From Halobaculum sp. CBA1158 (lineage in GTDB: Archaea > Halobacteriota > Halobacteria > Halobacteriales > Haloferacaceae): a DNA stretch of 64,000 nucleotides. The notes under the pieces are model-generated. The model saw only the letters and a program-made list of their open reading frames with translations. It had not been told where the DNA came from and ran no database searches. Every line of letters begins with the position of its first letter. Positions within the stretch are counted from its first letter, which is position 1. Position numbers and translations under genes: made by a program. Location of the stretch: contig NZ_CP090371.1 in assembly GCF_021431925.1 (NCBI RefSeq), forward strand, positions 1,364,001 to 1,428,000. The letters run 5' to 3'. Positions 1 to 64,000 of the stretch are shown piece by piece.

Positions 1-350
1 CTCGCGCCGTAGATGGCCCGAGAGAGCATGTCCTGGCCCAGCGAGTTCGTCCCGAGCGGATGCGTCGCCGTCGCGTTCACCGTGACGTTCTCGCTCACCG
101 TCTGGACGCTCCCGTTGACCATCTCGGTCGTCGTCTGTTCCTCGGTGTCGGTGAAGCCCAGCGGCGGGAGCTGTGCGTTCTCCAGGTTCTGCGTCCGCGG
201 GTTGTGCGGCGCGATCAGCGGCGCGAACGTCGCCGCCAACAGGACGACGACGACGAGCACGACGCCGACACGCGCGAGCCACGACGACCGGAACTCCGTA
301 CCGAGGTTGCGGATCGTGCGCGGCGAGATCGAGATCGGTCCGATCTTCAT
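1..350 (-). CDS. Peptide ABC transporter permease, DppC-like (truncated by window edge)
   Basis: This is the N-terminal 116 codons of an inner-membrane permease of the DppC/OppC type; the rest lies beyond position 1. A hydrophobic segment sits near residues 25-45. It is followed by HPLGTNSLGQDMLSRAIYGA, the conserved stretch found just before the binding-protein-dependent transport domain in this family. The ATG overlaps the stop codon of the DppB-like gene (ATGA), so the two are translationally coupled. With the binding protein upstream it forms a leftward peptide-uptake operon. An extracellular loop (about residues 55-90) rich in Thr and Asn is longer than in bacterial DppC. The substrate cannot be read from sequence. 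Confidence 0.9.
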   Translation of the reverse strand, partial: MKIGPISISPRTIRNLGTEFRSSWLARVGVVLVVVVLLAATFAPLIAPHNPRTQNLENAQLPPLGFTDTEEQTTTEMVNGSVQTVSENVTVNATATHPLGTNSLGQDMLSRAIYGA

Positions 351-1339
351 TCCGCCACCACCCGCGGGTCGAGATACGCGTACAGCGCGTCGACCGCGAT
401 GTTGAGCAGGACGAACCCGGTCCCGATGACGATGAGACTCCCCTGGAGGATCGGCCAGTCACGGGCGTTGATCGCGCGGATGATCTCCGTGCCCAGCCCG
501 GGCCACGCGAACACCGCCTCCGTGATGACCGCGCCGCCGATGAGCGTCCCCAGTTGGAGGCCGAGGACGGTCACCACCGGAACGAGCGTGTTTCGCAGCA
601 CGTGTTTGTAGCGGACCAGCGTCTCGGGTAATCCCTTCGCTCGCGTCGCGCGAACGTACCCCTCCGACAGCTCGTCGAGCATCCCCGACCGGACCAGCCG
701 GGTGATCAGCGCCGTGAAGTACGTCCCGAGGGTGATAGCCGGGAGGAACAGCGACGCGAGCCACGCGGTCAGGACGCCGAAGAACGGCTCCGGTCCGGTG
801 ATTGCGCGCATCGAGTCCATGAACCCGAACGCCCGCCCGCTCGTCGGGAAGACGTTGAACTCCACCGAGAACACGAGCACCAGCATGATCCCGAGCCAGA
901 AGTTCGGCGTCGAGATGCCCAGAAGCGAGAACGTCGTCGCTCCGTAGTCGGCCGGCTGGTGCCGGCGAGTCGCCGAGATCACGCCGAGCGGGATCGAGAT
1001 GACGATCGCCACGACGCTGGCGGCGACTGCGAGTTCGAGCGTCGCCGGTAGCTTCGTGAACACCTGCGTCGACGCCGGGATGCTCGAGATGTACGAGTAG
1101 CCCATGTCGCCCCGGAGCAGTCCCGCGAGGTAATCGAGGTACTGGATGTAAAACGGCTGATTCAGCCCGAGGTCCGCGGCGATCCGCTCGCGGGTCGCCT
1201 GGCTCGCGTCCAGCGGTGCGACCGTGTCGACCGGCGATCCCGGCGTGATGAATCGGAGGATGAACACGACGGTCACGACTCCCCAGACGACACCCACCCC
1301 CTGCACGCCGCGCTTCAGAAGAAAACGACCGTAGCCCAT
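347..1339 (-). CDS. Peptide ABC transporter permease, DppB-like
   Basis: This 330-residue integral membrane permease should pair with the DppC-like protein to form the channel of a peptide or nickel-type importer. The N-terminus (GRFLLKRGVQGVGVVWGVVT) is the typical first membrane helix. It is followed by the family motif PGSPVD and by GLNQPFYIQYLDYLAGLLRGD. About six hydrophobic segments are visible. The cytoplasmic EAA-like loop lies around residues 225-250 (RATRAKGLPETLVRYKHVLR). It starts 7 bases after the stop of the binding-protein gene and overlaps the next permease by four bases, so the three are one transcription unit. Length is normal for the family. Confidence 0.95.
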   Translation of the reverse strand: MGYGRFLLKRGVQGVGVVWGVVTVVFILRFITPGSPVDTVAPLDASQATRERIAADLGLNQPFYIQYLDYLAGLLRGDMGYSYISSIPASTQVFTKLPATLELAVAASVVAIVISIPLGVISATRRHQPADYGATTFSLLGISTPNFWLGIMLVLVFSVEFNVFPTSGRAFGFMDSMRAITGPEPFFGVLTAWLASLFLPAITLGTYFTALITRLVRSGMLDELSEGYVRATRAKGLPETLVRYKHVLRNTLVPVVTVLGLQLGTLIGGAVITEAVFAWPGLGTEIIRAINARDWPILQGSLIVIGTGFVLLNIAVDALYAYLDPRVVAE

Positions 1340-1345
1340 TGTGGC

Positions 1346-3001
1346 CTAGTTGGACTCGCTCGGCAGGCTCTGTGCCTCCTCGAGGAGACTGTCCAGCTCG
1401 TCGTTCTCGTAGGAGGTGAGCGCGCCGTCGCTCGAGAGGAGCGGCTGGATAGTCTGGATCGCGTCGAACGTCGCGTTGCCCCAGCCGAGCAGGTACCACG
1501 GCGGCTTGTCCTCGATGTTGCCCGTGGTCACCTGGCTGACGAGCGTCTGGAACTCGACCTGCCGGGCCGACGCCGAGACGTTGGGGAGCTGGTCGACCTG
1601 GTTGGCGACCGCCTGTGCGATCTCCACGTCACGCAGGTACCGGCCGATGGGGGTGACCAGTTCGATCTCCACGCCGGCGTGCCCGGAGTCCTCGACGAGC
1701 TGCTCGGCCTGATCGAGGTCCTGCGGGTACGGATCGAGGTCCTCGTTGTACCCGAAGAAGCCCTCGAGCGTCGGCTGGCCGGTCGGATCGCCGAACGTCT
1801 GGAGGACGTTCTCGACGATCGAGTCGAGGTCGACCGCGTAGTTGACCGCCTGGCGGAACTCCGGGGAGCTGAACGGCTCCACGTCGTACCGCATCGCGTT
1901 GAACAGGATCCGCGTCGACGGGACCGCCGAGATGCTGGTGCCGTCGTTCTCCTCGACCCGCGAGACCTCCTGGGGCGGAACGTTGACCGCGATGTCGGTC
2001 TCGTCGCTGAGGAGCCGGTTGACTCGGGTCGACGACTCCGAGGCGGAGTTGATCGTGAACGTCGAGATGGCGGCCTCGTCGTCCCAGTAGTCGTTGTTGC
2101 GCTGGAACTCGACTTCGACGCCCTGCTCGTAGTTGGAGAGCACGAACGGGCCGGTCCCCTCCATGTTCTGGTTGATGTAGGCGTCGTCGTTGCTCTCGAC
2201 CCACGACTTGTTCATGATGTCGCAGTAGGTCGCGAACGACGCGAACACGATGGGGTTGAGCCCGGTGAGGTTCACGTTCACCGTGCGGTCGTCGGTGGAG
2301 GCGACCTCCGCGCCGTCGACGCCGATGAGCTGGTCGGTCTGGGGCGACTCGATGCCGACCTCGGGGTCGACGATCCGGTTGATCGAGAACGCCACGTCCT
2401 CCGGGGTGAGCGAGTCGCCCGAGTGGAACGAGACGTTGTCGCGGACGGTGAACTGGACGGTGGTCTCGTCGAGGCGCTCGTAGTCGGTCGCGAGCTTCTG
2501 GACGATCGCGCCCTCCCGGTCGCGCTGGAGCAGCCCCTCGTACGCCTGCAGGACGATGTTGTCCGTGGGCGTCTCGCGGTGGTCCTGCGGGTCGAGCCCG
2601 GAGTCCATCTGCGACTGCGTCATCACCACGTCGTCGCCGGAGTCGGTCGCCGGCTCGATGGCGTACGCGCTCACGCGCTCGTCGGTCCGCGGCTGCCAGT
2701 CGATGTCCTCGGACTGCCCGTACACCGAGTACTGGCGGTTGAGGAACACCCACGGAGCCTGCTCGTGGACGTGGCGATTGGCGCGCTGGAGGTAGCCGTC
2801 GCGCGTCTCCGGCTCCGGCCGCTCAGTCGTCTCGGTCTCGGTGTCCGGCGTGTCGCCGTCGCCGGACGTGCCGCCGGCGCTGGTGGTCATCGTCCCCTCG
2901 GTGGAGTCGCCGTCGCCTGTACAGCCCGCGAGCGCGACCGCCGCGGTCGCCGAACCGGCCGCCTGTAGGAACCGCCGTCTACTGGTGTCCTCTTGAGACA
3001 T
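1346..3001 (-). CDS. Peptide ABC transporter substrate-binding lipoprotein (SBP family 5), apparently circularly permuted
   Basis: This 551-residue extracellular binding protein has a Tat signal (SRRRFLQAAG), a lipobox (LAGC, Cys27) and an acidic Ser/Thr-rich linker to about residue 66, so it is a membrane-anchored lipoprotein. The family 5 fold starts near residue 123 (LDPQDH, then YEGLLQRD, then FTVRDNVSFHSGD, then TPEDVAFSINRI). It runs to LDSLLEEAQSLPSES and stops there. Family members normally continue with a closing segment of the type APWVFL...YG...W.PR.DER. Here that segment (AN-HVHEQAPWVFLNRQYSV, then DIDWQPRTDER) sits at residues 70-117, before the fold. Seen directly: the order of motifs. 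Inference: a natural circular permutation. The start is supported by a TATA box 24-32 bases upstream. Confidence 0.93.
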   Translation of the reverse strand: MSQEDTSRRRFLQAAGSATAAVALAGCTGDGDSTEGTMTTSAGGTSGDGDTPDTETETTERPEPETRDGYLQRANRHVHEQAPWVFLNRQYSVYGQSEDIDWQPRTDERVSAYAIEPATDSGDDVVMTQSQMDSGLDPQDHRETPTDNIVLQAYEGLLQRDREGAIVQKLATDYERLDETTVQFTVRDNVSFHSGDSLTPEDVAFSINRIVDPEVGIESPQTDQLIGVDGAEVASTDDRTVNVNLTGLNPIVFASFATYCDIMNKSWVESNDDAYINQNMEGTGPFVLSNYEQGVEVEFQRNNDYWDDEAAISTFTINSASESSTRVNRLLSDETDIAVNVPPQEVSRVEENDGTSISAVPSTRILFNAMRYDVEPFSSPEFRQAVNYAVDLDSIVENVLQTFGDPTGQPTLEGFFGYNEDLDPYPQDLDQAEQLVEDSGHAGVEIELVTPIGRYLRDVEIAQAVANQVDQLPNVSASARQVEFQTLVSQVTTGNIEDKPPWYLLGWGNATFDAIQTIQPLLSSDGALTSYENDELDSLLEEAQSLPSESN

Positions 3002-3024
3002 GGCGGGTACGACGACGGACGAAC

Positions 3025-3033
3025 CCTTATATG
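3025..3033 (-). promoter_or_regulatory. TATA box of the peptide transporter operon
   Basis: On the minus strand the bases read CATATAAGG, centred about 28 bases before the ATG at 3001. That spacing fits a leaderless archaeal transcript and supports the chosen start. Confidence 0.6.
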
Positions 3034-3155
3034 CTGGGGTACGGTTCCACGTTCGGATATGTCCGCCCGGATGCGACGTCCGTCCTATCGAGGAACTCGA
3101 AGAAAGAGGCGTGATCGAACCGATATCGGCGTCGCTGGGTCCCCTCGGTCCGGCG

Positions 3156-5420
3156 TTATTCGTCTTCGTCCTGCGCGTCGACGACGGCCACGCCCGCGAG
3201 GTTCACGATGTCCTTCACCTCGTCGCCGCGCTGCATGACGTGGACCGGCTGGTCCATCCCGACGAGCATCGGACCGATCGCCTCCGCGCCGCCGAGGCGC
3301 TGGAGCAGCTTGTATCCGATGTTGCCCGCCTCCAGGTTGGGGAACACGAGCACGTTCGCCGGCCCGTCGAGGTCGGAGAACTCGTAGGTGTCGTCGATGA
3401 TGTCCTCGACGACGGCGGTGTCGGCCTGCATCTCCCCGTCGACGGGGAAGTCGACCTCGGGGTCGTCGTGAAGCAGGTCGACCGCCTCCCGGGGCTTGCG
3501 GGTGCCTTCGTTGTCGACGGAGCCGAAGTTCGAGTACGACAGCATCGCCGCCCGGGGGTCGATGTTGAACCGCCGTGCGAGCTTCGCCGTGTGTTTCGTC
3601 ACCTCCGCGAGCACCTCCGCGTCCGGCGACTGGTTGACGGTGGTGTCGGCGCAGAACACGACGCGGTTCTTGAACGTCAGCATGTAGACGCCGGCGACGT
3701 ACTCGGCGTCGTCGTCGGTACCGATCACCTGCAGCGGCGGCCGGAGCGCGCTCGGGTAGTGGTGTGTCAGCCCCGTGAGCAGCGCGTCGGCGTCGTCCCG
3801 CTCGACCATCACGCTCCCGAAGTAGTTCGTGTCGCGACGGATCAGCTCGCCGGCCTCCGACCGGGTGACGCCCTTCCGCTTGCGGAGTTCGTGGAGTCGG
3901 TCGGCGTACTCATCGGCCTTATCGTCCTTGTCCGGGTCGACGACCGTCGGGTCGTAGTCGAGCCCGAGGTAGTCGGTCGTCTCCTCGATGGTGTCGCGCT
4001 CGCCCAGCAGCACGGGCTCTGCGATCCCCTGTTCTTGCATCTGGTAGGCCGCGCGGATCATCTTCTCGTCGGTCCCCTCCGCGAGCGCGACGCGCTTGGG
4101 CTGCGAGCGGGCCTTGTTGAGCACGACGCGCATCATCTCCCGGCTCTTGCCCAGCCTCGCCTCCAACCGCTCGGCGTACTGGTCGGTATCGACCTCGGTG
4201 CGGGCGACGCCCGAGTCCATCGCCGCCTCCGCGACCGCGGGCGCGACCTGGAACAGCACGCGCGGGTCCAGCGGCTTCGGGATGACGTACTCGGGGCCGA
4301 ACTGCAGCGGCTGGTCACCGTACGCCTTCACGACCGCGTCGGGCACGTCCTGGCGCGCGAGGTCCGCCAGCGCCTCGGCGGCCGCGCGCTTCATCTCCTC
4401 GTTGATGTCGGTCGCGCGCACGTCGAGCGCGCCCCGGAACAGGAACGGGAACCCGAGGACGTTGTTCACCTGGTTCGGATAGTCCGAGCGCCCGGTCCCC
4501 ATGATGACGGTGTCGTCGCGGGCGTCCTTGGCGTCCTCGTAGGTGATCTCCGGGTCCGGGTTCGCCATCGCGAAGATGATGGGGTTGTCTGCCATCGACC
4601 GGACCATCTCCTGGCTGACTATCCCGCCGACCGAGAGGCCGACGAACACGTCCGCGCCCTCGATCGCGTCCGCGAGGTCGCCGCCGTCGCGTTCGCTGGC
4701 GAACTCCGCTTTGTACTCGTTCACGTCGTCGGCGGCGGCGCGCTCTTCGGTGATGATCCCAGAGGAGTCGCACATCGTGATGTTGCTCGGGTCGGCACCG
4801 AGTTCGACGTAGAACTTCGCGGACGCGATGGCCGACGCTCCCGCTCCCGAGAAGACGATGTCCAGGTCCGAGAGCTCCTTGTCGACGATGTCGGCGGCGT
4901 TGAGCAGCCCCGCGCCCGAGATGATCGCGGTCCCGTGCTGGTCGTCGTGGAACACGGGGATGTCCATCCGCTCGCGGAGGGTCTCCTCGATCACGAAGCA
5001 CTCCGGGGCCTTGATGTCCTCGAGGTTGATCCCGCCGAAGGTCGGCTCCATCGCCGCCACGGTGCGGATGATCCCCTCGGGGTCGTCCTCGTCGATCTCG
5101 ATGTCGAACACGTCGATGTCGGCGAAGCGCTTGAAGAGGACGCCCTTGCCCTCCATCACCGGCTTCGACGCCTGCGCCCCGATGTCGCCGAGGCCCAGCA
5201 CCGCCGACCCGTTCGAGACGACGCCGACCATGTTCCCCTTCGCCGTGTACTCGAAGGCCCGTTCGGGGTCCTCGTCGATGTCGCGACACGGCGCGGCCAC
5301 GCCCGGCGAGTACGCCAGCGAGAGGTCACGCTGGGTGTTCGTCGGCTTCGTCGTCGATATCTCGATCTTGCCGGGCGGGTCCGATCGGTGATACTCCCGC
5401 GCGTCGTCGTCTAGTCCCAT
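3156..5420 (-). CDS. maeB: NADP-type malic enzyme fused to a phosphotransacetylase-like domain
   Basis: The 754-residue cytosolic enzyme should decarboxylate malate to pyruvate with NAD(P)H production. Residues about 1-150 form the malic N-terminal domain ([14 protein letters not shown]; the lysine-containing [14 protein letters not shown]). Residues 160-400 form the NAD(P)-binding malic domain ([30 protein letters not shown]). Residues 420-750 match the PTA/PTB acyltransferase fold ([33 protein letters not shown]). In other MaeB-type enzymes this last domain is regulatory, not catalytic. The order and length are standard for MaeB. A plus-strand open frame opposite it is a high-GC artefact. 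It is monocistronic, with its own TATA box. Confidence 0.95.
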
Positions 5421-5443
5421 ACCGTCGCGACCGCAGGATCGGG

Positions 5444-5452
5444 GAAAAAGCT
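5444..5452 (-). promoter_or_regulatory. TATA-like box of the malic enzyme gene
   Basis: The minus strand reads AGCTTTTTC 24-32 bases before the ATG at 5420, the only AT-rich patch in the GC-rich leader. Confidence 0.45.
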
Positions 5453-5545
5453 ACCGAGCGGACAGTCGTCGGCGCGTCGTCCCTCCGATCGTCCCGGATC
5501 TCGGCAACCGGTTCCGGTTTCCGGTCGTCACGTTTCGCCGAGTCG

Positions 5546-6904
5546 CTAGTTGCCTCGTCTCGACCGGCCGTCGGTCGCGTCGTCGTCGGTCTCGCCGGTA
5601 CTGTCCTCGTCGTCCTCGCCGACTTCGCCGTCCTCGTCCCGCGTCGCAGACACGAACCCACCGAAGTCTCCCTCGGCGGCGTCGTCGCGGTCGTCGTCCG
5701 TATCGGCGTCGCCGATTCCTCCGGGACCGTCTGGACCGTCACCGTCGTCGCCGCGGAGCTGTGCGGCCACGTCGTCCCCGTCATCGTCGTCCCCGCGGTA
5801 GCTGGCGACCAGATCGAGTCCGTCCGCGTACCGGCCGAGCGCGGCGAGTTCGTACGAACGGGTGTACGTCACCGTCAGCACCCGGACGGGGAGCGCGACG
5901 CAGACGACGAACAGCGGGACACCGACGACGGCGGCCGCGACGACGCCGACGCCGATACCGCCTCCGACTCCGATCGAGCCGGCCTGGCCGGCGACCGCGC
6001 CGACGGCCAAGCCGACGATCCCGGCGATCAGCGCGACGACCAGCAGCCCCAGCACCAACAGGATCGACGAGACGATCGAGACGCCGATCCCCACGAGCGC
6101 GTGCATCACGAGGTAGACGACGGTCTGCTTCAGGTCCCCTCGAAGGAGCGGCCAGACGCGCCGCCAGCCGTCGATCACGCCGCCGCCGTCGGCGACCATC
6201 GCCGGCACGACGAACTCCCGGGTGAAGCGCGCGAGAAACAGGTACGCGAGGAAGTACGCGACCGCGACGACGGCGACCGCGACGAGCACCGCCGGCCGCG
6301 ACGCCGCCGACTCCACGTCGACGTTCGCGAACACCAGCGCCGCGACGACCGCCGCCGGCGGGATGACGAACGCCGCGCCGAGCCCGATCTGGAAGCCGAG
6401 ATACCGGAGCCCGTTGACGAGGTGTCGGCGCAGGTCGCCCAGCAGGCGGAGTTCGTCGCGAGCGATCCCATCGACGAGGACGAACTCGAAGATCGGCGAC
6501 AGTATCACGCCGGCGAGCACGACGCCCGGCACCGCGACGACCGCGAGCAGCCCCACGGCGGCGAACGCCTCGGGGACGCCCATCGGCCCCAACTGCGCCG
6601 GCGGGAGGGACGCGATCGGTGCGGCCCCGACGAGGGCGTCGCCGACGAGCAGCGGAAGCGACGCGAGCAGGGTGACTACAGCGGTCGTTCCGGCGGCGGA
6701 GCCACCTTGCGTGGTGCTTCCGGCGTACTGTGCCGCGATGTTCGTCCCGTTACTGACGAGTTGGAGGCCGCCGCCGCCACCGCCGCCGGCGAACAGGCTC
6801 ACGATCGCCACGCGGACCCAGCGGCCGATCGTGGCGGGGAGGAGGAACCCCCGCGTCGCGTCGATCGCGTCGTCGACGGCGTCGACGCCGTACCAGGAGG
6901 ACAT
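5546..6904 (-). CDS. Haloarchaeal multi-pass membrane protein with acidic C-terminal tail
   Basis: This 452-residue protein has an amphipathic N-terminus (SSWYGVDAVDDAIDATRGFL), then a poly-Gly turn. Six to seven hydrophobic segments follow between about residues 30 and 340, many of them Gly/Ala/Val-rich. The last 90 residues are almost entirely Asp, Gly, Glu and Ser and end in a short basic patch (GRSRRGN). The layout resembles the uncharacterised haloarchaeal membrane family whose members begin with this kind of domain (DUF7544 in my memory, not verified). No catalytic motif is visible. It is transcribed alone; an AT-rich patch (AAAGTTTCA on the minus strand, about 6926-6934) may be its TATA box. 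Confidence 0.8.
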   Translation of the reverse strand: MSSWYGVDAVDDAIDATRGFLLPATIGRWVRVAIVSLFAGGGGGGGLQLVSNGTNIAAQYAGSTTQGGSAAGTTAVVTLLASLPLLVGDALVGAAPIASLPPAQLGPMGVPEAFAAVGLLAVVAVPGVVLAGVILSPIFEFVLVDGIARDELRLLGDLRRHLVNGLRYLGFQIGLGAAFVIPPAAVVAALVFANVDVESAASRPAVLVAVAVVAVAYFLAYLFLARFTREFVVPAMVADGGGVIDGWRRVWPLLRGDLKQTVVYLVMHALVGIGVSIVSSILLVLGLLVVALIAGIVGLAVGAVAGQAGSIGVGGGIGVGVVAAAVVGVPLFVVCVALPVRVLTVTYTRSYELAALGRYADGLDLVASYRGDDDDGDDVAAQLRGDDGDGPDGPGGIGDADTDDDRDDAAEGDFGGFVSATRDEDGEVGEDDEDSTGETDDDATDGRSRRGN

Positions 6905-6968
6905 GCCGGCTGATTACTGTATCGGACAATGAAACTTTTCGTCGCTCGGCGGCCGACGGTATCCGGGG

Positions 6969-8066
6969 TCAGCTCTCCAGGATCGCCGGCCGTTCGATCG
7001 TCACCCCGTCGACGTCGACCGTCTCGGTCGGCCAGCGCCCCGTGTCGGTGAGCACCTCGACCGACTCGGCCGTGACGTAGGCGGTGTCCTCGCTCTTGGC
7101 CCCCTGGACCGTGGGGTTCCACGCGTACGCCGCTCCGTCCGCGACCGGCGCGTCGCTCCCGGGCGTCGCGAACCACTCGCGGCCGGCGTAGCCCGTCGCG
7201 CCGCCCTGGTGATGCTCCCGCCACTCGCCCTCGTAGCCCTCGTCGGCGTACGCCTCGCGGATCGCCGAGAACACGTCGCCCGCGGTGGCGTCGTCGCGTC
7301 CGGCGGCCGCCCGAGTCGCGGCCAGCGCCCGCGCTTCCACGCGCTGGGCCGCGCGGTGTCGGTCGGCGAGCCACTCGGGCGGGTCGAACGCGACCGTCCG
7401 GGTACAGGAGGCGTGCAGTCCCCCGCGCCTCGCGGTGACGATCACCAGCGCGTACTCGCCGAGCGCGGCGTCGGTGGGCGTCGGGTGGCGGTACTCGGAC
7501 GCTCGCTCGCTCCCGCCGACGAGCACCACCGGCGCGTCGACGTTCCGACCGGCCAGCGATATCCGGAGGCCGGCGGCGACCTCGTGTTCGGTGTCGCCCG
7601 GTTGCAGCTCCCGGCAGACGGTCTCGACCGCCAGCGCGACCTCGCGGCCGAGGTCGCGGTAGGCCGCGAGGTCCTCGTCGCTCAGCCTGAGGCGCAGACG
7701 CGTGGCGTTCACGTCGTCGAGTCCGGCCACGTCGAAGTCCGCCGCCGCGGGCGTCGGCGACCGCGCGGCGACCGAGCCGGCGAGGTCCGCCTCGTACCAG
7801 TCGTCTGCGGCGACTGACATCGACAGTTCGGCCGGCAGTTCCTCGGCGGCGATCCGCTCGGCCTCGATGTTGTTCGTGACGACCGTCCACTCGCCGTCGC
7901 CGAGGTAGCCGACCGCGGCGTCGCCCGCGTCCGCGGTCGCGTCGACCCAGTTGGTGCCGCCGGTGAGCCACGCGAACGCGTTCGGTCGCGCGAACCAGAC
8001 CGCCTCGTACCCCTCTTCGGCGAGAAAGCGTTCCAAGCGATCCTCGCGCTCCGCGATGTCGACCAT
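6969..8066 (-). CDS. M24-family (Xaa-Pro aminopeptidase-like) protein with degenerate metal site
   Basis: The 365-residue protein has the two-part M24 layout: an N-terminal creatinase-like domain (about 1-125) and a C-terminal pita-bread domain. In active members the five metal ligands fall in DxG, SDITRT, GHGIG, EPG and GVRIED. Here the aligned stretches read VTARRGGLHASCTRT, HHQGGATGY, AWNPTVQ and KSEDT. So both aspartates, the histidine and the first glutamate appear to be lost, and only the last glutamate remains. I infer it is not a metallopeptidase and may bind a peptide or amine ligand. The start is supported by ATTGAAG about 28 bases upstream. It is divergent from the aspartoacylase-like gene. 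Confidence 0.85.
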   Translation of the reverse strand: MVDIAEREDRLERFLAEEGYEAVWFARPNAFAWLTGGTNWVDATADAGDAAVGYLGDGEWTVVTNNIEAERIAAEELPAELSMSVAADDWYEADLAGSVAARSPTPAAADFDVAGLDDVNATRLRLRLSDEDLAAYRDLGREVALAVETVCRELQPGDTEHEVAAGLRISLAGRNVDAPVVLVGGSERASEYRHPTPTDAALGEYALVIVTARRGGLHASCTRTVAFDPPEWLADRHRAAQRVEARALAATRAAAGRDDATAGDVFSAIREAYADEGYEGEWREHHQGGATGYAGREWFATPGSDAPVADGAAYAWNPTVQGAKSEDTAYVTAESVEVLTDTGRWPTETVDVDGVTIERPAILES

Positions 8067-8190
8067 ATCCGGCGGTGCTCTCGGGCGTGCTTCAATCCCC
8101 CGACACGCGCGAGTCGGGGGGCGACGCGGCCGCGCGCTCCGGGGTCCGGGACCGAACCCCTAAAGAGGGGATACCCGAATAGCAGGACAA

Positions 8191-9150
8191 ATGATGACGA
8201 CGCTCGGGAGCGCGAGCGCGCCCCCCGGGGAGTTCGACACCGGCCGGCTGGAGGTCGGCGAGACCCGCGACGGGTCGACCGTCGGCCTCCCGGTCGCTGT
8301 GCTGAACGGAGCCGAGGACGGGAAGACGCTGTACGTTCAGGCGGTCAGCGACGGCGACGAGCTCAACGGACTCGGGGTGATCAACCGGTTCGTCCCGCAG
8401 CTCGACCCCGAGGCGATCGCCGGACGGATCCTCGTCGTCGGGATCGTCAACTACCACGCCTTCCAGGTCGCCGAACACCGCAACCCGATCGACGACACGA
8501 AGATGAACCGGGCGTACCCCGGCGACGCGAACGGCACCGCCTCCGAGCGGATCGCCGCGGCGACATTCGAGGCGGCCAAGCGCGCCGACCTCGTCGTCGA
8601 CCTCCACCAGGGCTCCACCTCGCGGATGATAAACGAGGTGCGGGTCCGGTGCGGTCCCCGGCACCGCCTTCACCGCGAGTGCCTGGAACTGGCGAAGGTG
8701 TTCGGCACCGGCCACGTCCTCGACCAGAAGGGGCCGGACGGCCAACTGGCTCGCACGGCCCCCGACGAGGGCATCCCGACGATCGACCCCGAACTCGGCG
8801 GCTGCGTCGGCTGGGACGAGGAGTCCATCGAGATCGGCGTCGAGGGCATGTTCCGCGTGCTCCGGTACTACGGTTTCCTCGACGGCGACGTCGACCGGGA
8901 CCTCCAGACGCGCGCCTCCGGGTTCGACCAGTACGGCTCGCCCGCCGGCGGCCTCGTCACCTACGAGAAGGAGCTCGGCGACCGCGTCGAGCGCGGCGAG
9001 ACGCTGTTCGAGGTCACCGACGCCTTCGGCGCGCTGAAGGGGCGCGTCACAGCCGACAGCGACGGGATATTCTGGCGCTCGCGCCGCCTCCCACAGGTCG
9101 CCACCGGCGAGTACGTCTGCTCGGTCGGGACCGACGTCGACGAGTTCTGA
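8191..9150 (+). CDS. Succinylglutamate desuccinylase/aspartoacylase family protein (M14-like)
   Basis: This 319-residue cytosolic zinc hydrolase-like protein carries several AstE/AspA marks. TKMNRAYPGD matches the NRxFPG signature that binds the substrate carboxylate, and VVDLHQG supplies the last zinc histidine. A C-terminal beta domain (about 225-319) completes the fold. The first zinc motif, usually HGxE, reads SDGDELNG, so an aspartate stands where the histidine should be. The role could be deacylation of an amino acid, but the substrate is unknown. A second ATG directly follows the first; either may be used. CCCTAAAG in a small hairpin about 30 bases upstream may be its TATA box. Confidence 0.85.
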   Translation: MMTTLGSASAPPGEFDTGRLEVGETRDGSTVGLPVAVLNGAEDGKTLYVQAVSDGDELNGLGVINRFVPQLDPEAIAGRILVVGIVNYHAFQVAEHRNPIDDTKMNRAYPGDANGTASERIAAATFEAAKRADLVVDLHQGSTSRMINEVRVRCGPRHRLHRECLELAKVFGTGHVLDQKGPDGQLARTAPDEGIPTIDPELGGCVGWDEESIEIGVEGMFRVLRYYGFLDGDVDRDLQTRASGFDQYGSPAGGLVTYEKELGDRVERGETLFEVTDAFGALKGRVTADSDGIFWRSRRLPQVATGEYVCSVGTDVDEF

Positions 9151-9349
9151 TCCCGACGGGCCGACGGGCATCGCCTCCGGGGTCGCATCGACCGTGCGGA
9201 CGATGCACGTATCCGGCACGTTTCACGGCACGTATCCGGAACCTTTCGCGGGGACAGCGGTCGCCGAACGGCCCCAAGAAACTGTTAGATTGAAGATACC
9301 TTCATGCCCCGGCTTCGGTAAGCACGTCCTACGCAGGGCGTGACAATCC

Positions 9350-9580
9350 ATGTCAGTAAACCAAAACGGCAGCACGAACGAAGGGGCGCTCGACCGGGTC
9401 GCCGGAGTAACGGGATTCGGATGGACGGCGTCGCTTCTCGGATATCTGGGCACGGTACTCGGGTATAGCAACTCCCTTATCACGAGTCCGCAGTCCCTAC
9501 TGTATCTGGGCTGTATCTTCCTGCTGACGACGCTGGGGATCGACCGACTGCAACGGCGTCAGTCAGGCGAGCAGGACTAG
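9350..9580 (+). CDS. Small two-helix membrane protein, unknown function
   Basis: A 76-residue open frame with a polar N-terminus (SVNQNGSTNEGALDRV) and two hydrophobic stretches (about residues 22-41 and 50-65). It ends in a positively charged tail (DRLQRRQSGEQD), consistent with a hairpin membrane protein having both ends in the cytoplasm. Local GC is lower than in its neighbours. I do not recognise a family. The ATG is preceded by GGTAAGC at about -27. It could be a real small gene or an unfixed young frame; the clean hydropathy pattern argues for real. Confidence 0.55.
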   Translation: MSVNQNGSTNEGALDRVAGVTGFGWTASLLGYLGTVLGYSNSLITSPQSLLYLGCIFLLTTLGIDRLQRRQSGEQD

Positions 9581-9615
9581 CAACCGCGGCTCGCAGACGA
9601 CGCGTCTGCGACCGG

Positions 9616-9675
9616 TCGCGACAGCCCGGGACCAATCGCGACAACCCGGGACCGATCGCGACAGCCCGGACCCCT
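9616..9675. repeat. Three tandem 20-base units between genes
   Basis: Units start at 9616, 9636 and 9656. Each begins TCGCGACARCCCGG, and a degenerate fourth start (TCGCG) is at 9676. They lie in the 175-base gap before threonine synthase. No open frame accounts for them. Confidence 0.8.
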
Positions 9676-9755
9676 TCGCGAGCGTCCGCGGCCGGCAGCC
9701 ACCGTCCGGCACCCGAACCGTCACATACTGGTCGCTCGCCCGCCCCCGCCTACAC

Positions 9756-10847
9756 GTGACCGCTCCGTCGCTTCGCTGCCCCGAGTGCGGGGCCGCCTAC
9801 GCCGACCGCTGGCGCTGCGAGTGCGGACACGCGCTCGAGTACGCCGACCGACCGCTTCCCGACGGCCCCGCGCCTGACCCGGAGGCCTTCGACGCTCGCG
9901 ACGGCCTCTGGTCGTTCGGCGGGTTCGTCCCCGAGTCCCCGCGCGTCACCCTCGGCGAGGGGATGACGCCGCTCGTCGCCGCCGACGGCTGGGACGCGGA
10001 GTTCAAACTGGAGTACGTGTTCCCCACCGGGTCGTTCAAGGACCGCGGCGCGACGACGACCGTGTCGCGTGCGGCCGGGCTCGGCGTCGACACCGTCGTC
10101 GAGGACTCCTCGGGCAACGCCGGCGCGGCGATCGCGACCTACGCCGCGCGGGCCGGTATCGACGCCGAGATCTACGTTCCGGCGTCGGTGAAGGAGACCA
10201 AACTCCGGGCGATCCGCCGCGCCGGCGCGACCCCCGTCAAGACCGCGGGGCCGCGCCAGGCGACGACCGACGCCTGCATCGCGGCCGTGGAGTCGGGCGA
10301 AGACGCGGGCTGGTACGCCAGCCACGCCTGGAACCCCGCGTTCTTCGCGGGGACCGCGACGGTCGCCTACGAGATAGCCCTCCAGCGCGACTGGTCGGTC
10401 CCCGACGCCGTGGTGCTCCCGCTGGGGCACGGAACGCTCTTCCTGGGCGCGTACCGCGGCTTTCGCGCCCTGCGGGACGCCGGCTGGACCGACGGGATGC
10501 CGCGACTGCTGGGCGCGCAGGCGGCGGGGCACGCGCCCATCGTCGCCGCTATCCACGGCGAGGACGCCGCCGCGGGCGACAACGACGCCGCCGACGGGAT
10601 CCAGATCCCCCGGCCGGTCCGGCGCGACCAGATCCTCGCGGCGATCGACGACACCGACGGCGACGCGATCGCCGTCGACGAGACCGCCGTCGAGTCGGAA
10701 CTGGCCGACCTGCACGCGGCGGGCTTCTACACAGAACCCACCTGCGCCGTCGCGCCGGCGGCCCTGCGCGCGTACCGCGAGCGAGGCGTCATCGCCCGCG
10801 ACGACGACGTGGTGGTCCCGCTGACCGGGAGCGGGCTGAAGGCGTGA
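9756..10847 (+). CDS. thrC: Threonine synthase (PLP-dependent)
   Basis: The 363-residue cytosolic enzyme should convert O-phosphohomoserine to threonine. It opens with a zinc-ribbon-like stretch (CPECGAAY, then CECG) common in archaeal threonine synthases. Then come TLGEGMTPL, the PLP lysine motif TGSFKDRGAT (Lys95) and SSGNAGAAIATYAA, which binds the substrate phosphate. It ends with the PLP-loop motif LTGSGLKA. It starts at a GTG; no ATG is available in the right place. A related PLP family member, such as a diaminopropionate-type lyase, is less likely given the ribbon. The gene converges on tiaS with an 19-base gap. Confidence 0.93.
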   Translation: MTAPSLRCPECGAAYADRWRCECGHALEYADRPLPDGPAPDPEAFDARDGLWSFGGFVPESPRVTLGEGMTPLVAADGWDAEFKLEYVFPTGSFKDRGATTTVSRAAGLGVDTVVEDSSGNAGAAIATYAARAGIDAEIYVPASVKETKLRAIRRAGATPVKTAGPRQATTDACIAAVESGEDAGWYASHAWNPAFFAGTATVAYEIALQRDWSVPDAVVLPLGHGTLFLGAYRGFRALRDAGWTDGMPRLLGAQAAGHAPIVAAIHGEDAAAGDNDAADGIQIPRPVRRDQILAAIDDTDGDAIAVDETAVESELADLHAAGFYTEPTCAVAPAALRAYRERGVIARDDDVVVPLTGSGLKA

Positions 10848-10866
10848 GCCGTCGCCGCGGACCGCA

Positions 10867-12222
10867 CTACCGCTCCGGGTGAACGGGCGCGTCGAACCCA
10901 CCGCGCACTAGTGGCTTGCTGACGTGTCGCCTGGCGCACGGCGGCACCTCGTACCACCCAAGTTCGAGGTCGCGAGCCAAGGGCGAGTCGACTTTCCCCG
11001 GCGCGCTCGTCCCGCAGTCGCGACAGCGGTAGCCCTGGTCCGCGCCGGCGGACTCCATCGACCGGCCGCACTCCGGACAGTCGGGGACGACGGGCTCGGT
11101 CTCCACCAGGTCGCGCACGGCGAACTTCTCCAGCTTCAGCGTCCCCTCGGCGACCTCGCCGCAGACGGTGAGTTGGTCGCCGACGCGCAGCGCCCGGACG
11201 CGGCCGCGAAAGCGCTTCGTGGGCTCGAAGGCGACGCACTCCAGGGCGGTGTCGCCCGCGCGGTCGGGGCGTGAGGGGTCGCCGACGCCGACGAAGACGT
11301 GGCCGCCGCGGCGGGTCTCGGGTTCCTCCGTCACAGCGCAGTCGACGCGGTAACACCGGCCGTCGCGCAGATCGCCCACTTCGCCGGCGACGAGGTGGGC
11401 GTCGGTTCCCTGGTTCGTCAGGAACGTCGCGGCTCGTTCGACGGGTTCGCTCTCGATGTCGGCGGCGACACGGGCGACAGCGTCGGGGCCGTCGCCGCGG
11501 ATCCCGTGGAGGATGGGCCCCGGCGCGCTCGGGACGCACACCGCCTCGCGCTCGCCTCGGTCGACCGTGTCCCAGACCGCGGGATAGCCGGCCTCGGCCG
11601 CCGCGAAGACGCTCGCCTCGTCCACCTCGCGAGGGGTGCCGCAGCGGTGGAACTCACGGTAGGAGATGCGCTCGTGGGTCCAGTCGTCGAACGCCCGCCA
11701 CGCGCCGACGGCCGCGAGCGCGCCGATGCGTCCCCGGCCGACGACGGCGTCGTCGCCGGCATCGTCATGGCTGTTGTCGCCGCTATTGCCGTCGCTGTCG
11801 CCGTCCGGTTCCCACCCGCGCGTCTCGTACCCCGCCTCGTCGGCGAGCGCGAGGGCCGCATCGAGGCCGTGGAGTTCCCGAACCGCCTCGCGCGCGAAGT
11901 CGACGACCCCATCGGGTACGTCCTCGGGGTCGCCGGGGGCGACGACGACGCCCGGGGAGGTCCGGGGGTCGTCGCCGACGGCGTACTCCTCGACCAGTTC
12001 GGTCGCGAGCGACAGCGTCGTCTCGGGGTCGATGTCGGCGTGCAGCGCGAGCGCGGCGTTCCCCCGCGTCTTGTGCTCGACGGCGGGGTTGAGGCGGACG
12101 AGCAGGCGACGCCCGACGCGGCCGCCGGCGTCCTCGACGGCCTCGGCGAGCAGCGCCGCGAGGTACGTGCTGCACATCCCCTCGGTCCGGGAGTCGGTGT
12201 CGTCGAGGCCGATGACCGTCAC
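10867..12222 (-). CDS. tiaS: tRNA(Ile2) 2-agmatinylcytidine synthetase TiaS
   Basis: The 451-residue enzyme attaches agmatine to C34 of tRNA(Ile2) so that it decodes AUA; it is an archaea-specific essential modification. The N-terminus IGLDDTDSRTEGMCSTYLA is the family signature. A ferredoxin-like domain follows, then the kinase-like domain (GRIGALAAVGA; GIRGD). An OB-fold lies near 340-400 (GRVRALRVGDQLTVCGEV) and a C-terminal zinc ribbon has two CxxC pairs (CPECGRSM, CRDCG). I chose the GTG at 12222 because family members start directly at this motif. The frame is open further upstream, to 12345, but that extra stretch is Arg-rich shadow sequence. Confidence 0.93.
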   Translation of the reverse strand: MTVIGLDDTDSRTEGMCSTYLAALLAEAVEDAGGRVGRRLLVRLNPAVEHKTRGNAALALHADIDPETTLSLATELVEEYAVGDDPRTSPGVVVAPGDPEDVPDGVVDFAREAVRELHGLDAALALADEAGYETRGWEPDGDSDGNSGDNSHDDAGDDAVVGRGRIGALAAVGAWRAFDDWTHERISYREFHRCGTPREVDEASVFAAAEAGYPAVWDTVDRGEREAVCVPSAPGPILHGIRGDGPDAVARVAADIESEPVERAATFLTNQGTDAHLVAGEVGDLRDGRCYRVDCAVTEEPETRRGGHVFVGVGDPSRPDRAGDTALECVAFEPTKRFRGRVRALRVGDQLTVCGEVAEGTLKLEKFAVRDLVETEPVVPDCPECGRSMESAGADQGYRCRDCGTSAPGKVDSPLARDLELGWYEVPPCARRHVSKPLVRGGFDAPVHPER

Positions 12223-12351
12223 ACGCGGACGGAGACGCCGACCGGAATTGTGCCTTTCGCGTCGGCCCGTTCTGTGGGACTTCTCGCCCCGTCGCCGGTG
12301 ACGACCGCGGGACGGCGGTCGGAAACCTGTTCGATTGGGCGGCACAATCCA

Positions 12352-12359
12352 TTTAAGTA
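12352..12359 (+). promoter_or_regulatory. TATA box of the HTH regulator gene
   Basis: TTTAAGTA lies 22-29 bases before the ATG at 12381, fitting a leaderless transcript. Confidence 0.6.
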
Positions 12360-12380
12360 CCGAGTCGCTTACTTCACGGT

Positions 12381-13367
12381 ATGTCCCGGAAGGCGCTGGT
12401 AGGGAACGTCACCGCGATGCTCGCGGACGCGGAGTTCCTCGTCAGCGACCGCTGTGCGGTCAGGCCCAAGAGCTTCGACGTGGCCGCACGGCGCGGCGAG
12501 GACCTCCTGCTGGTGAAGGTCCTCGGCAACGTCGACGCCTTCGACCGGGCGACGGGCGCGGAGATGCGCCGGCTGGGGGAGTACCTCTCGGCGACGCCCA
12601 TCGTCGTCGGCCTGCGCACCCGCGACGAGGACCTGAAGCCGGGCGTCGTCTACTTCCGCCACGGCGTGCCGGCGATCCACCCCGACACGCTGTACGACCT
12701 CGTCATCGAGGAGGTTCCCCCGCTCATCTACGCGGCCCCGGGCGGGCTGTACGTCAACATCGACGGCGAGACCGTCGCGGAGGAGCGCACAGAGCGCGGC
12801 TGGAGCCTCGGCCGCCTCGCCGACGAACTGGGCGTCTCCCGCCGCACCGTCGCCAAGTACGAGGACGGGATGAACGCCTCCGTCGAGGTCGCCGTCCAAC
12901 TGGAGGACCTGTTCGACCGCCCGTTCTCGGACCCCGTCCGCGTGATGGAGGGTGCCGAGGAGGTCCGCGACGCCGACCCGACGCCCGAGCCGCCCGAGGC
13001 CGATCCCGACGACGAACACGTGTACGGCGTCCTCTCGCGCGCCGGGTTCGCGGTTCATCCCACCCAGCGGGCCCCCTTCACCGCCGTCGGGGAGGACGAG
13101 GCCGAACCCCGCGTCGAGTTCACGCTGCTCACCGGCCACTCTCCGTTCACTCGGACGGCCCAGAAGCGCGCGAAGCTGATGGGGTCGCTCGGCCGCGTCA
13201 CCGGCACCCGCGCGGTGTACTTCACCGAGGGCGACGAGGAAGAGCCCAAGGAGGAGACCGTCGACGGCACCGCCATCGTCACGATGGTCGAGCTCTCGCG
13301 CGCCGACGACCCCGAGCGCATCCGCGAGCTGATCCGCGAGCGCTCCGACGAGCCGGCCGAGGCGTGA
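12381..13367 (+). CDS. Archaeal HTH-type transcriptional regulator (COG1395-like)
   Basis: The 328-residue DNA-binding protein has three parts. The N-terminal domain (1-125) has a restriction-nuclease-like look ([39 protein letters not shown]). An XRE-type helix-turn-helix follows (about 137-175; [20 protein letters not shown]). The C-terminal domain begins near 215 ([20 protein letters not shown]). This is the architecture of the widespread archaeal regulator family annotated as a putative HTH-type regulatory protein. No target can be deduced. An acidic Pro-rich linker near 195-210 joins the last two parts. It converges on the response-regulator gene. Confidence 0.9.
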
Positions 13368-13424
13368 GGTCGCCCCGGCTGCGGGGCGAGTCCGTCGACG
13401 ACGTGTCCCATGCGGCTGCGACCG

Positions 13425-14696
13425 TCAGTCGGCGGTCTCGTTCACACTCGCGAGCGCGGCGGCCGTGTTCGACCCGAGGACCTTCCCCAGGTACTCTTCG
13501 GTCTCTGTGATCCGGTCCCGGTTCGGATCCGACAGCGTGAGCACGCCCCACTCGCCGACCGGGAGATACACCTTGCTCGCGACGCCCTCCCGTTGGATGT
13601 CCGACTGCGCCCCCACGGTGACCGGTTCCCCCTCGTCGAAGGCCCGCCACGCGTGGGTCGCCTCGGTGTCATCCCGCTCGTACGCCGCTCTGGACCGATC
13701 GTAGCGGTCCGCCGCTTTCGACGTCGTCTCGCTGGGGACCAGTCGGTCGGTCTCGGCGTCGTAGCGGCGCGCCCCGTTGTACGGGAATCCGAGCACGTCC
13801 GCGGCCGCCGACAGCGCGATCCGCTCGATCTCCCTGGGGTCGTCGGCCGCGAGGAACCGCTGTGTCGCCTCGTGGAGGTCAGCGAGCGCACGCTGTACTC
13901 GCTTCTGTTCGTTGATATCGGTCAGGACGACGTACTGCTCGTCGCCGTCGCCGCCGGCGGGGACGACGGTCGCGAGGAACTCGCGCTCGCCCGCGGCCGT
14001 CCGACACGTCAGCTCGGTCTGGCGACCGGACTCGCCGTCGACGATCCCCTCGATGGATCTCTCACCGACCGTGTCCACGAGCGTCGCGACCGGCGTGCCG
14101 ATCGTTCGCTCGGGGGCCGCGTCGAACCGACGCGTGAACGCTGGGTTCACCTGATCGACCGGCATCGTCGGATCCCCCGCGTCGACGACGAGCGTCGGGG
14201 CGGGGATCGACTCGAACAGCGACTCCAGGGTCGCGTCCTTGGCCGCGAGCGACCGTCTGGCGGCCTCGCGTTCGCGCTCGACGCGCCGGCGCGAGAGCGC
14301 GCGGTCGATGCTGTTGGCGAGGACGGTGAACGACTCGGACCCGCCCTTCTGGACGTAGTCGGTGACGCCGGCGGAGATCGCGTCGCTGGCGATCTCCTCG
14401 CTGCCTCGACCGGTGAACAGCACGAACGGCACGCGGTCGTCGATCTCACGGACCCGCCGGAGCAGCGTCAGCCCGTCCATTCCCGGCATGTCGTAATCGG
14501 AGACCAGACAGCTCCTGTCCCCTCGCTCGATCGACTCGATCGCCTCCGCCGGGTCGGTCGTTCCAGACACCGAGACGCCGTCGAGATCGCGGGTCAATCG
14601 CTCGGTCACGAGGTCGATCATCGCCTGCTCGTCGTCGACGACTAGCACGCGCTGGACCGATGCGACCTCACCTCCGAGCGATGTCTGCACCTGCAT
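13425..14696 (-). CDS. Response regulator with receiver, PAS and GAF domains
   Basis: The 423-residue signalling protein starts with a receiver domain (VLVVDDEQAM; phospho-acceptor Asp in LVSDYDMPGMDG; FTGRG; VQKGG). A coiled linker (RRRVEREREAARRSL) follows. Next is a PAS domain (about 160-265; LESLFESIPAPTLVVDAG, ending VVLTDINEQKR), then a GAF domain (about 275-420; YNGARRYDAETDRLV, GVLTLSD). No histidine-kinase H-box or ATPase and no DNA-binding domain is present, so output must go through partner proteins. Haloarchaea carry many such sensors. A TATA-like box 17-25 bases upstream supports this start. Confidence 0.9.
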   Translation of the reverse strand: MQVQTSLGGEVASVQRVLVVDDEQAMIDLVTERLTRDLDGVSVSGTTDPAEAIESIERGDRSCLVSDYDMPGMDGLTLLRRVREIDDRVPFVLFTGRGSEEIASDAISAGVTDYVQKGGSESFTVLANSIDRALSRRRVEREREAARRSLAAKDATLESLFESIPAPTLVVDAGDPTMPVDQVNPAFTRRFDAAPERTIGTPVATLVDTVGERSIEGIVDGESGRQTELTCRTAAGEREFLATVVPAGGDGDEQYVVLTDINEQKRVQRALADLHEATQRFLAADDPREIERIALSAAADVLGFPYNGARRYDAETDRLVPSETTSKAADRYDRSRAAYERDDTEATHAWRAFDEGEPVTVGAQSDIQREGVASKVYLPVGEWGVLTLSDPNRDRITETEEYLGKVLGSNTAAALASVNETAD

Positions 14697-14712
14697 GACT
14701 ACTGTCGCATCC

Positions 14713-14721
14713 GGTAAAAAT
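14713..14721 (-). promoter_or_regulatory. TATA-like box of the receiver-PAS-GAF gene
   Basis: The minus strand reads ATTTTTACC 17-25 bases before the ATG at 14696. Confidence 0.45.
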
Positions 14722-14748
14722 CCCCGCCACCGGGGTCGATCGACCCCG

Positions 14749-15006
14749 TTACGCCGCCGCGCCGCCGTACGTCTCCTCGAGGTACTCGACGATGTCGTCG
14801 GACTCCGGCATCCCGTCGACGCCGTGTTCCTCGTCGACGAGGACGGGGACGCCGGTCTGGCCGGACACCTCCTCGACTTCGGTGCGCTCGTCGTGCGACT
14901 GCGGCACCATCACCGAGTCGTACTCCAGGCCGAGCTCGGCCAGCTTGTTCTTCACCTTCGCGCAGTACGGACAGCCTTCCAGTTCGTAGAGGACGAGTGT
15001 TGACAT
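14749..15006 (-). CDS. Glutaredoxin-family protein
   Basis: This 85-residue thiol-disulfide protein has the start YELEGCPYCAKVKNKLAELG with the CPYC active site (Cys12, Cys15). It also has the cis-proline motif GVPVLVDEEHG and a C-terminal GMPESDDIVEYLEETYG, which is GST-N/glutaredoxin-like. It probably reduces protein or small-molecule disulfides; haloarchaea use gamma-glutamylcysteine rather than glutathione. The length is typical. A TATA box (TTTAAGT, 15034-15040) sits 28-34 bases upstream. Confidence 0.93.
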   Translation of the reverse strand: MSTLVLYELEGCPYCAKVKNKLAELGLEYDSVMVPQSHDERTEVEEVSGQTGVPVLVDEEHGVDGMPESDDIVEYLEETYGGAAA

Positions 15007-15033
15007 CTCCGCTCGGACGTACGGCCGCCGGCG

Positions 15034-15040
15034 ACTTAAA
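15034..15040 (-). promoter_or_regulatory. TATA box of the glutaredoxin gene
   Basis: The minus strand reads TTTAAGT 28-34 bases before the ATG at 15006. Confidence 0.5.
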
Positions 15041-15091
15041 CTCCGTCGGGGTGTGCGCTGCGTCCGCGGATGCGACGGGTGCGTGTCCCGG

Positions 15092-16321
15092 TCACTCGGC
15101 GGTCAGGCCGACGCCGCCGGCGGGCCGGTCGGTCGCCGCCGCGTCGGCGACCGCCCGACGGAGCCCCCTGTCCGCGCCGGCGACGACTTCGCCGCCCTTG
15201 ATCACGACGAGCGGGTCGTTCAGCGTCGTGAGATCTCCGGTCGGGTCGGCCCCGCACACGAGCAGGTCTGCGTGGGTTCCCGGCTCCAGAGTCCCCTGAC
15301 CATCGAGTCCGACGGCGTCGGCCGACGCCTTCGTCATCGCCGTCAGCGCGTCCAGCGGGTCCATCGCGTAGTCGGCCATGAATCCGACCTCCGACGCGTT
15401 CGCGCCGTGGGTGTTGAACGGCGTCCCCGCGTCGGTACCGCCGGCGACCCGGACGCCCGCCTCGACGGCCCGGCGGAACGACTCGATGTGGCGCTCGTAC
15501 ACTCGTTCGGTCTTGTGACGCACGTCCGCCGTCGCCGCCTCGACGTTGCGGACGATCCGGTACGGGGCCGACAGCGTCGGCACGAGCGTCACGTCCTCAC
15601 GCACGAGCGCGTCGACCGCGTCGTCGTCGAGGAACGTGCCGTGCTCGACGGTGTCGACGCCGGCGTCGACGGCCGCCTTCACGCCCGCCGCGCCGTGGGC
15701 GTGGGTGGCCGCGTGCATCCCGTGACGGTGGGCTTCCTCGACCAGCGCGTCGACCTCGGCGTCGGTCAGCGCGACCGCGTCGGGGTCGGTGCCGGGCGTC
15801 GTCACCCCGCCGGTCACCATGAACTTGATGAACTCCGCGCCCCGCTTGGCCTGCTCGCGGACCGCCTTTCGGGCGTCGTCAACGCCCGTTATTTCGCGTC
15901 CGAGGTGGTGGCCGTGACCGCCGGTGGCGGTGATCGACCGGCAGTTCGCCACAGTCCGCGGGCCGGGCAGGTCACCGGCGGCGATGCGGTCGCGGACGTG
16001 CACGTCCACGTCGCGCGCGCCCATCGCCCGGATCCCGGTGACGCCGGCCGCAAGCGTCGCCCGCGCGTTCCGCGCCTCGACCAGCGCCAGTTCGGCGTCG
16101 CTCATGCCGACCACGTCCTCGACGCTCGGCTCACCGGACAGCGAGAGGTGGACGTGGGCGTCGACCAACCCCGGGACTATCGCCCGGCCCTCGCAGTCGA
16201 CGACCGCCTCATCGCCGCGGGGGGTGAGGTCGCCGGCGTCCGCAATCTGGCCCTCCGCGACCCGGAGGTCCCCGTCCCTGACGCCCGCGGCGTCGGCGAG
16301 CGTCGCGTTCCGCAGAAGCAT
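15092..16321 (-). CDS. Amidohydrolase (imidazolonepropionase/Xaa-Pro dipeptidase-like)
   Basis: The 409-residue metal hydrolase of the COG1228 type has the opening MLLRNATLADAAGVRDGDL, the first metal pair in VDAHVHLSL and the carboxylated-lysine position in AEFIKFMVTGG. Further metal histidines are in THAHGAAGV and TVEHGTFLDDD, and the last aspartate is in AGGTDAGTP. It ends with the small beta sandwich (GTLEPGTHADLLV). Related enzymes cut amide bonds in cyclic compounds or dipeptides; the substrate here is unknown. I start at the ATG at 16321 because upstream residues of the open frame are Arg-rich and unlike the family. Confidence 0.9.
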   Translation of the reverse strand: MLLRNATLADAAGVRDGDLRVAEGQIADAGDLTPRGDEAVVDCEGRAIVPGLVDAHVHLSLSGEPSVEDVVGMSDAELALVEARNARATLAAGVTGIRAMGARDVDVHVRDRIAAGDLPGPRTVANCRSITATGGHGHHLGREITGVDDARKAVREQAKRGAEFIKFMVTGGVTTPGTDPDAVALTDAEVDALVEEAHRHGMHAATHAHGAAGVKAAVDAGVDTVEHGTFLDDDAVDALVREDVTLVPTLSAPYRIVRNVEAATADVRHKTERVYERHIESFRRAVEAGVRVAGGTDAGTPFNTHGANASEVGFMADYAMDPLDALTAMTKASADAVGLDGQGTLEPGTHADLLVCGADPTGDLTTLNDPLVVIKGGEVVAGADRGLRRAVADAAATDRPAGGVGLTAE

Positions 16322-16459
16322 ACCGATCGCTCGGTCCGGGCGTCGAAAGAGGGTTGCGAATCCGCCCCCGGCGTGACCCGCCTCTCGCCGGGCGATCGGG
16401 TCGCGGCGTCGACACGTCGGCCACAAGGGGTTTGTTTCACCGGCGGAGTCTCACGAACC

Positions 16460-17083
16460 ATGAGAGAGGGACCGGATCGAGGCGGCGGTGTCGAGGCGGG
16501 ATCGGGGCGGGAATCCGGCGTCGTCGACCGGGTGGCGTTCGTTCGCGGTGCCGCCGCGGGCGTCGGGGCGTACCTGCTGGGGTATCTCGCGACGTACGTC
16601 ACGCAGGCCGGGGCGGTCCGCGACCGGCTCTCGGGGCTCAACTTCCTCGCGGAGCTGTTCGGCGGGGAGGGGATCGCCGCCTGGCAGGGCGTCGGCTGGT
16701 ACTTCTACAACGCCCACTTCGTGGCGACCGTGTCGCCGTCGTTCGGCGGCGGAACGCGCTCGACGAACTTCCTCGCCACCGCCGAGGCGAACCTCGCGTA
16801 CCTGTACGTCGTCCCGCCGGTCGCGCTGCTCGCGGCCGGCGTCGCCGTCGCGGCCCTCCGCGGGGCCGACGACCCGGCCGACGGCGCAGTCGCCGCCCTC
16901 GGCGTCGTTCCGGCGTACTTCCTTTTGGCGGTCGTCGGCGCGTTCGCGTTCGCCTACGGGGCCGGCGACGCGGGCAGCGTCCACCCGGAGTACGTCACCG
17001 CCGCGCTGCTCGCGGGCGTCGTGTACCCCGCCGTCTTCGGCGGTATCGGCGGGGCGATCGGGTCGTTCGCGGTCTCGAGGTGA
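16460..17083 (+). CDS. Haloarchaeal membrane protein, four or five helices
   Basis: The 207-residue protein has a polar Gly-rich N-terminus and a first helix at about 28-50 (GAAAGVGAYLLGYLATYVTQ). A soluble loop with aromatic residues (WQGVGWYFYNAHFVATV) follows. Three or four further helices lie at about 115-207 (YVVPPVALLAAGVAVAAL; AYFLLAVVGAFAFAYGAG; the C-terminal Gly-rich helix). This pattern is common in haloarchaeal proteins of unknown function annotated as transporters. No motif gives a role. The ATG is preceded by GGTTTGTTT at about -25. Divergent from the amidohydrolase gene. Confidence 0.75.
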   Translation: MREGPDRGGGVEAGSGRESGVVDRVAFVRGAAAGVGAYLLGYLATYVTQAGAVRDRLSGLNFLAELFGGEGIAAWQGVGWYFYNAHFVATVSPSFGGGTRSTNFLATAEANLAYLYVVPPVALLAAGVAVAALRGADDPADGAVAALGVVPAYFLLAVVGAFAFAYGAGDAGSVHPEYVTAALLAGVVYPAVFGGIGGAIGSFAVSR

Positions 17084-17110
17084 GCGCGCGTCGGCCGTCG
17101 AGGCGGGGTC

Positions 17111-17692
17111 TCAGAGGTCGCGCGCGACCATCTCGCCCCAGCGTTCGAAGCCGTACCGGTCGTAGAACGCCCGCGCGCGGTCGTTCTCGCGGTCCACGTC
17201 GAGGACCATGCGATCCAGCGGGAGATCCTGTTCGCGGGCGACCGATAACGCCGCCGCCATGAGGTCGTCCGCGACGCCGGTCCCGCGGTACTCGGGCCGG
17301 ACGTACACCTCGTTGAGCACGGCCGCGTCCCAGACGAACGACAACGATTCCGGGAGCACGAACACGTACCCGGCGAGGTCGCCGGCGGCGGTGTGCGTTT
17401 CACCGTCGGCGTCGCGGTCGCGGTCATCGCTTCCATCCCCGTCTCGGTTATCGTCTACCGCCGCGACCGTCACGGTCGCGGCCTGTTCGTCCACGCAGCG
17501 GTCGACCCACGCGAGCCAGCGCCGGCGGTACTCGTCGGTGAGCTTCGCCGCGTAGCGCTCCGCCTTCCCGTCGCCGCCGGTTCCCGCTCCCAGTCCGGTC
17601 TCGAAGCCGCGCTTGAGCGCCCACAGCGCGTCGGCGTCGCCGGCGCGGTACGGCCGCACGGTCGCCGCGCTCCCCTCGTCGGATCCGTTCAT
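17111..17692 (-). CDS. GNAT-family N-acetyltransferase
   Basis: The 193-residue enzyme transfers an acetyl group from acetyl-CoA. It begins with VRPYRAGDADALWALKRGF, the usual first beta strand and helix. The acetyl-CoA loop is in YVRPEYRGTGVADDLMAAAL, and the closing VNxRARAFYDRYGFE-type motif is at DRARAFYDRYGFERWGE. An Asp-rich insertion (about 80-105; DDNRDGDGSDDRDRDADGE) interrupts the domain, as often in haloarchaea. An upstream in-frame start at 17761 would add 23 residues; I prefer 17692 because the fold begins soon after it. The acceptor is unknown. It may be cotranscribed with the membrane hydrolase upstream. Confidence 0.88.
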   Translation of the reverse strand: MNGSDEGSAATVRPYRAGDADALWALKRGFETGLGAGTGGDGKAERYAAKLTDEYRRRWLAWVDRCVDEQAATVTVAAVDDNRDGDGSDDRDRDADGETHTAAGDLAGYVFVLPESLSFVWDAAVLNEVYVRPEYRGTGVADDLMAAALSVAREQDLPLDRMVLDVDRENDRARAFYDRYGFERWGEMVARDL

Positions 17693-17780
17693 GTCGACCC
17701 GTTCGCCGCCGAGCGAATCAACCCCGCGGATGTTGCTCGCGGTCGCGACGGGGGTGGTCACGGGCGTCCGGTCGCGAGCT

Positions 17781-18446
17781 TCACTCGCGCGCCTCGCGGA
17801 GGAACCGCGCGGCGAGGACGCCGTAGCCGGTCGCGGCGATCAGGAGCTGCCACCCCGAGGTGGCGAGCGGGAACACCCGTTCCACGTCCTCGGGCTCGGC
17901 CCCGGGGGAGGGGTCGACGCCGGTGACGTAATGGGTGTTGTCGGTCGTCCGCACGGACTCAGGCTCCGACTCGGGCGCGAACTCGACGAACGTCTGGACG
18001 AACCCGCGCTGGTTCGAGAGGACCGCCCGTCCCTTGAGGGTGTAGAATCGGTCGTGGATCGGCCAGAGGAGGTTGACGCCGTTGAACGCGTAGTCGAGAC
18101 CGACGCCCGCGACCGAAAACGCCGCGATCGCGACCCAGGCCACGCCCGCGCCCGACGCCCCGAACCGGGCGAGGATCCACGACTCTGCTCGGACGCGCGT
18201 GTCGTACGCGAGCACCGCCGCGGCGATCGCAGGGAGGATCAGGTTGTGGCCGACGGCCCGGTGTGCGCCCGCGAGCACCGGCGAGAGGAACGAGTCGAGA
18301 TCCGGAAGCGCGGCCGCGATCAGGACGACCGCGACCGCCCGTCGGCCGAAGTGGTCGTCCCGCACGAGCGCCGCCGCGAGCAGTCCCGCCAGCCCCAGGT
18401 GGACGATCGTCGAGGGCACGCCACGCTCCAGGGCCGGCGGCGACAT
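17781..18446 (-). CDS. Membrane-bound metal-dependent hydrolase family protein (YdjM/DUF457-like)
   Basis: The 221-residue membrane protein carries the family motifs in order: STIVHLGLAGLLAAALVRDD (first His), ALPDLDSFLSPVLAG (Asp pair) and HRAVGHNLILP (two His). Four or five hydrophobic segments surround them. Members are predicted metal-dependent hydrolases of the membrane; no substrate is established. The C-terminal half has a long exterior loop (FVQTFVEFAPESEPESV) and a last helix. It is divergent from the HTH regulator and lies just upstream of the acetyltransferase gene. Confidence 0.82.
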   Translation of the reverse strand: MSPPALERGVPSTIVHLGLAGLLAAALVRDDHFGRRAVAVVLIAAALPDLDSFLSPVLAGAHRAVGHNLILPAIAAAVLAYDTRVRAESWILARFGASGAGVAWVAIAAFSVAGVGLDYAFNGVNLLWPIHDRFYTLKGRAVLSNQRGFVQTFVEFAPESEPESVRTTDNTHYVTGVDPSPGAEPEDVERVFPLATSGWQLLIAATGYGVLAARFLREARE

Positions 18447-18533
18447 GGTCGTTTCGGCGAGTTCGGTCGCGACCGCGGCGGCCCGGGACCGGTCTCCGAC
18501 ACGCTTACACGGTCGTCCCTCCTCCCGCCGGCA

Positions 18534-19253
18534 ATGAGCGTGGGCGAGGACGACGACGGCGCGCGCGCGGAGCTCGCCCGCCGGATCGCCGGCGAGATCA
18601 CCCTCTCGTCGGACCCGGGGGCGACCCTCCGGAAGTGGCGGACCGACTTCGGGGTGTCACAGACGGAACTCGCCGGCGAGCTGGGCGTCTCCTCGTCGGT
18701 GATCTCAGACTACGAGAGCGGCCGCCGGGAGTCGCCGGGGATCGGCCTGGTCTCGCGGGTCGTCACGGGACTGCTCGACATCGACGCTGCGCGCGGGGGC
18801 GCACGCATCCGCCAGTACGCCCGCGTCGTCAGCGCCGGATTCGAGTCCGACATCGTCCGCGACATCCGGGAGTACCCCGCCGCCGTCCCCACCGAACGGG
18901 TGTACGAGGCGCTCGACGCCACCGAGATCGCGCCCGGGGAACGCGACACGGTCAACGGCCACACCGTGATCAACTCCATCGAGGCGATCACGTCGCTGTC
19001 CTCGGAGGAGTTTTACCGGCTGTACGGCCAGTCCACCGACCGCGCGTTGGTGTTCACCGGCGTCACCCGGGGGGAGTCGCCGCTGGTGGCGTTGCGGGTG
19101 GTGACCCCGACACCAAACGCCGTGATCCTCCACGGGCTCGACGAGGGAGCGCTGTGGGATCACGCCGCCGCGCTGGCGCGGGTCGACGGCTTCTCGCTGG
19201 CCGTCTCGACGACGGATCTGGAGCCGGCGCTGGAGGTTCTTCGGTCGCTGTAA
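18534..19253 (+). CDS. XRE-family transcriptional regulator (COG1709-like)
   Basis: This 239-residue protein carries an XRE helix-turn-helix at about 34-75 (LRKWRTDFGVSQTELAGELG, then SSVISDYESGRRESPG). It is followed by a C-terminal domain of about 140 residues (GHTVINSIEAITSLSSEEFY; DRALVFTGVTRGESPLVALR). The same two-part layout is conserved across archaea, and I infer ligand- or partner-binding by the second part. The start at 18534 is the first ATG that precedes a plausible N-terminus. The gene converges with the thioredoxin gene; the two stop codons are three bases apart. Confidence 0.9.
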   Translation: MSVGEDDDGARAELARRIAGEITLSSDPGATLRKWRTDFGVSQTELAGELGVSSSVISDYESGRRESPGIGLVSRVVTGLLDIDAARGGARIRQYARVVSAGFESDIVRDIREYPAAVPTERVYEALDATEIAPGERDTVNGHTVINSIEAITSLSSEEFYRLYGQSTDRALVFTGVTRGESPLVALRVVTPTPNAVILHGLDEGALWDHAAALARVDGFSLAVSTTDLEPALEVLRSL

Positions 19254-19256
19254 GCC

Positions 19257-19718
19257 TCAGGAGTCGGCGGTCGCTCGGGCGTCCTCGACGAACTCCACGA
19301 TCCGTTCGGCCCCGACGAAGCCGTCCGCGATCCGACCCACCTCTCTCGGACCTCCCTCGTCGCCGCCCTCGGGTCGCTCTGTGCCTCGGTCGGTCTTGGA
19401 TTCCCTCTCGTCGGATCCCGCACGGAACAGGGCGAGCGTCGGCACCGACCGGATCGAGTGCTCGCTCACGAGCGAGGGGTCGGTCTGCGGGTTCACGAGC
19501 AGCACCGGCACGTCGGCCGCGCGGGCGACGCTGCCGAGGACGGGCTCGATGCTCTGACACAGCGTGCAGCCCTTGGTGTAGAAGTCGACGAGCACGAGGT
19601 CGTGCTCGGCGACGGCCTCGCGGAGTTCCCCGGGGAACTCGCGCGCGTCCACGTCCCGCGGGGCGGGCGTCGTCGTCGCCGCCGCGTCGCCGCCGGCGGT
19701 CGCTGAGGTGTCGCTCAT
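19257..19718 (-). CDS. Thioredoxin-fold protein with CTLC active site
   Basis: The 153-residue protein has the thioredoxin strand and active site DLVLVDFYTKGCTLCQSIEP (Cys51, Cys54) and the cis-proline loop HSIRSVPTLALFRAG. The final helix follows (AERIVEFVEDARA). Between the last strands there is a hydrophilic insert rich in Glu, Gly and Arg (about 104-125). An Ala/Thr-rich disordered N-terminus of about 20 residues precedes the fold. No signal peptide or membrane anchor is present, so it should be a cytosolic thiol oxidoreductase. CTLC is a less common active-site dipeptide than CGPC, so its redox potential may differ. Confidence 0.9.
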   Translation of the reverse strand: MSDTSATAGGDAAATTTPAPRDVDAREFPGELREAVAEHDLVLVDFYTKGCTLCQSIEPVLGSVARAADVPVLLVNPQTDPSLVSEHSIRSVPTLALFRAGSDERESKTDRGTERPEGGDEGGPREVGRIADGFVGAERIVEFVEDARATADS

Positions 19719-19863
19719 GGCCAGAGATCGGCGACGGAGGGTGAAAGGCGTTGCAGTCGCGTGTGCGGTCGGCGCACCGCCGCGCGACCCGGACCGTCGA
19801 CGGTCCGGGTCGTCGCGAGCGTCGTGGCCGCCGTGATCGCCACGCCGACGAGACGGGCGTCGA

Positions 19864-21201
19864 TTACTCGACGTAGTCGTACTTCCGCTCGCTCATCCGG
19901 CCCCAGCCGGTGAACACGAACTCGCCGTCGGGCTGAGTGAACTCCTCCAGCTCCACGTCCATGTCGTGGTTGTGGCGGTCGTGGACCTGCTCGTACTCGT
20001 CGTACGAGAGGTCGTAGCGGCGCGCGAGCTGATCCTCGAGATTCAGCGCCTCGATCTCCCCGCGCCAGTCGTCGGCGACGGTCTCGGCGTGGATCTCGGC
20101 CTGCGCGCCCGAACCGTACGACGCGACGAGGAGCTTCTGCCCCTCCAGGTCGATGTCGTTCGCAGCGGCGTGGCGCAGCGCCGAGGTGCGCGCGAGGTGG
20201 ACCGAGCCGGTGTACCAGTTGCCCACGCGCCGGGAGATGTCGAGCGTCGGTTCGATCGTGTCGGCGTACCACGACTGGTACTCCTCGGTCTCCTTCAGGT
20301 CGTCCATGTACGCCCGAATGGCCTCCTCGTAGTGCTCCCAGTCGTCGAACTCCTCCTCGCGGGGCTGGCGGCCGATCCGGCCCTCGAGGGCGTCCTCGAT
20401 GTCGGTGTCGCGGATCATGTGGCGGTAGCCGAGCAGGCCCGCTTTGCGGACCATCCCCGGGAACGGCGTGTGAAACGGGACGTACGCGAAGTCGTCGGGG
20501 TGGGCGTCCCACGCGACCGACTCGAAGTCAGTCAGCGCCTCGCGCATCCGCGCGAGGTACACCTGCATCGAGCGCTTGCCGTCCACGCTCGGGAACTGCT
20601 GGTTCGGCTTCAGGAAGTCGGTCTCGTCGGCGCTGCCGTACCCCTGCTCGGTCGAGAGTTCGACGATCGACGGGTCCTCGTCGATGAGCATCGCGACCGC
20701 GCCCGCGCCCTGGGTCGCCTCCCCGGGGTCGCCGCGGGCGTACAGCGCCGTGTCGGTGGCGATCACCAGCGCCGCGCGACCGCGGTTGCGCCCCGCCTTG
20801 ATCCAGTTGTACGCGTCGTCGATGCTCTGGGTGCCGGCGACGCACGCGAACTTCCGCTCGCCCTTGTTCGCGTGGTGGAAGTCGCCGTCGTACACCTGCT
20901 CCAGACAGCCCGCGATGTACGTCGAGACGGGCTTGGAGTTGTCGAACGCCGACTCCGTGGCCACGTCGATGCGGCCGATGTCCTGCGGGTCCAGGTTCTT
21001 GCGGTCGATCAGGCGCTTGGCCGCGTTCGCGCCCATGGTGACGATGTCCTCGTAGGCGTCGGGGAACGAGGAGGTCTCCAGCCCGAGCCCCTTCGTGTAC
21101 TTGCCCGGGTCCTCGCCCTTCGCCGGCGCGAACGTCCCCGGGAGGTCTAGCTTGAGCTTCCCGGTCCAGATCTCGATGGCGTCGATGCCGACTGCTGTCA
21201 T
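19864..21201 (-). CDS. hmgB: Hydroxymethylglutaryl-CoA synthase
   Basis: The 445-residue enzyme condenses acetyl-CoA and acetoacetyl-CoA to HMG-CoA, the committed entry to the mevalonate pathway that supplies archaeal isoprenoid lipids and carotenoids. Seen: the general-base glutamate in ATESAFDNSKP (Glu83), the catalytic cysteine in GERKFACVAGTQ (Cys120), a Gly-rich SYGSGAQAEI near the end and YVPFHTPFPGMVRKA, which holds the conserved histidine. The length fits archaeal and eukaryal HMGS-like proteins rather than the shorter thermophile type. It starts MTAVGIDAIEIWTGKLKL, as expected for haloarchaeal members. Confidence 0.97.
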   Translation of the reverse strand: MTAVGIDAIEIWTGKLKLDLPGTFAPAKGEDPGKYTKGLGLETSSFPDAYEDIVTMGANAAKRLIDRKNLDPQDIGRIDVATESAFDNSKPVSTYIAGCLEQVYDGDFHHANKGERKFACVAGTQSIDDAYNWIKAGRNRGRAALVIATDTALYARGDPGEATQGAGAVAMLIDEDPSIVELSTEQGYGSADETDFLKPNQQFPSVDGKRSMQVYLARMREALTDFESVAWDAHPDDFAYVPFHTPFPGMVRKAGLLGYRHMIRDTDIEDALEGRIGRQPREEEFDDWEHYEEAIRAYMDDLKETEEYQSWYADTIEPTLDISRRVGNWYTGSVHLARTSALRHAAANDIDLEGQKLLVASYGSGAQAEIHAETVADDWRGEIEALNLEDQLARRYDLSYDEYEQVHDRHNHDMDVELEEFTQPDGEFVFTGWGRMSERKYDYVE

Positions 21202-21270
21202 GAACGGCGGTACGGAGAACTGGGTTGTAGGTCTGTCGATGGTGAGATACGTCGATCGTCGAATCCGCAG

Positions 21271-23355
21271 TCAGGCGGTGAAGCTGAACGTGTACGTACC
21301 GGTAGTCCCGTCTGCAAGTTCGTAACCGACCGTTACGGTTACCGTCTCACCAGAGAGGTCGCGCGGACTCCCCCCGCCGTTGACGAACTGGTACAGGTAG
21401 ACATCGGCAGTATCTCCGTCCGCCAGTTGTGCGAGGTTGTCGAGCACAGCCGTCTGACCGATGTCGATCCGCGGTCCCTCCTCGATGTACCCGTCTTCCG
21501 GATCGTTACGGGCAGTCGGATCGCCAACGACGTTGAAGAACGCCTCTCGGTTGTACTGACCATCACTACCGTTGTTCTCGACGTATCCAGCCGTGGATCC
21601 GCTGGTCGTGTCATCCACGGTCAGGTTCGTGATGTCCATCTCCTGTCCCGCGGTGTTCTCCAGCGTGAAGACGACGCCCGAGCCGTCGCCGTCGGGGCTC
21701 GATGTCGTTCCACTCCCGGACACGTACTGCAGGTCGGCGGTGCTGCCACCTCCGCCTCCTCCAGCCGCCCCACACGAAACGGTCCGCTGATCGTTCAGCC
21801 CTACGAAGTACTGCTCGTTGAGGCCGTTGTCGAACTCGTAGGTGGTGACGAAGAACTCGTCCTGATTGAGGGCGGCGTCGTAGTCGTAACAGACGTACCG
21901 CGTTACGTTCGGCTGGAACTCGATGGTCGCGTCCTCGAACGGACCGCCGATGTCGAGCGTCGGCGACTCAGCCGCCGTCGTCACCACCGCTTGGGTGGGA
22001 TTGTTTCCGCCCGACTGCGCGAAGAAGTTGATCCGGGCTCGCGAGGAGTTCACCGTCTGGCCACCGCGGTTCTCCAGTTCTAATACTGCGATCGAGTTGT
22101 CGTTTTGCTTCCGATAGGAGTCGACGAGGACGACCGAATCCGGGGGGTTGGGATCATTCGCAGACCCGTCTCCGCCGCCGCTCCCGGCGTTCACCCCGAC
22201 TGTCGTGTCGGCGTCCTCGGGCGTCGAGGCGTCGAAGCCGCCCAGTCCGTCGTAGCTGAAGTTCAACGTCTCGTCCCCGGTCGCGTCGGGGGTGTACTCG
22301 AACACCGCCCGCCCCTCGCCGTCGGTGACGACGGACGAGTCGGCCAACTCGCCCGAGGCGTTCGTCTCGCCCTCGACGGCGACGTCGCTGACGGGGTTGC
22401 CGTACCTGTCTCGGACCTCGACGACGACCTCGCGGGTGTCGCCGACGGACGTTGTGCCGGGCGCTCGCTCGACGTCGATGTACGCCGGATCCGGCGACTC
22501 GCGATCGGAGGGGCCAACATCGACGACGGCGATCCCCAACGAGTAGTTCCGACTGTCGTTCAGTTCGACCGTGACGGTGTCAGCGACGGGTCCCGGGGAG
22601 ACCGACTCGACGTACCCGTTATTCTCCACGTCCAACAGCTCCGGTCCGGCCCACTCGGCTGCCGACCGCGTCGTCGGAACCGTGATGTCCATCGTCCCGT
22701 TGACGCGCTCGCGACGCGTGACGACGCTGACCGCGGAGGGGTCGACCGAGACCGACGAGACGCCGTTGCGGTCGAGGTCCCCGCGGACGAGCACCAGCGT
22801 GATGCGGTCGCCGTCGATCAGTTGTTGGTCGGTGACGTTGAGCGAGCGGCCCGAGGGGAACTCGTTGCGGAGGCCGCCGGGTTCGTACCGCGTCGTCGGG
22901 GCCTCGCGGTAGAGGTTGTACCGCGGCTCGTAGGTGAGAAAGCGGGTGTCGAACGAGCCCGCGGTGCCCCAGTAGTCGTTCGCCTCCGAGTCGCCGACCA
23001 CCTCGACGCCCTCCAGCGTCGCGTTCGGCGTCGATCCGTTCGTCCGTAGCGTTCCGGAGGCCGGCGGCGGATTCACGAAGAACGCCCGGCTCGGGTAGCG
23101 AGTCCCCAGCGACACGGTCGTCGGCGTGGCGTCGCCGGTCCGGCCGGTCGCGACGATACCGTTCGACAGCTCGACCATGTCGGTCTGCACCTCCTGGTTG
23201 TGGAGGAACTCGACCTCGCGGTTCTGGTCGGGGACGACCGTCGCCTGATACGTCGAGAGGGCGACGATGAGGAACCCGAAGAGGATCACCGCACCGATCT
23301 GCACCGTGACGGCGCGCTCGCGCTCCGGTGACCCGTCGGATCCCCCCCGTGACAT
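21271..23355 (-). CDS. Large pilin-like surface protein with Ig-like domains
   Basis: The 694-residue protein has a short charged N-terminus and then ERERAVTVQIGAVILFGFLI, a class III (type IV pilin-like) signal with one helix. The rest is extracellular beta-rich sequence with many NxS/T sites. A Big-1/Ig-like domain lies at about 325-385 (PVSDVAVEGETNASGELADS; GRAVFEYTPDATGDETLNFS). Further beta domains follow a GSGGGDGSANDPNPP linker, and a second linker is GAAGGGGGGST. The 3' third (21271-22170) has visibly lower GC than the rest. A GTG six bases upstream is in frame, but the TATA box spacing favours the ATG at 23355. Role in adhesion or the cell surface is inferred. Confidence 0.82.
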   Translation of the reverse strand: MSRGGSDGSPERERAVTVQIGAVILFGFLIVALSTYQATVVPDQNREVEFLHNQEVQTDMVELSNGIVATGRTGDATPTTVSLGTRYPSRAFFVNPPPASGTLRTNGSTPNATLEGVEVVGDSEANDYWGTAGSFDTRFLTYEPRYNLYREAPTTRYEPGGLRNEFPSGRSLNVTDQQLIDGDRITLVLVRGDLDRNGVSSVSVDPSAVSVVTRRERVNGTMDITVPTTRSAAEWAGPELLDVENNGYVESVSPGPVADTVTVELNDSRNYSLGIAVVDVGPSDRESPDPAYIDVERAPGTTSVGDTREVVVEVRDRYGNPVSDVAVEGETNASGELADSSVVTDGEGRAVFEYTPDATGDETLNFSYDGLGGFDASTPEDADTTVGVNAGSGGGDGSANDPNPPDSVVLVDSYRKQNDNSIAVLELENRGGQTVNSSRARINFFAQSGGNNPTQAVVTTAAESPTLDIGGPFEDATIEFQPNVTRYVCYDYDAALNQDEFFVTTYEFDNGLNEQYFVGLNDQRTVSCGAAGGGGGGSTADLQYVSGSGTTSSPDGDGSGVVFTLENTAGQEMDITNLTVDDTTSGSTAGYVENNGSDGQYNREAFFNVVGDPTARNDPEDGYIEEGPRIDIGQTAVLDNLAQLADGDTADVYLYQFVNGGGSPRDLSGETVTVTVGYELADGTTGTYTFSFTA

Positions 23356-23378
23356 ACGCACCGCTACCCGTCGGAACG

Positions 23379-23387
23379 CTAAAAAGG
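23379..23387 (-). promoter_or_regulatory. TATA box of the pilin-like surface protein gene
   Basis: The minus strand reads CCTTTTTAG, 24-32 bases before the ATG at 23355; this decides between ATG 23355 and GTG 23361. Confidence 0.5.
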
Positions 23388-23412
23388 AATGGGAGACGTT
23401 CTGGACCGGCGC

Positions 23413-23994
23413 TCAGCCGTCGTCCTCCTCGACGACCTCGGGGTCGGACATGGCCGACTGCAGCGAGTCGAGCCCGTTGGCCCACTCGGAGACGAGACCG
23501 TACTCCAGATCCTCGACGGTCTCCATGGGCAGTTCGTCGCCGTCGATGATCCGGGTGCCGGCCTGCACGAGGTAGCCCAGGGCGGCGTCGACGTCCTCCT
23601 CGGCCTCGGCGGCCGCGGCGGCCTCGACGTACTCGGCGACGGTGGCCTCGTCGGCGGGGCCGCCGACGACGTACTCCTCGGCGCTGTAGAACACGCACAC
23701 GAGGCTGGTCTGGACGCCGTCGATCAGCATCGCCTTCTCCTCGTCGGCGATGTCGACCTCGTCGAGCACGATGTCGCGGATGTCCGCGATCTCCCCGACC
23801 GCCTCGTCCTCGCTCAGTCGGTCGTCGTCGTAGGCGGCGACCACCTTCGCGACCGCGATCGCCGTGTCGTCCTGAAGGTTGAGCAGCAACCGCGCGGAGT
23901 CCTCGTCCTCCGGGTCGAGGTCCTCCCCCGCGACGCGGTCGAGCCAGTTCTGCCACCGGTCAGCGGTGTAGAACGTCTCCTCGGAATCGCTCAT
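23413..23994 (-). CDS. DUF2150 family protein
   Basis: This 193-residue acidic cytosolic protein begins SEETFYTADRWQNWLDRV and continues with the conserved helical stretch LNLQDDTAIAVAKVVAAYDD. It then has IVLDEVDIADEEKAMLIDGV and a Cys-containing core (QTSLVCVFYSAEEYVVG). This is the euryarchaeal DUF2150 family, whose function is unknown. The start at ATG 23994 is preferred over GTG 24000; a CATATCA patch lies 24-30 bases before it. Its C-terminus is a run of acidic residues. Confidence 0.9.
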   Translation of the reverse strand: MSDSEETFYTADRWQNWLDRVAGEDLDPEDEDSARLLLNLQDDTAIAVAKVVAAYDDDRLSEDEAVGEIADIRDIVLDEVDIADEEKAMLIDGVQTSLVCVFYSAEEYVVGGPADEATVAEYVEAAAAAEAEEDVDAALGYLVQAGTRIIDGDELPMETVEDLEYGLVSEWANGLDSLQSAMSDPEVVEEDDG

Positions 23995-24119
23995 ACCCAC
24001 ACGGTTTCGGCCTGCATTGATATGCCTTTCTTATCCCCGAACGCGGAGCGAGAGACGCCCACGCACGGCGATTCCTGCGGCCGAATTCGGCCGGTCGCGT
24101 CGTCGGCGACGGTGGCGGT

Positions 24120-24179
24120 AGCGGCGTCAGCGCCGGCGTCAGCGACGGCGTCGCGCCGCCGTCGCGCTGCCGTCGCGCC
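24120..24179. repeat. Five degenerate tandem 12-base units
   Basis: Units start at 24120, 24132, 24144, 24156 and 24168. The first two differ at two positions (AGCGGCGTCAGC, GCCGGCGTCAGC) and the later ones drift (GACGGCGTCGCG). They sit between the DUF2150 promoter and the end of the TatD-family gene, in a 240-base gap that otherwise holds nothing I can identify. Confidence 0.7.
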
Positions 24180-24234
24180 GCCGCACGATCACGTCGTTGC
24201 GTGGTCACGGTACCTCGGTCTCAGCCGACTCAGT

Positions 24235-25092
24235 TCACTCCGCGTCGGCCAGCGTCGCCTCGGTGTCGATCTCGTACACCGCCCGCGGCGTCTCGACGTG
24301 GGCGGTCCGCACGGCCTCGTCGTATCCCTCCTCCAGTAGCCACCGGACCCGCCGCGGGACGGTTTTCGGACCCATCACCATCCCCGGCTTCTCCGGGTCG
24401 TCGACGAAGTCCGTCTCCATCAGGAACGGCGCTCCGGACTCGGCGGCCCGACGGAGCCGGTCTTTCTCGCTCATCACGCTCGGCGTCGGTCCGGCGAGTC
24501 GTCCGGCCGCGTAGTGTTTCACGACCCGCTTCGGGTCCATCCCCGCCTCCGCCGCCCACGTCGCGATCTCGGAGAGGTCCTCGCTGGCCTCGGTGTGGAG
24601 TTGCACCGGACAGTCCAGCTCGGCTCCGTGCTCGAACGCCCGGCGCATCACGGCGTTCGAAGCGTTCCAGACGGCGTCGCTCACCTCGTAGTGCGGCCGC
24701 CCCGACTTGAGTCCCAGCGCGCGCCCCTCGGCGACGTACTCGGCGGCCACGTCGATCCCGTCGCACATCAGCGACCGCGCCTCCTCGGGGTCGTACCCCT
24801 CGTCGTCGACGAGCCGCGAGACAAGACCGGGGTGGACGCCGAGGACGGCCCACGCCGTGCCGCGGAGTCGCTCGCTCGCGGCCGCGACGGCGTCCAGGGT
24901 CGCCTCGAACGCCCGCCGGAAGTCCTCGCGCTCGCTCGGAATCGGTCCCAGGAGCCAGGAGGGCTTGTTGACGACGATCAGGTGCGTCCCGCCCAGGCGC
25001 GCGAAGTCGTCGACCGCGTCCATCCCGCGGCCGTGCTCCGGGTCGAGGTGGAGGTGGTCGTCCAGGACGGGCGTGCCGAGGTCCTCGCTCAT
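24235..25092 (-). CDS. TatD-family metal-dependent hydrolase (archaeal, COG1099-like)
   Basis: The 285-residue TIM-barrel hydrolase has a first metal motif at the N-terminus (VLDDHLHLDPEHGRGMDAVD), a mid-barrel GVHPGLVSRL and later metal histidines in CPVQLHTEASEDL and RVVKHYAAG. It closes with an aspartate motif, PFLMETDFVDDP. Members resemble TatD nucleases and other amidohydrolase-fold enzymes; this archaeal branch has no established substrate. The length is usual for the branch. It is divided from the pilin-like gene upstream by 57 bases and shares its orientation. Confidence 0.88.
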   Translation of the reverse strand: MSEDLGTPVLDDHLHLDPEHGRGMDAVDDFARLGGTHLIVVNKPSWLLGPIPSEREDFRRAFEATLDAVAAASERLRGTAWAVLGVHPGLVSRLVDDEGYDPEEARSLMCDGIDVAAEYVAEGRALGLKSGRPHYEVSDAVWNASNAVMRRAFEHGAELDCPVQLHTEASEDLSEIATWAAEAGMDPKRVVKHYAAGRLAGPTPSVMSEKDRLRRAAESGAPFLMETDFVDDPEKPGMVMGPKTVPRRVRWLLEEGYDEAVRTAHVETPRAVYEIDTEATLADAE

Positions 25093-25149
25093 GCGACCCG
25101 GTTGGACGCCGACCCGCGAAAAGCCTCCGGGGTCGATCGGCCCGGTCGG

Positions 25150-25608
25150 TCAGTACGGCGTTCGACCGCGCGCGAGGATCCGCGTCCGCTCCCCGTCGGG
25201 ACTCGACCACACCAGCCGAACGGCGGTTCCAGACGAGACGGTCCCGCCGGTGTCCTCGCCGAGCACGATCGAGTCGCCCGCGCCGATCGGGTACTCGGAC
25301 TCCGGCACCACGTGTTCGGGTCCGCCGTCGGCGACGAGCGAGACGTTCCCGGTCCGCTCCCCGGTGATCGTCCGCCCGCCGGTGACGGTCGCGACGACCT
25401 CGTACCCGACGCCGGCCGTGCGGTAGGTGAAGTCCACCGACACCTGCGGCCCGCCGGTCCGCAGACCGCCCGCGAACCCGAGCATCGCCGCGCCGACTAC
25501 CGCCGCCAGCACCACCGTGATCGCGACCATCGTCACCGTCGCGATCGCCGGCGTCACTGCTCTGTCCGAACTCCTCGGTCGGTCCGCTGGTGATCCCGTG
25601 AGTGCCAT
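25150..25608 (-). CDS. Type IV pilin-like protein (archaeal pilin N-terminal domain)
   Basis: The 152-residue protein has the archaeal pilin signal: a charged N-terminus (PADRPRSSDR) followed by AVTPAIATVTMVAITVVLAA, cut before the Ala-Val by the prepilin peptidase PibD in known cases. The helix runs to about residue 48. The rest is a beta-rich head (VSVDFTYRTAGVGYEVVATV; NVSLVADGGPEHVVPESEYP) with one NxS site. It is likely a minor pilin or adhesin that is assembled or left in the membrane. The gene stands alone, 57 bases before the TatD-family gene. Confidence 0.88.
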   Translation of the reverse strand: MALTGSPADRPRSSDRAVTPAIATVTMVAITVVLAAVVGAAMLGFAGGLRTGGPQVSVDFTYRTAGVGYEVVATVTGGRTITGERTGNVSLVADGGPEHVVPESEYPIGAGDSIVLGEDTGGTVSSGTAVRLVWSSPDGERTRILARGRTPY

Positions 25609-25737
25609 CGTCGGATCGGGTCCCCCAGCGACGTGTCCCGACTGTCGGCGACTCCTCGGAGGGGGTTGTTAATGCTACTGCCGGAAAAATCGCATCTGAT
25701 AACCGTACGGCTGTGCCGATCGTCGGCCGTCCACAAC

Positions 25738-25745
25738 CACTAAAC
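25738..25745 (+). promoter_or_regulatory. Promoter of rfcL with small inverted repeat
   Basis: CACTAAAC lies 24-31 bases before the ATG at 25769. Between it and the start is an inverted repeat (CCCGC at 25752-25756, GCGGG at 25762-25766) that would cover the expected start of transcription. Confidence 0.45.
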
Positions 25746-25768
25746 GCGGTTCCCGCCTACCGCGGGTA

Positions 25769-27307
25769 ATGACCGACTGGACGGAGCGCTATCGCCCGTC
25801 GTCGCTCTCGGAGCTCCGGGGCAACGACAAGGCGGTGTCCGCGCTGCGGGAGTGGGCCGACGGGTGGGAGGATCACCGCGAGGCCGTCGTCCTGCACGGC
25901 TCGCCGGGGATCGGCAAGACCTCGGCGGCGCACGCGCTGGCGGCCGACAGGGGGTGGCAGACCGTCGAGTTGAACGCCTCCGACAAGCGCACCGGGGACG
26001 TGATCGAGCGGTACGCCGGTCGCGCGGCCAACAACGCGACGCTCGGCGGTTCCTCGGGCGGCGACGACACCGGCGGCCGCCAACTCGTCATCCTCGACGA
26101 GGCGGACAACATCCACGGCAACTACGACCGCGGCGGCAAGAGCGCGGTGACGAAACTGGTGAAAGACTCCGGCCAGCCGGTGGTGCTCATCGCCAACGAG
26201 TACTACGACATGAGCCGCGGCCTGCGGAACGCGACCCAGGACATCGAGTTCCGCGACGTGGGCAAGCGCTCCATCGTTCCGGTGCTCCGGGACATCTGCC
26301 GCAAGGAGGACATCGAGTTCGACGCCGACGCGCTCGACCGCATCGCCGAGCGCAACAGCGGGGACCTCCGCGGGGCGGTCAACGACCTCCAGGCGGTCGC
26401 CGACGGCAGGGACCGACTCGCGCTGGAGGACGTGATCACCGGCGACCGCGACCGATCCATGGACATCTTCCCGTTCCTCGATCTGGTGCTCAAGGAAGGC
26501 GAATCCGCTCGAGAAGCCCTGCAGGCCAGCTACGACGTGGACGAGACGCCCGACGACCTCACGAAGTGGATCGAGGACAACATGCTGAAGGTGTACGACG
26601 CGGAGGAGGCGACCCGCGCGTACGACCGCCTCGCCGACGCCGATAAGTGGCTCGGCCGCGTGTGGGCGACGCAGGACTACTCGTACTGGCGGTACGCCGG
26701 CGACAACCTCTCGGCGGGCGTCGCCGCCGCCCGCGACGGCACCAAGGGCGGCTGGACCCGCTGGGGCCGCCCGCAGTTCTACCACTCCACCTCGGACACG
26801 AGCGACTACGTCGTCCGCGCCATCGCCGAGCGCGGCGGCTTCTCGATGGACACCGCCCGCCGCGCCGTGCTCCCGTACCTCCAGGCGATGACCCATCACT
26901 GCAAGCCCCGGGAGCTGACGGTCGAGATGGCCGCCGCCTACGAGTTCGAGGAGAAGCACGTCTCCCTCGTCACCGGCTCCGGGGAGACGACGAACAAGGT
27001 GGAGTCCATCGTCGAGGACGCCGAGGAACTGCGCGCCGAGCGGATGGAAGCACACTCCGGCGGCGCGTTCGCCGGCGTCGCCCCGAGCACGGCGGCGGAG
27101 CGAGCGGCCGACGAGGACGCGAACGGCGACGGCGGGGACGCCGACAGGGGGGACGCCGCCGGCGACGACGGACAGACGAGCCTCGCGGACGCCGCAGGAG
27201 ACGGGGACAGCGACGGAGACGAGCACGCGGACGACGACGCTCGCGACGCCGACCCCGAGGCGGCCGAGGAGGACGACGGGCAGTCCGGGCTGTCGGACTT
27301 CATGTGA
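25769..27307 (+). CDS. rfcL: Replication factor C large subunit (clamp loader)
   Basis: The 512-residue AAA+ ATPase loads the PCNA ring at primer ends together with the small RFC subunits. It begins with WTERYRPSSLSELRGNDKAV. Walker A is HGSPGIGKTSAAHAL (about 44-52), Walker B is LVILDEADNIHG and sensor 1 lies near VVLIANEYYDM. The C-terminal collar follows to about residue 400. The last 100 residues are a disordered Asp/Glu/Gly-rich tail that ends GQSGLSDFM. That end resembles a PCNA-interacting peptide (QxxLxxF), as in other archaeal RfcL. It is the strongest housekeeping marker in this part of the window. Confidence 0.97.
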   Translation: MTDWTERYRPSSLSELRGNDKAVSALREWADGWEDHREAVVLHGSPGIGKTSAAHALAADRGWQTVELNASDKRTGDVIERYAGRAANNATLGGSSGGDDTGGRQLVILDEADNIHGNYDRGGKSAVTKLVKDSGQPVVLIANEYYDMSRGLRNATQDIEFRDVGKRSIVPVLRDICRKEDIEFDADALDRIAERNSGDLRGAVNDLQAVADGRDRLALEDVITGDRDRSMDIFPFLDLVLKEGESAREALQASYDVDETPDDLTKWIEDNMLKVYDAEEATRAYDRLADADKWLGRVWATQDYSYWRYAGDNLSAGVAAARDGTKGGWTRWGRPQFYHSTSDTSDYVVRAIAERGGFSMDTARRAVLPYLQAMTHHCKPRELTVEMAAAYEFEEKHVSLVTGSGETTNKVESIVEDAEELRAERMEAHSGGAFAGVAPSTAAERAADEDANGDGGDADRGDAAGDDGQTSLADAAGDGDSDGDEHADDDARDADPEAAEEDDGQSGLSDFM

Positions 27308-27333
27308 CCGGGAGCGTCGACCGCCACCGTCCC

Positions 27334-27342
27334 GATTTTTCA
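27334..27342 (+). promoter_or_regulatory. T-run between rfcL and the alcohol dehydrogenase gene
   Basis: GATTTTTCA lies 26 bases after the rfcL stop and 24-32 bases before the next ATG (27366). It could be both an archaeal U-run terminator for rfcL and the TATA-like box of the dehydrogenase gene. Confidence 0.45.
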
Positions 27343-27365
27343 CCCCCCGACCCGATCCCCGAGCC

Positions 27366-28421
27366 ATGCAAGCGGCCGTCCTCCGCGAGTACGGGGAGCC
27401 ACTCGACGTGACCGACGTGCCCGAACCGGACTGCGAGCCCCACGGCGTCGTCGTCGACGTGGAGGCGTGCGGGATCTGCCGGTCGGACTGGCACGCCTGG
27501 ATGGGCCACGGCGAGTGGGCCGACGATCGGGTCCCTCTCGACTACGTGCTCGGGCACGAGCCCGCCGGCACCGTGATCGAGGTCGGCGAACGGGTGGAGT
27601 CCGTCGACGAGGGCGACCGCGTCGCCGTCCCGTTCAACCTCGGGTGCGGCGCGTGCCCCGAGTGCGTGAACGGCCACGGGAACACCTGCCTCGACGGCCG
27701 CGCGCTCGGCTTCGAGCGCGCCGCGCCCGGCGCGTTCGCCGAGCGGGTCCACCTCCCGCACGCCGACTACAACGCGATGCGCCTCCCGGAGGGCGTCGCC
27801 GCCCGCGACGTGGCCGCGCTCGGCTGTCGGTTCATGACCGCCTTCCACGCGCTGACACACCGCGCCCGCGTCGACGCCGGCGAGTGGGTCGCCGTCCACG
27901 GCTGCGGCGGCGTCGGGCTCTCCGCGGTCCAGGTCGCCGACGCGATCGGAGCCCGCGTGATCGCCGTCGACGTGGACGCCGACGCGCTCGAGCGCGCGGC
28001 CGCGGCGGGAGCCGACGAGACGCTCCGCGGCGACGCGGTCGACGTGCCGAGCGAGGTCGAGGCGATCACGGGGCGGGGCGCGCACGTCTCGCTGGACGCG
28101 CTCGGGCGGGCGGAGACGTGCCGGAACTCCGTCGCCTGCCTCCGCGAACGCGGCACGCACGTCCAGGTCGGGCTGACGACCGACGCCGAGGAGGGCGAGG
28201 TGAGCCTCCCCACGGACGCGATGACGCGCTGGGAGGTGGACTTCCTCGGCTCGCGCGGGATGCCGCCGACGCGCTACGACGAACTGCTCGGACTGCTGGA
28301 GGCCGGGGATCTGGACCCAAGCGCGCTCGTCGGTCGGGAGGTCGGACTGGAGGCCGTGCCGGACCGACTGGCAGCGATGACGACGTACGACACCGACGGT
28401 GTCGAGGTCCTCACGTTCTGA
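27366..28421 (+). CDS. Zinc-dependent alcohol dehydrogenase (MDR superfamily)
   Basis: The 351-residue oxidoreductase has a catalytic-zinc cysteine in EACGICRSDWHAW, the GHE motif in YVLGHEPAGTV and the four structural-zinc cysteines in CGACPECVNGHGNTC. The Rossmann motif is HGCGGVGLSAVQVADAIGA. It ends SALVGREVGLEAVPDRLAAM. These place it with medium-chain zinc dehydrogenases; the acidic residue after the second Rossmann strand (AVDVDAD) suggests NAD rather than NADP. The alcohol or aldehyde substrate is unknown. It has its own promoter signal and no obvious operon partner. Confidence 0.93.
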   Translation: MQAAVLREYGEPLDVTDVPEPDCEPHGVVVDVEACGICRSDWHAWMGHGEWADDRVPLDYVLGHEPAGTVIEVGERVESVDEGDRVAVPFNLGCGACPECVNGHGNTCLDGRALGFERAAPGAFAERVHLPHADYNAMRLPEGVAARDVAALGCRFMTAFHALTHRARVDAGEWVAVHGCGGVGLSAVQVADAIGARVIAVDVDADALERAAAAGADETLRGDAVDVPSEVEAITGRGAHVSLDALGRAETCRNSVACLRERGTHVQVGLTTDAEEGEVSLPTDAMTRWEVDFLGSRGMPPTRYDELLGLLEAGDLDPSALVGREVGLEAVPDRLAAMTTYDTDGVEVLTF

Positions 28422-28475
28422 GTGCCGTCGGCGGGTCGGACTGCGGGGGGAGAGGGGAAACGGACCTGAACGATC

Positions 28476-28925
28476 TCAGTCGCGCTCGGTCGCCGCGACG
28501 GCGACGCCCCCCTCGCTGACCGTGACGATCACCGTGTCGGCACCGCCGCCGCCGCCGAGCGCGGGGTACAGCCGGATCGCGTCGCGCGCGCTGGCCCCGT
28601 CGACCGTCGCCTCGAGGACGTAGGCTCCCGGGCCAGGGAAGAACTCGCGGATCGTCCCGGTGTCGTCGCCGGCGACGGGGTACGTTCCCTGCTGGACGAC
28701 GGTTCCCGACTCGAAGCCGCCCGCCGGCGTTCGGTCGGCCGGTTCGTCTGGGCCGGGCGTGGCGACCGACGCCGCTCGGAGGCGGACGCGGACCGCCTCC
28801 GGGCGCTCGTTGCGGATGAGCACGCCACCGGGCACGTCGTTGCTCCGGAGCGGCCGGGTACAGCCGGCGAGCCCGCCTGTGAGGACGAGCCCGGTCGCCG
28901 CGAGGATCCCCCGTCTGCGTGGCAC
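28476..28925 (-). CDS. Small Tat-type lipoprotein, unknown function
   Basis: The 149-residue protein begins, from a GTG, PRRRGILAATGLVLTGGLAG followed by Cys, a twin-arginine-type lipoprotein signal. The mature part is short and beta-rich (GGVLIRNERPEAVRVRLRAA; YPVAGDDTGTIREFFPGPGA; YVLEATVDG). It looks like a single immunoglobulin-like domain anchored outside the cell. I start at the GTG at 28925 because a TATA box lies 23-30 bases before it; upstream extension of the frame to 29168 would lack a signal at the N-terminus. No function is recognisable. Confidence 0.78.
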   Translation of the reverse strand: MPRRRGILAATGLVLTGGLAGCTRPLRSNDVPGGVLIRNERPEAVRVRLRAASVATPGPDEPADRTPAGGFESGTVVQQGTYPVAGDDTGTIREFFPGPGAYVLEATVDGASARDAIRLYPALGGGGGADTVIVTVSEGGVAVAATERD

Positions 28926-28947
28926 GCTCGGCCCGTGGTCGGGCGTC

Positions 28948-28955
28948 GATAAAAA
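28948..28955 (-). promoter_or_regulatory. TATA box of the small lipoprotein gene
   Basis: The minus strand reads TTTTTATC 23-30 bases before the GTG at 28925. It decides the start of this gene. Confidence 0.55.
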
Positions 28956-28977
28956 GGGTGAGTCTCCGGCGGCTCCG

Positions 28978-29082
28978 GCCTTCCAGCAGCTTCGAGAGGA
29001 ACCGTCGACCGCGTTCGGTCCTCGGCTCGTCGAAGAACTCCCGCGGCGGCGTCCCCTCGACGATCTCGCCGTCGCCGCCCAT
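28978..29082 (-). pseudogene. Relic of an ABC-transporter ATPase C-terminus
   Basis: The minus strand encodes GGDGEIVEGTPPREFFDEPR, then TERGRRFLSKLLEG. This is the pattern that closes amino-acid-type ABC ATPases (DxGxIVExGxPxEFFxxPxxERxxxFLxxLL). Nothing of the Walker motifs is present upstream, where heme A synthase ends at 29116. The frame has no stop where the family ends and runs on into the lipoprotein gene. A weak further match (FTIAD, 29090-29104) would need a frameshift. I therefore call it a decayed fragment. A chance match cannot be excluded. Confidence 0.5.
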
Positions 29083-29115
29083 CTCAGTCGGCGATCGTGA
29101 ACGCCGCGCCGGCCG

Positions 29116-29991
29116 TCAGTCGTCGGTGGAGCCGTAGACGGGCCGCTCGACCTCGGGTTCGGCCCCACGCAGCGACCACGCCGCCCCCGCCGTCAGCGCC
29201 GTCGCCAGCGCGAACACGAGCCAGTTCACGAACCGGACGGCCGCGGTGTAGAGCACGATATCGCGCCCGAACACCATCCCCACGAACAGCAGCGTCGCGG
29301 CCGCGGCGACGGCGGCGGGAGCCGCAATCTCCCCCCGTTCGTTCAGCCACATCGCCGACGCCAGCAGCGCCCCGAAGGTCGCCAGCGACGCCGCGTAGAA
29401 CAGGGCCTGCACCGCCGGCGAGTAGGCGATCACCGGCGACAGCCGCGACAGCGCCCACGCGACCACCAGTCCCGCCAGCCCGACGCCGACCGCCACCCGG
29501 ATCCGCGAGAGCGTCCCTCGCGAGAAGCGACCGCGATACGCGAGCAGCGTGCCGTACGTCAACAGCGCGAAGATCGAGAAGCCGGTCAGGAAGTGCGCGG
29601 CGTGTACCGGCGCGGAGTACCCGCCCGGCAGCGCTCCGTTCAGCGTCACGGTGATCGCGCCGAAGGCGGCCTGCAACGGGGTGAGCACGGTCGCGAGGGT
29701 GAGCGCGTACCGCGTCCGCGACGCGATCCGGTCGCGGCCGAACCACGACCACGCGGCCGCGCCGAGGATCATGAACCCCGTGATCATCGCCCACAGCCTG
29801 TGGAACCACTCGATGAACGAGGGGATCGACTGCGGCAGGACGCCACCGTCGCACAGCGGCCACTGCTGGGCGCAGGCCAGTCCAGCGCCGGTCGCGGCCG
29901 TGTAGATACCGAGCGAGATGAGCGTCAGCGCCATCCCCGTCGTGACCGCCACGTACCGACGGAAGGTGAGCCACTCGGGTCCGCGTGTCAT
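29116..29991 (-). CDS. ctaA: Heme A synthase (CtaA/Cox15 family)
   Basis: The 291-residue membrane enzyme hydroxylates and oxidises the methyl group of heme O to give heme A for the terminal oxidase. Eight hydrophobic segments are visible. The first exterior loop holds the cysteine pair of the bacterial/archaeal type (GLACAQQWPLCDGG), followed by FIEWFHRLWAMITG with a heme-ligand histidine. A second histidine is in PVHAAHFLTGFS. Other expected histidines in the second half are not clear. The start at 29991 follows a TATA-like TTCTAAGTG at about -30, and the upstream extension of the frame is not membrane-like. No oxidase genes are adjacent. Confidence 0.92.
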   Translation of the reverse strand: MTRGPEWLTFRRYVAVTTGMALTLISLGIYTAATGAGLACAQQWPLCDGGVLPQSIPSFIEWFHRLWAMITGFMILGAAAWSWFGRDRIASRTRYALTLATVLTPLQAAFGAITVTLNGALPGGYSAPVHAAHFLTGFSIFALLTYGTLLAYRGRFSRGTLSRIRVAVGVGLAGLVVAWALSRLSPVIAYSPAVQALFYAASLATFGALLASAMWLNERGEIAAPAAVAAAATLLFVGMVFGRDIVLYTAAVRFVNWLVFALATALTAGAAWSLRGAEPEVERPVYGSTDD

Positions 29992-30067
29992 CGGCGGAGT
30001 TGGGTGGCGCTCGCACTTAGAACGCGCGGTCGAGCGCTCCCGCCGAGCCGGGTTCGATGGGGTCACC

Positions 30068-30075
30068 GTTAAGTT
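30068..30075 (+). promoter_or_regulatory. TATA box of the SHOCT-domain gene
   Basis: GTTAAGTT lies 23-30 bases before the GTG at 30098 and supports this start over an upstream one that would run through the heme A synthase promoter. Confidence 0.5.
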
Positions 30076-30097
30076 CGGGTGCGACGCGTCGGAAGAC

Positions 30098-30622
30098 GTG
30101 AGCCCTCCATCGAACGCGATCGGATCTACCTTCCTCGCACGGGTCACTCCGGACGACCGCCGCCGGCGACGACTGGTCGCCGCGACGGCGTCGCTCGCGG
30201 CGGTGCTGGCGCTGTATGCGACCGTCGCCGTCGTCTCGGGCGTCAAGAGCGGACCGATCTACGACCTGCTCGTCGCGGTGTTCGCCGCGGTGGCGCTCCT
30301 CGCGCCGGCGTTCGCGGCTGCGGCGTTGCTGGCCCCGGACGCGGGCCGCCCTGGCGGTCGCCCCGCGGACGCCGCCGACGGAGCCGAGACGGACCCGGTG
30401 ACGGCGCTCCAACGACGGTACGCGACCGGCGAGATCGACCGCCGTGAGTTCGACGAGCGGATGGAGACCGTCCTCGATTCGGACCGCTCCCGTACCGACG
30501 ACGGTCGATCGGTCGGCACCCCGTCGGTCCGCGCCGGCGACGACGACCGCGCCGGCGACGACGACAGCGACACGGAACGCGCCGGCGACGCCGACAGCGA
30601 CACGGAACGCGCCCGCCGCTGA
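30098..30622 (+). CDS. SHOCT-domain membrane protein
   Basis: The 174-residue protein starts at a GTG, has two adjacent hydrophobic helices (about 25-47 and 55-83), and then a SHOCT domain (DPVTALQRRYATGEIDRREF, then DERMETVL). SHOCT is a short C-terminal oligomerisation or regulatory module found in many membrane proteins. The last 45 residues are Asp/Arg-rich with an internal repeat (RAGDDD twice, then DSDTERAG twice). The exact function is unknown. It converges with cetZ; stop codons are about 10 bases apart. Confidence 0.85.
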   Translation: MSPPSNAIGSTFLARVTPDDRRRRRLVAATASLAAVLALYATVAVVSGVKSGPIYDLLVAVFAAVALLAPAFAAAALLAPDAGRPGGRPADAADGAETDPVTALQRRYATGEIDRREFDERMETVLDSDRSRTDDGRSVGTPSVRAGDDDRAGDDDSDTERAGDADSDTERARR

Positions 30623-30632
30623 CCGAGCCGTC

Positions 30633-31721
30633 TCACATCAGCCCGTCGAGGTCGTCGTTCTGGAACAGTTTGTCCGCCTCTTCGCTCTCCTCGTCGCGCC
30701 GGTTCGCCTCCTCGCGCGCCTCCTTCGCCCGCCGCATGAACTCCTCCAGGCGGTCGGAGCGCTCGACGCCGCCCAACACGATCAGCGCGGCGAGGCGCTC
30801 GGAGTCCAGCGGGAAGTCGCCGCCGCGGACCTGCATCGACCCGGTCTCCTCCTCGACCCACTTGCGCGCCCGCTCGACGCCCTTCCGTGAGATGCGGTCG
30901 GGCTTGCCCGCGATGACGAGCAGGGCGGAATCGGCCTTCGTCGCGCTCGGCAGACTCGTTCCCGTGAGGAGGGCGTTTCGCGTGACGCTCGTGACGACGT
31001 TGACGTTCGTGTCGGGGTCGTCGTCCGCCTCGGCGCTGGCGTAGCCGAGCGCGGCGATCCCGCCCGAGCGGAGCGTGTTGATCACCTCGCTGGTGTCGAC
31101 GACCGACTCGCCGACGCCCTCGACGGCCTCGCCGGAGGCGAACAGCAGGCCGACCCTGCGGGCGATGGACTGGTTGATGCTGTCGAACCCCTGCTCCAGG
31201 CTCTCGCCCGAGGAGTGCCACGCGTCGTTGTCGATGAGGATCGTCGAATCGGCCTCGCGGGCGAGCGTCTTCAGCGAGCGCCCGGCGTTCACCTGGTACA
31301 TCGCCCCCTCGTCGCGCCCCGGGAGGATCCCGATCGCGTACACGGGGATGTCGTACACGCGCCCGAGTTCCTTCGCGAGCACGGGCGCGCCGCCGGAGCC
31401 GGTGCCGCCGCCCAGCCCCGCCACGACGACGATCGCCTCCGCCTCGGCCGTGATCCGCCCGTCGAGCGCCGACATCACCTCGCCGGCGTCCGACTGCATC
31501 ACCTCCGCACCGAGTTCGTTGTCGCCGCCGACGCCGTGTCCCTTCACCCGATCTTGGCCCACGAGGACAGTGTCGATCTCCAGCGGCTGGAGGTCGGCCT
31601 GGGCGCTGTTGACCGCGAGCGCGCCCCGGACCGCGTCGAAGCCCATCTCGCGGTCGAACTCGACGAGGGCGGAGGTGACCTTGCCGCCGGCCTGACCGAC
31701 GCCGATGAGGACCGTCTTCAT
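30633..31721 (-). CDS. cetZ: Tubulin/FtsZ-family protein CetZ
   Basis: The 362-residue GTPase belongs to the archaeal CetZ group, which controls cell shape and motility in haloarchaea rather than division. The nucleotide-binding N-terminus is VLIGVGQAGGKVTSALVEFD. The tubulin signature AGLGGGTGSGGAP is at about 101-113, and the T7-like segment is in SLEQGFDSINQSIARRVGLL. The C-terminus ends in a charged coil (RRAKEAREEANRRDEESEEA) and a short tail, QNDDLDGLM. Length and motifs are typical. The gene is divergent from the pilus-like cluster; a 10-base repeat array lies in the shared 131-base region. Confidence 0.95.
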   Translation of the reverse strand: MKTVLIGVGQAGGKVTSALVEFDREMGFDAVRGALAVNSAQADLQPLEIDTVLVGQDRVKGHGVGGDNELGAEVMQSDAGEVMSALDGRITAEAEAIVVVAGLGGGTGSGGAPVLAKELGRVYDIPVYAIGILPGRDEGAMYQVNAGRSLKTLAREADSTILIDNDAWHSSGESLEQGFDSINQSIARRVGLLFASGEAVEGVGESVVDTSEVINTLRSGGIAALGYASAEADDDPDTNVNVVTSVTRNALLTGTSLPSATKADSALLVIAGKPDRISRKGVERARKWVEEETGSMQVRGGDFPLDSERLAALIVLGGVERSDRLEEFMRRAKEAREEANRRDEESEEADKLFQNDDLDGLM

Positions 31722-31777
31722 ACTGGTATCTCTCGCTCACGACGCGGCTTGAATCTTCCCACGATGGAGATCCCGCC

Positions 31778-31817
31778 GGAGTGATCCGGAGTGATCCGGA
31801 CCGACCCGGACCGATCC
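31778..31817. repeat. Four tandem 10-base units between cetZ and the pilus-like cluster
   Basis: The units are GGAGTGATCC twice (31778, 31788), then GGACCGACCC (31798) and GGACCGATCC (31808). One helical turn separates each. The array ends five bases before the TATA-like box of the first cluster gene and 57 bases from the cetZ start, so a regulator bound here could act on either. Confidence 0.75.
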
Positions 31818-31822
31818 ATACG

Positions 31823-31831
31823 TTCACATAC
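31823..31831 (+). promoter_or_regulatory. TATA-like box of the pilus-like cluster
   Basis: TTCACATAC lies 22-30 bases before the ATG at 31853, directly after the 10-base repeat array. Confidence 0.45.
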
Positions 31832-31852
31832 GATGTCGGATCCAACCGGCGT

Positions 31853-32422
31853 ATGGCTCCACGCGACTCCGAACGCTCGGACGATAACGACGCGAACGCG
31901 GCGGATATCCACGCCCGCGTCGACGCGATCGAGCGCGCGGTCTGCGGCGACGCCGGCGACCTGACCGACCTTTCGAGGGCGACGGAAGCGACGGCCAGAC
32001 TCGACGAAGTCGAGGGGCGACTGGACGCGGCCGAGGACACGGTCGCCGACCTCGAGGCGGCGGTCGAGGCGATCCGGGGATACGTCGGCGCGATCCGCGC
32101 CGTCAACGAGCGCGTCGAGCGTCGGGCCGACCGCGCGCTCGCGGCCACCGAACGCCTCCGCGAGGACGCTGCAGTCAACGACCCGACCGCAAGCGATGCC
32201 GTCGGCGGCGCGGTCTCCGACGCGGCTCTCGAGGACGCGCGCGACGACCCCGAATCACACCCCTGGGCGACGACGGCGGACGGATCCGGACCCACCGATC
32301 CCGGATCCCTCGATCCCGGACCATCCGATCAGTCAGCCTCCTCGGTATCGCCGAGCGACGACGAAGCTGAGTCGGGAGCGACCGGCGGATCGCTGGCCGA
32401 CCGTCTGCGCGACGCGCTGTGA
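31853..32422 (+). CDS. Coiled-coil protein, first gene of the Tad/pilus-like cluster
   Basis: The 189-residue acidic soluble protein has heptad-like helices from about 20 to 110 (RVDAIERAVCGDAGDLTDLS; TARLDEVEGRLDAAEDTVAD; LEAAVEAIRGYVGAIRAVNE) and then a disordered Ser/Asp/Pro-rich tail. The tail ends in a short helix, GGSLADRLRDAL. I recall PGAP giving this place in haloarchaeal clusters to DUF7310, unverified. Its stop codon overlaps the GTG of the next gene, so it is translated with the secretion genes. A scaffold or assembly role is inference. Confidence 0.8.
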   Translation: MAPRDSERSDDNDANAADIHARVDAIERAVCGDAGDLTDLSRATEATARLDEVEGRLDAAEDTVADLEAAVEAIRGYVGAIRAVNERVERRADRALAATERLREDAAVNDPTASDAVGGAVSDAALEDARDDPESHPWATTADGSGPTDPGSLDPGPSDQSASSVSPSDDEAESGATGGSLADRLRDAL

Positions 32423-33051
32423 TCCGCGCGGTCCTCGCGGTCGCCGTCGCCGTCGCGTTGCTGGCGGCGTCGGTCCCGGCTGTCGAGTCGGCCCGCGCCG
32501 ACCGGACCGCCGCCGCGCTGGAACGGATTCCGGACCGGATCGACAGCGCCGCCGCCGGCCTCGTCGCGAGCGAACCGCCGGTCGTCGCCGACGGCCCGCC
32601 GACGGCCCGCCGAGTGCTCGCGGTTCGGCTCCCGTCGCGAACGCTCGCGCGGGCCGGTGTCGACTCCCTGTCGATCTGTCCGGTCGGAGCCGACGGCTCC
32701 GCTGCGCTCGTGGCCGTCGTCGAGGGCGACCGAACGGTCCGGCGACTCCTTGCCGGCCGGTTCGCGCTCCCGCCCGGCGGGGTCGTCCTCCGGGAACCGG
32801 GACGCCACCGACTCGCGCTCGTCCCGGTCGAGGGCCCCTCGCCGGCGCGTTCGGCTCGCCAGCCGACGCCGGACGTCCGGATCCGCACGCTCGACCCCCC
32901 GGCCGCGGGCGGAGGTTCAAGTACCGGAACGGGACCACCGACGCCATGCGATTCCTCGACCGCCTCCCCGGCCGCGACGCGGGGGACCGCGCCGGCGACG
33001 CCGCCTGTCGCTGTCGGACGCGGACCGCCGCCGATTCGCGTTCCGGCGTGA
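32419..33051 (+). CDS. Exported or anchored protein of the Tad/pilus-like cluster
   Basis: The 210-residue protein starts at a GTG overlapping the previous stop. It opens with one hydrophobic N-terminal segment (IRAVLAVAVAVALLAASVPA) ending near an AxA-like site, then a folded part (RRVLAVRLPSRTLARAG; GADGSAALVAVVEGDRTVRR; VVLREPGRHRLALVPVEG). The last 60 residues, rich in Pro, Thr and Ala, run 106 bases into the ATPase gene, and the ATPase promoter element lies within them. The true end could lie earlier if this strain carries a shift. I recall this place being DUF7311, unverified. Confidence 0.7.
   Translation: MIRAVLAVAVAVALLAASVPAVESARADRTAAALERIPDRIDSAAAGLVASEPPVVADGPPTARRVLAVRLPSRTLARAGVDSLSICPVGADGSAALVAVVEGDRTVRRLLAGRFALPPGGVVLREPGRHRLALVPVEGPSPARSARQPTPDVRIRTLDPPAAGGGSSTGTGPPTPCDSSTASPAATRGTAPATPPVAVGRGPPPIRVPA
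32914..32936 (+). promoter_or_regulatory. Conserved promoter element, copy 1 (before the ATPase)
   Basis: The element reads GGTTCAAGTACCGGAACGGG followed by ACC. Its first base is exactly 32 bases before the ATG at 32946. A near-identical element with the same spacing precedes the pilin-like gene at 36847. TTCAAGTA is placed where a TATA box should be, so this is likely an internal promoter. Confidence 0.6.
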
Positions 33052-34949
33052 CCGACGCGACCGCCTTGTTGGTCGACGCAGACGCCTGCGACGGCAGCGA
33101 CATCGCCCGCGACGAGGCCTGTCGCGCGACCGTGATCGACGCGCTCGTCGACGCCGACGCCGACACGGTCCGCGTCAGGAGCGACGGCCGCGACCGGGTG
33201 TACGCCGGCCGCTCGGCCGCGCTGTTGCTCGCGGCCGGTCGGTTCGCCGACGCGGTCGCCGTCCGAGACCCGGACCTCGCCGAGCGCGTCCGGACCGATC
33301 CCGTCGCCGTCGCCCGCACGGCGCTCGGGCGCGCCGGCCCGGTCGCGCGCCTGGTCGCCGAGACGGGGCTCGCCGCGTGCGTCGAGGGGGTCGGCGACGA
33401 CCCCGCGGGCGTCTCGGGACCCGACCTGACCGATATCCTCCGTCCGGGTGTCGCGCCCGTGATCGCGCTCGGCCGAACGGTCCCGCGCCCGCCGCCGGAC
33501 GCGACGCTTCGGAACACCACGGATCTCTCGACCGGCGGCACAGTCGCCGTGTACGACCGCGACGGCCCCCTGCCGCACTACCACCTCCGGCCGGTCACCG
33601 ACGGGCTCGACGTGTCCGCGCTCGCGACGCTCGAGGCCGCCCGCGACCGTCTCGCGAACGGGACGGTGGAGTCGGGCGATCGCGCCGCCGGACGGGCCGT
33701 TCGACGCGCCGTCGCCGCGAGCCGAGCGGAGACCGGTCGGGCCGAGACCGAGGAAGACGCGCACGCGGGACCCGGGAACGATCCGGTCCCGATCGAGACG
33801 CTCGCCGACGTGCTCGACCGTCACACGCGCGGGCTTGGCGTCCTCGACGACGTGTTCGCGGATCCTCGCGTGACCGATGCCTCGCTGTCCCCGCCGGCGG
33901 CTGACTCTCCCTTGCGGGTCGTCGTCGACGGCGAGGCGATGACGGCGAACGTCGAACTCTCCGCCGGGGAGCTCGCGGCGCTCTCCTCGCGCGTCCGCGC
34001 CGAGAGCGGACGGGCGTTCTCGCGGGCATCGCCGACGACCGACGCCGCCCTCGGCGACGTTCGGGTCGCGGCCGTGACGGACCCGGCCAGCGACGGGCCG
34101 GGGTTCGCGTTCCGCCGGCGCGACGACGAGCCGTGGACGCTTCCGCGGCTCGTCGCGGTCGGGTCGGTCCCTCCGGCGGTCGCCGGTCTGCTGTCGGTCG
34201 CCGTCGAGCGCGGCGCGGCCGTCCTCGTGGCGGGTCCCCGCGGCGCTGGCAAGACCACCCTGCTCGGAGCGATGTGTTACGAGCTCCCGCCGGCGACGCG
34301 GTCGGTCGTCGTCGAGGACACGCCCGAACTCCCGCTCGAGGCGCTCCGGGAGGCCGGGCGCGACGTGCAGGGCCTCCGCGTCGGAACCGACGCGGACGCG
34401 CCGCTGTCGCCGACCGAGGCCGTCAGGACCGCCCTCCGCCTCGGCGAGGGTGCCATCGTCGTCGGCGAGGTGCGCGGCGAGGAGGCGCGGGCGCTGTACG
34501 AGGCGATGCGCGTGGGGGCGGCGGCCGACGCCGTGCTCGGCACGATCCACGGTACCGGCGGCGCGTCGGTCCGCGAGCGCGTCGTCTCGGACCTCGGCGT
34601 TCCACCCTCCTCGTTCGCCGCGACGGACCTCGTCGTCACGCTCGGGCCGGACCGCCGACTCGCCGCCGTCGAGGAGGTCCGCGACGGCGGTCCCGACGGA
34701 TTCGCCGCGCTGGCCGACCGCGAGACCGGGGACGCGACGATGACGGGGTTGCTCGACCGCGGCGAGAGCGCCCTCGCCGCCGACCTCGGGGGCCCCGACG
34801 GGGACTACGCCGACGTCCGAGCCGCGGTCCGGGAACGGACTGAGGTCATCAGCGACCTCGCGGCCGCCGGGCGAACCGACGCCGCGGCCGTCGCCGACGG
34901 GTACAACGGGTACGACGGGTACGACGGCTACGACGGGGTTCGACGGTGA
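32946..34949 (+). CDS. Type II secretion/type IV pilus-type ATPase (TadA/PilB-like)
   Basis: The 667-residue cytosolic ATPase should power assembly of the surface structure encoded here. The N-terminal part carries four cysteines in a spaced pattern (CRCRTRTAADS; DACDGSDIARDEACR), a possible zinc site. The C-terminal half has the secretion-ATPase core: Walker A VAGPRGAGKTTLLGAM (about 430-438), the Asp box VVVEDTPELPLEAL, Walker B GAIVVGEVRGEEARALYEAM and the His box GTIHGTGGASVRERV. A tail with four YxG units (GYNGYDGYDGYDG) ends the protein. Its stop overlaps the GTG of the membrane gene. Divergent relatives drive archaella or adhesion pili; context points to a Tad-like role. Confidence 0.92.
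   Translation: MRFLDRLPGRDAGDRAGDAACRCRTRTAADSRSGVTDATALLVDADACDGSDIARDEACRATVIDALVDADADTVRVRSDGRDRVYAGRSAALLLAAGRFADAVAVRDPDLAERVRTDPVAVARTALGRAGPVARLVAETGLAACVEGVGDDPAGVSGPDLTDILRPGVAPVIALGRTVPRPPPDATLRNTTDLSTGGTVAVYDRDGPLPHYHLRPVTDGLDVSALATLEAARDRLANGTVESGDRAAGRAVRRAVAASRAETGRAETEEDAHAGPGNDPVPIETLADVLDRHTRGLGVLDDVFADPRVTDASLSPPAADSPLRVVVDGEAMTANVELSAGELAALSSRVRAESGRAFSRASPTTDAALGDVRVAAVTDPASDGPGFAFRRRDDEPWTLPRLVAVGSVPPAVAGLLSVAVERGAAVLVAGPRGAGKTTLLGAMCYELPPATRSVVVEDTPELPLEALREAGRDVQGLRVGTDADAPLSPTEAVRTALRLGEGAIVVGEVRGEEARALYEAMRVGAAADAVLGTIHGTGGASVRERVVSDLGVPPSSFAATDLVVTLGPDRRLAAVEEVRDGGPDGFAALADRETGDATMTGLLDRGESALAADLGGPDGDYADVRAAVRERTEVISDLAAAGRTDAAAVADGYNGYDGYDGYDGVRR
34899..34934 (+). 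repeat. Four 9-base units coding GY(N/D) at the ATPase C-terminus
   Basis: Units are GGGTACAAC, GGGTACGAC, GGGTACGAC and GGCTACGAC. They encode a Gly-Tyr-Asp repeat at the extreme C-terminus; the copy number could vary between strains. Confidence 0.85.
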
Positions 34950-36763
34950 CGAGGAGAGCCGCAGGCGACGCGCTCTCGTCGGTCGTCGCGTGGGCGGCCG
35001 CCCGCTGGCCGTTCCCGGTCGACCCCGACCCGGCGGTCGACCGGGCGTGCTCCCGACTCGGCCGCGAGTGCGACGGCGAGGCGGTGGCCCGGGCGAGCGC
35101 GACGGTCGGCTGTGTCGCCGGCGGGGTCGCGGCGGCGGTCCTCGCCGTTACGGTCGGGCTCGCGGCGGCCGCGACCGGCGGCCTCCTCGTCGCCTGCACG
35201 GTCGCCGCCGGCGGCCGACGGCTCCCGGTGCTTCTGGCCGCGTTCGCCCGGACGCGCGCAGTCGCCGAGGTGACCACGCTCGTCGGGTCGCTCGCGCTGT
35301 CGATGCGGCTGACGCCGGTGCCCGAGCGCGCCGTTCGCGTCGCGACGGCCGCCGGCGACGGGGCGCTCCGACGGAGCCTGCGTCGGCACGCGCGTCGGGC
35401 CGCTGTGACGGGCGGTACAGCAGCCGGCCTCCCGTCGTTCGCGGCCGAGTGGCGCGAGGAGGCTCCCGCGCTGGAGCGGGCGACGGCGTTGCTCGTCGCC
35501 GCCGGCGACGCGGCCGCCGGGGTCGAGCGCGAGCGACTGCTCGACCGCGCGGTCGACGCCGTGGAGACCGACCTGCGCGACCGGGCGGCGTCGTTCGCCG
35601 GCGACCTCCGCGGGCCGGTCACCGGGCTGTACGCGTTCGGCGTCCTCCTTCCGCTCGCGCTCGTCGGGACGCTCCCGGCCGCCGTCGCCGCCGGCGTTCC
35701 CGTGTCGCCGCTCGCGCTTGTCGTCGTCTACGACCTGCTCCTCCCGGCCGCGATCGTCGTCGCCGGCGGTCGGCTCCTGCTCGATCGCCCGGTGGCAGTA
35801 CCCTCGGCGCGCGTCGACCGCTCTCACCCGGACGTGCCGGACAGGCGGCCGCACGCTGTCGTCGCGTGCACAGCCGCCGGCGCGACAGGTTACGCCATCG
35901 TGACCGCGCTCGTGGCCGGTTGGGCCGGGATCATCGCGGCGATCGGGGTCGGCGTCGGGAGCGGACTCGTCGTCCTGCTCGCCCCCGCTCGCGGCGTTCG
36001 CGAGTCGATCGACGAGCGCGAACGCGGGCTCGCCGACGCGCTCGCCCTGCTGGGCCGACGGGTCGCCGACGGCGAGTCCGTCGAGCGCGCGCTCCCGGCG
36101 GTCGCGGGGACGCTCTCCGGCCCGGTGGCCGACGCGCTCGCGACCGCCGCCCGGCGGCGCTCGGGGCTCGGGCTCACGGTTCCGGAGGCGCTCGCGGGGG
36201 ACGGCGGCCCGCTCGAACCCGATCGGGGCGGGCCGCGGACCCGCGCCGCGGTCGCGGCGCTCGCGACGGCCACAGACGTCGGCCGACCGGCGGGGGCGGC
36301 GCTCGTCGCCCACGCCGACAGACTCGACGCGCTCGCGGCCGCCGAGCGCGCCGCGCGGCGCGAACTCGCGACCGTGACGGGGACGCTTCGCGATACGGCG
36401 GCGCTGTTCGGCCCACTCGTCGGCGGCGCGACCGTCGCGCTCGCGGGACGGCTCGACCGACTCGGCGGGGGATCGTTGCGCGGCGGCGTCGGCACCGCTC
36501 TCGGCGACGCGTCCGAGGGAGCGGCGACCGGTGCGGACGCGACGGCCGCCGGCGCGGCCTCGACGGCCGTTCTGCCGCCGTCGGTCGTCGGTCCGGCCGT
36601 CGGCGCGTACGTCCTCGTGCTCGCGGCGACGCTGACCGCGCTCGCGACCGGGCTCGAGCGGGGACTCGACGCGACCGTCGTCGGCTACCGCGCGGGGATC
36701 GCGCTGCTGTCGGCGACGGCCGCGTTCCTGGCCGGCCACGTCGCTGTGGCGGCCCTGCTGTGA
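34946..36763 (+). CDS. Type II secretion system F-type membrane protein (TadB/C or PilC-like)
   Basis: The 605-residue inner-membrane platform protein starts at a GTG overlapping the ATPase stop. It has two repeats of the F-domain layout: an early helix pair (about 50-95; ATVGCVAGGVAAAVLAVTVG), a cytoplasmic helical domain (AEVTTLVGSLALSMRLTPVP), then a middle membrane block (about 225-345). The second F domain lies near 365-480 (LADALALLGRRVADGESVER; AAERAARRELATVTGTLRDT) and is followed by C-terminal helices. Such proteins are the partners of TadA/PilB ATPases. The two-domain form is usual in archaea. Confidence 0.9.
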   Translation: MTRRAAGDALSSVVAWAAARWPFPVDPDPAVDRACSRLGRECDGEAVARASATVGCVAGGVAAAVLAVTVGLAAAATGGLLVACTVAAGGRRLPVLLAAFARTRAVAEVTTLVGSLALSMRLTPVPERAVRVATAAGDGALRRSLRRHARRAAVTGGTAAGLPSFAAEWREEAPALERATALLVAAGDAAAGVERERLLDRAVDAVETDLRDRAASFAGDLRGPVTGLYAFGVLLPLALVGTLPAAVAAGVPVSPLALVVVYDLLLPAAIVVAGGRLLLDRPVAVPSARVDRSHPDVPDRRPHAVVACTAAGATGYAIVTALVAGWAGIIAAIGVGVGSGLVVLLAPARGVRESIDERERGLADALALLGRRVADGESVERALPAVAGTLSGPVADALATAARRRSGLGLTVPEALAGDGGPLEPDRGGPRTRAAVAALATATDVGRPAGAALVAHADRLDALAAAERAARRELATVTGTLRDTAALFGPLVGGATVALAGRLDRLGGGSLRGGVGTALGDASEGAATGADATAAGAASTAVLPPSVVGPAVGAYVLVLAATLTALATGLERGLDATVVGYRAGIALLSATAAFLAGHVAVAALL

Positions 36764-36814
36764 CCGCGGGCGGACGTGGAGTCTGTGCGGTCGTGGTCTC
36801 TGGGCGGTGGCGAG

Positions 36815-36837
36815 GGTTCAAATACGGAAACGGAACC
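36815..36837 (+). promoter_or_regulatory. Conserved promoter element, copy 2 (before the first pilin-like gene)
   Basis: The element reads GGTTCAAATACGGAAACGGA followed by ACC and starts exactly 32 bases before the ATG at 36847. It differs from copy 1 at four of 23 positions. TTCAAATAC is in TATA position. Confidence 0.65.
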
Positions 36838-36846
36838 AGGGGGACC

Positions 36847-37401
36847 ATGTTCGACGCTCCGGTCGACGCGTGGTACGCCTGGATCGGCCTCGCGGCCGCC
36901 GCGACGGTGACGCTCGGGATCGCCGCGGGTCTGCCGAGTGCTCCGCCGCCCGACGCCGCCGCGGTCGCGAGGACGGTCGACGCCGTCGCCAGCGCCGAAT
37001 CGCCGTCGTCGGCCCGACACCGACTCGCCGCCGACGCCGCACTCGTGACGACCGCGGGGATCTCCCTCCGATCGGACGGCGGAGCCGCGCACGCGAGGTT
37101 CCGAGCCGACTCGGTCGTGCCCCTGTCCGGCGGCGCGTCGCCGCCGCCCGACGACTCGCTGGCGGCGGTCGCCCTCGGCGAACCGCCCGGGTCCGCGTTC
37201 GACTCCCCGAGCGAGCTCGCGGCCGCGGTCGACGCCGCGCGCGAGGCGGGACCCGTCGAGGTCGGACGAGCGGCCGAGCCGAGCGGACGCGACGCGGAGT
37301 CGACCGCGGACGCGACGCCGAACCGCAGCGTCGGCCGGACCGTCCACGTCCGGCACGTCTCGTGGGGGGAGACGGATGTCACGCTCGTCCTGCTCGCGTG
37401 A
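36847..37401 (+). CDS. Pilin-like/anchored protein 1 of the Tad/pilus-like cluster
   Basis: The 184-residue protein has a short N-terminus (FDAPVDAWYAWIG), one helix (about 12-30; LAAAATVTLGIAAGL), and an exported alpha/beta domain (ARTVDAVASAESPSSARHRL; TAGISLRSDGGAAHARFRAD). It ends TVHVRHVSWGETDVTLVLLA. I recall this haloarchaeal family as DUF7283, unverified. A single N-terminal helix without a cleavable signal suits a pseudopilin. Its start is marked by its own conserved promoter element. The next gene overlaps it by 26 bases. Confidence 0.8.
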   Translation: MFDAPVDAWYAWIGLAAAATVTLGIAAGLPSAPPPDAAAVARTVDAVASAESPSSARHRLAADAALVTTAGISLRSDGGAAHARFRADSVVPLSGGASPPPDDSLAAVALGEPPGSAFDSPSELAAAVDAAREAGPVEVGRAAEPSGRDAESTADATPNRSVGRTVHVRHVSWGETDVTLVLLA

Positions 37402-37804
37402 GCGCGCGCTGGCGGAGCCGACCGCCGCGCTCGCGTCGGTGCTCGCGATCTCCTTGGGGATCGCCGCGTACGCGACGGTCCTCGGGGGGGTCGGCGCGTC
37501 CGGGTCGCCGGCGGCCGATCCCGCGCTCGAGCGCGCGGCCGACGCGGTCACCGTCGGCGGCGTCGCCGACCCCGATCGTCTGCCGGGGGCTCTCGCCGCC
37601 GCCGCGGGCGTGGAGAGCGACGACGCCGGTGTCACGGTCTCCCTCTCGGCGGGCGGGCGGAACTGGAGCGCGGGATCGCCGCCTGCGACGCTGGAGCGGG
37701 ACGGGGCCGCCGAGCCCGTCACCTCCGCGACTCGTCGCCTCGGCGTCGCGCTCGGGCCCGGACGTGTTCGCCCCGGCCGGCTGCGCGTTCGGGTGTGGCG
37801 ATGA
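37376..37804 (+). CDS. Pilin-like protein 2 of the Tad/pilus-like cluster
   Basis: The 142-residue protein opens with a class III-like signal: a charged leader (SRSSCSRER) and ALAEPTAALASVLAISLGIA, matching the archaeal pilin pattern with Pro near position +5. A small Ala/Asp-rich head follows (DPALERAADAVTVGGVADPD; DAGVTVSLSAGGRNWSAG). It overlaps the gene before it by 26 bases and the one after by four (ATGA). I recall the family as DUF7285, unverified. A structural pseudopilin role is inferred from signal and place. Confidence 0.8.
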   Translation: MSRSSCSRERALAEPTAALASVLAISLGIAAYATVLGGVGASGSPAADPALERAADAVTVGGVADPDRLPGALAAAAGVESDDAGVTVSLSAGGRNWSAGSPPATLERDGAAEPVTSATRRLGVALGPGRVRPGRLRVRVWR

Positions 37805-38685
37805 CCGGCTCCGTGCTCGACGTGTGCCTGGCGCTGCTGCTCGTCAGCGCGGCTGCCGTCACGCTCGTCGGAGCCGACGGGCAGGCGACCCGGACCGACG
37901 CGCTCGGCGACGGAAGCGACCTCGCCGGCGAAACCGGTTCCGCCGACGACGCGGTCGCCGTGCTCGCGACGACGACTGCGGCGATCGAGTACGATCTCGG
38001 CTCGGGATCGACCACGGACCCCAGTCCGGCAGCCGCTCGGGTCGCACACGGCACGCTGGCGGAACACCTCGCACGCGTCGCCGTTCGCTCGGCGACGCTC
38101 GACGGCACGACGCTGTCGCCGGCGACCGCGGACTATCGACGCGGCGTCCGCGCCGCCGTCAACGACGCGGTCGGATCGAACATCGCCGTCCGGGTTCGCT
38201 GGCGGCCGGTCGCGGGCGCGGGCCTCGCGGGCGACGTCCGCGTCGGCGGCGATCCACCGTCCGACGCGTCGGTGAGCGCCGCACGGATCGCGGTTCCGGT
38301 GCCCGGAGCGACCGCGTCGCGGCCGAACGTCTCGACGGCCGACGCCTCGGCGTCGACCCCGGACCGTCACCGGGAACGCGCTGCCGTCGCGGTCGCGACG
38401 CTGTTCCCGCCCGACCGGATCGCGGCGACCGCCCGCGGCGACGACCCCGGAGCGGCCGCGGTTCGCGAGCGCTATCGCCGGGCCGATTCCGCCCTCGGCA
38501 CCGACGCGCTCGAGGCGGTCGAACGCGGGTCGCCGCGGGCGGCCAACCGACGGCTCGCGGCCGCGCTCGCGACTCGCGCTCGCGACGCCGACGACACCGG
38601 CGGCAGCGCCGCGGCCGGGGCTGCGACCCGCACCGACGATCCCGTCGGCACCGTCGTCATCGTCGTTCGAGCGTGGTCGGCGTGA
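37801..38685 (+). CDS. Pilin-like/anchored protein 3 of the Tad/pilus-like cluster
   Basis: The 294-residue protein has one N-terminal helix with almost no leader (TGSVLDVCLALLLVSAAAVT, to about residue 25). A long exterior part follows, rich in Ala, Asp, Thr and Arg (DDAVAVLATTTAAIEYDLGS; RVAHGTLAEHLARVAVRSAT; RERAAVAVATLFPPDRIAAT). It ends DDPVGTVVIVVRAWSA. I recall the family as DUF7284, unverified. The layout resembles Tad pseudopilins of the TadE/F type, which are anchored by one helix. Its stop overlaps the next GTG. Confidence 0.78.
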   Translation: MTGSVLDVCLALLLVSAAAVTLVGADGQATRTDALGDGSDLAGETGSADDAVAVLATTTAAIEYDLGSGSTTDPSPAAARVAHGTLAEHLARVAVRSATLDGTTLSPATADYRRGVRAAVNDAVGSNIAVRVRWRPVAGAGLAGDVRVGGDPPSDASVSAARIAVPVPGATASRPNVSTADASASTPDRHRERAAVAVATLFPPDRIAATARGDDPGAAAVRERYRRADSALGTDALEAVERGSPRAANRRLAAALATRARDADDTGGSAAAGAATRTDDPVGTVVIVVRAWSA

Positions 38686-41600
38686 CCCGGTCGATCACGC
38701 TCGCCGGCGACGACCGGGGACGGGTGCCGTTCGCGCTCGTCGGCGTCGTCCTCCTGCTCGGAAGCGTCGCGTACGCGAACACGCTCGCGCTTCGCGGCCC
38801 GGTCGTCGTCGACACCGCCGCCGATGACGCTCTCGACCGTGCGGAGTCGACCGCCCGCCCGGCCGTTCGGACGGCCGCGACCGCAGCAGCGCGCGAGGCG
38901 GCGCTCCACCCGGTCACGGATCCCGCCGACGGCGCTGTCGGCCGTGAACTCGACCCGAACGCGCCGTTCCGGGACGCGCTCAGGCTCCGGATCGCCGTCG
39001 CGACGACGGACGCGCTGTCGCGCACCGCCACGGACGCCGGCGGCGTGACGGCCACGGCGTCGATGCCGGCGATCGAGTCCGCGAGCGACGTGCCGGCGGC
39101 GATCGACCGCGTCGAGGTCGAGCCGATCGCAGACGGGACGGCGATGCGGGTCACCGTCCGGAACGTGACGCTCACGGCCCGCCGGAACGGCGACGCGGTT
39201 ACACAGCGCCGAGTGAATTACACCGTCGCGGTCGCCGTGCCGACGCTCGCGATGCACGACCGAACCGAGCGCTACGAGGCTCGATTGAACCGTTCGCCGT
39301 TCGAGGGGGCGGGACTCGGCCGGGCGCTCACCTGGCGGCTCTGGACGGTCGCACAGGCCCGCGGCACGGCACAGTACCTCGGCGCGCCCGTCTCGAACGT
39401 ACTCGCCAACCGCCACCTGGAGCTGTCGACTAACGCCGCTGCGCTGCGGGCCCAGGAGGCCGCATTCGGTCGGAGCGACCCCGAGGGCCGGGCCGCGATG
39501 GTCCGCGCCACCGCCCGCGTCGGCGCGACGGACCTGCTCACGCCGGCCATGGATCGCGGCCCGGCGTGGACCGATCGCGTCCTCGATACCGCCGCTGACT
39601 CCGTGACTGACTCACCCGGCTCCGATCCAGATCACGATTCGGCGTCGGTACTGCGCCCGCCGGCGTCCGGGAACTCCGCCGCCCCCGACGACGCGATCCG
39701 CGTCGGCGTGAACGCGACCGCGGACGCGGCGTTCCTCCGCGTGATCGACGCCGACGGCGGCCTCGACCCGATCCTCCGAGACGCCTACCGCGCGAGAGCC
39801 ATCAGGGAGGTGTCGGTCGAACGGGAGACGCGCGGTACGCTCCCCGCCCGCACGGCTCCGGGACCCAACTGGACCTTCGTTACCGCGACGACGACGCGAT
39901 CGGTGTCGGTCGTCGACCGGTCGTCGGTTCCCGCGTCGGAGCCGCGATCGGTCGCCGACGAGCGCAGGACCGTCGAGGTCCGCGACCGGGTGACGCGCTA
40001 CTGGCTCCGCAACCGAACCGTCAGGCGCACGACCGCGACCCGGACCAGCGAATACCGCGTTCGGATCGCCGTTTCGCTGGCGTACGCGCCGACTGTCGGT
40101 CCGGATCGACCGACCGATCCCGTGTTCGTCCGGGGCGGCGCGCTCGACGGACCGAACCTCGCCGACGCGTCGGCGACGGCTCGCGAGGAACTCCTCTCGC
40201 CCGGCGAGGCCGATCGGATCGCACGCGAGGTCGTTCCCGACGACGGCCACTCGACCGATAGCGTCGCCGTCGTCGGGAGCCGTCCGGCGGACATCGGAGA
40301 CTGGGTGTATCGGGACCTCGTCGGCCTGCGAGAGCGCGTCCGGAACGTCTCGGTCGCGATGACGCGCGCGGCCGTCGCGAGCGGCGACGCGAACGCGCCC
40401 GCGAGCCTCGCGGCGGAGATCCGAGAACGCCGCGCCTCTCTCGTCGACGCGCCGGAGACCTACGACGGGGCCGCCGACCGTGCCCGGGTGGCCGCGAGGG
40501 CTGCTTACATTGACGCCGTCCTCGCGGAGTTGGACCGGCGCGCGGGCGGGACCGACGACCGCGCCGGCGACTACCGCGACGCCGTGGCCGGAGCGACCGA
40601 CGGCGTCGGAGACCGCCTCGGCGACCTCGCCACCGTCGCCGCAGACGCCACCGCTCCGGAGCCGTCACCGGCCGGATCGTGGCGGGCGGGCGAGGTGGTG
40701 CTCACGCCCGACGCGGACCCCGGATACCTCCCCGTCACCGCGGTAGAGAGCGACCGGATCGCGTCGGTCCCGACCGGCGAGACGGTACATCCGTTGGTCG
40801 CGCGTAACACGAACCTCTTCACTCTCCCGACGGGCGATGTCGCCGACGCGGTCACAGACACCGCGCTTCCGGAGCGTCGTCGGGCGTCGCTGTCGACCGC
40901 CGGGCGCGTGCTCGTGGCCGCCGAGACGACCGCGGCGACGGCAGCCGACACGACGACGACCGGCGACGGCTCCGCCGAGCACGGGGCCGGGGACGACTCC
41001 GACGCCGCCGCCGATCGAGCCGAACTCCGCGACCGCGTCGACGACGAACTCGCCGCCGTCGACGACCGCGCGCTCGACGTGCTCGAGGAGACGACGGCGC
41101 TGTCGGCGGGCGAGCGGGAGGCCGCGGTGTCGGCGGCACGCGAGCGGTGGCCCGCTCCGGGACCCAGGGCGCTCGCGGTGACGAACGGCTCGTACGCGAC
41201 CGCGATCGCCGCCGCGGCCGCCGACGAAATCGCCGCGGGTACCGACGAGAGCGGTTCCGCGGTGACGACCCGCGATCGGCTCGCCGTCCGGCTCCGAGTG
41301 GAACTCGCGGCGACGGCCGCGGACGCGACCGTCTCTGTTCCGCAGGGAATGCAGGCGGGCGTGGTCGATGCGACGAGAGAGAAGCGACGCGATGCGCTTC
41401 GCCGGGCCGCGAAGGGAGCGGCGGAAAACGCCACCGAGCGGGTCCGCCAGCGCTACGCCGACCACGCCTTCGGCGGCGTGACCGCGGGGCTGCCCGTCGC
41501 GCCCGTGCCGGCCTACTGGTACGCGACGGTGAACGTCTGGGACGTGGCTGTCGCGGGGACGTACCCGCGGTTCGCCGTCACCGCACCCGTCGGCGGGCCC

Positions 41601-41903
41601 GACGGGGGGGACAGCCGGATCCGATACGTCCGCGACGGAGCCCTCGCCGAGTTGGACGTGGACGGCGACGGCGACCCGGAGCGACTGGGCCACGCCGAAC
41701 GCGTGTCGTTTCACACCAGAACTGCCGTGGTCGTCGTCGTCCCGGCCGGGCGCTCGGGGGTCGGCGACGTGACCGGCGAGGCGACCGAGTCCTCGCCCGG
41801 GTGGCCCTGCCCGCCGTCCGAGATCCGTGCCTCGGCTCGCGGGGACGACGTATCCGACACCGGTGACGACGCGTCCGACCGACCGGAGGGAGCCTGTCGA
41901 TGA
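38682..41903 (+). CDS. Very large anchored surface protein of the Tad/pilus-like cluster
   Basis: The 1073-residue protein starts at a GTG. A pilin-like leader and helix (AGDDRGRVPFALVGVVLLLG, then SVAYANTLAL) are followed by about 1040 exported residues with many NxS/T sites. Parts are helical and Ala-rich (AESTARPAVRTAATAAAREA), parts beta-rich. Near 1000 lies a calcium-loop-like DVDGDGDPE. The region VPAYWYATVNVWDVAVAGTY is the most conserved-looking block. I recall the family as DUF7286, unverified. It is by size the likely tip or main exterior part of the machine, comparable in place to TadG. This is inference. Confidence 0.8.
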   Translation: MTRSITLAGDDRGRVPFALVGVVLLLGSVAYANTLALRGPVVVDTAADDALDRAESTARPAVRTAATAAAREAALHPVTDPADGAVGRELDPNAPFRDALRLRIAVATTDALSRTATDAGGVTATASMPAIESASDVPAAIDRVEVEPIADGTAMRVTVRNVTLTARRNGDAVTQRRVNYTVAVAVPTLAMHDRTERYEARLNRSPFEGAGLGRALTWRLWTVAQARGTAQYLGAPVSNVLANRHLELSTNAAALRAQEAAFGRSDPEGRAAMVRATARVGATDLLTPAMDRGPAWTDRVLDTAADSVTDSPGSDPDHDSASVLRPPASGNSAAPDDAIRVGVNATADAAFLRVIDADGGLDPILRDAYRARAIREVSVERETRGTLPARTAPGPNWTFVTATTTRSVSVVDRSSVPASEPRSVADERRTVEVRDRVTRYWLRNRTVRRTTATRTSEYRVRIAVSLAYAPTVGPDRPTDPVFVRGGALDGPNLADASATAREELLSPGEADRIAREVVPDDGHSTDSVAVVGSRPADIGDWVYRDLVGLRERVRNVSVAMTRAAVASGDANAPASLAAEIRERRASLVDAPETYDGAADRARVAARAAYIDAVLAELDRRAGGTDDRAGDYRDAVAGATDGVGDRLGDLATVAADATAPEPSPAGSWRAGEVVLTPDADPGYLPVTAVESDRIASVPTGETVHPLVARNTNLFTLPTGDVADAVTDTALPERRRASLSTAGRVLVAAETTAATAADTTTTGDGSAEHGAGDDSDAAADRAELRDRVDDELAAVDDRALDVLEETTALSAGEREAAVSAARERWPAPGPRALAVTNGSYATAIAAAAADEIAAGTDESGSAVTTRDRLAVRLRVELAATAADATVSVPQGMQAGVVDATREKRRDALRRAAKGAAENATERVRQRYADHAFGGVTAGLPVAPVPAYWYATVNVWDVAVAGTYPRFAVTAPVGGPDGGDSRIRYVRDGALAELDVDGDGDPERLGHAERVSFHTRTAVVVVVPAGRSGVGDVTGEATESSPGWPCPPSEIRASARGDDVSDTGDDASDRPEGACR

Positions 41904-41983
41904 CGACCGAGCCGCGAGCGGGCCACCGCCGGGTCCGGGGGCGGAGTGACAACGGTTTTGCCGGCGGGGCGGGGAGTGAGTGT

Positions 41984-42421
41984 ATGCTCTACGACGCCCT
42001 CGCCGACCCGACCGGGGCGACGCCGGCGGACCTGTTGGATGCGTACGCGGCCGAGTTGGCCGACGCGCTCGCGGACGACGACCCCGCGACCGTCGCCGAG
42101 ACCGTCGGCGTCGACGAGGCGACCGTCGAGACGATGGCCGGCGGCGACCCGGAGGCGGTCGCCGACGTACGCCTCGCCGACGCCGCGGCCGTGCTGGAGC
42201 GGGTCGAGGGCGTGCCCGCCCACGACATCGCCCACGAGGTGCGCGACCATCTGATGATGGGAATGGTGACGGCGATCCTCGACGTGGACACGATCGCCGC
42301 TGAGATCGACGCCGACCTCACCGGCCAGGAGGTACAGCAGGCGCTTGAAGGGCGGACCAGGCTCACGCTCGGCGAACTCGCCGATATCCAGGCGCTCGTG
42401 ATCGAGCGCACGCCCGAGTAA
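41984..42421 (+). CDS. DUF5791-like protein
   Basis: The 145-residue acidic soluble protein begins LYDALADPTGATPADLLDAY and is all-helical, with a core at EGVPAHDIAHEVRDHLMMGM and an end at RLTLGELADIQALVIERTPE. I recognise the haloarchaeal DUF5791 type; function unknown. An in-frame ATG at 41900 overlaps the preceding stop and would add 28 Arg/Gly-rich residues. I prefer 41984 because it is preceded by an AT-rich ACGGTTTTG at about -30 and fits the family start. It may still be part of the cluster transcript. Confidence 0.8.
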   Translation: MLYDALADPTGATPADLLDAYAAELADALADDDPATVAETVGVDEATVETMAGGDPEAVADVRLADAAAVLERVEGVPAHDIAHEVRDHLMMGMVTAILDVDTIAAEIDADLTGQEVQQALEGRTRLTLGELADIQALVIERTPE

Positions 42422-42423
42422 CG

Positions 42424-43314
42424 ATGCACGTCACGATCATCGGCTGTGGCTACGTCGGCCTCGAACTCGCCCGCCAACTCCGGGAGGCCGGCCACGGGGT
42501 GGTCGGAGTCCGCCGCTCGGAGTCCGGACTGCGCGCGGTCGCCGACAGCGGGGCCGACGCCGTCGCCGCCGACGCGACCGACCCGGAGACGCTGACGGCG
42601 CTCCCGGACACCGACGCGGTCGTGTTCGCCGCCAGTTCCGGCGGTCGCGGGGCGGAGGCGGCCCGGCGCGTGTACGTCGACGGCCTCGACAACGTGATCC
42701 GCGAGTACGGCCGGCGAGACGACCCTCCGTCTCGACTCGTCTACACGTCGAGCACCGGCGTTCACGGCGACCACGACGGCGACTGGGTCGACGAGGAGAC
42801 GCCGCTGGATCCGACGACCGAGAAGACGCGGGTCCTCGCCGAGGCCGAGCGCGTCGCGCGCGAGACGGCAGCCGACCACGGCATCGACGGCACGGTCGCG
42901 CGCTTCGCGGGGCTGTACGGGCCGGACCGATACCGACTGGAGCGGTACGTCGAGGGCCCCGTCACGGAGGGGTACCTGAACATGGTCCACCGCGACGACG
43001 CCGCCGGCGCGGTGGCGTTCCTGCTGGAGCGCGATGTCGCTCGCGGGGAGGCTGTGCTCGTCGTCGACGACGAACCGGTCGACAAGTGGGCGTTCGCCGA
43101 CTGGCTCGCGGCCGAGTGCGGCGTCGCGCGGCCGGAGAAGCAAACGACCGAGGAGCGCGTCGCTGCCGGCGACCTCTCGGCGGCCGCCGAGCGTCGCCTG
43201 CGCACGAGCAAGCGGTGCTCGAATCGGAAACTCCGCGACCTCGGATACGAGTTCCGCTATCCCACGTACCGCGAGGGGTATCGAGAGGCTATCCGGACCT
43301 ACGGCGAGGGTTAA
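42424..43314 (+). CDS. NAD(P)-dependent SDR/epimerase-family protein
   Basis: The 296-residue protein carries an N-terminal Rossmann motif (VTIIGCGYVGLELARQLREA), the acidic specificity region (VVGVRRSES) and SDR-like LVYTSSTGVHGDHDGDWVDE. It continues with FAGLYGPDRYRLERYV and a C-terminal domain ending in REGYREAIRTYGEG. The pattern is the extended/atypical SDR group that includes YeeZ-like proteins. The usual YxxxK is not obvious: the stretch after the GVHGD loop reads TTEKTRVLAEAE. So catalysis is uncertain. It starts two bases after the preceding gene and probably shares its transcript. Confidence 0.85.
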   Translation: MHVTIIGCGYVGLELARQLREAGHGVVGVRRSESGLRAVADSGADAVAADATDPETLTALPDTDAVVFAASSGGRGAEAARRVYVDGLDNVIREYGRRDDPPSRLVYTSSTGVHGDHDGDWVDEETPLDPTTEKTRVLAEAERVARETAADHGIDGTVARFAGLYGPDRYRLERYVEGPVTEGYLNMVHRDDAAGAVAFLLERDVARGEAVLVVDDEPVDKWAFADWLAAECGVARPEKQTTEERVAAGDLSAAAERRLRTSKRCSNRKLRDLGYEFRYPTYREGYREAIRTYGEG

Positions 43315-43326
43315 GCGACTGGTAGC

Positions 43327-43336
43327 TTCATATGTC
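43327..43336 (+). promoter_or_regulatory. TATA-like box of the DHH phosphoesterase gene
   Basis: TTCATATGTC lies 20-29 bases before the ATG at 43356, which argues for that start rather than the ATG inside this box at 43332. Confidence 0.5.
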
Positions 43337-43355
43337 GGGACCGAATAGCGCCGCT

Positions 43356-44522
43356 ATGGTACAGGTGGGAGCGCGCGCCTTCCAGGAGGGCTGGTCGGCG
43401 GTGTCGGCGAACCCGCGGGCGGTCGTCGCCGTCGCCGGTGGCGCGCTCGCGCTCGTGGCGGCGCTGGCGCTGTACCGTCGGCTCCGGCGGACGCCCGGCG
43501 AGCGCTTCCGCGCGCTGCTGGCCGGCCGTGAGTCCGTGAGCGTCCTCCTGCACCCCAACCCCGACGCCGACGCGATGGCCGCCGGCCTCGCGGTCGCCGA
43601 GTTGGCACGCAGCGTCGACACCGACGCCACCCTCCAGTACTCCGGACAGGTGCGCAGACAGGAGAACCGCGCGTTTCGTACGGTCCTCGACGTGGACCTC
43701 GAGTCGATCGACCACGTCTCGGACCTGTCCGCCGAGGCGGTCGTCCTCGTCGACCACAACGAGCCCCGGGGGTTCGCGGGCGCGGATGGTATCCTCCCGT
43801 TCGCGGTCGTCGACCACCACCCCGGCGAGGGGAGCGGCGAGGCGTTCACCGACGTTCGAACCGACTACGGCGCGTGCGCCAGCATCCTCGCGGAGTACTT
43901 CGCCGACACCGGTGCGCGGCCCGTTCCGCCGGACGCCCACGAGTCGGAGGTGACGGGTGCGACGCTGTCGACGCGTGCGGCCACGGGCCTGCTGTACGGC
44001 GTCATCTCGGACACGAACAGACTGACGCGCGGCGCGTCGGCGGCCGATTTCTCGGCGGGCGCGTACCTCCACCCCGGCGTCGACGAGGACAAACTCGAGC
44101 GCGTCGCCGACCCCGCGGTCAGCACCGAGGCGCTCGACGTGAAGGCGCGCGCCATCGCCGGTCGGGAGGTGCGTGGCTCCTTCGCCATCAGCGACGTGGG
44201 ACGGGTGTCCAACGTCGACGCCATCCCGCAGGCGGCCGACGAACTCGTCGGACTGGAGGGCGTCACCGCCGTCGTCGTCCTCGGGGAGAAGAACGGCACG
44301 GTCCACCTCTCGGGGCGGTCGCGCGACGACCGCGTCCACATGGGTCGAGCGATCGAGGCGGCCGTCGCCGACGTGCCGACCGCCTCGGCCGGCGGCCACG
44401 CGCGGATGGGCGGCGGACAGATCGGTCCCCAGGCGACGGCCGACGGCAGCGAAGAGATACCCGTGGTCGGTCGCGAGGAGTTGCTCGACCGCCTCTTCGA
44501 CGCGATGGAGGGCGAGCGGTAG
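43356..44522 (+). CDS. Membrane-anchored DHH-family phosphoesterase
   Basis: The 388-residue protein has an N-terminal transmembrane helix (about 20-42; AVVAVAGGALALVAALALYR) and a DHH phosphoesterase core. Motif I is VLLHPNPDADAMAAGLAVAE, motif II is EAVVLVDHNEPRGF and motif III is FAVVDHHPGEGSG. The DHHA1 Gly-rich end is GGHARMGGGQIG. DHH proteins hydrolyse short oligonucleotides or cyclic dinucleotides using two metals. The single helix is reminiscent of bacterial membrane-bound GdpP, but no PAS or GGDEF domain is present. The substrate is unknown. The start is chosen from the TATA spacing. Confidence 0.9.
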   Translation: MVQVGARAFQEGWSAVSANPRAVVAVAGGALALVAALALYRRLRRTPGERFRALLAGRESVSVLLHPNPDADAMAAGLAVAELARSVDTDATLQYSGQVRRQENRAFRTVLDVDLESIDHVSDLSAEAVVLVDHNEPRGFAGADGILPFAVVDHHPGEGSGEAFTDVRTDYGACASILAEYFADTGARPVPPDAHESEVTGATLSTRAATGLLYGVISDTNRLTRGASAADFSAGAYLHPGVDEDKLERVADPAVSTEALDVKARAIAGREVRGSFAISDVGRVSNVDAIPQAADELVGLEGVTAVVVLGEKNGTVHLSGRSRDDRVHMGRAIEAAVADVPTASAGGHARMGGGQIGPQATADGSEEIPVVGREELLDRLFDAMEGER

Positions 44523-44553
44523 GCCTTTTCGCCTCCGAGCACACCCCCCGGCA

Positions 44554-45654
44554 ATGGCAACAGCGCGCGGCACCTGGGGCTACCGCGACCGCTTCGGCGA
44601 CGCCGTCGGCCGGACGTACTTCCGCCGGTTCGGGCCCGGCGTCGTCTCCAGCATCGGCCTCGGCACGGCCCTCGGCGACCCGGACGACGCCACCGACGAC
44701 CGCTACCGCCGGGCGCTGGCGACGGGACTCGACGCCAGTATCAACGTCGTCGACACCGCGAGCAACTACCGGTGCGGACGCGCCGAGCGCGTCGTCGGCG
44801 AGGCCCTGGCGGGGAGCGGCGTGCCCCGCGAGTCGGTCGTGATCGCGAGCAAGGTCGGGCACCTCCCGTTCGACGGCTCCCGCCCCGACGACCCCGGGCG
44901 GTACGTCCGCGAGCGCTACGTGGACACGGGGCTCGTCGACGCGGACGACCTCGCCCGGGGCGGCCACGCGCTCACGCCGGCGCTCGTCGACGCGACGCTC
45001 GACCGCTCGCTCGAGGCCGTCGGCGTCGACGCGATCGACTGCTACTACGTCCACGAGCCCGAGGCGCAACTGGCGGTCCGCGACCGCGCCGCCGTCTACG
45101 ACCAGGTGGAGACCGCCTTCGAGACGCTGGAGCGCCGCCGCGCGGCCGGCGACATCGGGATGTACGGCGTCGCGACGTGGGACGCGTTCCGCGTCCCGCC
45201 CGACCACGAGTCGCACCTCGATCTCGCGGAGCTGCTCGCCCGCGCGGAGGCCGCAGCCGACGCCGTCGGGGTCGAGGACCACGGTCTGCGGGCGATTCAG
45301 CTCCCGTTCAACGTCCGCATGGCCGGCGCGTTCACCGTCGCCGCACACGACGCCGACGGGGCCGACGGCCCCGTGAGCGCGTTGGAGTTCTGTCACCGCG
45401 AGGGGCTGTCGGTCGTCGCCGCCGCGGCGCTGGCTGGCGGGGACCTCGCGGAGCCGGACGCGATCCCGGAGGGTGTGGCCACACGTCTCGCCGGCGATAC
45501 GCCCGCCCAGCGCGCGCTCAACTTCGCCCGCTCGGCCCCCGCGGTGACGACCGCGCTGGTCGGTTGTCGCCGGCGGGCACACGTCCGGGAGGCCGTCGCG
45601 GCCGGCACCTTCGATCCCCTCGGTGCCTCGGCGTTCGACGCCGTCTTCGAGTAG
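44554..45654 (+). CDS. Aldo/keto reductase family protein
   Basis: The 366-residue TIM-barrel oxidoreductase has IGLGTALGDPDDATDDRYRR, the catalytic Asp/Tyr region in NVVDTASNYRCGRAERVVGE, and the lysine in SVVIASKVGHLPF. The histidine is in IDCYYVHEPEAQLA. A C-terminal NADP-site-like stretch reads RSAPAVTTALVGCRRRAHVR. It differs from plain AKRs in having a long loop after the lysine (RPDDPGRYVRERYVDTGLVD), as in the archaeal/cyanobacterial oxidoreductase branch. The substrate is unknown. It follows the DHH gene after 31 bases and may share its transcript. Confidence 0.9.
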   Translation: MATARGTWGYRDRFGDAVGRTYFRRFGPGVVSSIGLGTALGDPDDATDDRYRRALATGLDASINVVDTASNYRCGRAERVVGEALAGSGVPRESVVIASKVGHLPFDGSRPDDPGRYVRERYVDTGLVDADDLARGGHALTPALVDATLDRSLEAVGVDAIDCYYVHEPEAQLAVRDRAAVYDQVETAFETLERRRAAGDIGMYGVATWDAFRVPPDHESHLDLAELLARAEAAADAVGVEDHGLRAIQLPFNVRMAGAFTVAAHDADGADGPVSALEFCHREGLSVVAAAALAGGDLAEPDAIPEGVATRLAGDTPAQRALNFARSAPAVTTALVGCRRRAHVREAVAAGTFDPLGASAFDAVFE

Positions 45655-45793
45655 TCGCCGACGGGACCGTCCTCGTCGCTCGGTGAGTTCGGACGAAGTC
45701 GTCAGGGGCGGAGGCGAACCGGCCGACCGACGTCGGCGGAACTGCACGGAGCGAATCCCGAGACGAGACAGCGAGAACGGAGACGGAGACGCC

Positions 45794-45829
45794 GGAGGGG
45801 ACGGAGGGGACGGAGAGAGCGGAGGGGCG
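45794..45829. repeat. Four tandem 9-base purine-rich units
   Basis: Units are GGAGGGGAC (45794, 45803), GGAGAGAGC (45812) and GGAGGGGCG (45821), in a run that is all G/A with single C spacers. They lie in the 206-base gap between the aldo/keto reductase and the small zinc-finger gene; nothing else is seen there. Confidence 0.7.
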
Positions 45830-45860
45830 GGATCGAGCGTGTCGGCCCTCTGGGGCGATG

Positions 45861-46031
45861 TCAGCGAAGCTCCTTCCACTCGCGGTCGCAGTCCGGACAG
45901 TTCCGGATCGAGTACACCTCGTCTGGGGGGTTCTGCTTGGCGAGCGACTGGCCGCACTCGGCGCAGGTGAGTCGCCCGTAGTTGTCCTTCTCTAACTCTC
46001 CCTCCCGAAGCCCCTTCCGTGTCGATTTCAC
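45861..46031 (-). CDS. Small zinc-finger protein (HVO_0758-type)
   Basis: The 56-residue protein starts, from a GTG, KSTRKGLREGELEKDNYGRL and has two CxxC pairs (CAECG; CPDC) in a rubredoxin-like zinc ribbon, ending REWKELR. It matches the haloarchaeal family of one-domain zinc-finger microproteins typified by HVO_0758. I choose the GTG at 46031 because the family begins there and an AAAAAAC patch (a T-run on the minus strand) stands at about -27. A DNA- or protein-binding regulatory role is likely but not shown. Divergent from the MFS gene. Confidence 0.88.
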   Translation of the reverse strand: MKSTRKGLREGELEKDNYGRLTCAECGQSLAKQNPPDEVYSIRNCPDCDREWKELR

Positions 46032-46138
46032 GGTCGACCTTGTGTGGGGGAGGCAAAAAACACGGCGACGCGTGCGAGCCCTGCACACGCCGCCGCCGAG
46101 TCGGAAGGCTTGACTCCGAACCGCGTTCACGTTCGCGT

Positions 46139-47314
46139 GTGTCACGGGGACGGTTGTTCGGAACGCTGTGCGGGGCGGTGTTCCTCGTCAATATGGCCCG
46201 CGTCGTGTTCGCCCCCCTGCTGTCGGAGTTCATCGACGCCTTCGGGATCGGCGAGGCGACCGCGGGCCTGCTGGTCACACTCGTGTGGGTCGGTAGCGCC
46301 GCCCCTCGCCTTCCGGTCGGGTGGCTGCTCACCCGCGTCCCCCGTCACTACGTCGTCCTCGCGGCCGGCGTCGTGTTGACGCTGGCGTCGACGTTCGCGA
46401 CCCTCGCGCCCGGCATCGAGGTGCTGATGGTCGCGGCGGTGGGGATGGGACTCGCATCGGGCGTCTACTTCATCGCGGGCAACACGCTCGTCTCGGAGCT
46501 GTTCCCCGAGACCGTGGGGCGAGTGATGGGGATCCACGGCACGGCGAGCCAACTGGCGGCGGTCGCGGCCGCGCCGTTCGCCACGGTCGCGCTCGGGCTC
46601 ACCATCGAGGCGGTCGCGGGCTGGCGCGCCGTCTTCGCCGCCCTCGCGGTCGCGGCCGCGGCGATCACGGGGCTGTTGTGGCTCGCGACTCGCCGTGCGG
46701 ACCTGCCGGAGGCCGGGGCCGAGGATCGCGACCTCCTCTGGGCCGCCCGAATCGAATGGAGAACCATCGTCACCGGCGTCCTCATCCTCGGGATCGCGGG
46801 GTTCGTCTGGCAGGGCGTGTTCAACTTCTACGAGCTGTACATGCTCGACAAGGGGCTGCCGCCGTCGGTCGCGCGAAACGCGCTCACGATCGTCTTCGGT
46901 GCCGGGGTCCCGGCGTTCCTCGTCTCAGGCCGCCTCGCCGACCGACTCCCGCACGTGCCGTACCTGCTGGCCGTGCTCGCGGCGTTTATCGCGTGCCTGT
47001 TCGCGCTGGTTTCGGTCTCCGGGCTCGTCCCGCTGCTCGTCGTGTCGGCGGTGACGGGGTACGTCATCCACTCGCTGTTTCCCGCGATGGACACCTACCT
47101 CCTCGACACCCTCCCCGACGCGACCCGGGGGTCGGCGTACGCCGTCTACTCGGCGTCGATGATGCTCGTGCAGGCGGCCGGCTCGTCCGTGGTCGGCGCG
47201 CTCCGCGGGGCCGGCTTCGCGTACGACCTCGTCTTCGGCGTCGCCGCCGGCGGACTCGTCGTGCTCCTCGTCGGACTGATGCTGGCTCAGCGAGCCTCCT
47301 GGCTGCCGGAGTGA
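46139..47314 (+). CDS. Major facilitator superfamily transporter
   Basis: The 391-residue membrane protein has about twelve hydrophobic segments and the loop-2 pattern VWVGSAAPRLPVGWLLTRVP, a variant of the GxxxDRxGRR motif. The symmetrical loop between helices 8 and 9 is VSGRLADRLPHVPYLLAVLA. A central cytoplasmic loop (TRRADLPEAGAEDRDLLWAA) divides the two halves. No motif defines the substrate; efflux or organic anion uptake are both possible. I start at the GTG at 46139 since the first helix begins soon after (GTLCGAVFLVNMARVVFAPL). The start is the least certain part. Confidence 0.88.
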   Translation: MSRGRLFGTLCGAVFLVNMARVVFAPLLSEFIDAFGIGEATAGLLVTLVWVGSAAPRLPVGWLLTRVPRHYVVLAAGVVLTLASTFATLAPGIEVLMVAAVGMGLASGVYFIAGNTLVSELFPETVGRVMGIHGTASQLAAVAAAPFATVALGLTIEAVAGWRAVFAALAVAAAAITGLLWLATRRADLPEAGAEDRDLLWAARIEWRTIVTGVLILGIAGFVWQGVFNFYELYMLDKGLPPSVARNALTIVFGAGVPAFLVSGRLADRLPHVPYLLAVLAAFIACLFALVSVSGLVPLLVVSAVTGYVIHSLFPAMDTYLLDTLPDATRGSAYAVYSASMMLVQAAGSSVVGALRGAGFAYDLVFGVAAGGLVVLLVGLMLAQRASWLPE

Positions 47315-47407
47315 GTCGTCGTCGCTGACGACGACACCGTCGCCGTCCCGAACCGTCCCCGCCGGCACCGCCAGCGATTTGCGGCGCTCCCGCGTACCTC
47401 CCGACGG

Positions 47408-48289
47408 ATGACTCTCTCGCCGCTTCCCGACGACACGCGACTCGGTCGCGTGACCTTGGCCGTCTCTGATCTCGACGCGGTAACGGGGTTCTACCGCGAC
47501 GCAGTCGGCCTTCGGGTCCGCCACAGCGACGGCGACCGCGCCGTGCTGGGGACCGCCGAGCGCGACCTCCTCGTCCTCGAGTGCGACCGGGAAACCGGTC
47601 CCCGTCCCGCCGACGCGGCGGGACTGTTCCACACCGCGTTCCTGTTCTCCGATCGGGGTGCCCTCGGCGACGCGCTCGCCCGCGTCCGCGACGCCGGCGG
47701 CGATCTCACGGGGGCGTCCGACCACGGCGTCAGCGAGGCGCTGTACCTGCGCGATCCCGAGGGCAACGGCGTCGAACTCTACCGCGACCGACCGCGCGCG
47801 GAGTGGCCCGAGTCCGACGGCGAGGTCGCGATGGACACGCTCCCGCTCGACGTGGACGCCCTCTCGGCCGACCGCGCGGGCGACGCGGACGCCGCGGGCG
47901 ACTCCGCACCCGACGGGACCGCGGTCGGGCACGTCCACCTCGAAGTGACGGACGTCGACGCCGCCGAGTCGTTCTACGTCGACGGACTCGGGTTCGACGT
48001 GCGCCAGCGCTGGGAGCGCGAGGCGCTGTTCGTCGCCGCCGGCGGCTACCATCATCACGTCGGGCTCAACACGTGGAACGGACGGTCCGCTCCCGCCTCC
48101 GGACGGGGGCTGTCGGCGTTCGAGGTCGTCGTGCCCGACGCGAACGCGCTCGATAGCGTGCGCGAATCGCTCGCCGACGCCGGCGTCGAGGTTGCCGACG
48201 ACGCCGACGAGACCGGGGAAGACGACGGCGACGCAGCGCTCCGCGTCCGCGACCCCGACGGGATCGGCGTGCGGATCGTCGCGGAATAA
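47408..48289 (+). CDS. VOC-family protein with two glyoxalase-fold domains
   Basis: The 293-residue protein has two vicinal-oxygen-chelate domains (about 8-130 and 175-290). The second has the expected metal histidine pattern (VGHVHLEVTDVDAAESFY; YHHHVGLNTWNG). The first has lost the leading histidine (LGRVTLAVSDLDAVTGFYRD) but keeps ALYLRDPEGNGVELYRDRPR with the glutamate. The layout is that of catechol-2,3-dioxygenase-like CatE/YfiE proteins. An Ala/Asp-rich insert separates the domains. A ring-cleaving or isomerase activity is possible but the substrate is unknown. Confidence 0.88.
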   Translation: MTLSPLPDDTRLGRVTLAVSDLDAVTGFYRDAVGLRVRHSDGDRAVLGTAERDLLVLECDRETGPRPADAAGLFHTAFLFSDRGALGDALARVRDAGGDLTGASDHGVSEALYLRDPEGNGVELYRDRPRAEWPESDGEVAMDTLPLDVDALSADRAGDADAAGDSAPDGTAVGHVHLEVTDVDAAESFYVDGLGFDVRQRWEREALFVAAGGYHHHVGLNTWNGRSAPASGRGLSAFEVVVPDANALDSVRESLADAGVEVADDADETGEDDGDAALRVRDPDGIGVRIVAE

Positions 48290-48445
48290 CCCATCCTCCG
48301 AAACCGTGTCGCGACGAACTCACCATTCGCTATCGCGGTATTCGGTTTACTCACTCGGAACCCGCTCGTTCGTGCGACGGTCGCGTTTCCGAGCGATCGC
48401 TATACTTCGAGAGATTCGTGGAGAAAACACCGCAGCCGGAGGCGA

Positions 48446-50581
48446 CTACCGGATCTTCGTGCCCAGCGGCGCGTCGCCGTGGGTTGTGAGCAGGTCCGCG
48501 TCCTCGCCGGCCGCGAGCACCATCCCGTTCGACTCGACGCCGAACAGCTCCGCTTTCTCCAGGTTCGCGACGATCACGACGCGGGTGCCCGGCAGCGAGT
48601 CGACGTCGTGGAGCTGTTTGAGGCCGGCGACGATCTGGCGTTCCTCGACCCCGATGTCCACCGTGAGTCGAACCAGTTCGTCCGCGCCCTCGATCCCCTC
48701 GGCGTCGACGATCTCGCCGACGCGGAGGTCGAGTTCCTGGAACTCCTCGAAGCCGATGCGCTCGTCCGCCACGGGGGGCAGGTCGCTCACGGCCGACTGG
48801 GCGTCCGCGTCGACCTCGTCGGTTTCGGTTTCCGTCCGGTCGTCCTGCGCTTCCTCGGCGGCGTCGTCGTCGGCCGCGGCCTCGGCGACGCGCGACTCCA
48901 GCTTCTCGTTGAGTTCCTCGACGCGCTCGTCTTCGATCTTCTCGTAGAGTTCCTCGGGCGCGCCGAAGTCGCGCGGCGGGGCCTCGAGCGCGGCGTCGGT
49001 CGTCGCGTCGTGGACCGAGCCGTCCTCGCCGAGTTGGGTCCACAGTCGCTCGCTCGTGTCGGGCGCGACCGGCTCGAACAGGACCGCGATCGCCTTGGCG
49101 ATCTGGACGCAGTCGCGGATGACCTGCGCGGCCGCCTCGTCGTCCTCGCCGACGAGGTTCCACGGCTCCTCCCGCTGGATGTACTCGTTGCCGAAGCGGG
49201 CCAGTTCGACGGTCGCGTTGCCGACGGCGCGCACGGAGTAGCCGTTGACGCCGGCCGCGAAGTCGTCGATCGCCTCCTCGATGCGAGCCTCGACCTCGTC
49301 GCTGACTTCGGCCTCGGGCGTCCCCTCGAAGTTGCGGTGGGCGAACAGCAGCGAGCGGTACAGGAAGTTCCCGACCGTGCCGACGAGTTCGTTGTTGACG
49401 CGGTCGCGGAACTTCTCCCACGAGAAGTCGACGTCCTGCTGGAACCCGCCGTTGGTGGCGAGGTAGTAGCGCAGCAGGTCCGGGTGGAAGCCCTCGTCGA
49501 GGTACTCGCGGGCCCACACCGCCCGGTTGCGAGAGGTGGAGAAGCCGTCGCCGTCGAGCGTCATGAAGCCGCTCGCCATCACCGCCCGTGGCTCGACGTA
49601 GTCGACGCCGTGGAGCATCGCGGGCCAGAACACGGTGTGGTGCTGGATGATGTCACGGCCGATGACGTGGACGACTTCGCCGTCCTCGCGCCACGCACGC
49701 TCCCAGTCGTACTCGTCGCTGCCGACGCGCTCGCTGTACTGCTTCGTCGAGGAGACGTACTCGATCGGCGCGTCGACCCAGACGTACAGGACCAGGTCGC
49801 TCTCGCCCTCGCCGTCGATTTCGGGGTAGTTGATCCCCCAGTCCATGTCGCGGGTGATACACCAGTCGCGGAGGCCGTCCTCCAGCCATCCGCGGGGCTG
49901 GTTGCGCGCGTTGGCGGTCCCCTCGAGTCGGTCGAGAAAGCCCGAGAGGTACTCCTCGAACTCCGAGACGCGGAAGAACTTGTGCATCTGATCGCGGTAC
50001 TCCGCGGGGTTGCCGGTCACCGTCGAGCGCGGCTCCTCGATCTCGCCGGGCTCGAGGTGGCGACCGCAGCCCTCGTCGCACTCGTCGCCGCGGGCGAGTT
50101 CGCCGCAGTACGGGCAGGTCCCCTCGACGTAACGGTCCGGCAGCGACTGCTCCGCCTCGGGGTCGTACGCGACCTTGATCTCCTTCTCGTAGACGTGGCC
50201 GTTCTCCTCCAGCGTGCGGACGAACTCCTGCGTGAGTTCGGTGTTCGTCGCGTCGTGCGTGTGGCCGTAGTTGTCGAAGTCGACGTCGAACCGCGGGAAG
50301 GTCTCCTCGTACTGTTCGTGCCACGCGAGCGCGAACTCCTCGGGCGACGTGTCCTCCTTCTCGGCGTTGACCGCGACGGGGGTGCCGTGCATGTCGGACC
50401 CGCAGACGAACGCGGTCTCCTGGCCGAGCGATTCCAGCGCTCGCGCGTACACGTCGCCGCCGACGTACGTCCGGAGGTGGCCGATGTGGAGGTCGCCGTT
50501 GGCGTACGGCAACCCGCAGGTGACCACCGCCGGCGCGTCCGCGGGGAACGCCTCGCGCGCGTGAGTGTCCTTGTTGCTCAT
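48446..50581 (-). CDS. metG: Methionyl-tRNA synthetase with C-terminal tRNA-binding domain
   Basis: The 711-residue class I enzyme has the HIGH motif in GLPYANGDLHIGHLRTYVGG and a zinc-binding connective region (CPYCGELARGDECDEGCGRH). The KMSKS loop is here FSTSRNRAVWAREY, a variant without the first lysine. An anticodon-binding helical domain follows and, after an acidic linker (about 565-600), an EMAP/Trbp111-like OB fold (FEEFQELDLRVGEIVDAEGI). That last domain ends VLAAGEDADLLTTHGDAPLG. Such fused domains occur in many MetRS. The start is clear and its TATA box sits inside a small palindrome. Confidence 0.97.
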   Translation of the reverse strand: MSNKDTHAREAFPADAPAVVTCGLPYANGDLHIGHLRTYVGGDVYARALESLGQETAFVCGSDMHGTPVAVNAEKEDTSPEEFALAWHEQYEETFPRFDVDFDNYGHTHDATNTELTQEFVRTLEENGHVYEKEIKVAYDPEAEQSLPDRYVEGTCPYCGELARGDECDEGCGRHLEPGEIEEPRSTVTGNPAEYRDQMHKFFRVSEFEEYLSGFLDRLEGTANARNQPRGWLEDGLRDWCITRDMDWGINYPEIDGEGESDLVLYVWVDAPIEYVSSTKQYSERVGSDEYDWERAWREDGEVVHVIGRDIIQHHTVFWPAMLHGVDYVEPRAVMASGFMTLDGDGFSTSRNRAVWAREYLDEGFHPDLLRYYLATNGGFQQDVDFSWEKFRDRVNNELVGTVGNFLYRSLLFAHRNFEGTPEAEVSDEVEARIEEAIDDFAAGVNGYSVRAVGNATVELARFGNEYIQREEPWNLVGEDDEAAAQVIRDCVQIAKAIAVLFEPVAPDTSERLWTQLGEDGSVHDATTDAALEAPPRDFGAPEELYEKIEDERVEELNEKLESRVAEAAADDDAAEEAQDDRTETETDEVDADAQSAVSDLPPVADERIGFEEFQELDLRVGEIVDAEGIEGADELVRLTVDIGVEERQIVAGLKQLHDVDSLPGTRVVIVANLEKAELFGVESNGMVLAAGEDADLLTTHGDAPLGTKIR

Positions 50582-50599
50582 GGATGTCGTGTCGTGGAT

Positions 50600-50616
50600 G
50601 CGGGCCTAAAGCCCGC
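50600..50616 (-). promoter_or_regulatory. Palindrome around the metG TATA box
   Basis: GCGGGC and GCCCGC form a perfect six-base stem around CTAAA. On the minus strand TTTAG is 26-29 bases before the metG ATG, so the TATA box is the loop of an inverted repeat. This could be an operator. Confidence 0.45.
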
Positions 50617-50896
50617 CGAATCGGGCGAACGGTCCCCGCCTGTGGGCGTCGTCGATCGACTCCGCGAACCCGTCGGGGGCGGCGCGCCGGGATTCACGCC
50701 GCCGCCGACGCGACCCCGCTACGGGTCGCGACGACACCGAACGCTCCGCCCGGCGCTGGAGAACCCGCGCATACGCATCGTGTCAGCCGGGCGAGTCACG
50801 GTCCGTCGAAGGACTCGATCGTACTTGCCTCTGACGATCGTGTGCATGGGTGTCACGTTCCGTACCTACTTGAGTGTCGGTCGAGGTCTGGACGGT
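50617..50896. other. Gene-free stretch between metG and the deacylase-like gene
   Basis: No coding sequence with normal composition is visible on either strand. The only signal is CCTACTTGAGT at 50869-50879, in TATA position for the gene starting at 50897. Confidence 0.5.
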
Positions 50897-51367
50897 ATGC
50901 ACGCCAGCGCCGCACGATTCGCCGAACGCGTCAGCGAGGAGTACGGGTTCGAGGCCGACATCGAGGAGTTCCCCGACGGGACGAAGACCGCCGCCGACGC
51001 CGCCGAGGCCGTCGGCTGTTCGGTCTCGCAGATCGTCAAGAGCATCGTCCTCGTCGCCGACGGCGAGGTGATCGTCGTGCTCACCGCCGGTGACAACCGC
51101 GTCGACACGGACGCGCTCGCCTCGGAACTGGGGGTGGGGTCGGTCCGAACCGGGAACCCCGAGGAAGTGAAAGCTGCGACCGGGTGGAGCATCGGCGGGG
51201 TCCCGCCCTTCGGACACGAGTCGGACGTGGCGACGTACCTCGACGAGTCGCTGCTCGACCGCGACCGTATCTGGGCCGCCGCGGGAACCCCGGACGCCGT
51301 GTTCGCGCTGTCTCCCGACCGGCTGCGCTCGATCGCGGACCCGGAGCCGACGACGGCGTTCGAGTGA
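50897..51367 (+). CDS. YbaK/ProX-family aminoacyl-tRNA deacylase-like protein
   Basis: The 156-residue protein has the YbaK fold: EYGFEADIEEFPDGTKTAAD, then VGCSVSQIVKSIVLVADGEV with the conserved catalytic lysine, and VVLTAGDNRVDTDALASELG. The Gly-Pro loop is GWSIGGVPPFGHESDVATYL. Relatives remove wrongly attached amino acids from tRNA (for example Cys-tRNA(Pro)), a plausible job next to metG. The start at 50897 is supported by the TATA-like ACTTGAG at about -25. The length is normal for the free-standing family. Confidence 0.9.
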   Translation: MHASAARFAERVSEEYGFEADIEEFPDGTKTAADAAEAVGCSVSQIVKSIVLVADGEVIVVLTAGDNRVDTDALASELGVGSVRTGNPEEVKAATGWSIGGVPPFGHESDVATYLDESLLDRDRIWAAAGTPDAVFALSPDRLRSIADPEPTTAFE

Positions 51368-51493
51368 CGTAAATCGAATGCCGCGATACGAAATCGGCTC
51401 GGACGCGCCCGCACGGACCGGGGAGTCCCTCGTCGTCCTCCGTGAACCGCACGTGGATCGACGACGGACCCTTGAACTGTAGGGAATCGAACT

Positions 51494-51814
51494 ATGATCG
51501 GAGCGGTCGACTCACTATTCGGGAGTCCGCTTCGAATGTCAAACGAGCCAGCTAGTCGGGGAAACTTCGGGGAGGGCCGGCAGCTATCGAACATCATTCT
51601 CGAGTCCGTCACGGAGGTGACCGGGACCGACCCCTCCAGGCTTCCGCCGCTGTATCACGCTGTCGACCCCGACGCATTGGATCGGGTGTTCGCGAGTGAC
51701 GAGCGAACCGGAGAGCGATTGGGCGACGGGCACGTCACGTTCGTCTATCACGACTGCGTCGTCACGGCCCACGCGGACGGTCGAGTGACCGTAGAACCGA
51801 TCGACGGCGGTTAG
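51494..51814 (+). CDS. HalOD1 output-domain protein
   Basis: The 106-residue protein ends with the HalOD1 pattern: QLSNIILESVTEVTGTDPSR, LPPLYHAVDPDALDRVFASD and GHVTFVYHDCVVTAHADGRV. HalOD1 is a haloarchaea-specific putative signalling output domain, usually alone or after receiver and PAS domains. A second in-frame ATG at 51536 would give 92 residues, and I cannot choose firmly between them. Lower local GC than its neighbours is usual for these small genes. The partner is unknown. Confidence 0.85.
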   Translation: MIGAVDSLFGSPLRMSNEPASRGNFGEGRQLSNIILESVTEVTGTDPSRLPPLYHAVDPDALDRVFASDERTGERLGDGHVTFVYHDCVVTAHADGRVTVEPIDGG

Positions 51815-51856
51815 GCGCATGCCCGAACCGGTTCGCGACTCGCTCGAGTCAGCGAC

Positions 51857-52549
51857 TTAGCGTCCGTCGAACAGCGCCGCGACGAGGGTCCGCTCGGCGG
51901 CGTGGACGTGCTCGGAAAACGTCGCCGAAGTGATGCCGAGTTCCGCCGCCACCTCCTCTCCCGTGCACTCGCGTGGCCAGTCGTAGTAGCCGGCCTCGAA
52001 GGCCGTCCGGAGGACCTCGCGCTGGCGGTCGGTGAGGCGCTCCGCCAGCGTTCGGTGCAGCGTCGCCCGCGAGATCAGCGGCGTCATCGACGGCTTCGAC
52101 CGCTTCGACGCCAGCGTCGCCTCGGGCGTCTCGTCGAGGAACGTCCCGACGAGCGTCGCGGCGTCGGCGTCGGCCGGGATCTCGGCGACGATGCTGCCCC
52201 GGCCGCTCGTCCCCCGGACGGTCTGCGGGAGCGCGCCCAGTTCCGCCAGCCGACGCGCCGGACAGTCACCGGACACCAGGAACTCCAACAGGCCACCGTC
52301 CCGGTACGTCTCGACGATCGAGACCTCCGTCCGTTCGTGTACGGACGCGAGCGCCTCGATATCCTCGGGATCGGCGTCGATCGCGTTGAAGAACTCGGCG
52401 TACCGGCCGTCAGATCGTGGAAGTAGCTTGGCGAGTTCGAGGGTACAGTCCGCGACCGCGGACGCTCGGAGGAACGGATACGCCGACCGCTCGAAGCTGA
52501 ACTCCACTTCCAGCACGGTCTCGTTGGCCTCGGCGCTCGTTCCGGACAT
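51857..52549 (-). CDS. Bat-type HTH-10 transcriptional regulator
   Basis: The 230-residue protein has an N-terminal GAF-like/bacterio-opsin-activator region (about 10-150; VLEVEFSFERSAYPFLRASA; EVSIVETYRDGGLLEFLVSG). The C-terminal HTH-10 domain follows (about 170-226; LTDRQREVLRTAFEAGYYDW; CTGEEVAAELGITSATFSEH). This is the large haloarchaeal family named for Bat, the bacterioruberin and bacterio-opsin regulator; most members have no known target. No receiver or PAS domain is present. It lies back to back (convergent) with the HalOD1 gene. Confidence 0.92.
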   Translation of the reverse strand: MSGTSAEANETVLEVEFSFERSAYPFLRASAVADCTLELAKLLPRSDGRYAEFFNAIDADPEDIEALASVHERTEVSIVETYRDGGLLEFLVSGDCPARRLAELGALPQTVRGTSGRGSIVAEIPADADAATLVGTFLDETPEATLASKRSKPSMTPLISRATLHRTLAERLTDRQREVLRTAFEAGYYDWPRECTGEEVAAELGITSATFSEHVHAAERTLVAALFDGR

Positions 52550-52606
52550 ACCCCCCGATTCGTGGCCGAATCGATGAGCCTTTCGGGCGTTCCACCCGCC
52601 CCGGGC

Positions 52607-52876
52607 TCAGCCGATCGTGACCGTCTCCGAGATCGTCCGGTCGCCGTTGAGCGTCACGGCGACCCCGTACTCGCCGGGTTCCTCGGGGTTGTCGACGGCG
52701 GGGTAGCGGACGACGACGGTGTCACCCGACTCGAGCGTGTAGTCGGTGTCGAGCGCGACCGTGAACGAGTAGTCGTTCGTGTTCACGCCGCTGATCGCGA
52801 CCGATCCCGCCGTTGATGCCTGAGTTCGCCTATCCTCTCCGATCGCGCCGAGTCGCTGTCGCCGTCCGCGAGTCGA
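52607..52876 (-). pseudogene. Remnant of an exported protein C-terminal domain
   Basis: The minus strand is open for 90 codons from a stop at 52877-52879 to a TGA at 52607. It has no ATG and no plausible start before the folded part. It encodes GSVAISGVNTNDYSFTVALD, then DTVVVRYPAVDNPEEPGEYG, then VAVTLNGDRTISETVTIG, a typical Ig-like beta domain of haloarchaeal surface proteins. No signal peptide or anchor exists. I read it as the 3' end of a decayed gene. Use of the GTG inside GVNTND would give a 65-residue protein, but I think that unlikely. Confidence 0.6.
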
Positions 52877-52910
52877 TCAGTTCAACCCCGCCCGCGCGCT
52901 GGCTTCGGGC

Positions 52911-53246
52911 GTGACTCTCATCGACTCGCTCCCGCCGCGTCCGCTCCGCTCGGCGGAGCTGGAAGCGCTTCGCGACGCCGAGCGCGTCACCGAGGCGGCA
53001 CCGCTCGGCGTCGACAGCGCGGGGCGAAGCCCCGCGAGCAGCCGGACGGAGTCCGGCGACGACGACGCGATCCGCGCGCTGGCCGTACAGGCAGGCGAGA
53101 CGATCCACGGCCTCGCTTACGACTCGGAGTCCGGATGGACCGTCGTCGAAAGCCGGGAGGCCGGCGACCCCGAGGACCTGGCGGCCGTCCGCGACGCGCT
53201 CAAGAGCTGGGAGGCCCGCCGGGCCGCCGTCGGCGACGGGGAGTAG
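52911..53246 (+). CDS. Small haloarchaeal protein of unknown function
   Basis: The 111-residue acidic soluble protein starts at a GTG (TLIDSLPPRPLRSAELEALR) and ends with an alpha/beta part (ALAVQAGETIHGLAYDSESG; WTVVESREAGDPEDLAAVRD). A low-complexity insert (about 39-55; SAGRSPASSRTESGDD) lies in the middle. I do not recognise a named family. Codon use is like the surrounding genes. It could be a small regulator or a partner of the HxlR protein downstream, but 126 bases and a clear separate promoter divide them. Confidence 0.7.
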   Translation: MTLIDSLPPRPLRSAELEALRDAERVTEAAPLGVDSAGRSPASSRTESGDDDAIRALAVQAGETIHGLAYDSESGWTVVESREAGDPEDLAAVRDALKSWEARRAAVGDGE

Positions 53247-53341
53247 CCGCCGGGCCGTCCCACGAGCGTCCCTGCTCACCGACCTCGAGTGATGGCGTCG
53301 CGACACTCGGTGTCTCGACGCAACCCGGTGCAGATACGAAC

Positions 53342-53350
53342 TACTATATC
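53342..53350 (+). promoter_or_regulatory. TATA box of the HxlR-family gene
   Basis: CTACTATAT lies 23-31 bases before the ATG at 53373; one of the best TATA boxes in the window. It excludes the longer frame starting at 53289. Confidence 0.6.
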
Positions 53351-53372
53351 CGAGCGCGACGTAGCCAGTAGT

Positions 53373-53720
53373 ATGGCAGTAGAGGAGCCGACGGCGGTGG
53401 AGTCGCTCGACGCCGGACCGTGTCCCATCGTCGACGCGCTCGAACAGGTGGGGTCGCGCTGGCGACTGGTGGTGCTGCACGACCTTCAGGAGGGCGAAAA
53501 GCGGTTCAACGAACTGAAGCGGTCGACCGACGCCAGCGCGCGGACGCTCTCGCGCGTGCTCGACGACCTTCGCGAGATGGGGTTCGTCGAGAAGCGGATG
53601 GAGCCGGACGCGCCCGTGGCGACGTTCTACTCCCTCACCGCGAAGGGCGAGTCGCTGTCGCCGGTGTTCGACGAGGTCGAGTCCTGGGCGGGCGAGTGGC
53701 TCGAGGACTGCGCCGAGTAG
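53373..53720 (+). CDS. HxlR-family winged-helix regulator
   Basis: The 115-residue DNA-binding protein has the family opening CPIVDALEQVGSRWRLVVLH and the recognition region FNELKRSTDASARTLSRVLD. The wing is GFVEKRMEPDAPVATFYSLT, and KGESLSPVFDEVESWAGEWL closes it. HxlR proteins are small dimeric regulators, often responding to redox or reactive aldehydes through a cysteine; here the single early Cys is in PCPIVDA. Its target is not evident, as no catabolic gene is next to it. Confidence 0.93.
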   Translation: MAVEEPTAVESLDAGPCPIVDALEQVGSRWRLVVLHDLQEGEKRFNELKRSTDASARTLSRVLDDLREMGFVEKRMEPDAPVATFYSLTAKGESLSPVFDEVESWAGEWLEDCAE

Positions 53721-53862
53721 CGTCGCGCCGGCGGGCGGACCCTCGGCCGTCGCGTCCGGTCGTCGGCCACGGGTCACGGCTCCCGGGTACCGATCGACCG
53801 ATCGACCGGTCGGATCGCCCGGGTTTATGTCCCCGCCCGTTCGCGGGCGAACCGATGAGACG

Positions 53863-55008
53863 ATGAGCGACGGCGGCGAGCCCGATCTCTCTCCGAGTCG
53901 CGCCCGAGCGGGAACGCCGGGGGTCGACGACGCCTTCGAGACGACGCACGCCGTGAGCGTCGGCGACGCCCGGGCGCTCCCGCTGCCGGACGACAGCGTC
54001 GAGTTGGTCGTCACGTCGCCGCCGTATCCGATGGTCGAACAGTGGGACGACCTGTTTCGGGACCTCGGCGAGAGCGTCGAGGGGTCGCTCTCGGCGGCCG
54101 AGGATGGCGACCCCGCGGCCGCCGAGCGCGCCTTCGAGGCGATGCACGACGCGCTGGCTCCGGCGTGGGCAGAGGTCGCGCGCGTGCTCGCGCCCGGCGG
54201 CGTCGCCTGCGTCACCGTCGGCGATGCGACCCGGTCGCTGGGCGGGCGCTTCCGGCTGTGGGACAACGGCGGTCGCGTCGCCGACGCCCTCGAGAGCCGG
54301 GGGCTCGACCGCCTCCCGGGCGTGCTCTGGCACAAGCCGACGAACTCGCCGACGAAGTTCATGGGCAGCGGCACCCTCCCCCCGAACGCCTACGTCACGC
54401 TCGAGCACGAGCGCGTCCTCGTGTTCCGGAACGGGACGCGGCGCTCGTTCCCCGCCGGCGACGAGGCGCGCTACGCGTCGGCGTTCTTCTGGGAGGAGCG
54501 CAACCGCTGGTTCTCGGAGTCGTGGGAGGGGCTCGCGGGCGCAGACCAGTCGCTCGGCGGGACCGCCGCCCGCGACCGCTCGGCCGCGTTCCCGTTCGAA
54601 CTCCCCTACCGACTCGTGAACATGTACTCGACGTACGGCGACCGCGTGCTCGATCCCTTCTGGGGGACGGGGACGACGACGCTAGCGGCGATGGCCGCCG
54701 GCCGCGACTCGGTCGGGGTCGAACGCGACCCGGCGCTCGTCCCCGCTTTCGACGAGCGCGTCGCCGACCTCCCCGAGCGCTCGCGCGAGCGCGGGCGTCG
54801 CCGCCTGCGCGACCACCGGACGTTCGTGGCCGAGCGCGACGAGGAGCCGGGATACGAGGCGACCCACTACGAGTTCCCGGTGGTCACGAAGGCCGAGCGC
54901 GACCTCCGCGTGTACGCGGCTGAGGCCGTACGGGCGACGCCGCTGGGGTATCGCGTCCGCCACAGCCCCGTCTGCGACCCCGAACTCGAACGCGACTCCG
55001 ACGGGTGA
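53863..55008 (+). CDS. zim: Site-specific DNA methyltransferase, candidate CTAG methylase Zim
   Basis: The 381-residue amino-methyltransferase has motif IV TSPPYPMVEQWDDLF (about 51-65) near the N-terminus and the AdoMet motif I DPFWGTGTTTLAAMAAGRDS (about 265-284) late. That order is the beta class, and SPPY is typical of N4-cytosine enzymes. A target-recognition region with WHKPTNSPTKFMGSGTLPPN lies between. Haloarchaea carry a conserved orphan methylase of this type, Zim, that modifies CTAG. The assignment rests on motif order, orphan context and my memory of the family. No restriction enzyme gene is adjacent. The ATG follows GTTTATGT at 53823-53830. Confidence 0.75.
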   Translation: MSDGGEPDLSPSRARAGTPGVDDAFETTHAVSVGDARALPLPDDSVELVVTSPPYPMVEQWDDLFRDLGESVEGSLSAAEDGDPAAAERAFEAMHDALAPAWAEVARVLAPGGVACVTVGDATRSLGGRFRLWDNGGRVADALESRGLDRLPGVLWHKPTNSPTKFMGSGTLPPNAYVTLEHERVLVFRNGTRRSFPAGDEARYASAFFWEERNRWFSESWEGLAGADQSLGGTAARDRSAAFPFELPYRLVNMYSTYGDRVLDPFWGTGTTTLAAMAAGRDSVGVERDPALVPAFDERVADLPERSRERGRRRLRDHRTFVAERDEEPGYEATHYEFPVVTKAERDLRVYAAEAVRATPLGYRVRHSPVCDPELERDSDG

Positions 55009-55100
55009 GTTCGTCGGGGAGAAAAGCGAGATACCGATCGCTGCCGGGACCGTTCTCTGCCGGGACCGTTCTCTGCCGGAACCGATCTCCCTCGGGACGC

Positions 55101-55721
55101 CTAGAACAGCCCGAGGGTGGCCGAGCCGGCCCCGAACAGGCCGAGCGTCACGAGCAGTCGGCCGACGCTCCCGACGAACGTCGCGATCGCGAACCGGACG
55201 TAATCCCGCTCCAGCACGGCGAACGCGTAGATCGACAGGGTGTCCGGGAAGAAGGGGACGCACAGCGCCAGCGCCAGGCCGCCGTACCCGTAGCGGCGCG
55301 CGAGTTCGACCGTGGCCGACTCCGACCACTCAATCACGTCGAACCGAGAGTTTCGCAGCCACCGGATGAGCGGGCCGGACTGCTTGGCCTCCTGGCCGAT
55401 GTGAAACGCGAACACCGAGCCGGCGGCCTTCCCGACGCCCGACACGAGGATGATGAGCGTGAGGCGAAGCCAGCCGGGGACGCCGAGGTTCAGCGGCGCG
55501 AGCAGGACGACCTCGCTGACGCCCGGTAGCGCGAACGCGATCAGGAACGAGTAGACGAAGATGATCCCGAGCCCGGTCCACCCGGTCGCGGTCTCGACCA
55601 GTCGGGAGAGCCAGCCGAAGTCGGGCCACCAGCCGAGGTCGGTGGCCAGCAGTACCGGTCCGAGCGGATCCGCCCCCAGCAGATCCGCGGCGGCCGCGAG
55701 CGGAACGGGAGGGACTGTCAC
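55101..55721 (-). CDS. VTT/SNARE-associated (DedA/YqaA-like) membrane protein
   Basis: The 206-residue membrane protein has a GTG start and about four hydrophobic segments. The VTT-domain pattern is YSFLIAFALPGVSEVVLLAP and ILVSGVGKAAGSVFAFHIGQ, then GGLALALCVPFFPDTLSIYA. VTT proteins act in lipid scrambling or transport of lipid-linked carriers in bacteria and eukaryotes. The N-terminal 35 residues are Pro/Ala/Leu-rich with no clear signal. It converges on the methylase gene. Confidence 0.88.
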   Translation of the reverse strand: MTVPPVPLAAAADLLGADPLGPVLLATDLGWWPDFGWLSRLVETATGWTGLGIIFVYSFLIAFALPGVSEVVLLAPLNLGVPGWLRLTLIILVSGVGKAAGSVFAFHIGQEAKQSGPLIRWLRNSRFDVIEWSESATVELARRYGYGGLALALCVPFFPDTLSIYAFAVLERDYVRFAIATFVGSVGRLLVTLGLFGAGSATLGLF

Positions 55722-55808
55722 GAGTGCACCGCGGGGGCACCGCAGAATAAGTGCGGTGGTTCCCGGCGGGGTCCGCGGGTGGTCGTCGCGGACGCCGTTC
55801 CCGACCGG

Positions 55809-56906
55809 CTACCGGATCTCGTCGAGGTCGTCGAGAAACGCCGCCAGCGACTCGCGGGTGACGTGCGGCATGAGGACGACGCGCGCCTCGCCGGAGCCGG
55901 TCCGCGAGAGCCGCCAGCCCAGCTCCCGAAGCGCGGTGAACGCCCCGGGCGCGAGGTCGAACGCCACCAGCGGAAGCTCCGGGTCGACGACGCGGTCGAC
56001 GCGACCGCGGAGTTCGTCGGCGAACCACGCGGCCAACTCGTCGGCGCGCTCGTACTCCTCGCGGTAGCCGTCGGGCCACAGCGCCGAAAGCGCCGCGACC
56101 GCGCTCGCGACGCCCGCGCCCGACCGAGTGCCGGTGAGGCTGGCCTGGGCGGTCGTCTCCAGGTACGGCGTCTCCACGGCGAGGGCGTCCAGGGCGGCGC
56201 GGTCGCGCGCGAGCAGTCCGCCGGCGGGCACCGCCGCGCGCCCGACCTTGTGAGGGTCGATCGTCACCGTCGAGACGCCGTCGACGCCGAAGTCCCAGTC
56301 GTGTCCCGAGAACGGGAGGTAGAACCCGCCCCAGGCGGCGTCGACGTGGAGCGGGACGCCGGCGTCGACCGCGAGGTCCGCCATCGCGGGGATCGGGTCC
56401 ACGCGACCGTACTCCGTCGATCCCGCGACGGCGACGACGAGCGCGGCGTCGTCGTCGAGGGCGGCGGCGACGGCGTCTGCGTCGGCCCGGCCGTCGTCGT
56501 CGGTCGGCACGGTCCGGAGGCGTACGTCGAGCACGGACGCGGCCTTGTGGAAACTGAAGTGGGCCGATTCGGGGACGACGACGACCGGATCGTCGGCGTC
56601 GGCGCGCTCGCGCGCCGAGCGGACTGCCTGAACGTTCGATTCGGTGCCGCCGGTGGTGACGTAGCCGTGTGACGAGACGTCGGACTCGACGGCTCCCTCG
56701 GCGTCCGCGAGTCCGGTTATCTCCGCGAGCGCGCCGACGGCCTCGCGCTCCAGGTCCGCGATCGTCTCGTACGTCGCCGGGTCGCCGGGGTTCGTCGCGA
56801 GAAAGCGCTCGGCCGCCCGCCGCGCCGCCGGGTGCGGCTCGGTGCACATCGAGGAGAGCACGCGCTCGAACGACTGCGGGCGTCGTTCGTCGACGGGCGA
56901 CTGCAT
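55809..56906 (-). CDS. mfnA: L-tyrosine/L-aspartate decarboxylase MfnA (PLP group II)
   Basis: The 365-residue PLP enzyme has [20 protein letters not shown], the PLP-stacking histidine in [37 protein letters not shown] and the Schiff-base lysine in [20 protein letters not shown] (Lys220). In methanogens MfnA makes tyramine for methanofuran. In haloarchaea, which lack methanofuran, the same family probably decarboxylates aspartate to beta-alanine for coenzyme A; this is family knowledge rather than a sequence proof. Length is standard. An ATG start with CCTAACT on the minus strand at about -25. Confidence 0.93.
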
Positions 56907-56976
56907 TGCCGTACCGACGGGGTGAACGGGAGTTAGGGGTTGCGCTTTCGGGCGTCGGGTTCGCGTCCGACGACGG

Positions 56977-59328
56977 TCAGCGCACGTCGTCGAGGATCAG
57001 CTTCTGCTCGGTGCGCTTGACCTCGTGTTGCACGTCGCGGACGGCGTCGATGTTCGCGGAGATGCTCGTGACGCCCTCCTCGACGAGGAAGTCGACCATC
57101 TCGGGCTTCGAGCCGGCCTGCCCGCAGATGCTCGTGTCCACGTCGAGTTCGCGACACGTCTCGATCACCTCGCCGATGAGCGAGAGGACCGTCGGGTGAA
57201 GCTCGTCGAATCGGTCGGCGACGTTGCTGTTGTTGCGGTCGACCGCGAGCGTGTACTGCGTGAGGTCGTTCGTCCCGAAGGAGGCGAAGTCGATGCCGCA
57301 CTCGGCCAACTCCTCGATGGCGAGCGCGCTCGCGGGCGTCTCGATCATCACGCCCCAGCGGCGCTTCGCGGGGTCGATGCCGACGGCCTCCATGTGGCCC
57401 TTGGCGGCCTCCACGTCGTCGGCGTCGTTCACCAGCGGGAGCATCAGCTCGACGTTGTCGTAGCCCATCTCGTAGAGCCGCTTGAACGCCGTCAGCTCCT
57501 GGCGGAACACGTCGGTCTTGTCGAGCGACCGGCGGATCCCGCGCCACCCCATCATCGGGTTGTGCTCGTCGGGCTCGGTCTCCCCGCCCTCCAACTCGCG
57601 GAACTCGTCGGTCGGAGCGTCGAGGGTGCGGGCGCGGACGGGCCGGGGGTAGAACTCCTCGGCGACCTCGCGGATGCCCTCGACCAGTTCCTCGACGTAC
57701 GCGTCAGCGCCGTTGTCCGCGATGAACTTCTCGGGCGTGACGCCCAGCGACAGCACCATGTGCTCGATCCGCAGGAGGCCGACGCCGTCCGCGCCCGTCG
57801 CTGCGGCGCGTTCTGCGGCCTCCGGGATGGAGACGTTCACCTTCACCTCCGTCGCGGTCATCGGCTTGACCGGCGTCTCGGGGCGCACGGCCTCGACGGG
57901 TTCGTGCTCGTCCTCGCCGCGTTCGGCGGCGCTGCCCCGGCGGATCGTCCCCTTGTCCCCGTCGATGGTGACGACCTGGCCGTCCGAGAGCGCGCTCGTC
58001 GCCGAGCCGGTCCCGACGACCGCCGGGACGCCGAGTTCGCGCGAGACGATGGCCGCGTGGCTGGTCATGCCGCCCTCGTCGGTGACGATACCGACCGCGC
58101 GCTTCATCGCGGGCACCATGTCCGGCATCGTCATCTCGGTGACGATGAGGTCGCCCTCCTTCACCTGGTCGAGGTGGTCGAGCTTCGTGACGATGCGCAC
58201 CTCGCCGGAGACGATCCCCGGCGACGCGCCGAGCCCCCGGAACAGGACCTCGTCGTCGCCCTCGCCGCCGTCGGTCCCCGTCGCGGTCGCGCCCGCGACG
58301 GTCTCCGCGTCGGAGCCGCCGTTGGTGACGCTCGCGCGCTCCGTGCTCGAGGGGTCGGTTCCGGTCCCGCCCGCCGAGTCGGAGATGGTCGTGATCGGAC
58401 GCGACTGGAGCATGTACACCTCGCCGTCGTGGATCGCCCACTCCACGTCCTGCGGGTCGCCGTAGTGGTCCTCGACCCGCCGCCCTAGCTCGACGAGTCG
58501 CTCGATCTCGGCGTCCGTGAGCACGCGTTCCTCACGCTTCTCGTCGGAGACCGCACGCTCGACGGTCTCGCCCGTCTCGAGGTCCTTCTCCATGAGGATC
58601 TTCTTGTCGGCGACGGTCACGTCCTCGACGGCCGCCGTCTCGCGGTCGACGACGTAGTTGTCGGGGGAGACAGAGCCGGAGACGACCGCTTCGCCCAGTC
58701 CCCACGCGGCCTCGATGATGATCTCGGGCTCCCCCGTCGAGGGGTGGGAGGTGAACATCACGCCGGACTTCTCGGCGTCGACCATCCGCTGGACGACGAC
58801 CGCGATGTCGACCTCCGAGTGCGGGAAGCCCTGTCGCTGGCGGTAGTAGATCGCGCGCTGGGAGAACAGCGACGCCCAGCACTCCTTGACGCGCTCGATC
58901 AGCGCGTCCTCGCGGACGTTGAGGAACGTCTCCTGCTGGCCGGCGAAGGAGGCGTCGGGGAGGTCCTCCGCGGTCGCCGACGACCGCACGGCGACGAACG
59001 CCCCCTCGTCGCCGTCGGCCATCGACCGATAGGCCTCGAGGATCCCCTCGCGGACGGACTCGGGGAGCTCCGTCCCGAGGATAAGCTCGCGGGCCGCCTC
59101 CTCGGCCGCGCGCAGCTCGGCGGAGTCCTCGGGGTCGATGTCGACGGCCGCGAACAGCTCCTCGTCGATGCCGGCCTCCTCGATGAACGTCCGGTAGGTA
59201 CCCGCGGTCACCACGAACCCCGGCGGAACCGGGAGGCCCGCGCCGGTCAACTCGCCCAACGAGGCCCCTTTCCCGCCGACGGTATCCAGGTCGTCGGCGG
59301 AAACGTCGTCCAGCCAAAGTACAGCCAT
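56977..59328 (-). CDS. ppsA: Phosphoenolpyruvate synthase
   Basis: The 783-residue cytosolic enzyme makes PEP from pyruvate and ATP for gluconeogenesis. The N-terminal ATP-grasp part opens [20 protein letters not shown]. The swivelling histidine domain has [20 protein letters not shown] (phospho-His near 424), and the C-terminal TIM barrel has [30 protein letters not shown] and the catalytic Cys in [15 protein letters not shown] Ser/Thr/Gly-rich linker (about 330-365) joins the first two. I start at 59328 where the family starts; upstream codons to 59589 are not family-like. It works with malic enzyme at 3156. A six-unit 11-base repeat lies upstream. Confidence 0.96.
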
Positions 59329-59449
59329 TTCGTACGAGAACGGTCCCCGGACGTGACCAAGAAGGTTCCGACAGGCGCAACCGTTCGGGAGTCTGTACTC
59401 GGTTCTGAGTACCGCTGCGCCGCGTTCGACCGGTCTCGGCGTCTCGGCC

Positions 59450-59515
59450 GATCCGGGGGCGATCTTGGGGCGATTCAGGAGCGATCCGAGGGTAATCCGA
59501 GGGTGATCCGGGCGG
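59450..59515. repeat. Six tandem 11-base units between ppsA and a divergent gene
   Basis: Units start at 59450, 59461, 59472, 59483, 59494 and 59505. They read GATCCGGGGGC, GATCTTGGGGC, GATTCAGGAGC, GATCCGAGGGT, AATCCGAGGGT and GATCCGGGCGG. The consensus is GATCCGRGGGY with near-helical spacing. The array lies 122 bases upstream of the ppsA start and 80 bases upstream of the gene at 59595. Confidence 0.8.
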
Positions 59516-59594
59516 ACTAACCGGCGGCGATGGACCGGCATCTCAGGGGACGCGGATCGCGAACTTTTCGACGCCGGCCGTCTCATCACGGGGC

Positions 59595-60113
59595 ATGAGC
59601 GATCAGTCGTCTCCCGACGATCCGCCCGAGGAGCCGTACCTCGCGGCGGCCGCGGCCGACCGCTGGGACGTGCTCCGCTACGAGGAAGAGCACGGGGCGG
59701 TCCACCGGGTGGTTCCGGCGGGCGCGGGGTCGTCCGTCGTGACGACCTACCGACGGCGGGCGCGGTCGCGACGGCGGATCGTCCTCGCGATCGTTCCGAT
59801 CGCAGCGGTCGGCCTGCCGGCGGCGGGCTGGCTGCTCGCCGCCTGGTACGGCTTGGCCGTCGGCGCGGTCACGGCCGCCATCACCGCGGCGATCATCGTC
59901 CGCAGGCGCGTGGGGGAGGACCCCGACGAGTGGACCGACGTGCCCGAGGTGATCGACGCCAGCGCCAGCGCCGAGACCGCCCGGTCCTACGGACTGGAGA
60001 ACGAGGCGACGATCCGCGAGGCGAGGGCCTACCTCGACGCCAACCCGGAGGCGAGGCCGGAGCGCTCGCCCGAGGACGCGCTCGAGGCCGCGAGCGGACG
60101 CGACCGGACGTAG
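59595..60113 (+). CDS. Small membrane protein with soluble flanks, unknown function
   Basis: The 172-residue protein has an acidic N-terminal region (about 1-55; EPYLAAAAADRWDVLRYEEE). Two closely spaced hydrophobic helices follow (about 60-100; RRRIVLAIVPIAAVGLPAAG and the segment after). The acidic cytoplasmic C-terminus is SYGLENEATIREARAYLDAN. Positive residues (TTYRRRARSRRR) before the first helix and after the second (IVRRRVGEDP) suggest both ends are cytoplasmic. I do not recognise a family. GAACTTTTCG about 30 bases upstream is a plausible TATA box. Divergent from ppsA. Confidence 0.75.
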   Translation: MSDQSSPDDPPEEPYLAAAAADRWDVLRYEEEHGAVHRVVPAGAGSSVVTTYRRRARSRRRIVLAIVPIAAVGLPAAGWLLAAWYGLAVGAVTAAITAAIIVRRRVGEDPDEWTDVPEVIDASASAETARSYGLENEATIREARAYLDANPEARPERSPEDALEAASGRDRT

Positions 60114-60198
60114 TGGGTTGATATCGACCGGTCCGAACTGATCTGTGGAGATCCCAAGAAGACGGAACGAATCGGAGGATTTTGACTGAGACGGGGTA

Positions 60199-60268
60199 AC
60201 GAGGCGGCTCCGACGAGGCGGCTCCAACGAAGCGACTCCGACGAGGCGGATCCGACGAACCGGTCTCG
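60199..60268. repeat. Five tandem 14-base units between convergent genes
   Basis: Units of the form ACGAGGCGGCTCCG start at 60199, 60213, 60227, 60241 and 60255; the last is the most changed (ACGAACCGGTCTCG). They lie between two convergent stop codons, where a role in transcription end is possible. No hairpin with a T-run is evident. Confidence 0.8.
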
Positions 60269-60290
60269 GCGGCCGGGTCGCTTCCGGCGG

Positions 60291-61316
60291 TCAGACCTCG
60301 ATGATCTCGTCGTCCTCGCTCTCGGGCACCCTGACCGATCCCGCGAACGACGTGACCGCGTCGCCGCCGACGGTCGGCCGGTCGCCGGTGGCGCGGACGC
60401 GGACGCGACCCGGCCGGTCGACGTAGTGGCCCTGCTCGAACACCATCTCCTCGGGCGTGTCGTCGGCGTCGGCCGGGCCGGCGGGCGTGCCGGGGGCGTC
60501 GCTGGCGTCGCCGCCGCTGAAGGCCGCGAAGTGATCGAGGTACGCCCCGCAGGCACCGCTGGCCGTGCCCGTCACGGGGTCCTCGTCGATGCCGCTACCG
60601 GGGACGAAACACCGGCCGTGGAGCGTCGCGTCCGCCCCGAGCGCGTCGAAGGTGAACGCGTACACGCCGGCGGCGTCGTGCTCCTCGGCGAGGCTCTCGA
60701 CGGCGTCGAAGTCGGGGGCCATGTCGCCGAGGTGTTCGAGGAAGTTCACCGGGACGACGAGGAACGGCAGGCCCGAGGAGGCGTACGCGACCGGGAGGTC
60801 CGCGCCGATGTCGCGGAAGGCGGCGCTGTCGACGCCGAGCACGTCGCCGAGGCGGTCGTAGTCGACGGCCACCTCGTACACCGTCGGGGCGTTCTGCGTC
60901 ATCCACACGCGCCCCTCGTCGGTCACCGTTATCTCGATGACGCCCACGTTCGTCTCCAGGGTGTGCGTGCCGGCGTCAATGACGCCCGTCTCGAACAGGC
61001 GGGCGTGGGCGGCGACGGTCGCGTGCCCGCAGAGGTCGACCTCTGTGGTCGGGGAGAAGTAGCGCACCCGGCGCTCGGCGGCCTCCGAGGGGCGGAGAAA
61101 CGCCGTCTCGCTGACGGCGAACTCGCGGGCGATCGCCTGCATCTGCTCGGCGTCGAGTCCGGACGCGTCGGCGACGACGCCGGCGGCGTTGCCGGCCGTC
61201 GGTTCGGTCGTGAACGCGTCGACGAGGGCGGCATCCCGGCGGTCGACGCCGTCGGCGTCGCCGGCCGCGGACGCGTCGTCGGCGTCGGCGTCGGAGTTGG
61301 AGTCGGAGTCCGTCAT
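60291..61316 (-). CDS. PhzF-family isomerase-like protein
   Basis: The 341-residue protein has the duplicated diaminopimelate-epimerase-like fold of PhzF. The first half carries FTTEPTAGNAAGVVADASGL, the catalytic-glutamate motif SETAFLRPS and YFSPTTEVDLCGHATVAAHA. The second half has FVPGSGIDEDPVTGTASGAC. The epimerase cysteines are replaced as in true PhzF proteins. In phenazine producers PhzF isomerises a dihydroxyanthranilate; here, without other phz genes, the substrate is unknown. An acidic linker insert is near 275-295. TATA-like TTTTGTCG at 25-32 bases upstream supports the ATG at 61316 over 61343. Confidence 0.92.
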   Translation of the reverse strand: MTDSDSNSDADADDASAAGDADGVDRRDAALVDAFTTEPTAGNAAGVVADASGLDAEQMQAIAREFAVSETAFLRPSEAAERRVRYFSPTTEVDLCGHATVAAHARLFETGVIDAGTHTLETNVGVIEITVTDEGRVWMTQNAPTVYEVAVDYDRLGDVLGVDSAAFRDIGADLPVAYASSGLPFLVVPVNFLEHLGDMAPDFDAVESLAEEHDAAGVYAFTFDALGADATLHGRCFVPGSGIDEDPVTGTASGACGAYLDHFAAFSGGDASDAPGTPAGPADADDTPEEMVFEQGHYVDRPGRVRVRATGDRPTVGGDAVTSFAGSVRVPESEDDEIIEV

Positions 61317-61376
61317 GTCCGTCCGTCGGGTCGGCCGCGACAAAACATCACGTGGTCCCCGAACGCCACGCCCGTC

Positions 61377-61916
61377 TCACCCGTCCCCGTCGGAGGCACC
61401 GTCCGGACCCGCCCCCGTCGCCCCGCCCGCATCGCGGTGGACCGCGTCGCCGGCCTCCGGACGCACCGGACCGGCGGCGACCACGTCGCTTCCGAGCCGA
61501 TCGTACACCTCCTCCGAGGGGAGCCACGAGTCGCGGCCGTACAACTCGGCCGCGCGCTCGGCGGACGTCGAGTGGACTACCGCGCCCAGGCCGACGTGGG
61601 CGATGCCCCCGGCGCACATCGGACACGGCTCCGTGCTGGTGTACATCACGAGGTCCGCGCGCTGAGCCGGCGAGAACTCCCGACCCGCGCGGGACGCGAG
61701 GGTGAGTTCGGGGTGCCGGCGCACGTCGTCCTCGGTGACGACGGCGTTGCGCTCGCGCATCGCGACCTCGTCGTCCGAGGCGCGCACGAGCACGGAGCCG
61801 TACGGGTCGTCGCCGCGGTCGGCGGCGCTGCGAGCCAGTTCGATGGCTTCGCGAACGTGGGCTTCGTGGCGCAGGTCGGCGAAGCGGTCCGGGAGCCGGT
61901 CGAGCGACGGTGTCAT
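61377..61916 (-). CDS. Cytidine/deoxycytidylate deaminase-family protein (nucleoside or guanine deaminase-like)
   Basis: The 179-residue zinc deaminase has the zinc motif RRHPELTLASRAGREF (His68 and catalytic Glu70 in HxE) and STEPCPMCAGGIAHVGLGAV (PCxxC, Cys98 and Cys101). The opening helix is VREAIELARSAADRGDDPYG. This pattern is that of tRNA-adenosine and guanine deaminases. The HPE in place of the usual HAE is a mild variation. The last 30 residues are Gly/Ala/Asp-rich and disordered. An upstream in-frame extension to 62390 overlaps the NYN gene on the other strand and is rejected. Confidence 0.9.
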   Translation of the reverse strand: MTPSLDRLPDRFADLRHEAHVREAIELARSAADRGDDPYGSVLVRASDDEVAMRERNAVVTEDDVRRHPELTLASRAGREFSPAQRADLVMYTSTEPCPMCAGGIAHVGLGAVVHSTSAERAAELYGRDSWLPSEEVYDRLGSDVVAAGPVRPEAGDAVHRDAGGATGAGPDGASDGDG

Positions 61917-62006
61917 GTGCGAACGAACGGGCGGATCGATGGTGTAGCTGTCGGCGGTTCGGACGAACCCCGACAGGACTAACCGGCCGGTCCGATACCG
62001 TCGATT

Positions 62007-62504
62007 ATGACCGAGATACACGAGGACCAGCGGGTGGCCGTGTTGGCCGACTCGCAGAACCTGTATCACTCCGCACAGAGCGTCTACTCGCGCAACGTCG
62101 ACTACTCGAAGATGTTGGAGAAGGCCGTGATGGGCCGTCAGCTCACCCGCGCGATCGCGTACGTCATCCGCGCGGACTCCCCCGACGAGGAGACGTTCTT
62201 CGAGGCGCTGCGCGACATCGGCTTCGAGACGAAGATCAAGGAGATCAAGACGTTCGGCGACGGCTCGAAGAAGGCCGACTGGGACGTGGGGATCAGCCTC
62301 GACGCCGTGACGCTCGCCGACCACGTCGACACGGTCGTGCTGTGCACCGGGGACGCCGACTTCTCGCGGCTCTGCTCGCACCTGCGCCACGAGGGCGTGC
62401 GCGTCGAGGTCGTCGCCTTCGAGGAGTCTGCCGCGGCGGACCTCAAGGCGGCGGCCGACTCCTTCATCGACATGAGCGAGCGCGAGGACACGTTCCTGCT
62501 ATGA
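62007..62504 (+). CDS. NYN-domain (LabA/Rnase-like PIN-fold) protein
   Basis: The 165-residue protein has the NYN fold: RVAVLADSQNLYHSAQSVYS with the first conserved Asp-x-x-Asn, then WDVGISLDAVTLADHVDTVV and LCTGDADFSRLCSHLRHEGV with the acidic cluster. VEVVAFEESAAADLKAAADS closes the fold. NYN proteins are predicted or shown metal-dependent RNases related to PIN domains. The four acidic residues of the active site seem intact. Its TGA overlaps the ATG of a PUA-type gene, which suggests an RNA role for both. Start is supported by GGACTAACC about 27 bases upstream. Confidence 0.9.
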   Translation: MTEIHEDQRVAVLADSQNLYHSAQSVYSRNVDYSKMLEKAVMGRQLTRAIAYVIRADSPDEETFFEALRDIGFETKIKEIKTFGDGSKKADWDVGISLDAVTLADHVDTVVLCTGDADFSRLCSHLRHEGVRVEVVAFEESAAADLKAAADSFIDMSEREDTFLL

Positions 62505-62974
62505 GCGGCGACGCGACCCTCGCGGACCTCAGGGTCGTCGCCGACTACCAGTTCGGGGCAGGCGCGGGCGAGGCGCTGTTCCCGGCCGACGAGGACGTGA
62601 CCGTCCGCCGGTCGACCAGCGGCCGCCCGCGCCAGGTCACCTGCGAGGCCGGACGGATCGTCTCCTACGGGACGGACGGCCGGTTCACCCTCGGCGTCGA
62701 GGGGGGACGCCGGCTCCGGGCGTCGCTCCCCCACCCGGAGTACAGCGTCGTCGTCGGCGACGAGTCCGCGCCGTTCGTGCGCGACGGGAAGAACGTGTTC
62801 GCGAAGTTCGTCCGGGAGGTGGGCGAGTCGGTCCGCCCGCGCGACGAGGTGGTCGTGGTCCACGACGACGGGACGGTGCTCGCGGTCGGTCGCGCGGAGC
62901 TCGCGGCCGCGGAGATGCGCGACTTCTCGACGGGAATGGCTGTGAAGGTCCGGTCCGGCGTCGACCCCGAGTGA
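62501..62974 (+). CDS. PUA-domain protein
   Basis: The 157-residue protein begins SGDATLADLRVVADYQFGAG and has GRIVSYGTDGRFTLGVEGGR. The C-terminal PUA RNA-binding fold runs about 75-155 (YSVVVGDESAPFVRDGKNVF; KFVREVGESVRPRDEVVVVH; VLAVGRAELAAAEMRDFSTG). PUA domains bind RNA in modification and translation proteins. Here there is no catalytic domain. It is translationally coupled to the NYN protein by an ATGA overlap, so an RNA-degradation or maturation pair is likely. Confidence 0.88.
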   Translation: MSGDATLADLRVVADYQFGAGAGEALFPADEDVTVRRSTSGRPRQVTCEAGRIVSYGTDGRFTLGVEGGRRLRASLPHPEYSVVVGDESAPFVRDGKNVFAKFVREVGESVRPRDEVVVVHDDGTVLAVGRAELAAAEMRDFSTGMAVKVRSGVDPE

Positions 62975-62989
62975 CAGCGACCCTGCCGA

Positions 62990-63835
62990 TCACAGCACCG
63001 CGAGCGCGAGGAGCCACCCCGCGAGCGCGCCGCCGTTCACGAACGGGAGGCCGGCGTGGACGCCGCGGCGGCTGTGGACGAACGCCTGCAGGGCCGCCAC
63101 CCCGACTAGCGACCCGAGGAGCGCGGCGACCGTCCGGCCCCCGACGCCCCCCTCGGCGACCGCGAGACTGGCGGTCAGCATGGCGGGGAACAGCGCGTCG
63201 CCTGCGCCCAGCACGGTCGCCGCCGGCGACCCGGTCGCGTCGGCGTCGCCGACCGTGAGCGCGCGGTCGTCGTAGCCGTCGTCGGTGGGGACGACGAACA
63301 TCGAGGGGACGCGGAGGTCGGCGCTCGCGCTCGCCATGTCGAGCATGTGGCCGGAGCCGTACACCGCGTAGGCGTCGTAGGCGGTCGCGACGACGAGCGC
63401 GACCGCGGCGTACGCCGGGTCGAGGCTCGCGCCGAACAGTCCGGCCGCGCCGGCGACGCCGACCACCGCGACGCCGTTTCGCACGGCGGGCCGGGGGACG
63501 CGCCACGCGAGGAGTCCGCCGGCGACGGCGAGCGCCGCGCCCGAGACGGGGCCCAGCAGCGCTGCGGTCGCGAACCACATCGCCGCCGAGAGCGACACGA
63601 GCATCACCACGCGGACGACCCACCGGGCCGTGCCGTAGCGGACGACCGCCAGCGACAGGAGGGTTCCGACCACGAGTCCCGCCACCAGCGGGACGAGCGC
63701 GTCGCCGCCGTCGCCGTAGCTGACGCCGGTGCCGGCGAGGCGCGGCGCGACCACGACCGCGAGCGCCTGGACCGCGAGGAACAGCGCGCCGACGCCGAGC
63801 GCGCCGCGAACCCGGGGGGTGACGCGTCGGCTCAC
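62990..63835 (-). CDS. Presenilin-family intramembrane aspartyl protease
   Basis: The 281-residue membrane protein has seven to nine hydrophobic segments. The two catalytic motifs of the A22 family are TAYDAYAVYGSGHMLDMA (Asp154) and VLGAGDALFPAMLTASLAVA (Asp213, GxGD). The C-terminal region HAGLPFVNGGALAGW takes the place of the PAL motif. Archaeal members such as PSH cut within transmembrane helices of other proteins. It starts at a GTG overlapping the TGA of a second, related gene upstream, so the two are coupled. The loop between helices 6 and 7 (VVPTDDGYDDRALTVGDADA) is acidic. Confidence 0.9.
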   Translation of the reverse strand: MSRRVTPRVRGALGVGALFLAVQALAVVVAPRLAGTGVSYGDGGDALVPLVAGLVVGTLLSLAVVRYGTARWVVRVVMLVSLSAAMWFATAALLGPVSGAALAVAGGLLAWRVPRPAVRNGVAVVGVAGAAGLFGASLDPAYAAVALVVATAYDAYAVYGSGHMLDMASASADLRVPSMFVVPTDDGYDDRALTVGDADATGSPAATVLGAGDALFPAMLTASLAVAEGGVGGRTVAALLGSLVGVAALQAFVHSRRGVHAGLPFVNGGALAGWLLALAVL

Positions 63836-64000
63836 AGGTACGCAGCGACGCCCAGCGCCTCCGCGAGCGGCACGCCAGCCGCGAGCGACCCGAGGAGGTA
63901 GCCCCCGATCGCGCCGCCGTTGAGCAGCGGGAGCCCGGCGTGCGGGTTCCCCTTCAGCACCATCCGCAGGAGGACCCCCAGCCCGAGGAAGGTGCCGACG
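63832..64000 (-). CDS. Second presenilin-like membrane protein (5' part beyond window)
   Basis: Only the last 55 codons lie in the window. They encode VGTFLGLGVLLRMVLKGNPH and then AGLPLLNGGAIGGYLLGSLA, ending LAEALGVAAYL. The HAGLPxxNGGAxxG block matches the C-terminal block of the next gene (HAGLPFVNGGALAG) residue for residue, except at four places. So the two genes are tandem paralogues. The catalytic aspartate motifs, if present, lie outside the window. GTGA overlap with the downstream gene shows coupling. Confidence 0.75.
   Translation of the reverse strand, partial: VGTFLGLGVLLRMVLKGNPHAGLPLLNGGAIGGYLLGSLAAGVPLAEALGVAAYL

Follow-up and report, generated by a model that had tools for sequence, protein, structure and literature searches.

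Natural circular permutations of proteins are usually inferred between distant relatives, and their history is blurred. For substrate-binding proteins (SBPs) we found one natural precedent, TpMglB-2 (Tp0684) of Treponema pallidum, a circular permutant of a cluster B sugar-binding lipoprotein designated 'Type Ic / Cluster Bc', which keeps its fold and ligand-induced closure and whose authors regarded the topology as possibly linked to tethering (PMC4990184). We found none for family 5, and a search of the open-access literature yielded no paper joining circular permutation with OppA, with family 5 (cluster C) or with an archaeal or haloarchaeal SBP. Engineered circular permutants of binding proteins serve as biosensors, their folds being permuted or split by design (PMC6335823), whereas the permutation described here is natural. 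In DppA the ligand-binding residue D408 lies in domain III, and two hinge strands join domains I and III (PMC8566422).

In the haloarchaeal family 5 SBP described here the last segment of the chain has moved to the front. Permuted proteins and ordinary-order orthologues (mostly 50-67% identical) are encoded in the same operon at the same locus, in some cases within one genus, and the change has recurred. The system is a natural experiment on how far chain order matters in proteins. It opens to direct test whether binding, lobe closure and transport depend on chain order and on where the anchor sits, as well as how a permutation arises within a gene.

The window is the whole 64,000-nucleotide stretch of Halobaculum DNA that was analysed. 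The gene occupies positions 1346-3001 on the minus strand and encodes 551 amino acids, as the first-pass annotation had given. The parts of the protein and the adjoining transporter genes are as follows.

2924..3001, minus strand: Tat-type signal peptide, residues 1-26 (SRRRFLQAAG...ALAG), from the sequence
2921..2923, minus strand: lipobox cysteine, residue 27 (ALAGC), from the sequence; putative lipidation site
2804..2920, minus strand: acidic Thr/Asp/Glu-rich linker, residues 28-66, from the sequence
2651..2803, minus strand: moved C-terminal segment (helix, long strand, W..R.DER), residues 67-117, from the profile of ordinary tails, orthologues, conservation and predicted elements
2645..2650, minus strand: junction of the old C- and N-termini, residues 118-119, flanked by a short turn, from sequence alignment and model
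1349..2644, minus strand: SBP family 5 body, residues 120-551, from PF00496 (E 4.4e-68) and model alignment to DppA
347..1339, minus strand: DppB-type permease, from PF00528 (E 9.4e-40) and PF19300
3..350, minus strand: DppC-type permease, incomplete because the window ends within it, from PF00528 and OppC_N

The RR motif and lipobox are present likewise in the relatives compared, and the signal peptide matches PF10518 (TAT_signal) with an E-value of 0.0019, under that model's cut-off. Judging from the ALAGC lipobox, Cys27 is the putative site of lipidation, a tether as in other single-membrane organisms. The DppB start codon lies 6 bases past the SBP stop codon. At locus L072 the DppC homologue is 357 amino acids long, and the ATPases DppD and DppF come next (ABC_tran plus oligo_HPY); in genome G000 the SBP gene is likewise followed by DppB, DppC, DppD and DppF homologues. 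The operon thus comprises an SBP, two BPD_transp_1 permeases and two oligo_HPY ATPases, the composition of a Dpp/Opp-type ABC importer, and the SBP resembles those of the DppA/OppA/NikA type in its fold, its Pfam family and its DppB-C-D-F partners. The SBP most likely serves an importer of the peptide/nickel class; the NCBIfam equivalogs for NikA, DppA, OppA and GsiB all score far under cut-off (the best, NF045468, with 133 bits against 600). A fused malic enzyme-phosphotransacetylase gene lies at 3156-5420 of the window (minus strand), and this gene often adjoins the transporter operon across haloarchaea.

The unusual order of the SBP is apparent from several lines of evidence. First, Pfam SBP_bac_5 (PF00496) matches residues 166-526 with 230.5 bits against a cut-off of 32.4, and the chain ends in a helix-helix loop, ...LLEEAQSLPSESN, exactly where the segment that is moved here would ordinarily begin. 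That segment instead starts at residue 67 with RDGYLQRANRHVHEQAPWVFLNRQYSVYGQSEDIDWQPRTDERVSAYAIEPA, and the usual start of a family 5 binding protein (LDPQDH) follows it, so that the helix-strand segment that closes the canonical cluster C order lies at 67-117. Second, an unguided phmmer search of the PDB matched AccA (4zec) twice in swapped order, query 166-458 to chain residues 53-347 and query 68-108 to 440-479, the second match being weak alone. Third, a tail HMM built solely from 42 C-terminal tails of unpermuted orthologues gives a single match in the protein, at residues 67-117 (87.3 bits, domain E 2e-23 for a database size of 1e6). The first-pass annotation had placed the moved segment at residues 70-117 (DNA 2651-2794); the placement stands, and its boundary is refined to 67-117 (2651-2803). 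Fourth, the tail profile finds exactly one copy in each of 87 distinct orthologues, in front in 45 and behind in 42. None of the permuted proteins among them has a second copy at the C-terminus, no homologue carries copies at both ends (0 of 87), a finding that had been named beforehand as telling against a permutation, and no tail remnant occurs in any frame within 300 bases 3′ of the permuted genes.

Both segments are therefore homologous to one ordinary protein, swapped in order and present in one copy each, and the circular permutation is real. The first-pass proposal that the last segment had moved to the front is confirmed by sequence, by ordinary-order orthologues, by structure models and by the pattern of conservation. 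An alternative would be chance similarity, or an extra N-terminal domain on a protein whose C-terminus is simply truncated; no point was found in its support, and the 87-bit tail match, the 45 permuted orthologues and the site-by-site agreement in conservation described below refute it, leaving it a negligible probability. Chance similarity and artefact were likewise ruled out by the profile match and the permuted orthologues. The recurrence of the same order in many genomes, including genomes of 1-4 contigs, excludes an assembly artefact. The case is also a caution for automatic annotation, in which N-terminal 'linker' calls can conceal part of a fold.

Site by site, the moved segment is conserved much as the ordinary tail is. 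In a rotated alignment of 40 permuted and 38 ordinary sequences, scored by per-site entropy, tail conservation in the two forms is correlated with a rho of 0.83, which falls to 0.04 and 0.14 at one-residue shifts; for the body rho is 0.73. AlphaFold2 models the permuted mature chain with a mean pLDDT of 85.2 and a pTM of 0.78, and an ordinary orthologue with 93.3 and 0.89; the permuted model is thus the less confident (85 vs 93), with one ten-residue tail block at 61. The moved segment forms a helix at 7-21 and a strand at 25-37 of the permuted model, its ordinary counterpart a helix at 430-447 and a strand at 450-463, and in both the tail has equal spacing: a helix, a strand of 13-14 residues, a short strand, a one-turn helix and a short strand.

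Comparison of a predicted structure with DppA, which the first-pass annotation had put forward, was made by sequential alignment with VIA-align; the sequential TM-score is about 0.7. Residues 63-490 of the permuted model match DppA (1dpp_A) 1-453 with Z 29.3, leaving DppA 454-507 and model residues 1-62 unmatched, whereas residues 6-484 of the ordinary model match the whole of DppA 1-507 (Z 37.8). The permuted model has the bilobed cluster C fold, with Z 31.2 to 1uqw_A and 29.3 to 1dpp_A over about 420 residues. No solved structure with the permuted order was seen among the 50 entries listed, none of which aligns before model residue 55. Taken with the conservation, these structural alignments suggest that the moved segment docks at the usual C-terminal place, and the contrary structural result that the first-pass annotation had named as a refutation did not arise. 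The sequence is also compatible with a domain-swapped oligomer, in which the front segment would pack against another molecule. This seems highly improbable, as the join to the first strand is just a few residues long, both old ends lie in the N-lobe, and the single-chain model is predicted with good confidence.

The position of the break determines which lobe is tethered. It corresponds to DppA 453/454, about 45 residues past the ligand-contacting aspartate D408; since D408 is in domain III and the break follows it, the new ends lie in the C-lobe, and predicted secondary structure places them in a loop between two helices. We take the DppA/OppA chain to re-enter domain I from domain III about 25 residues after 453. 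The break precedes this presumed return, and the last hinge crossing would therefore be covalent inside the moved segment. The supposition that the old N- and C-termini share a lobe proved correct, both being in the N-lobe. The suggestion that the new chain end might lie at the ligand cleft or permease face did not hold, as the end is in the C-lobe helix-helix loop and there is no evidence for a cleft or permease placement. With the break in this loop, the predicted lipid anchor shifts from the N-lobe to the C-lobe. Unlike DppA, OppA and NikA, then, this protein has the last helix, strand and closing segment first and its predicted anchor on the C-lobe.

The likeness to TpMglB-2 is one of kind. 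Both are natural permutations, within a group of related proteins, of a tethered substrate-binding lipoprotein of an ABC importer, and both retain the fold, here as predicted by the model and in TpMglB-2 together with ligand-induced closure (PMC4990184). There are several differences. First, TpMglB-2 is a cluster B sugar binder, whereas the family and fold here are those of cluster C, and the protein does not belong to Type Ic / Cluster Bc. Second, in TpMglB-2 the first three N-lobe strands now stand at the C-terminal end and a fourth hinge crossing is present, whereas here about 51 C-terminal residues have moved to the front. Third, the moved part shows poor similarity in TpMglB-2 (13% identity), and in the group described here it is 50-70% identical to its ordinary counterpart. 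Finally, in this group one operon and locus can carry either form, unlike in TpMglB-2.

A survey of haloarchaeal family 5 SBPs, also foreseen in the first-pass annotation, found the same order in dozens of genomes. Within the taxonomic family, a collinear full-length match is present in at least 31 of 170 genomes, and in many the closest match begins only at residue 117-125; in a sample of the class, the permuted order occurs in at least 43 of 391 genomes, in five families. Halobaculum gomorrense and Halobaculum litoreum have permuted proteins, and Salinigranum salinum, Haloarchaeobius iranensis and Halorubellus salinus ordinary ones. The order SBP-B-C-D-F is common to nearly all of the permuted and ordinary loci compared, and the malic enzyme-phosphotransacetylase gene can adjoin the operon in both forms. 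The same operon with the same malic-enzyme flank indicates that the two forms are orthologues at one site and not unrelated paralogues. The ordinary form lies beside maeB in G019, a genome from the window's genus, and in G102, which belongs to another genus; congeners of each carry the permuted form.

In the tree of SBP bodies, permuted sequences fall in more than one place, and a single clade of all permuted forms is rejected (p-AU 0.001; 0.0002 on another set). A second permuted group, confined to one genus (L082-L085, L120 and L122), is closest to ordinary relatives (54-58% identity); its identity to the main permuted group is 45-47%. A careful 67-row tree requires, on its well-supported branches, three or more changes of topology, and a one-change history is absent from every bootstrap tree; a single change of topology in the history of this gene is not possible. 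The SBP does not reject the main permuted group as a single clade (p 0.49); the permease-ATPase tree scatters that group further and rejects its single clade (p-AU 0.003).

How these changes came about can be read in more than one way: in detail, independent origins, reversions and the exchange of operons from one lineage to another are each possible. Instead of several independent permutations, a single ancient one may have been reversed, or replaced by ordinary copies, several times. The junction sequences of the two permuted groups are alike (LPEPETRE... and ...AQSLPSES vs LPEDPTRE... and ...ANNIPSGS), both well-supported clades contain the two forms in alternation, and operon exchange at the one locus is likely because of the ordinary forms beside maeB in G019 and G102, all of which would fit such a history. 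We nonetheless consider it rather unlikely, given the rejected single clade, the closeness of the second permuted group to ordinary relatives, and the fact that the ordinary order is the rule outside, in PDB structures and in bacterial plasmid matches (which cover residues 136-545 only); separate gains therefore make the shorter history. Tentatively, we propose that chain topology is an evolutionarily labile and possibly selected trait of this one orthologous gene, with three or more changes between the permuted and the ordinary order, all at the same C-lobe loop and in place within the operon, that move the anchor between lobes. A comparison of DNA microhomology between the linker and the break loop, in which loop windows rank in the top 3-10% of positions and not highest, gives a weak hint of a cause for the permutation; acidic codon composition may explain the signal.

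We consider it probable that the permuted protein is the SBP of a working Dpp/Opp-type importer and that the two forms are largely interchangeable. The gene would encode a substrate-binding lipoprotein whose family 5 (cluster C) fold has had roughly its last 51 residues relocated to a place after the lipobox linker and ahead of the first strand, with the old N-lobe termini connected by a short turn and the new ends in the C-lobe loop. The fold, hinge crossings and binding pocket would be retained, and ligand would still be passed to DppBCDF. The single mechanical change would be that the membrane anchor pulls on the C-lobe instead of the N-lobe. The distance from cysteine to fold has a median of 39 residues in permuted proteins and 36.5 in ordinary orthologues, and a disordered linker that keeps its length of about 40 residues would make the anchor shift tolerable, so that either form might serve. 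Consistent with interchangeability, none of the permease and ATPase columns is confined to permuted-form operons (the lowest share in ordinary operons is 38%).

That the change recurs at one loop and is kept throughout whole genera could, however, reflect a selected advantage rather than equivalence, if anchoring by the C-lobe alters closure of the SBP or its presentation to the permease and has been favoured repeatedly. The three or more changes on the well-supported tree, the breakpoint, which is identical in each permuted group, the retention of the permuted form in 10 of 11 genomes of the window's genus, and the link between topology and tethering raised for TpMglB-2 (PMC4990184) speak for such an advantage. 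It appears unlikely when set against the lack of any permease or ATPase column that tracks permuted operons, the unchanged linker and the persistence of ordinary forms at the same locus in close relatives.

Four further arrangements were noted among these genomes. At L088 (G011, in the window's genus; also at L011), a Gln codon stands in place of the SBP stop codon at the SBP-DppB junction, and at L088 the permuted SBP and in-frame DppB form one open frame of 915 residues, through a sequencing error, a point mutation or a real fusion. At L064 (G020:C11:834830-836095) an ordinary, fast-evolving SBP lies beside the malic-enzyme gene in a genome that has a permuted operon elsewhere, and no permease or ATPase homologues were detected within the 11 kb examined around it. 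Another family 5 binding-protein gene, at G000:C1:492863-494677, has an in-frame TGA and is apparently broken. Finally, at L111 (G198) the operon is preceded, immediately upstream, by a tandem second set of permease and ATPase genes, and in such a layout SBP genes could be rearranged by unequal recombination.
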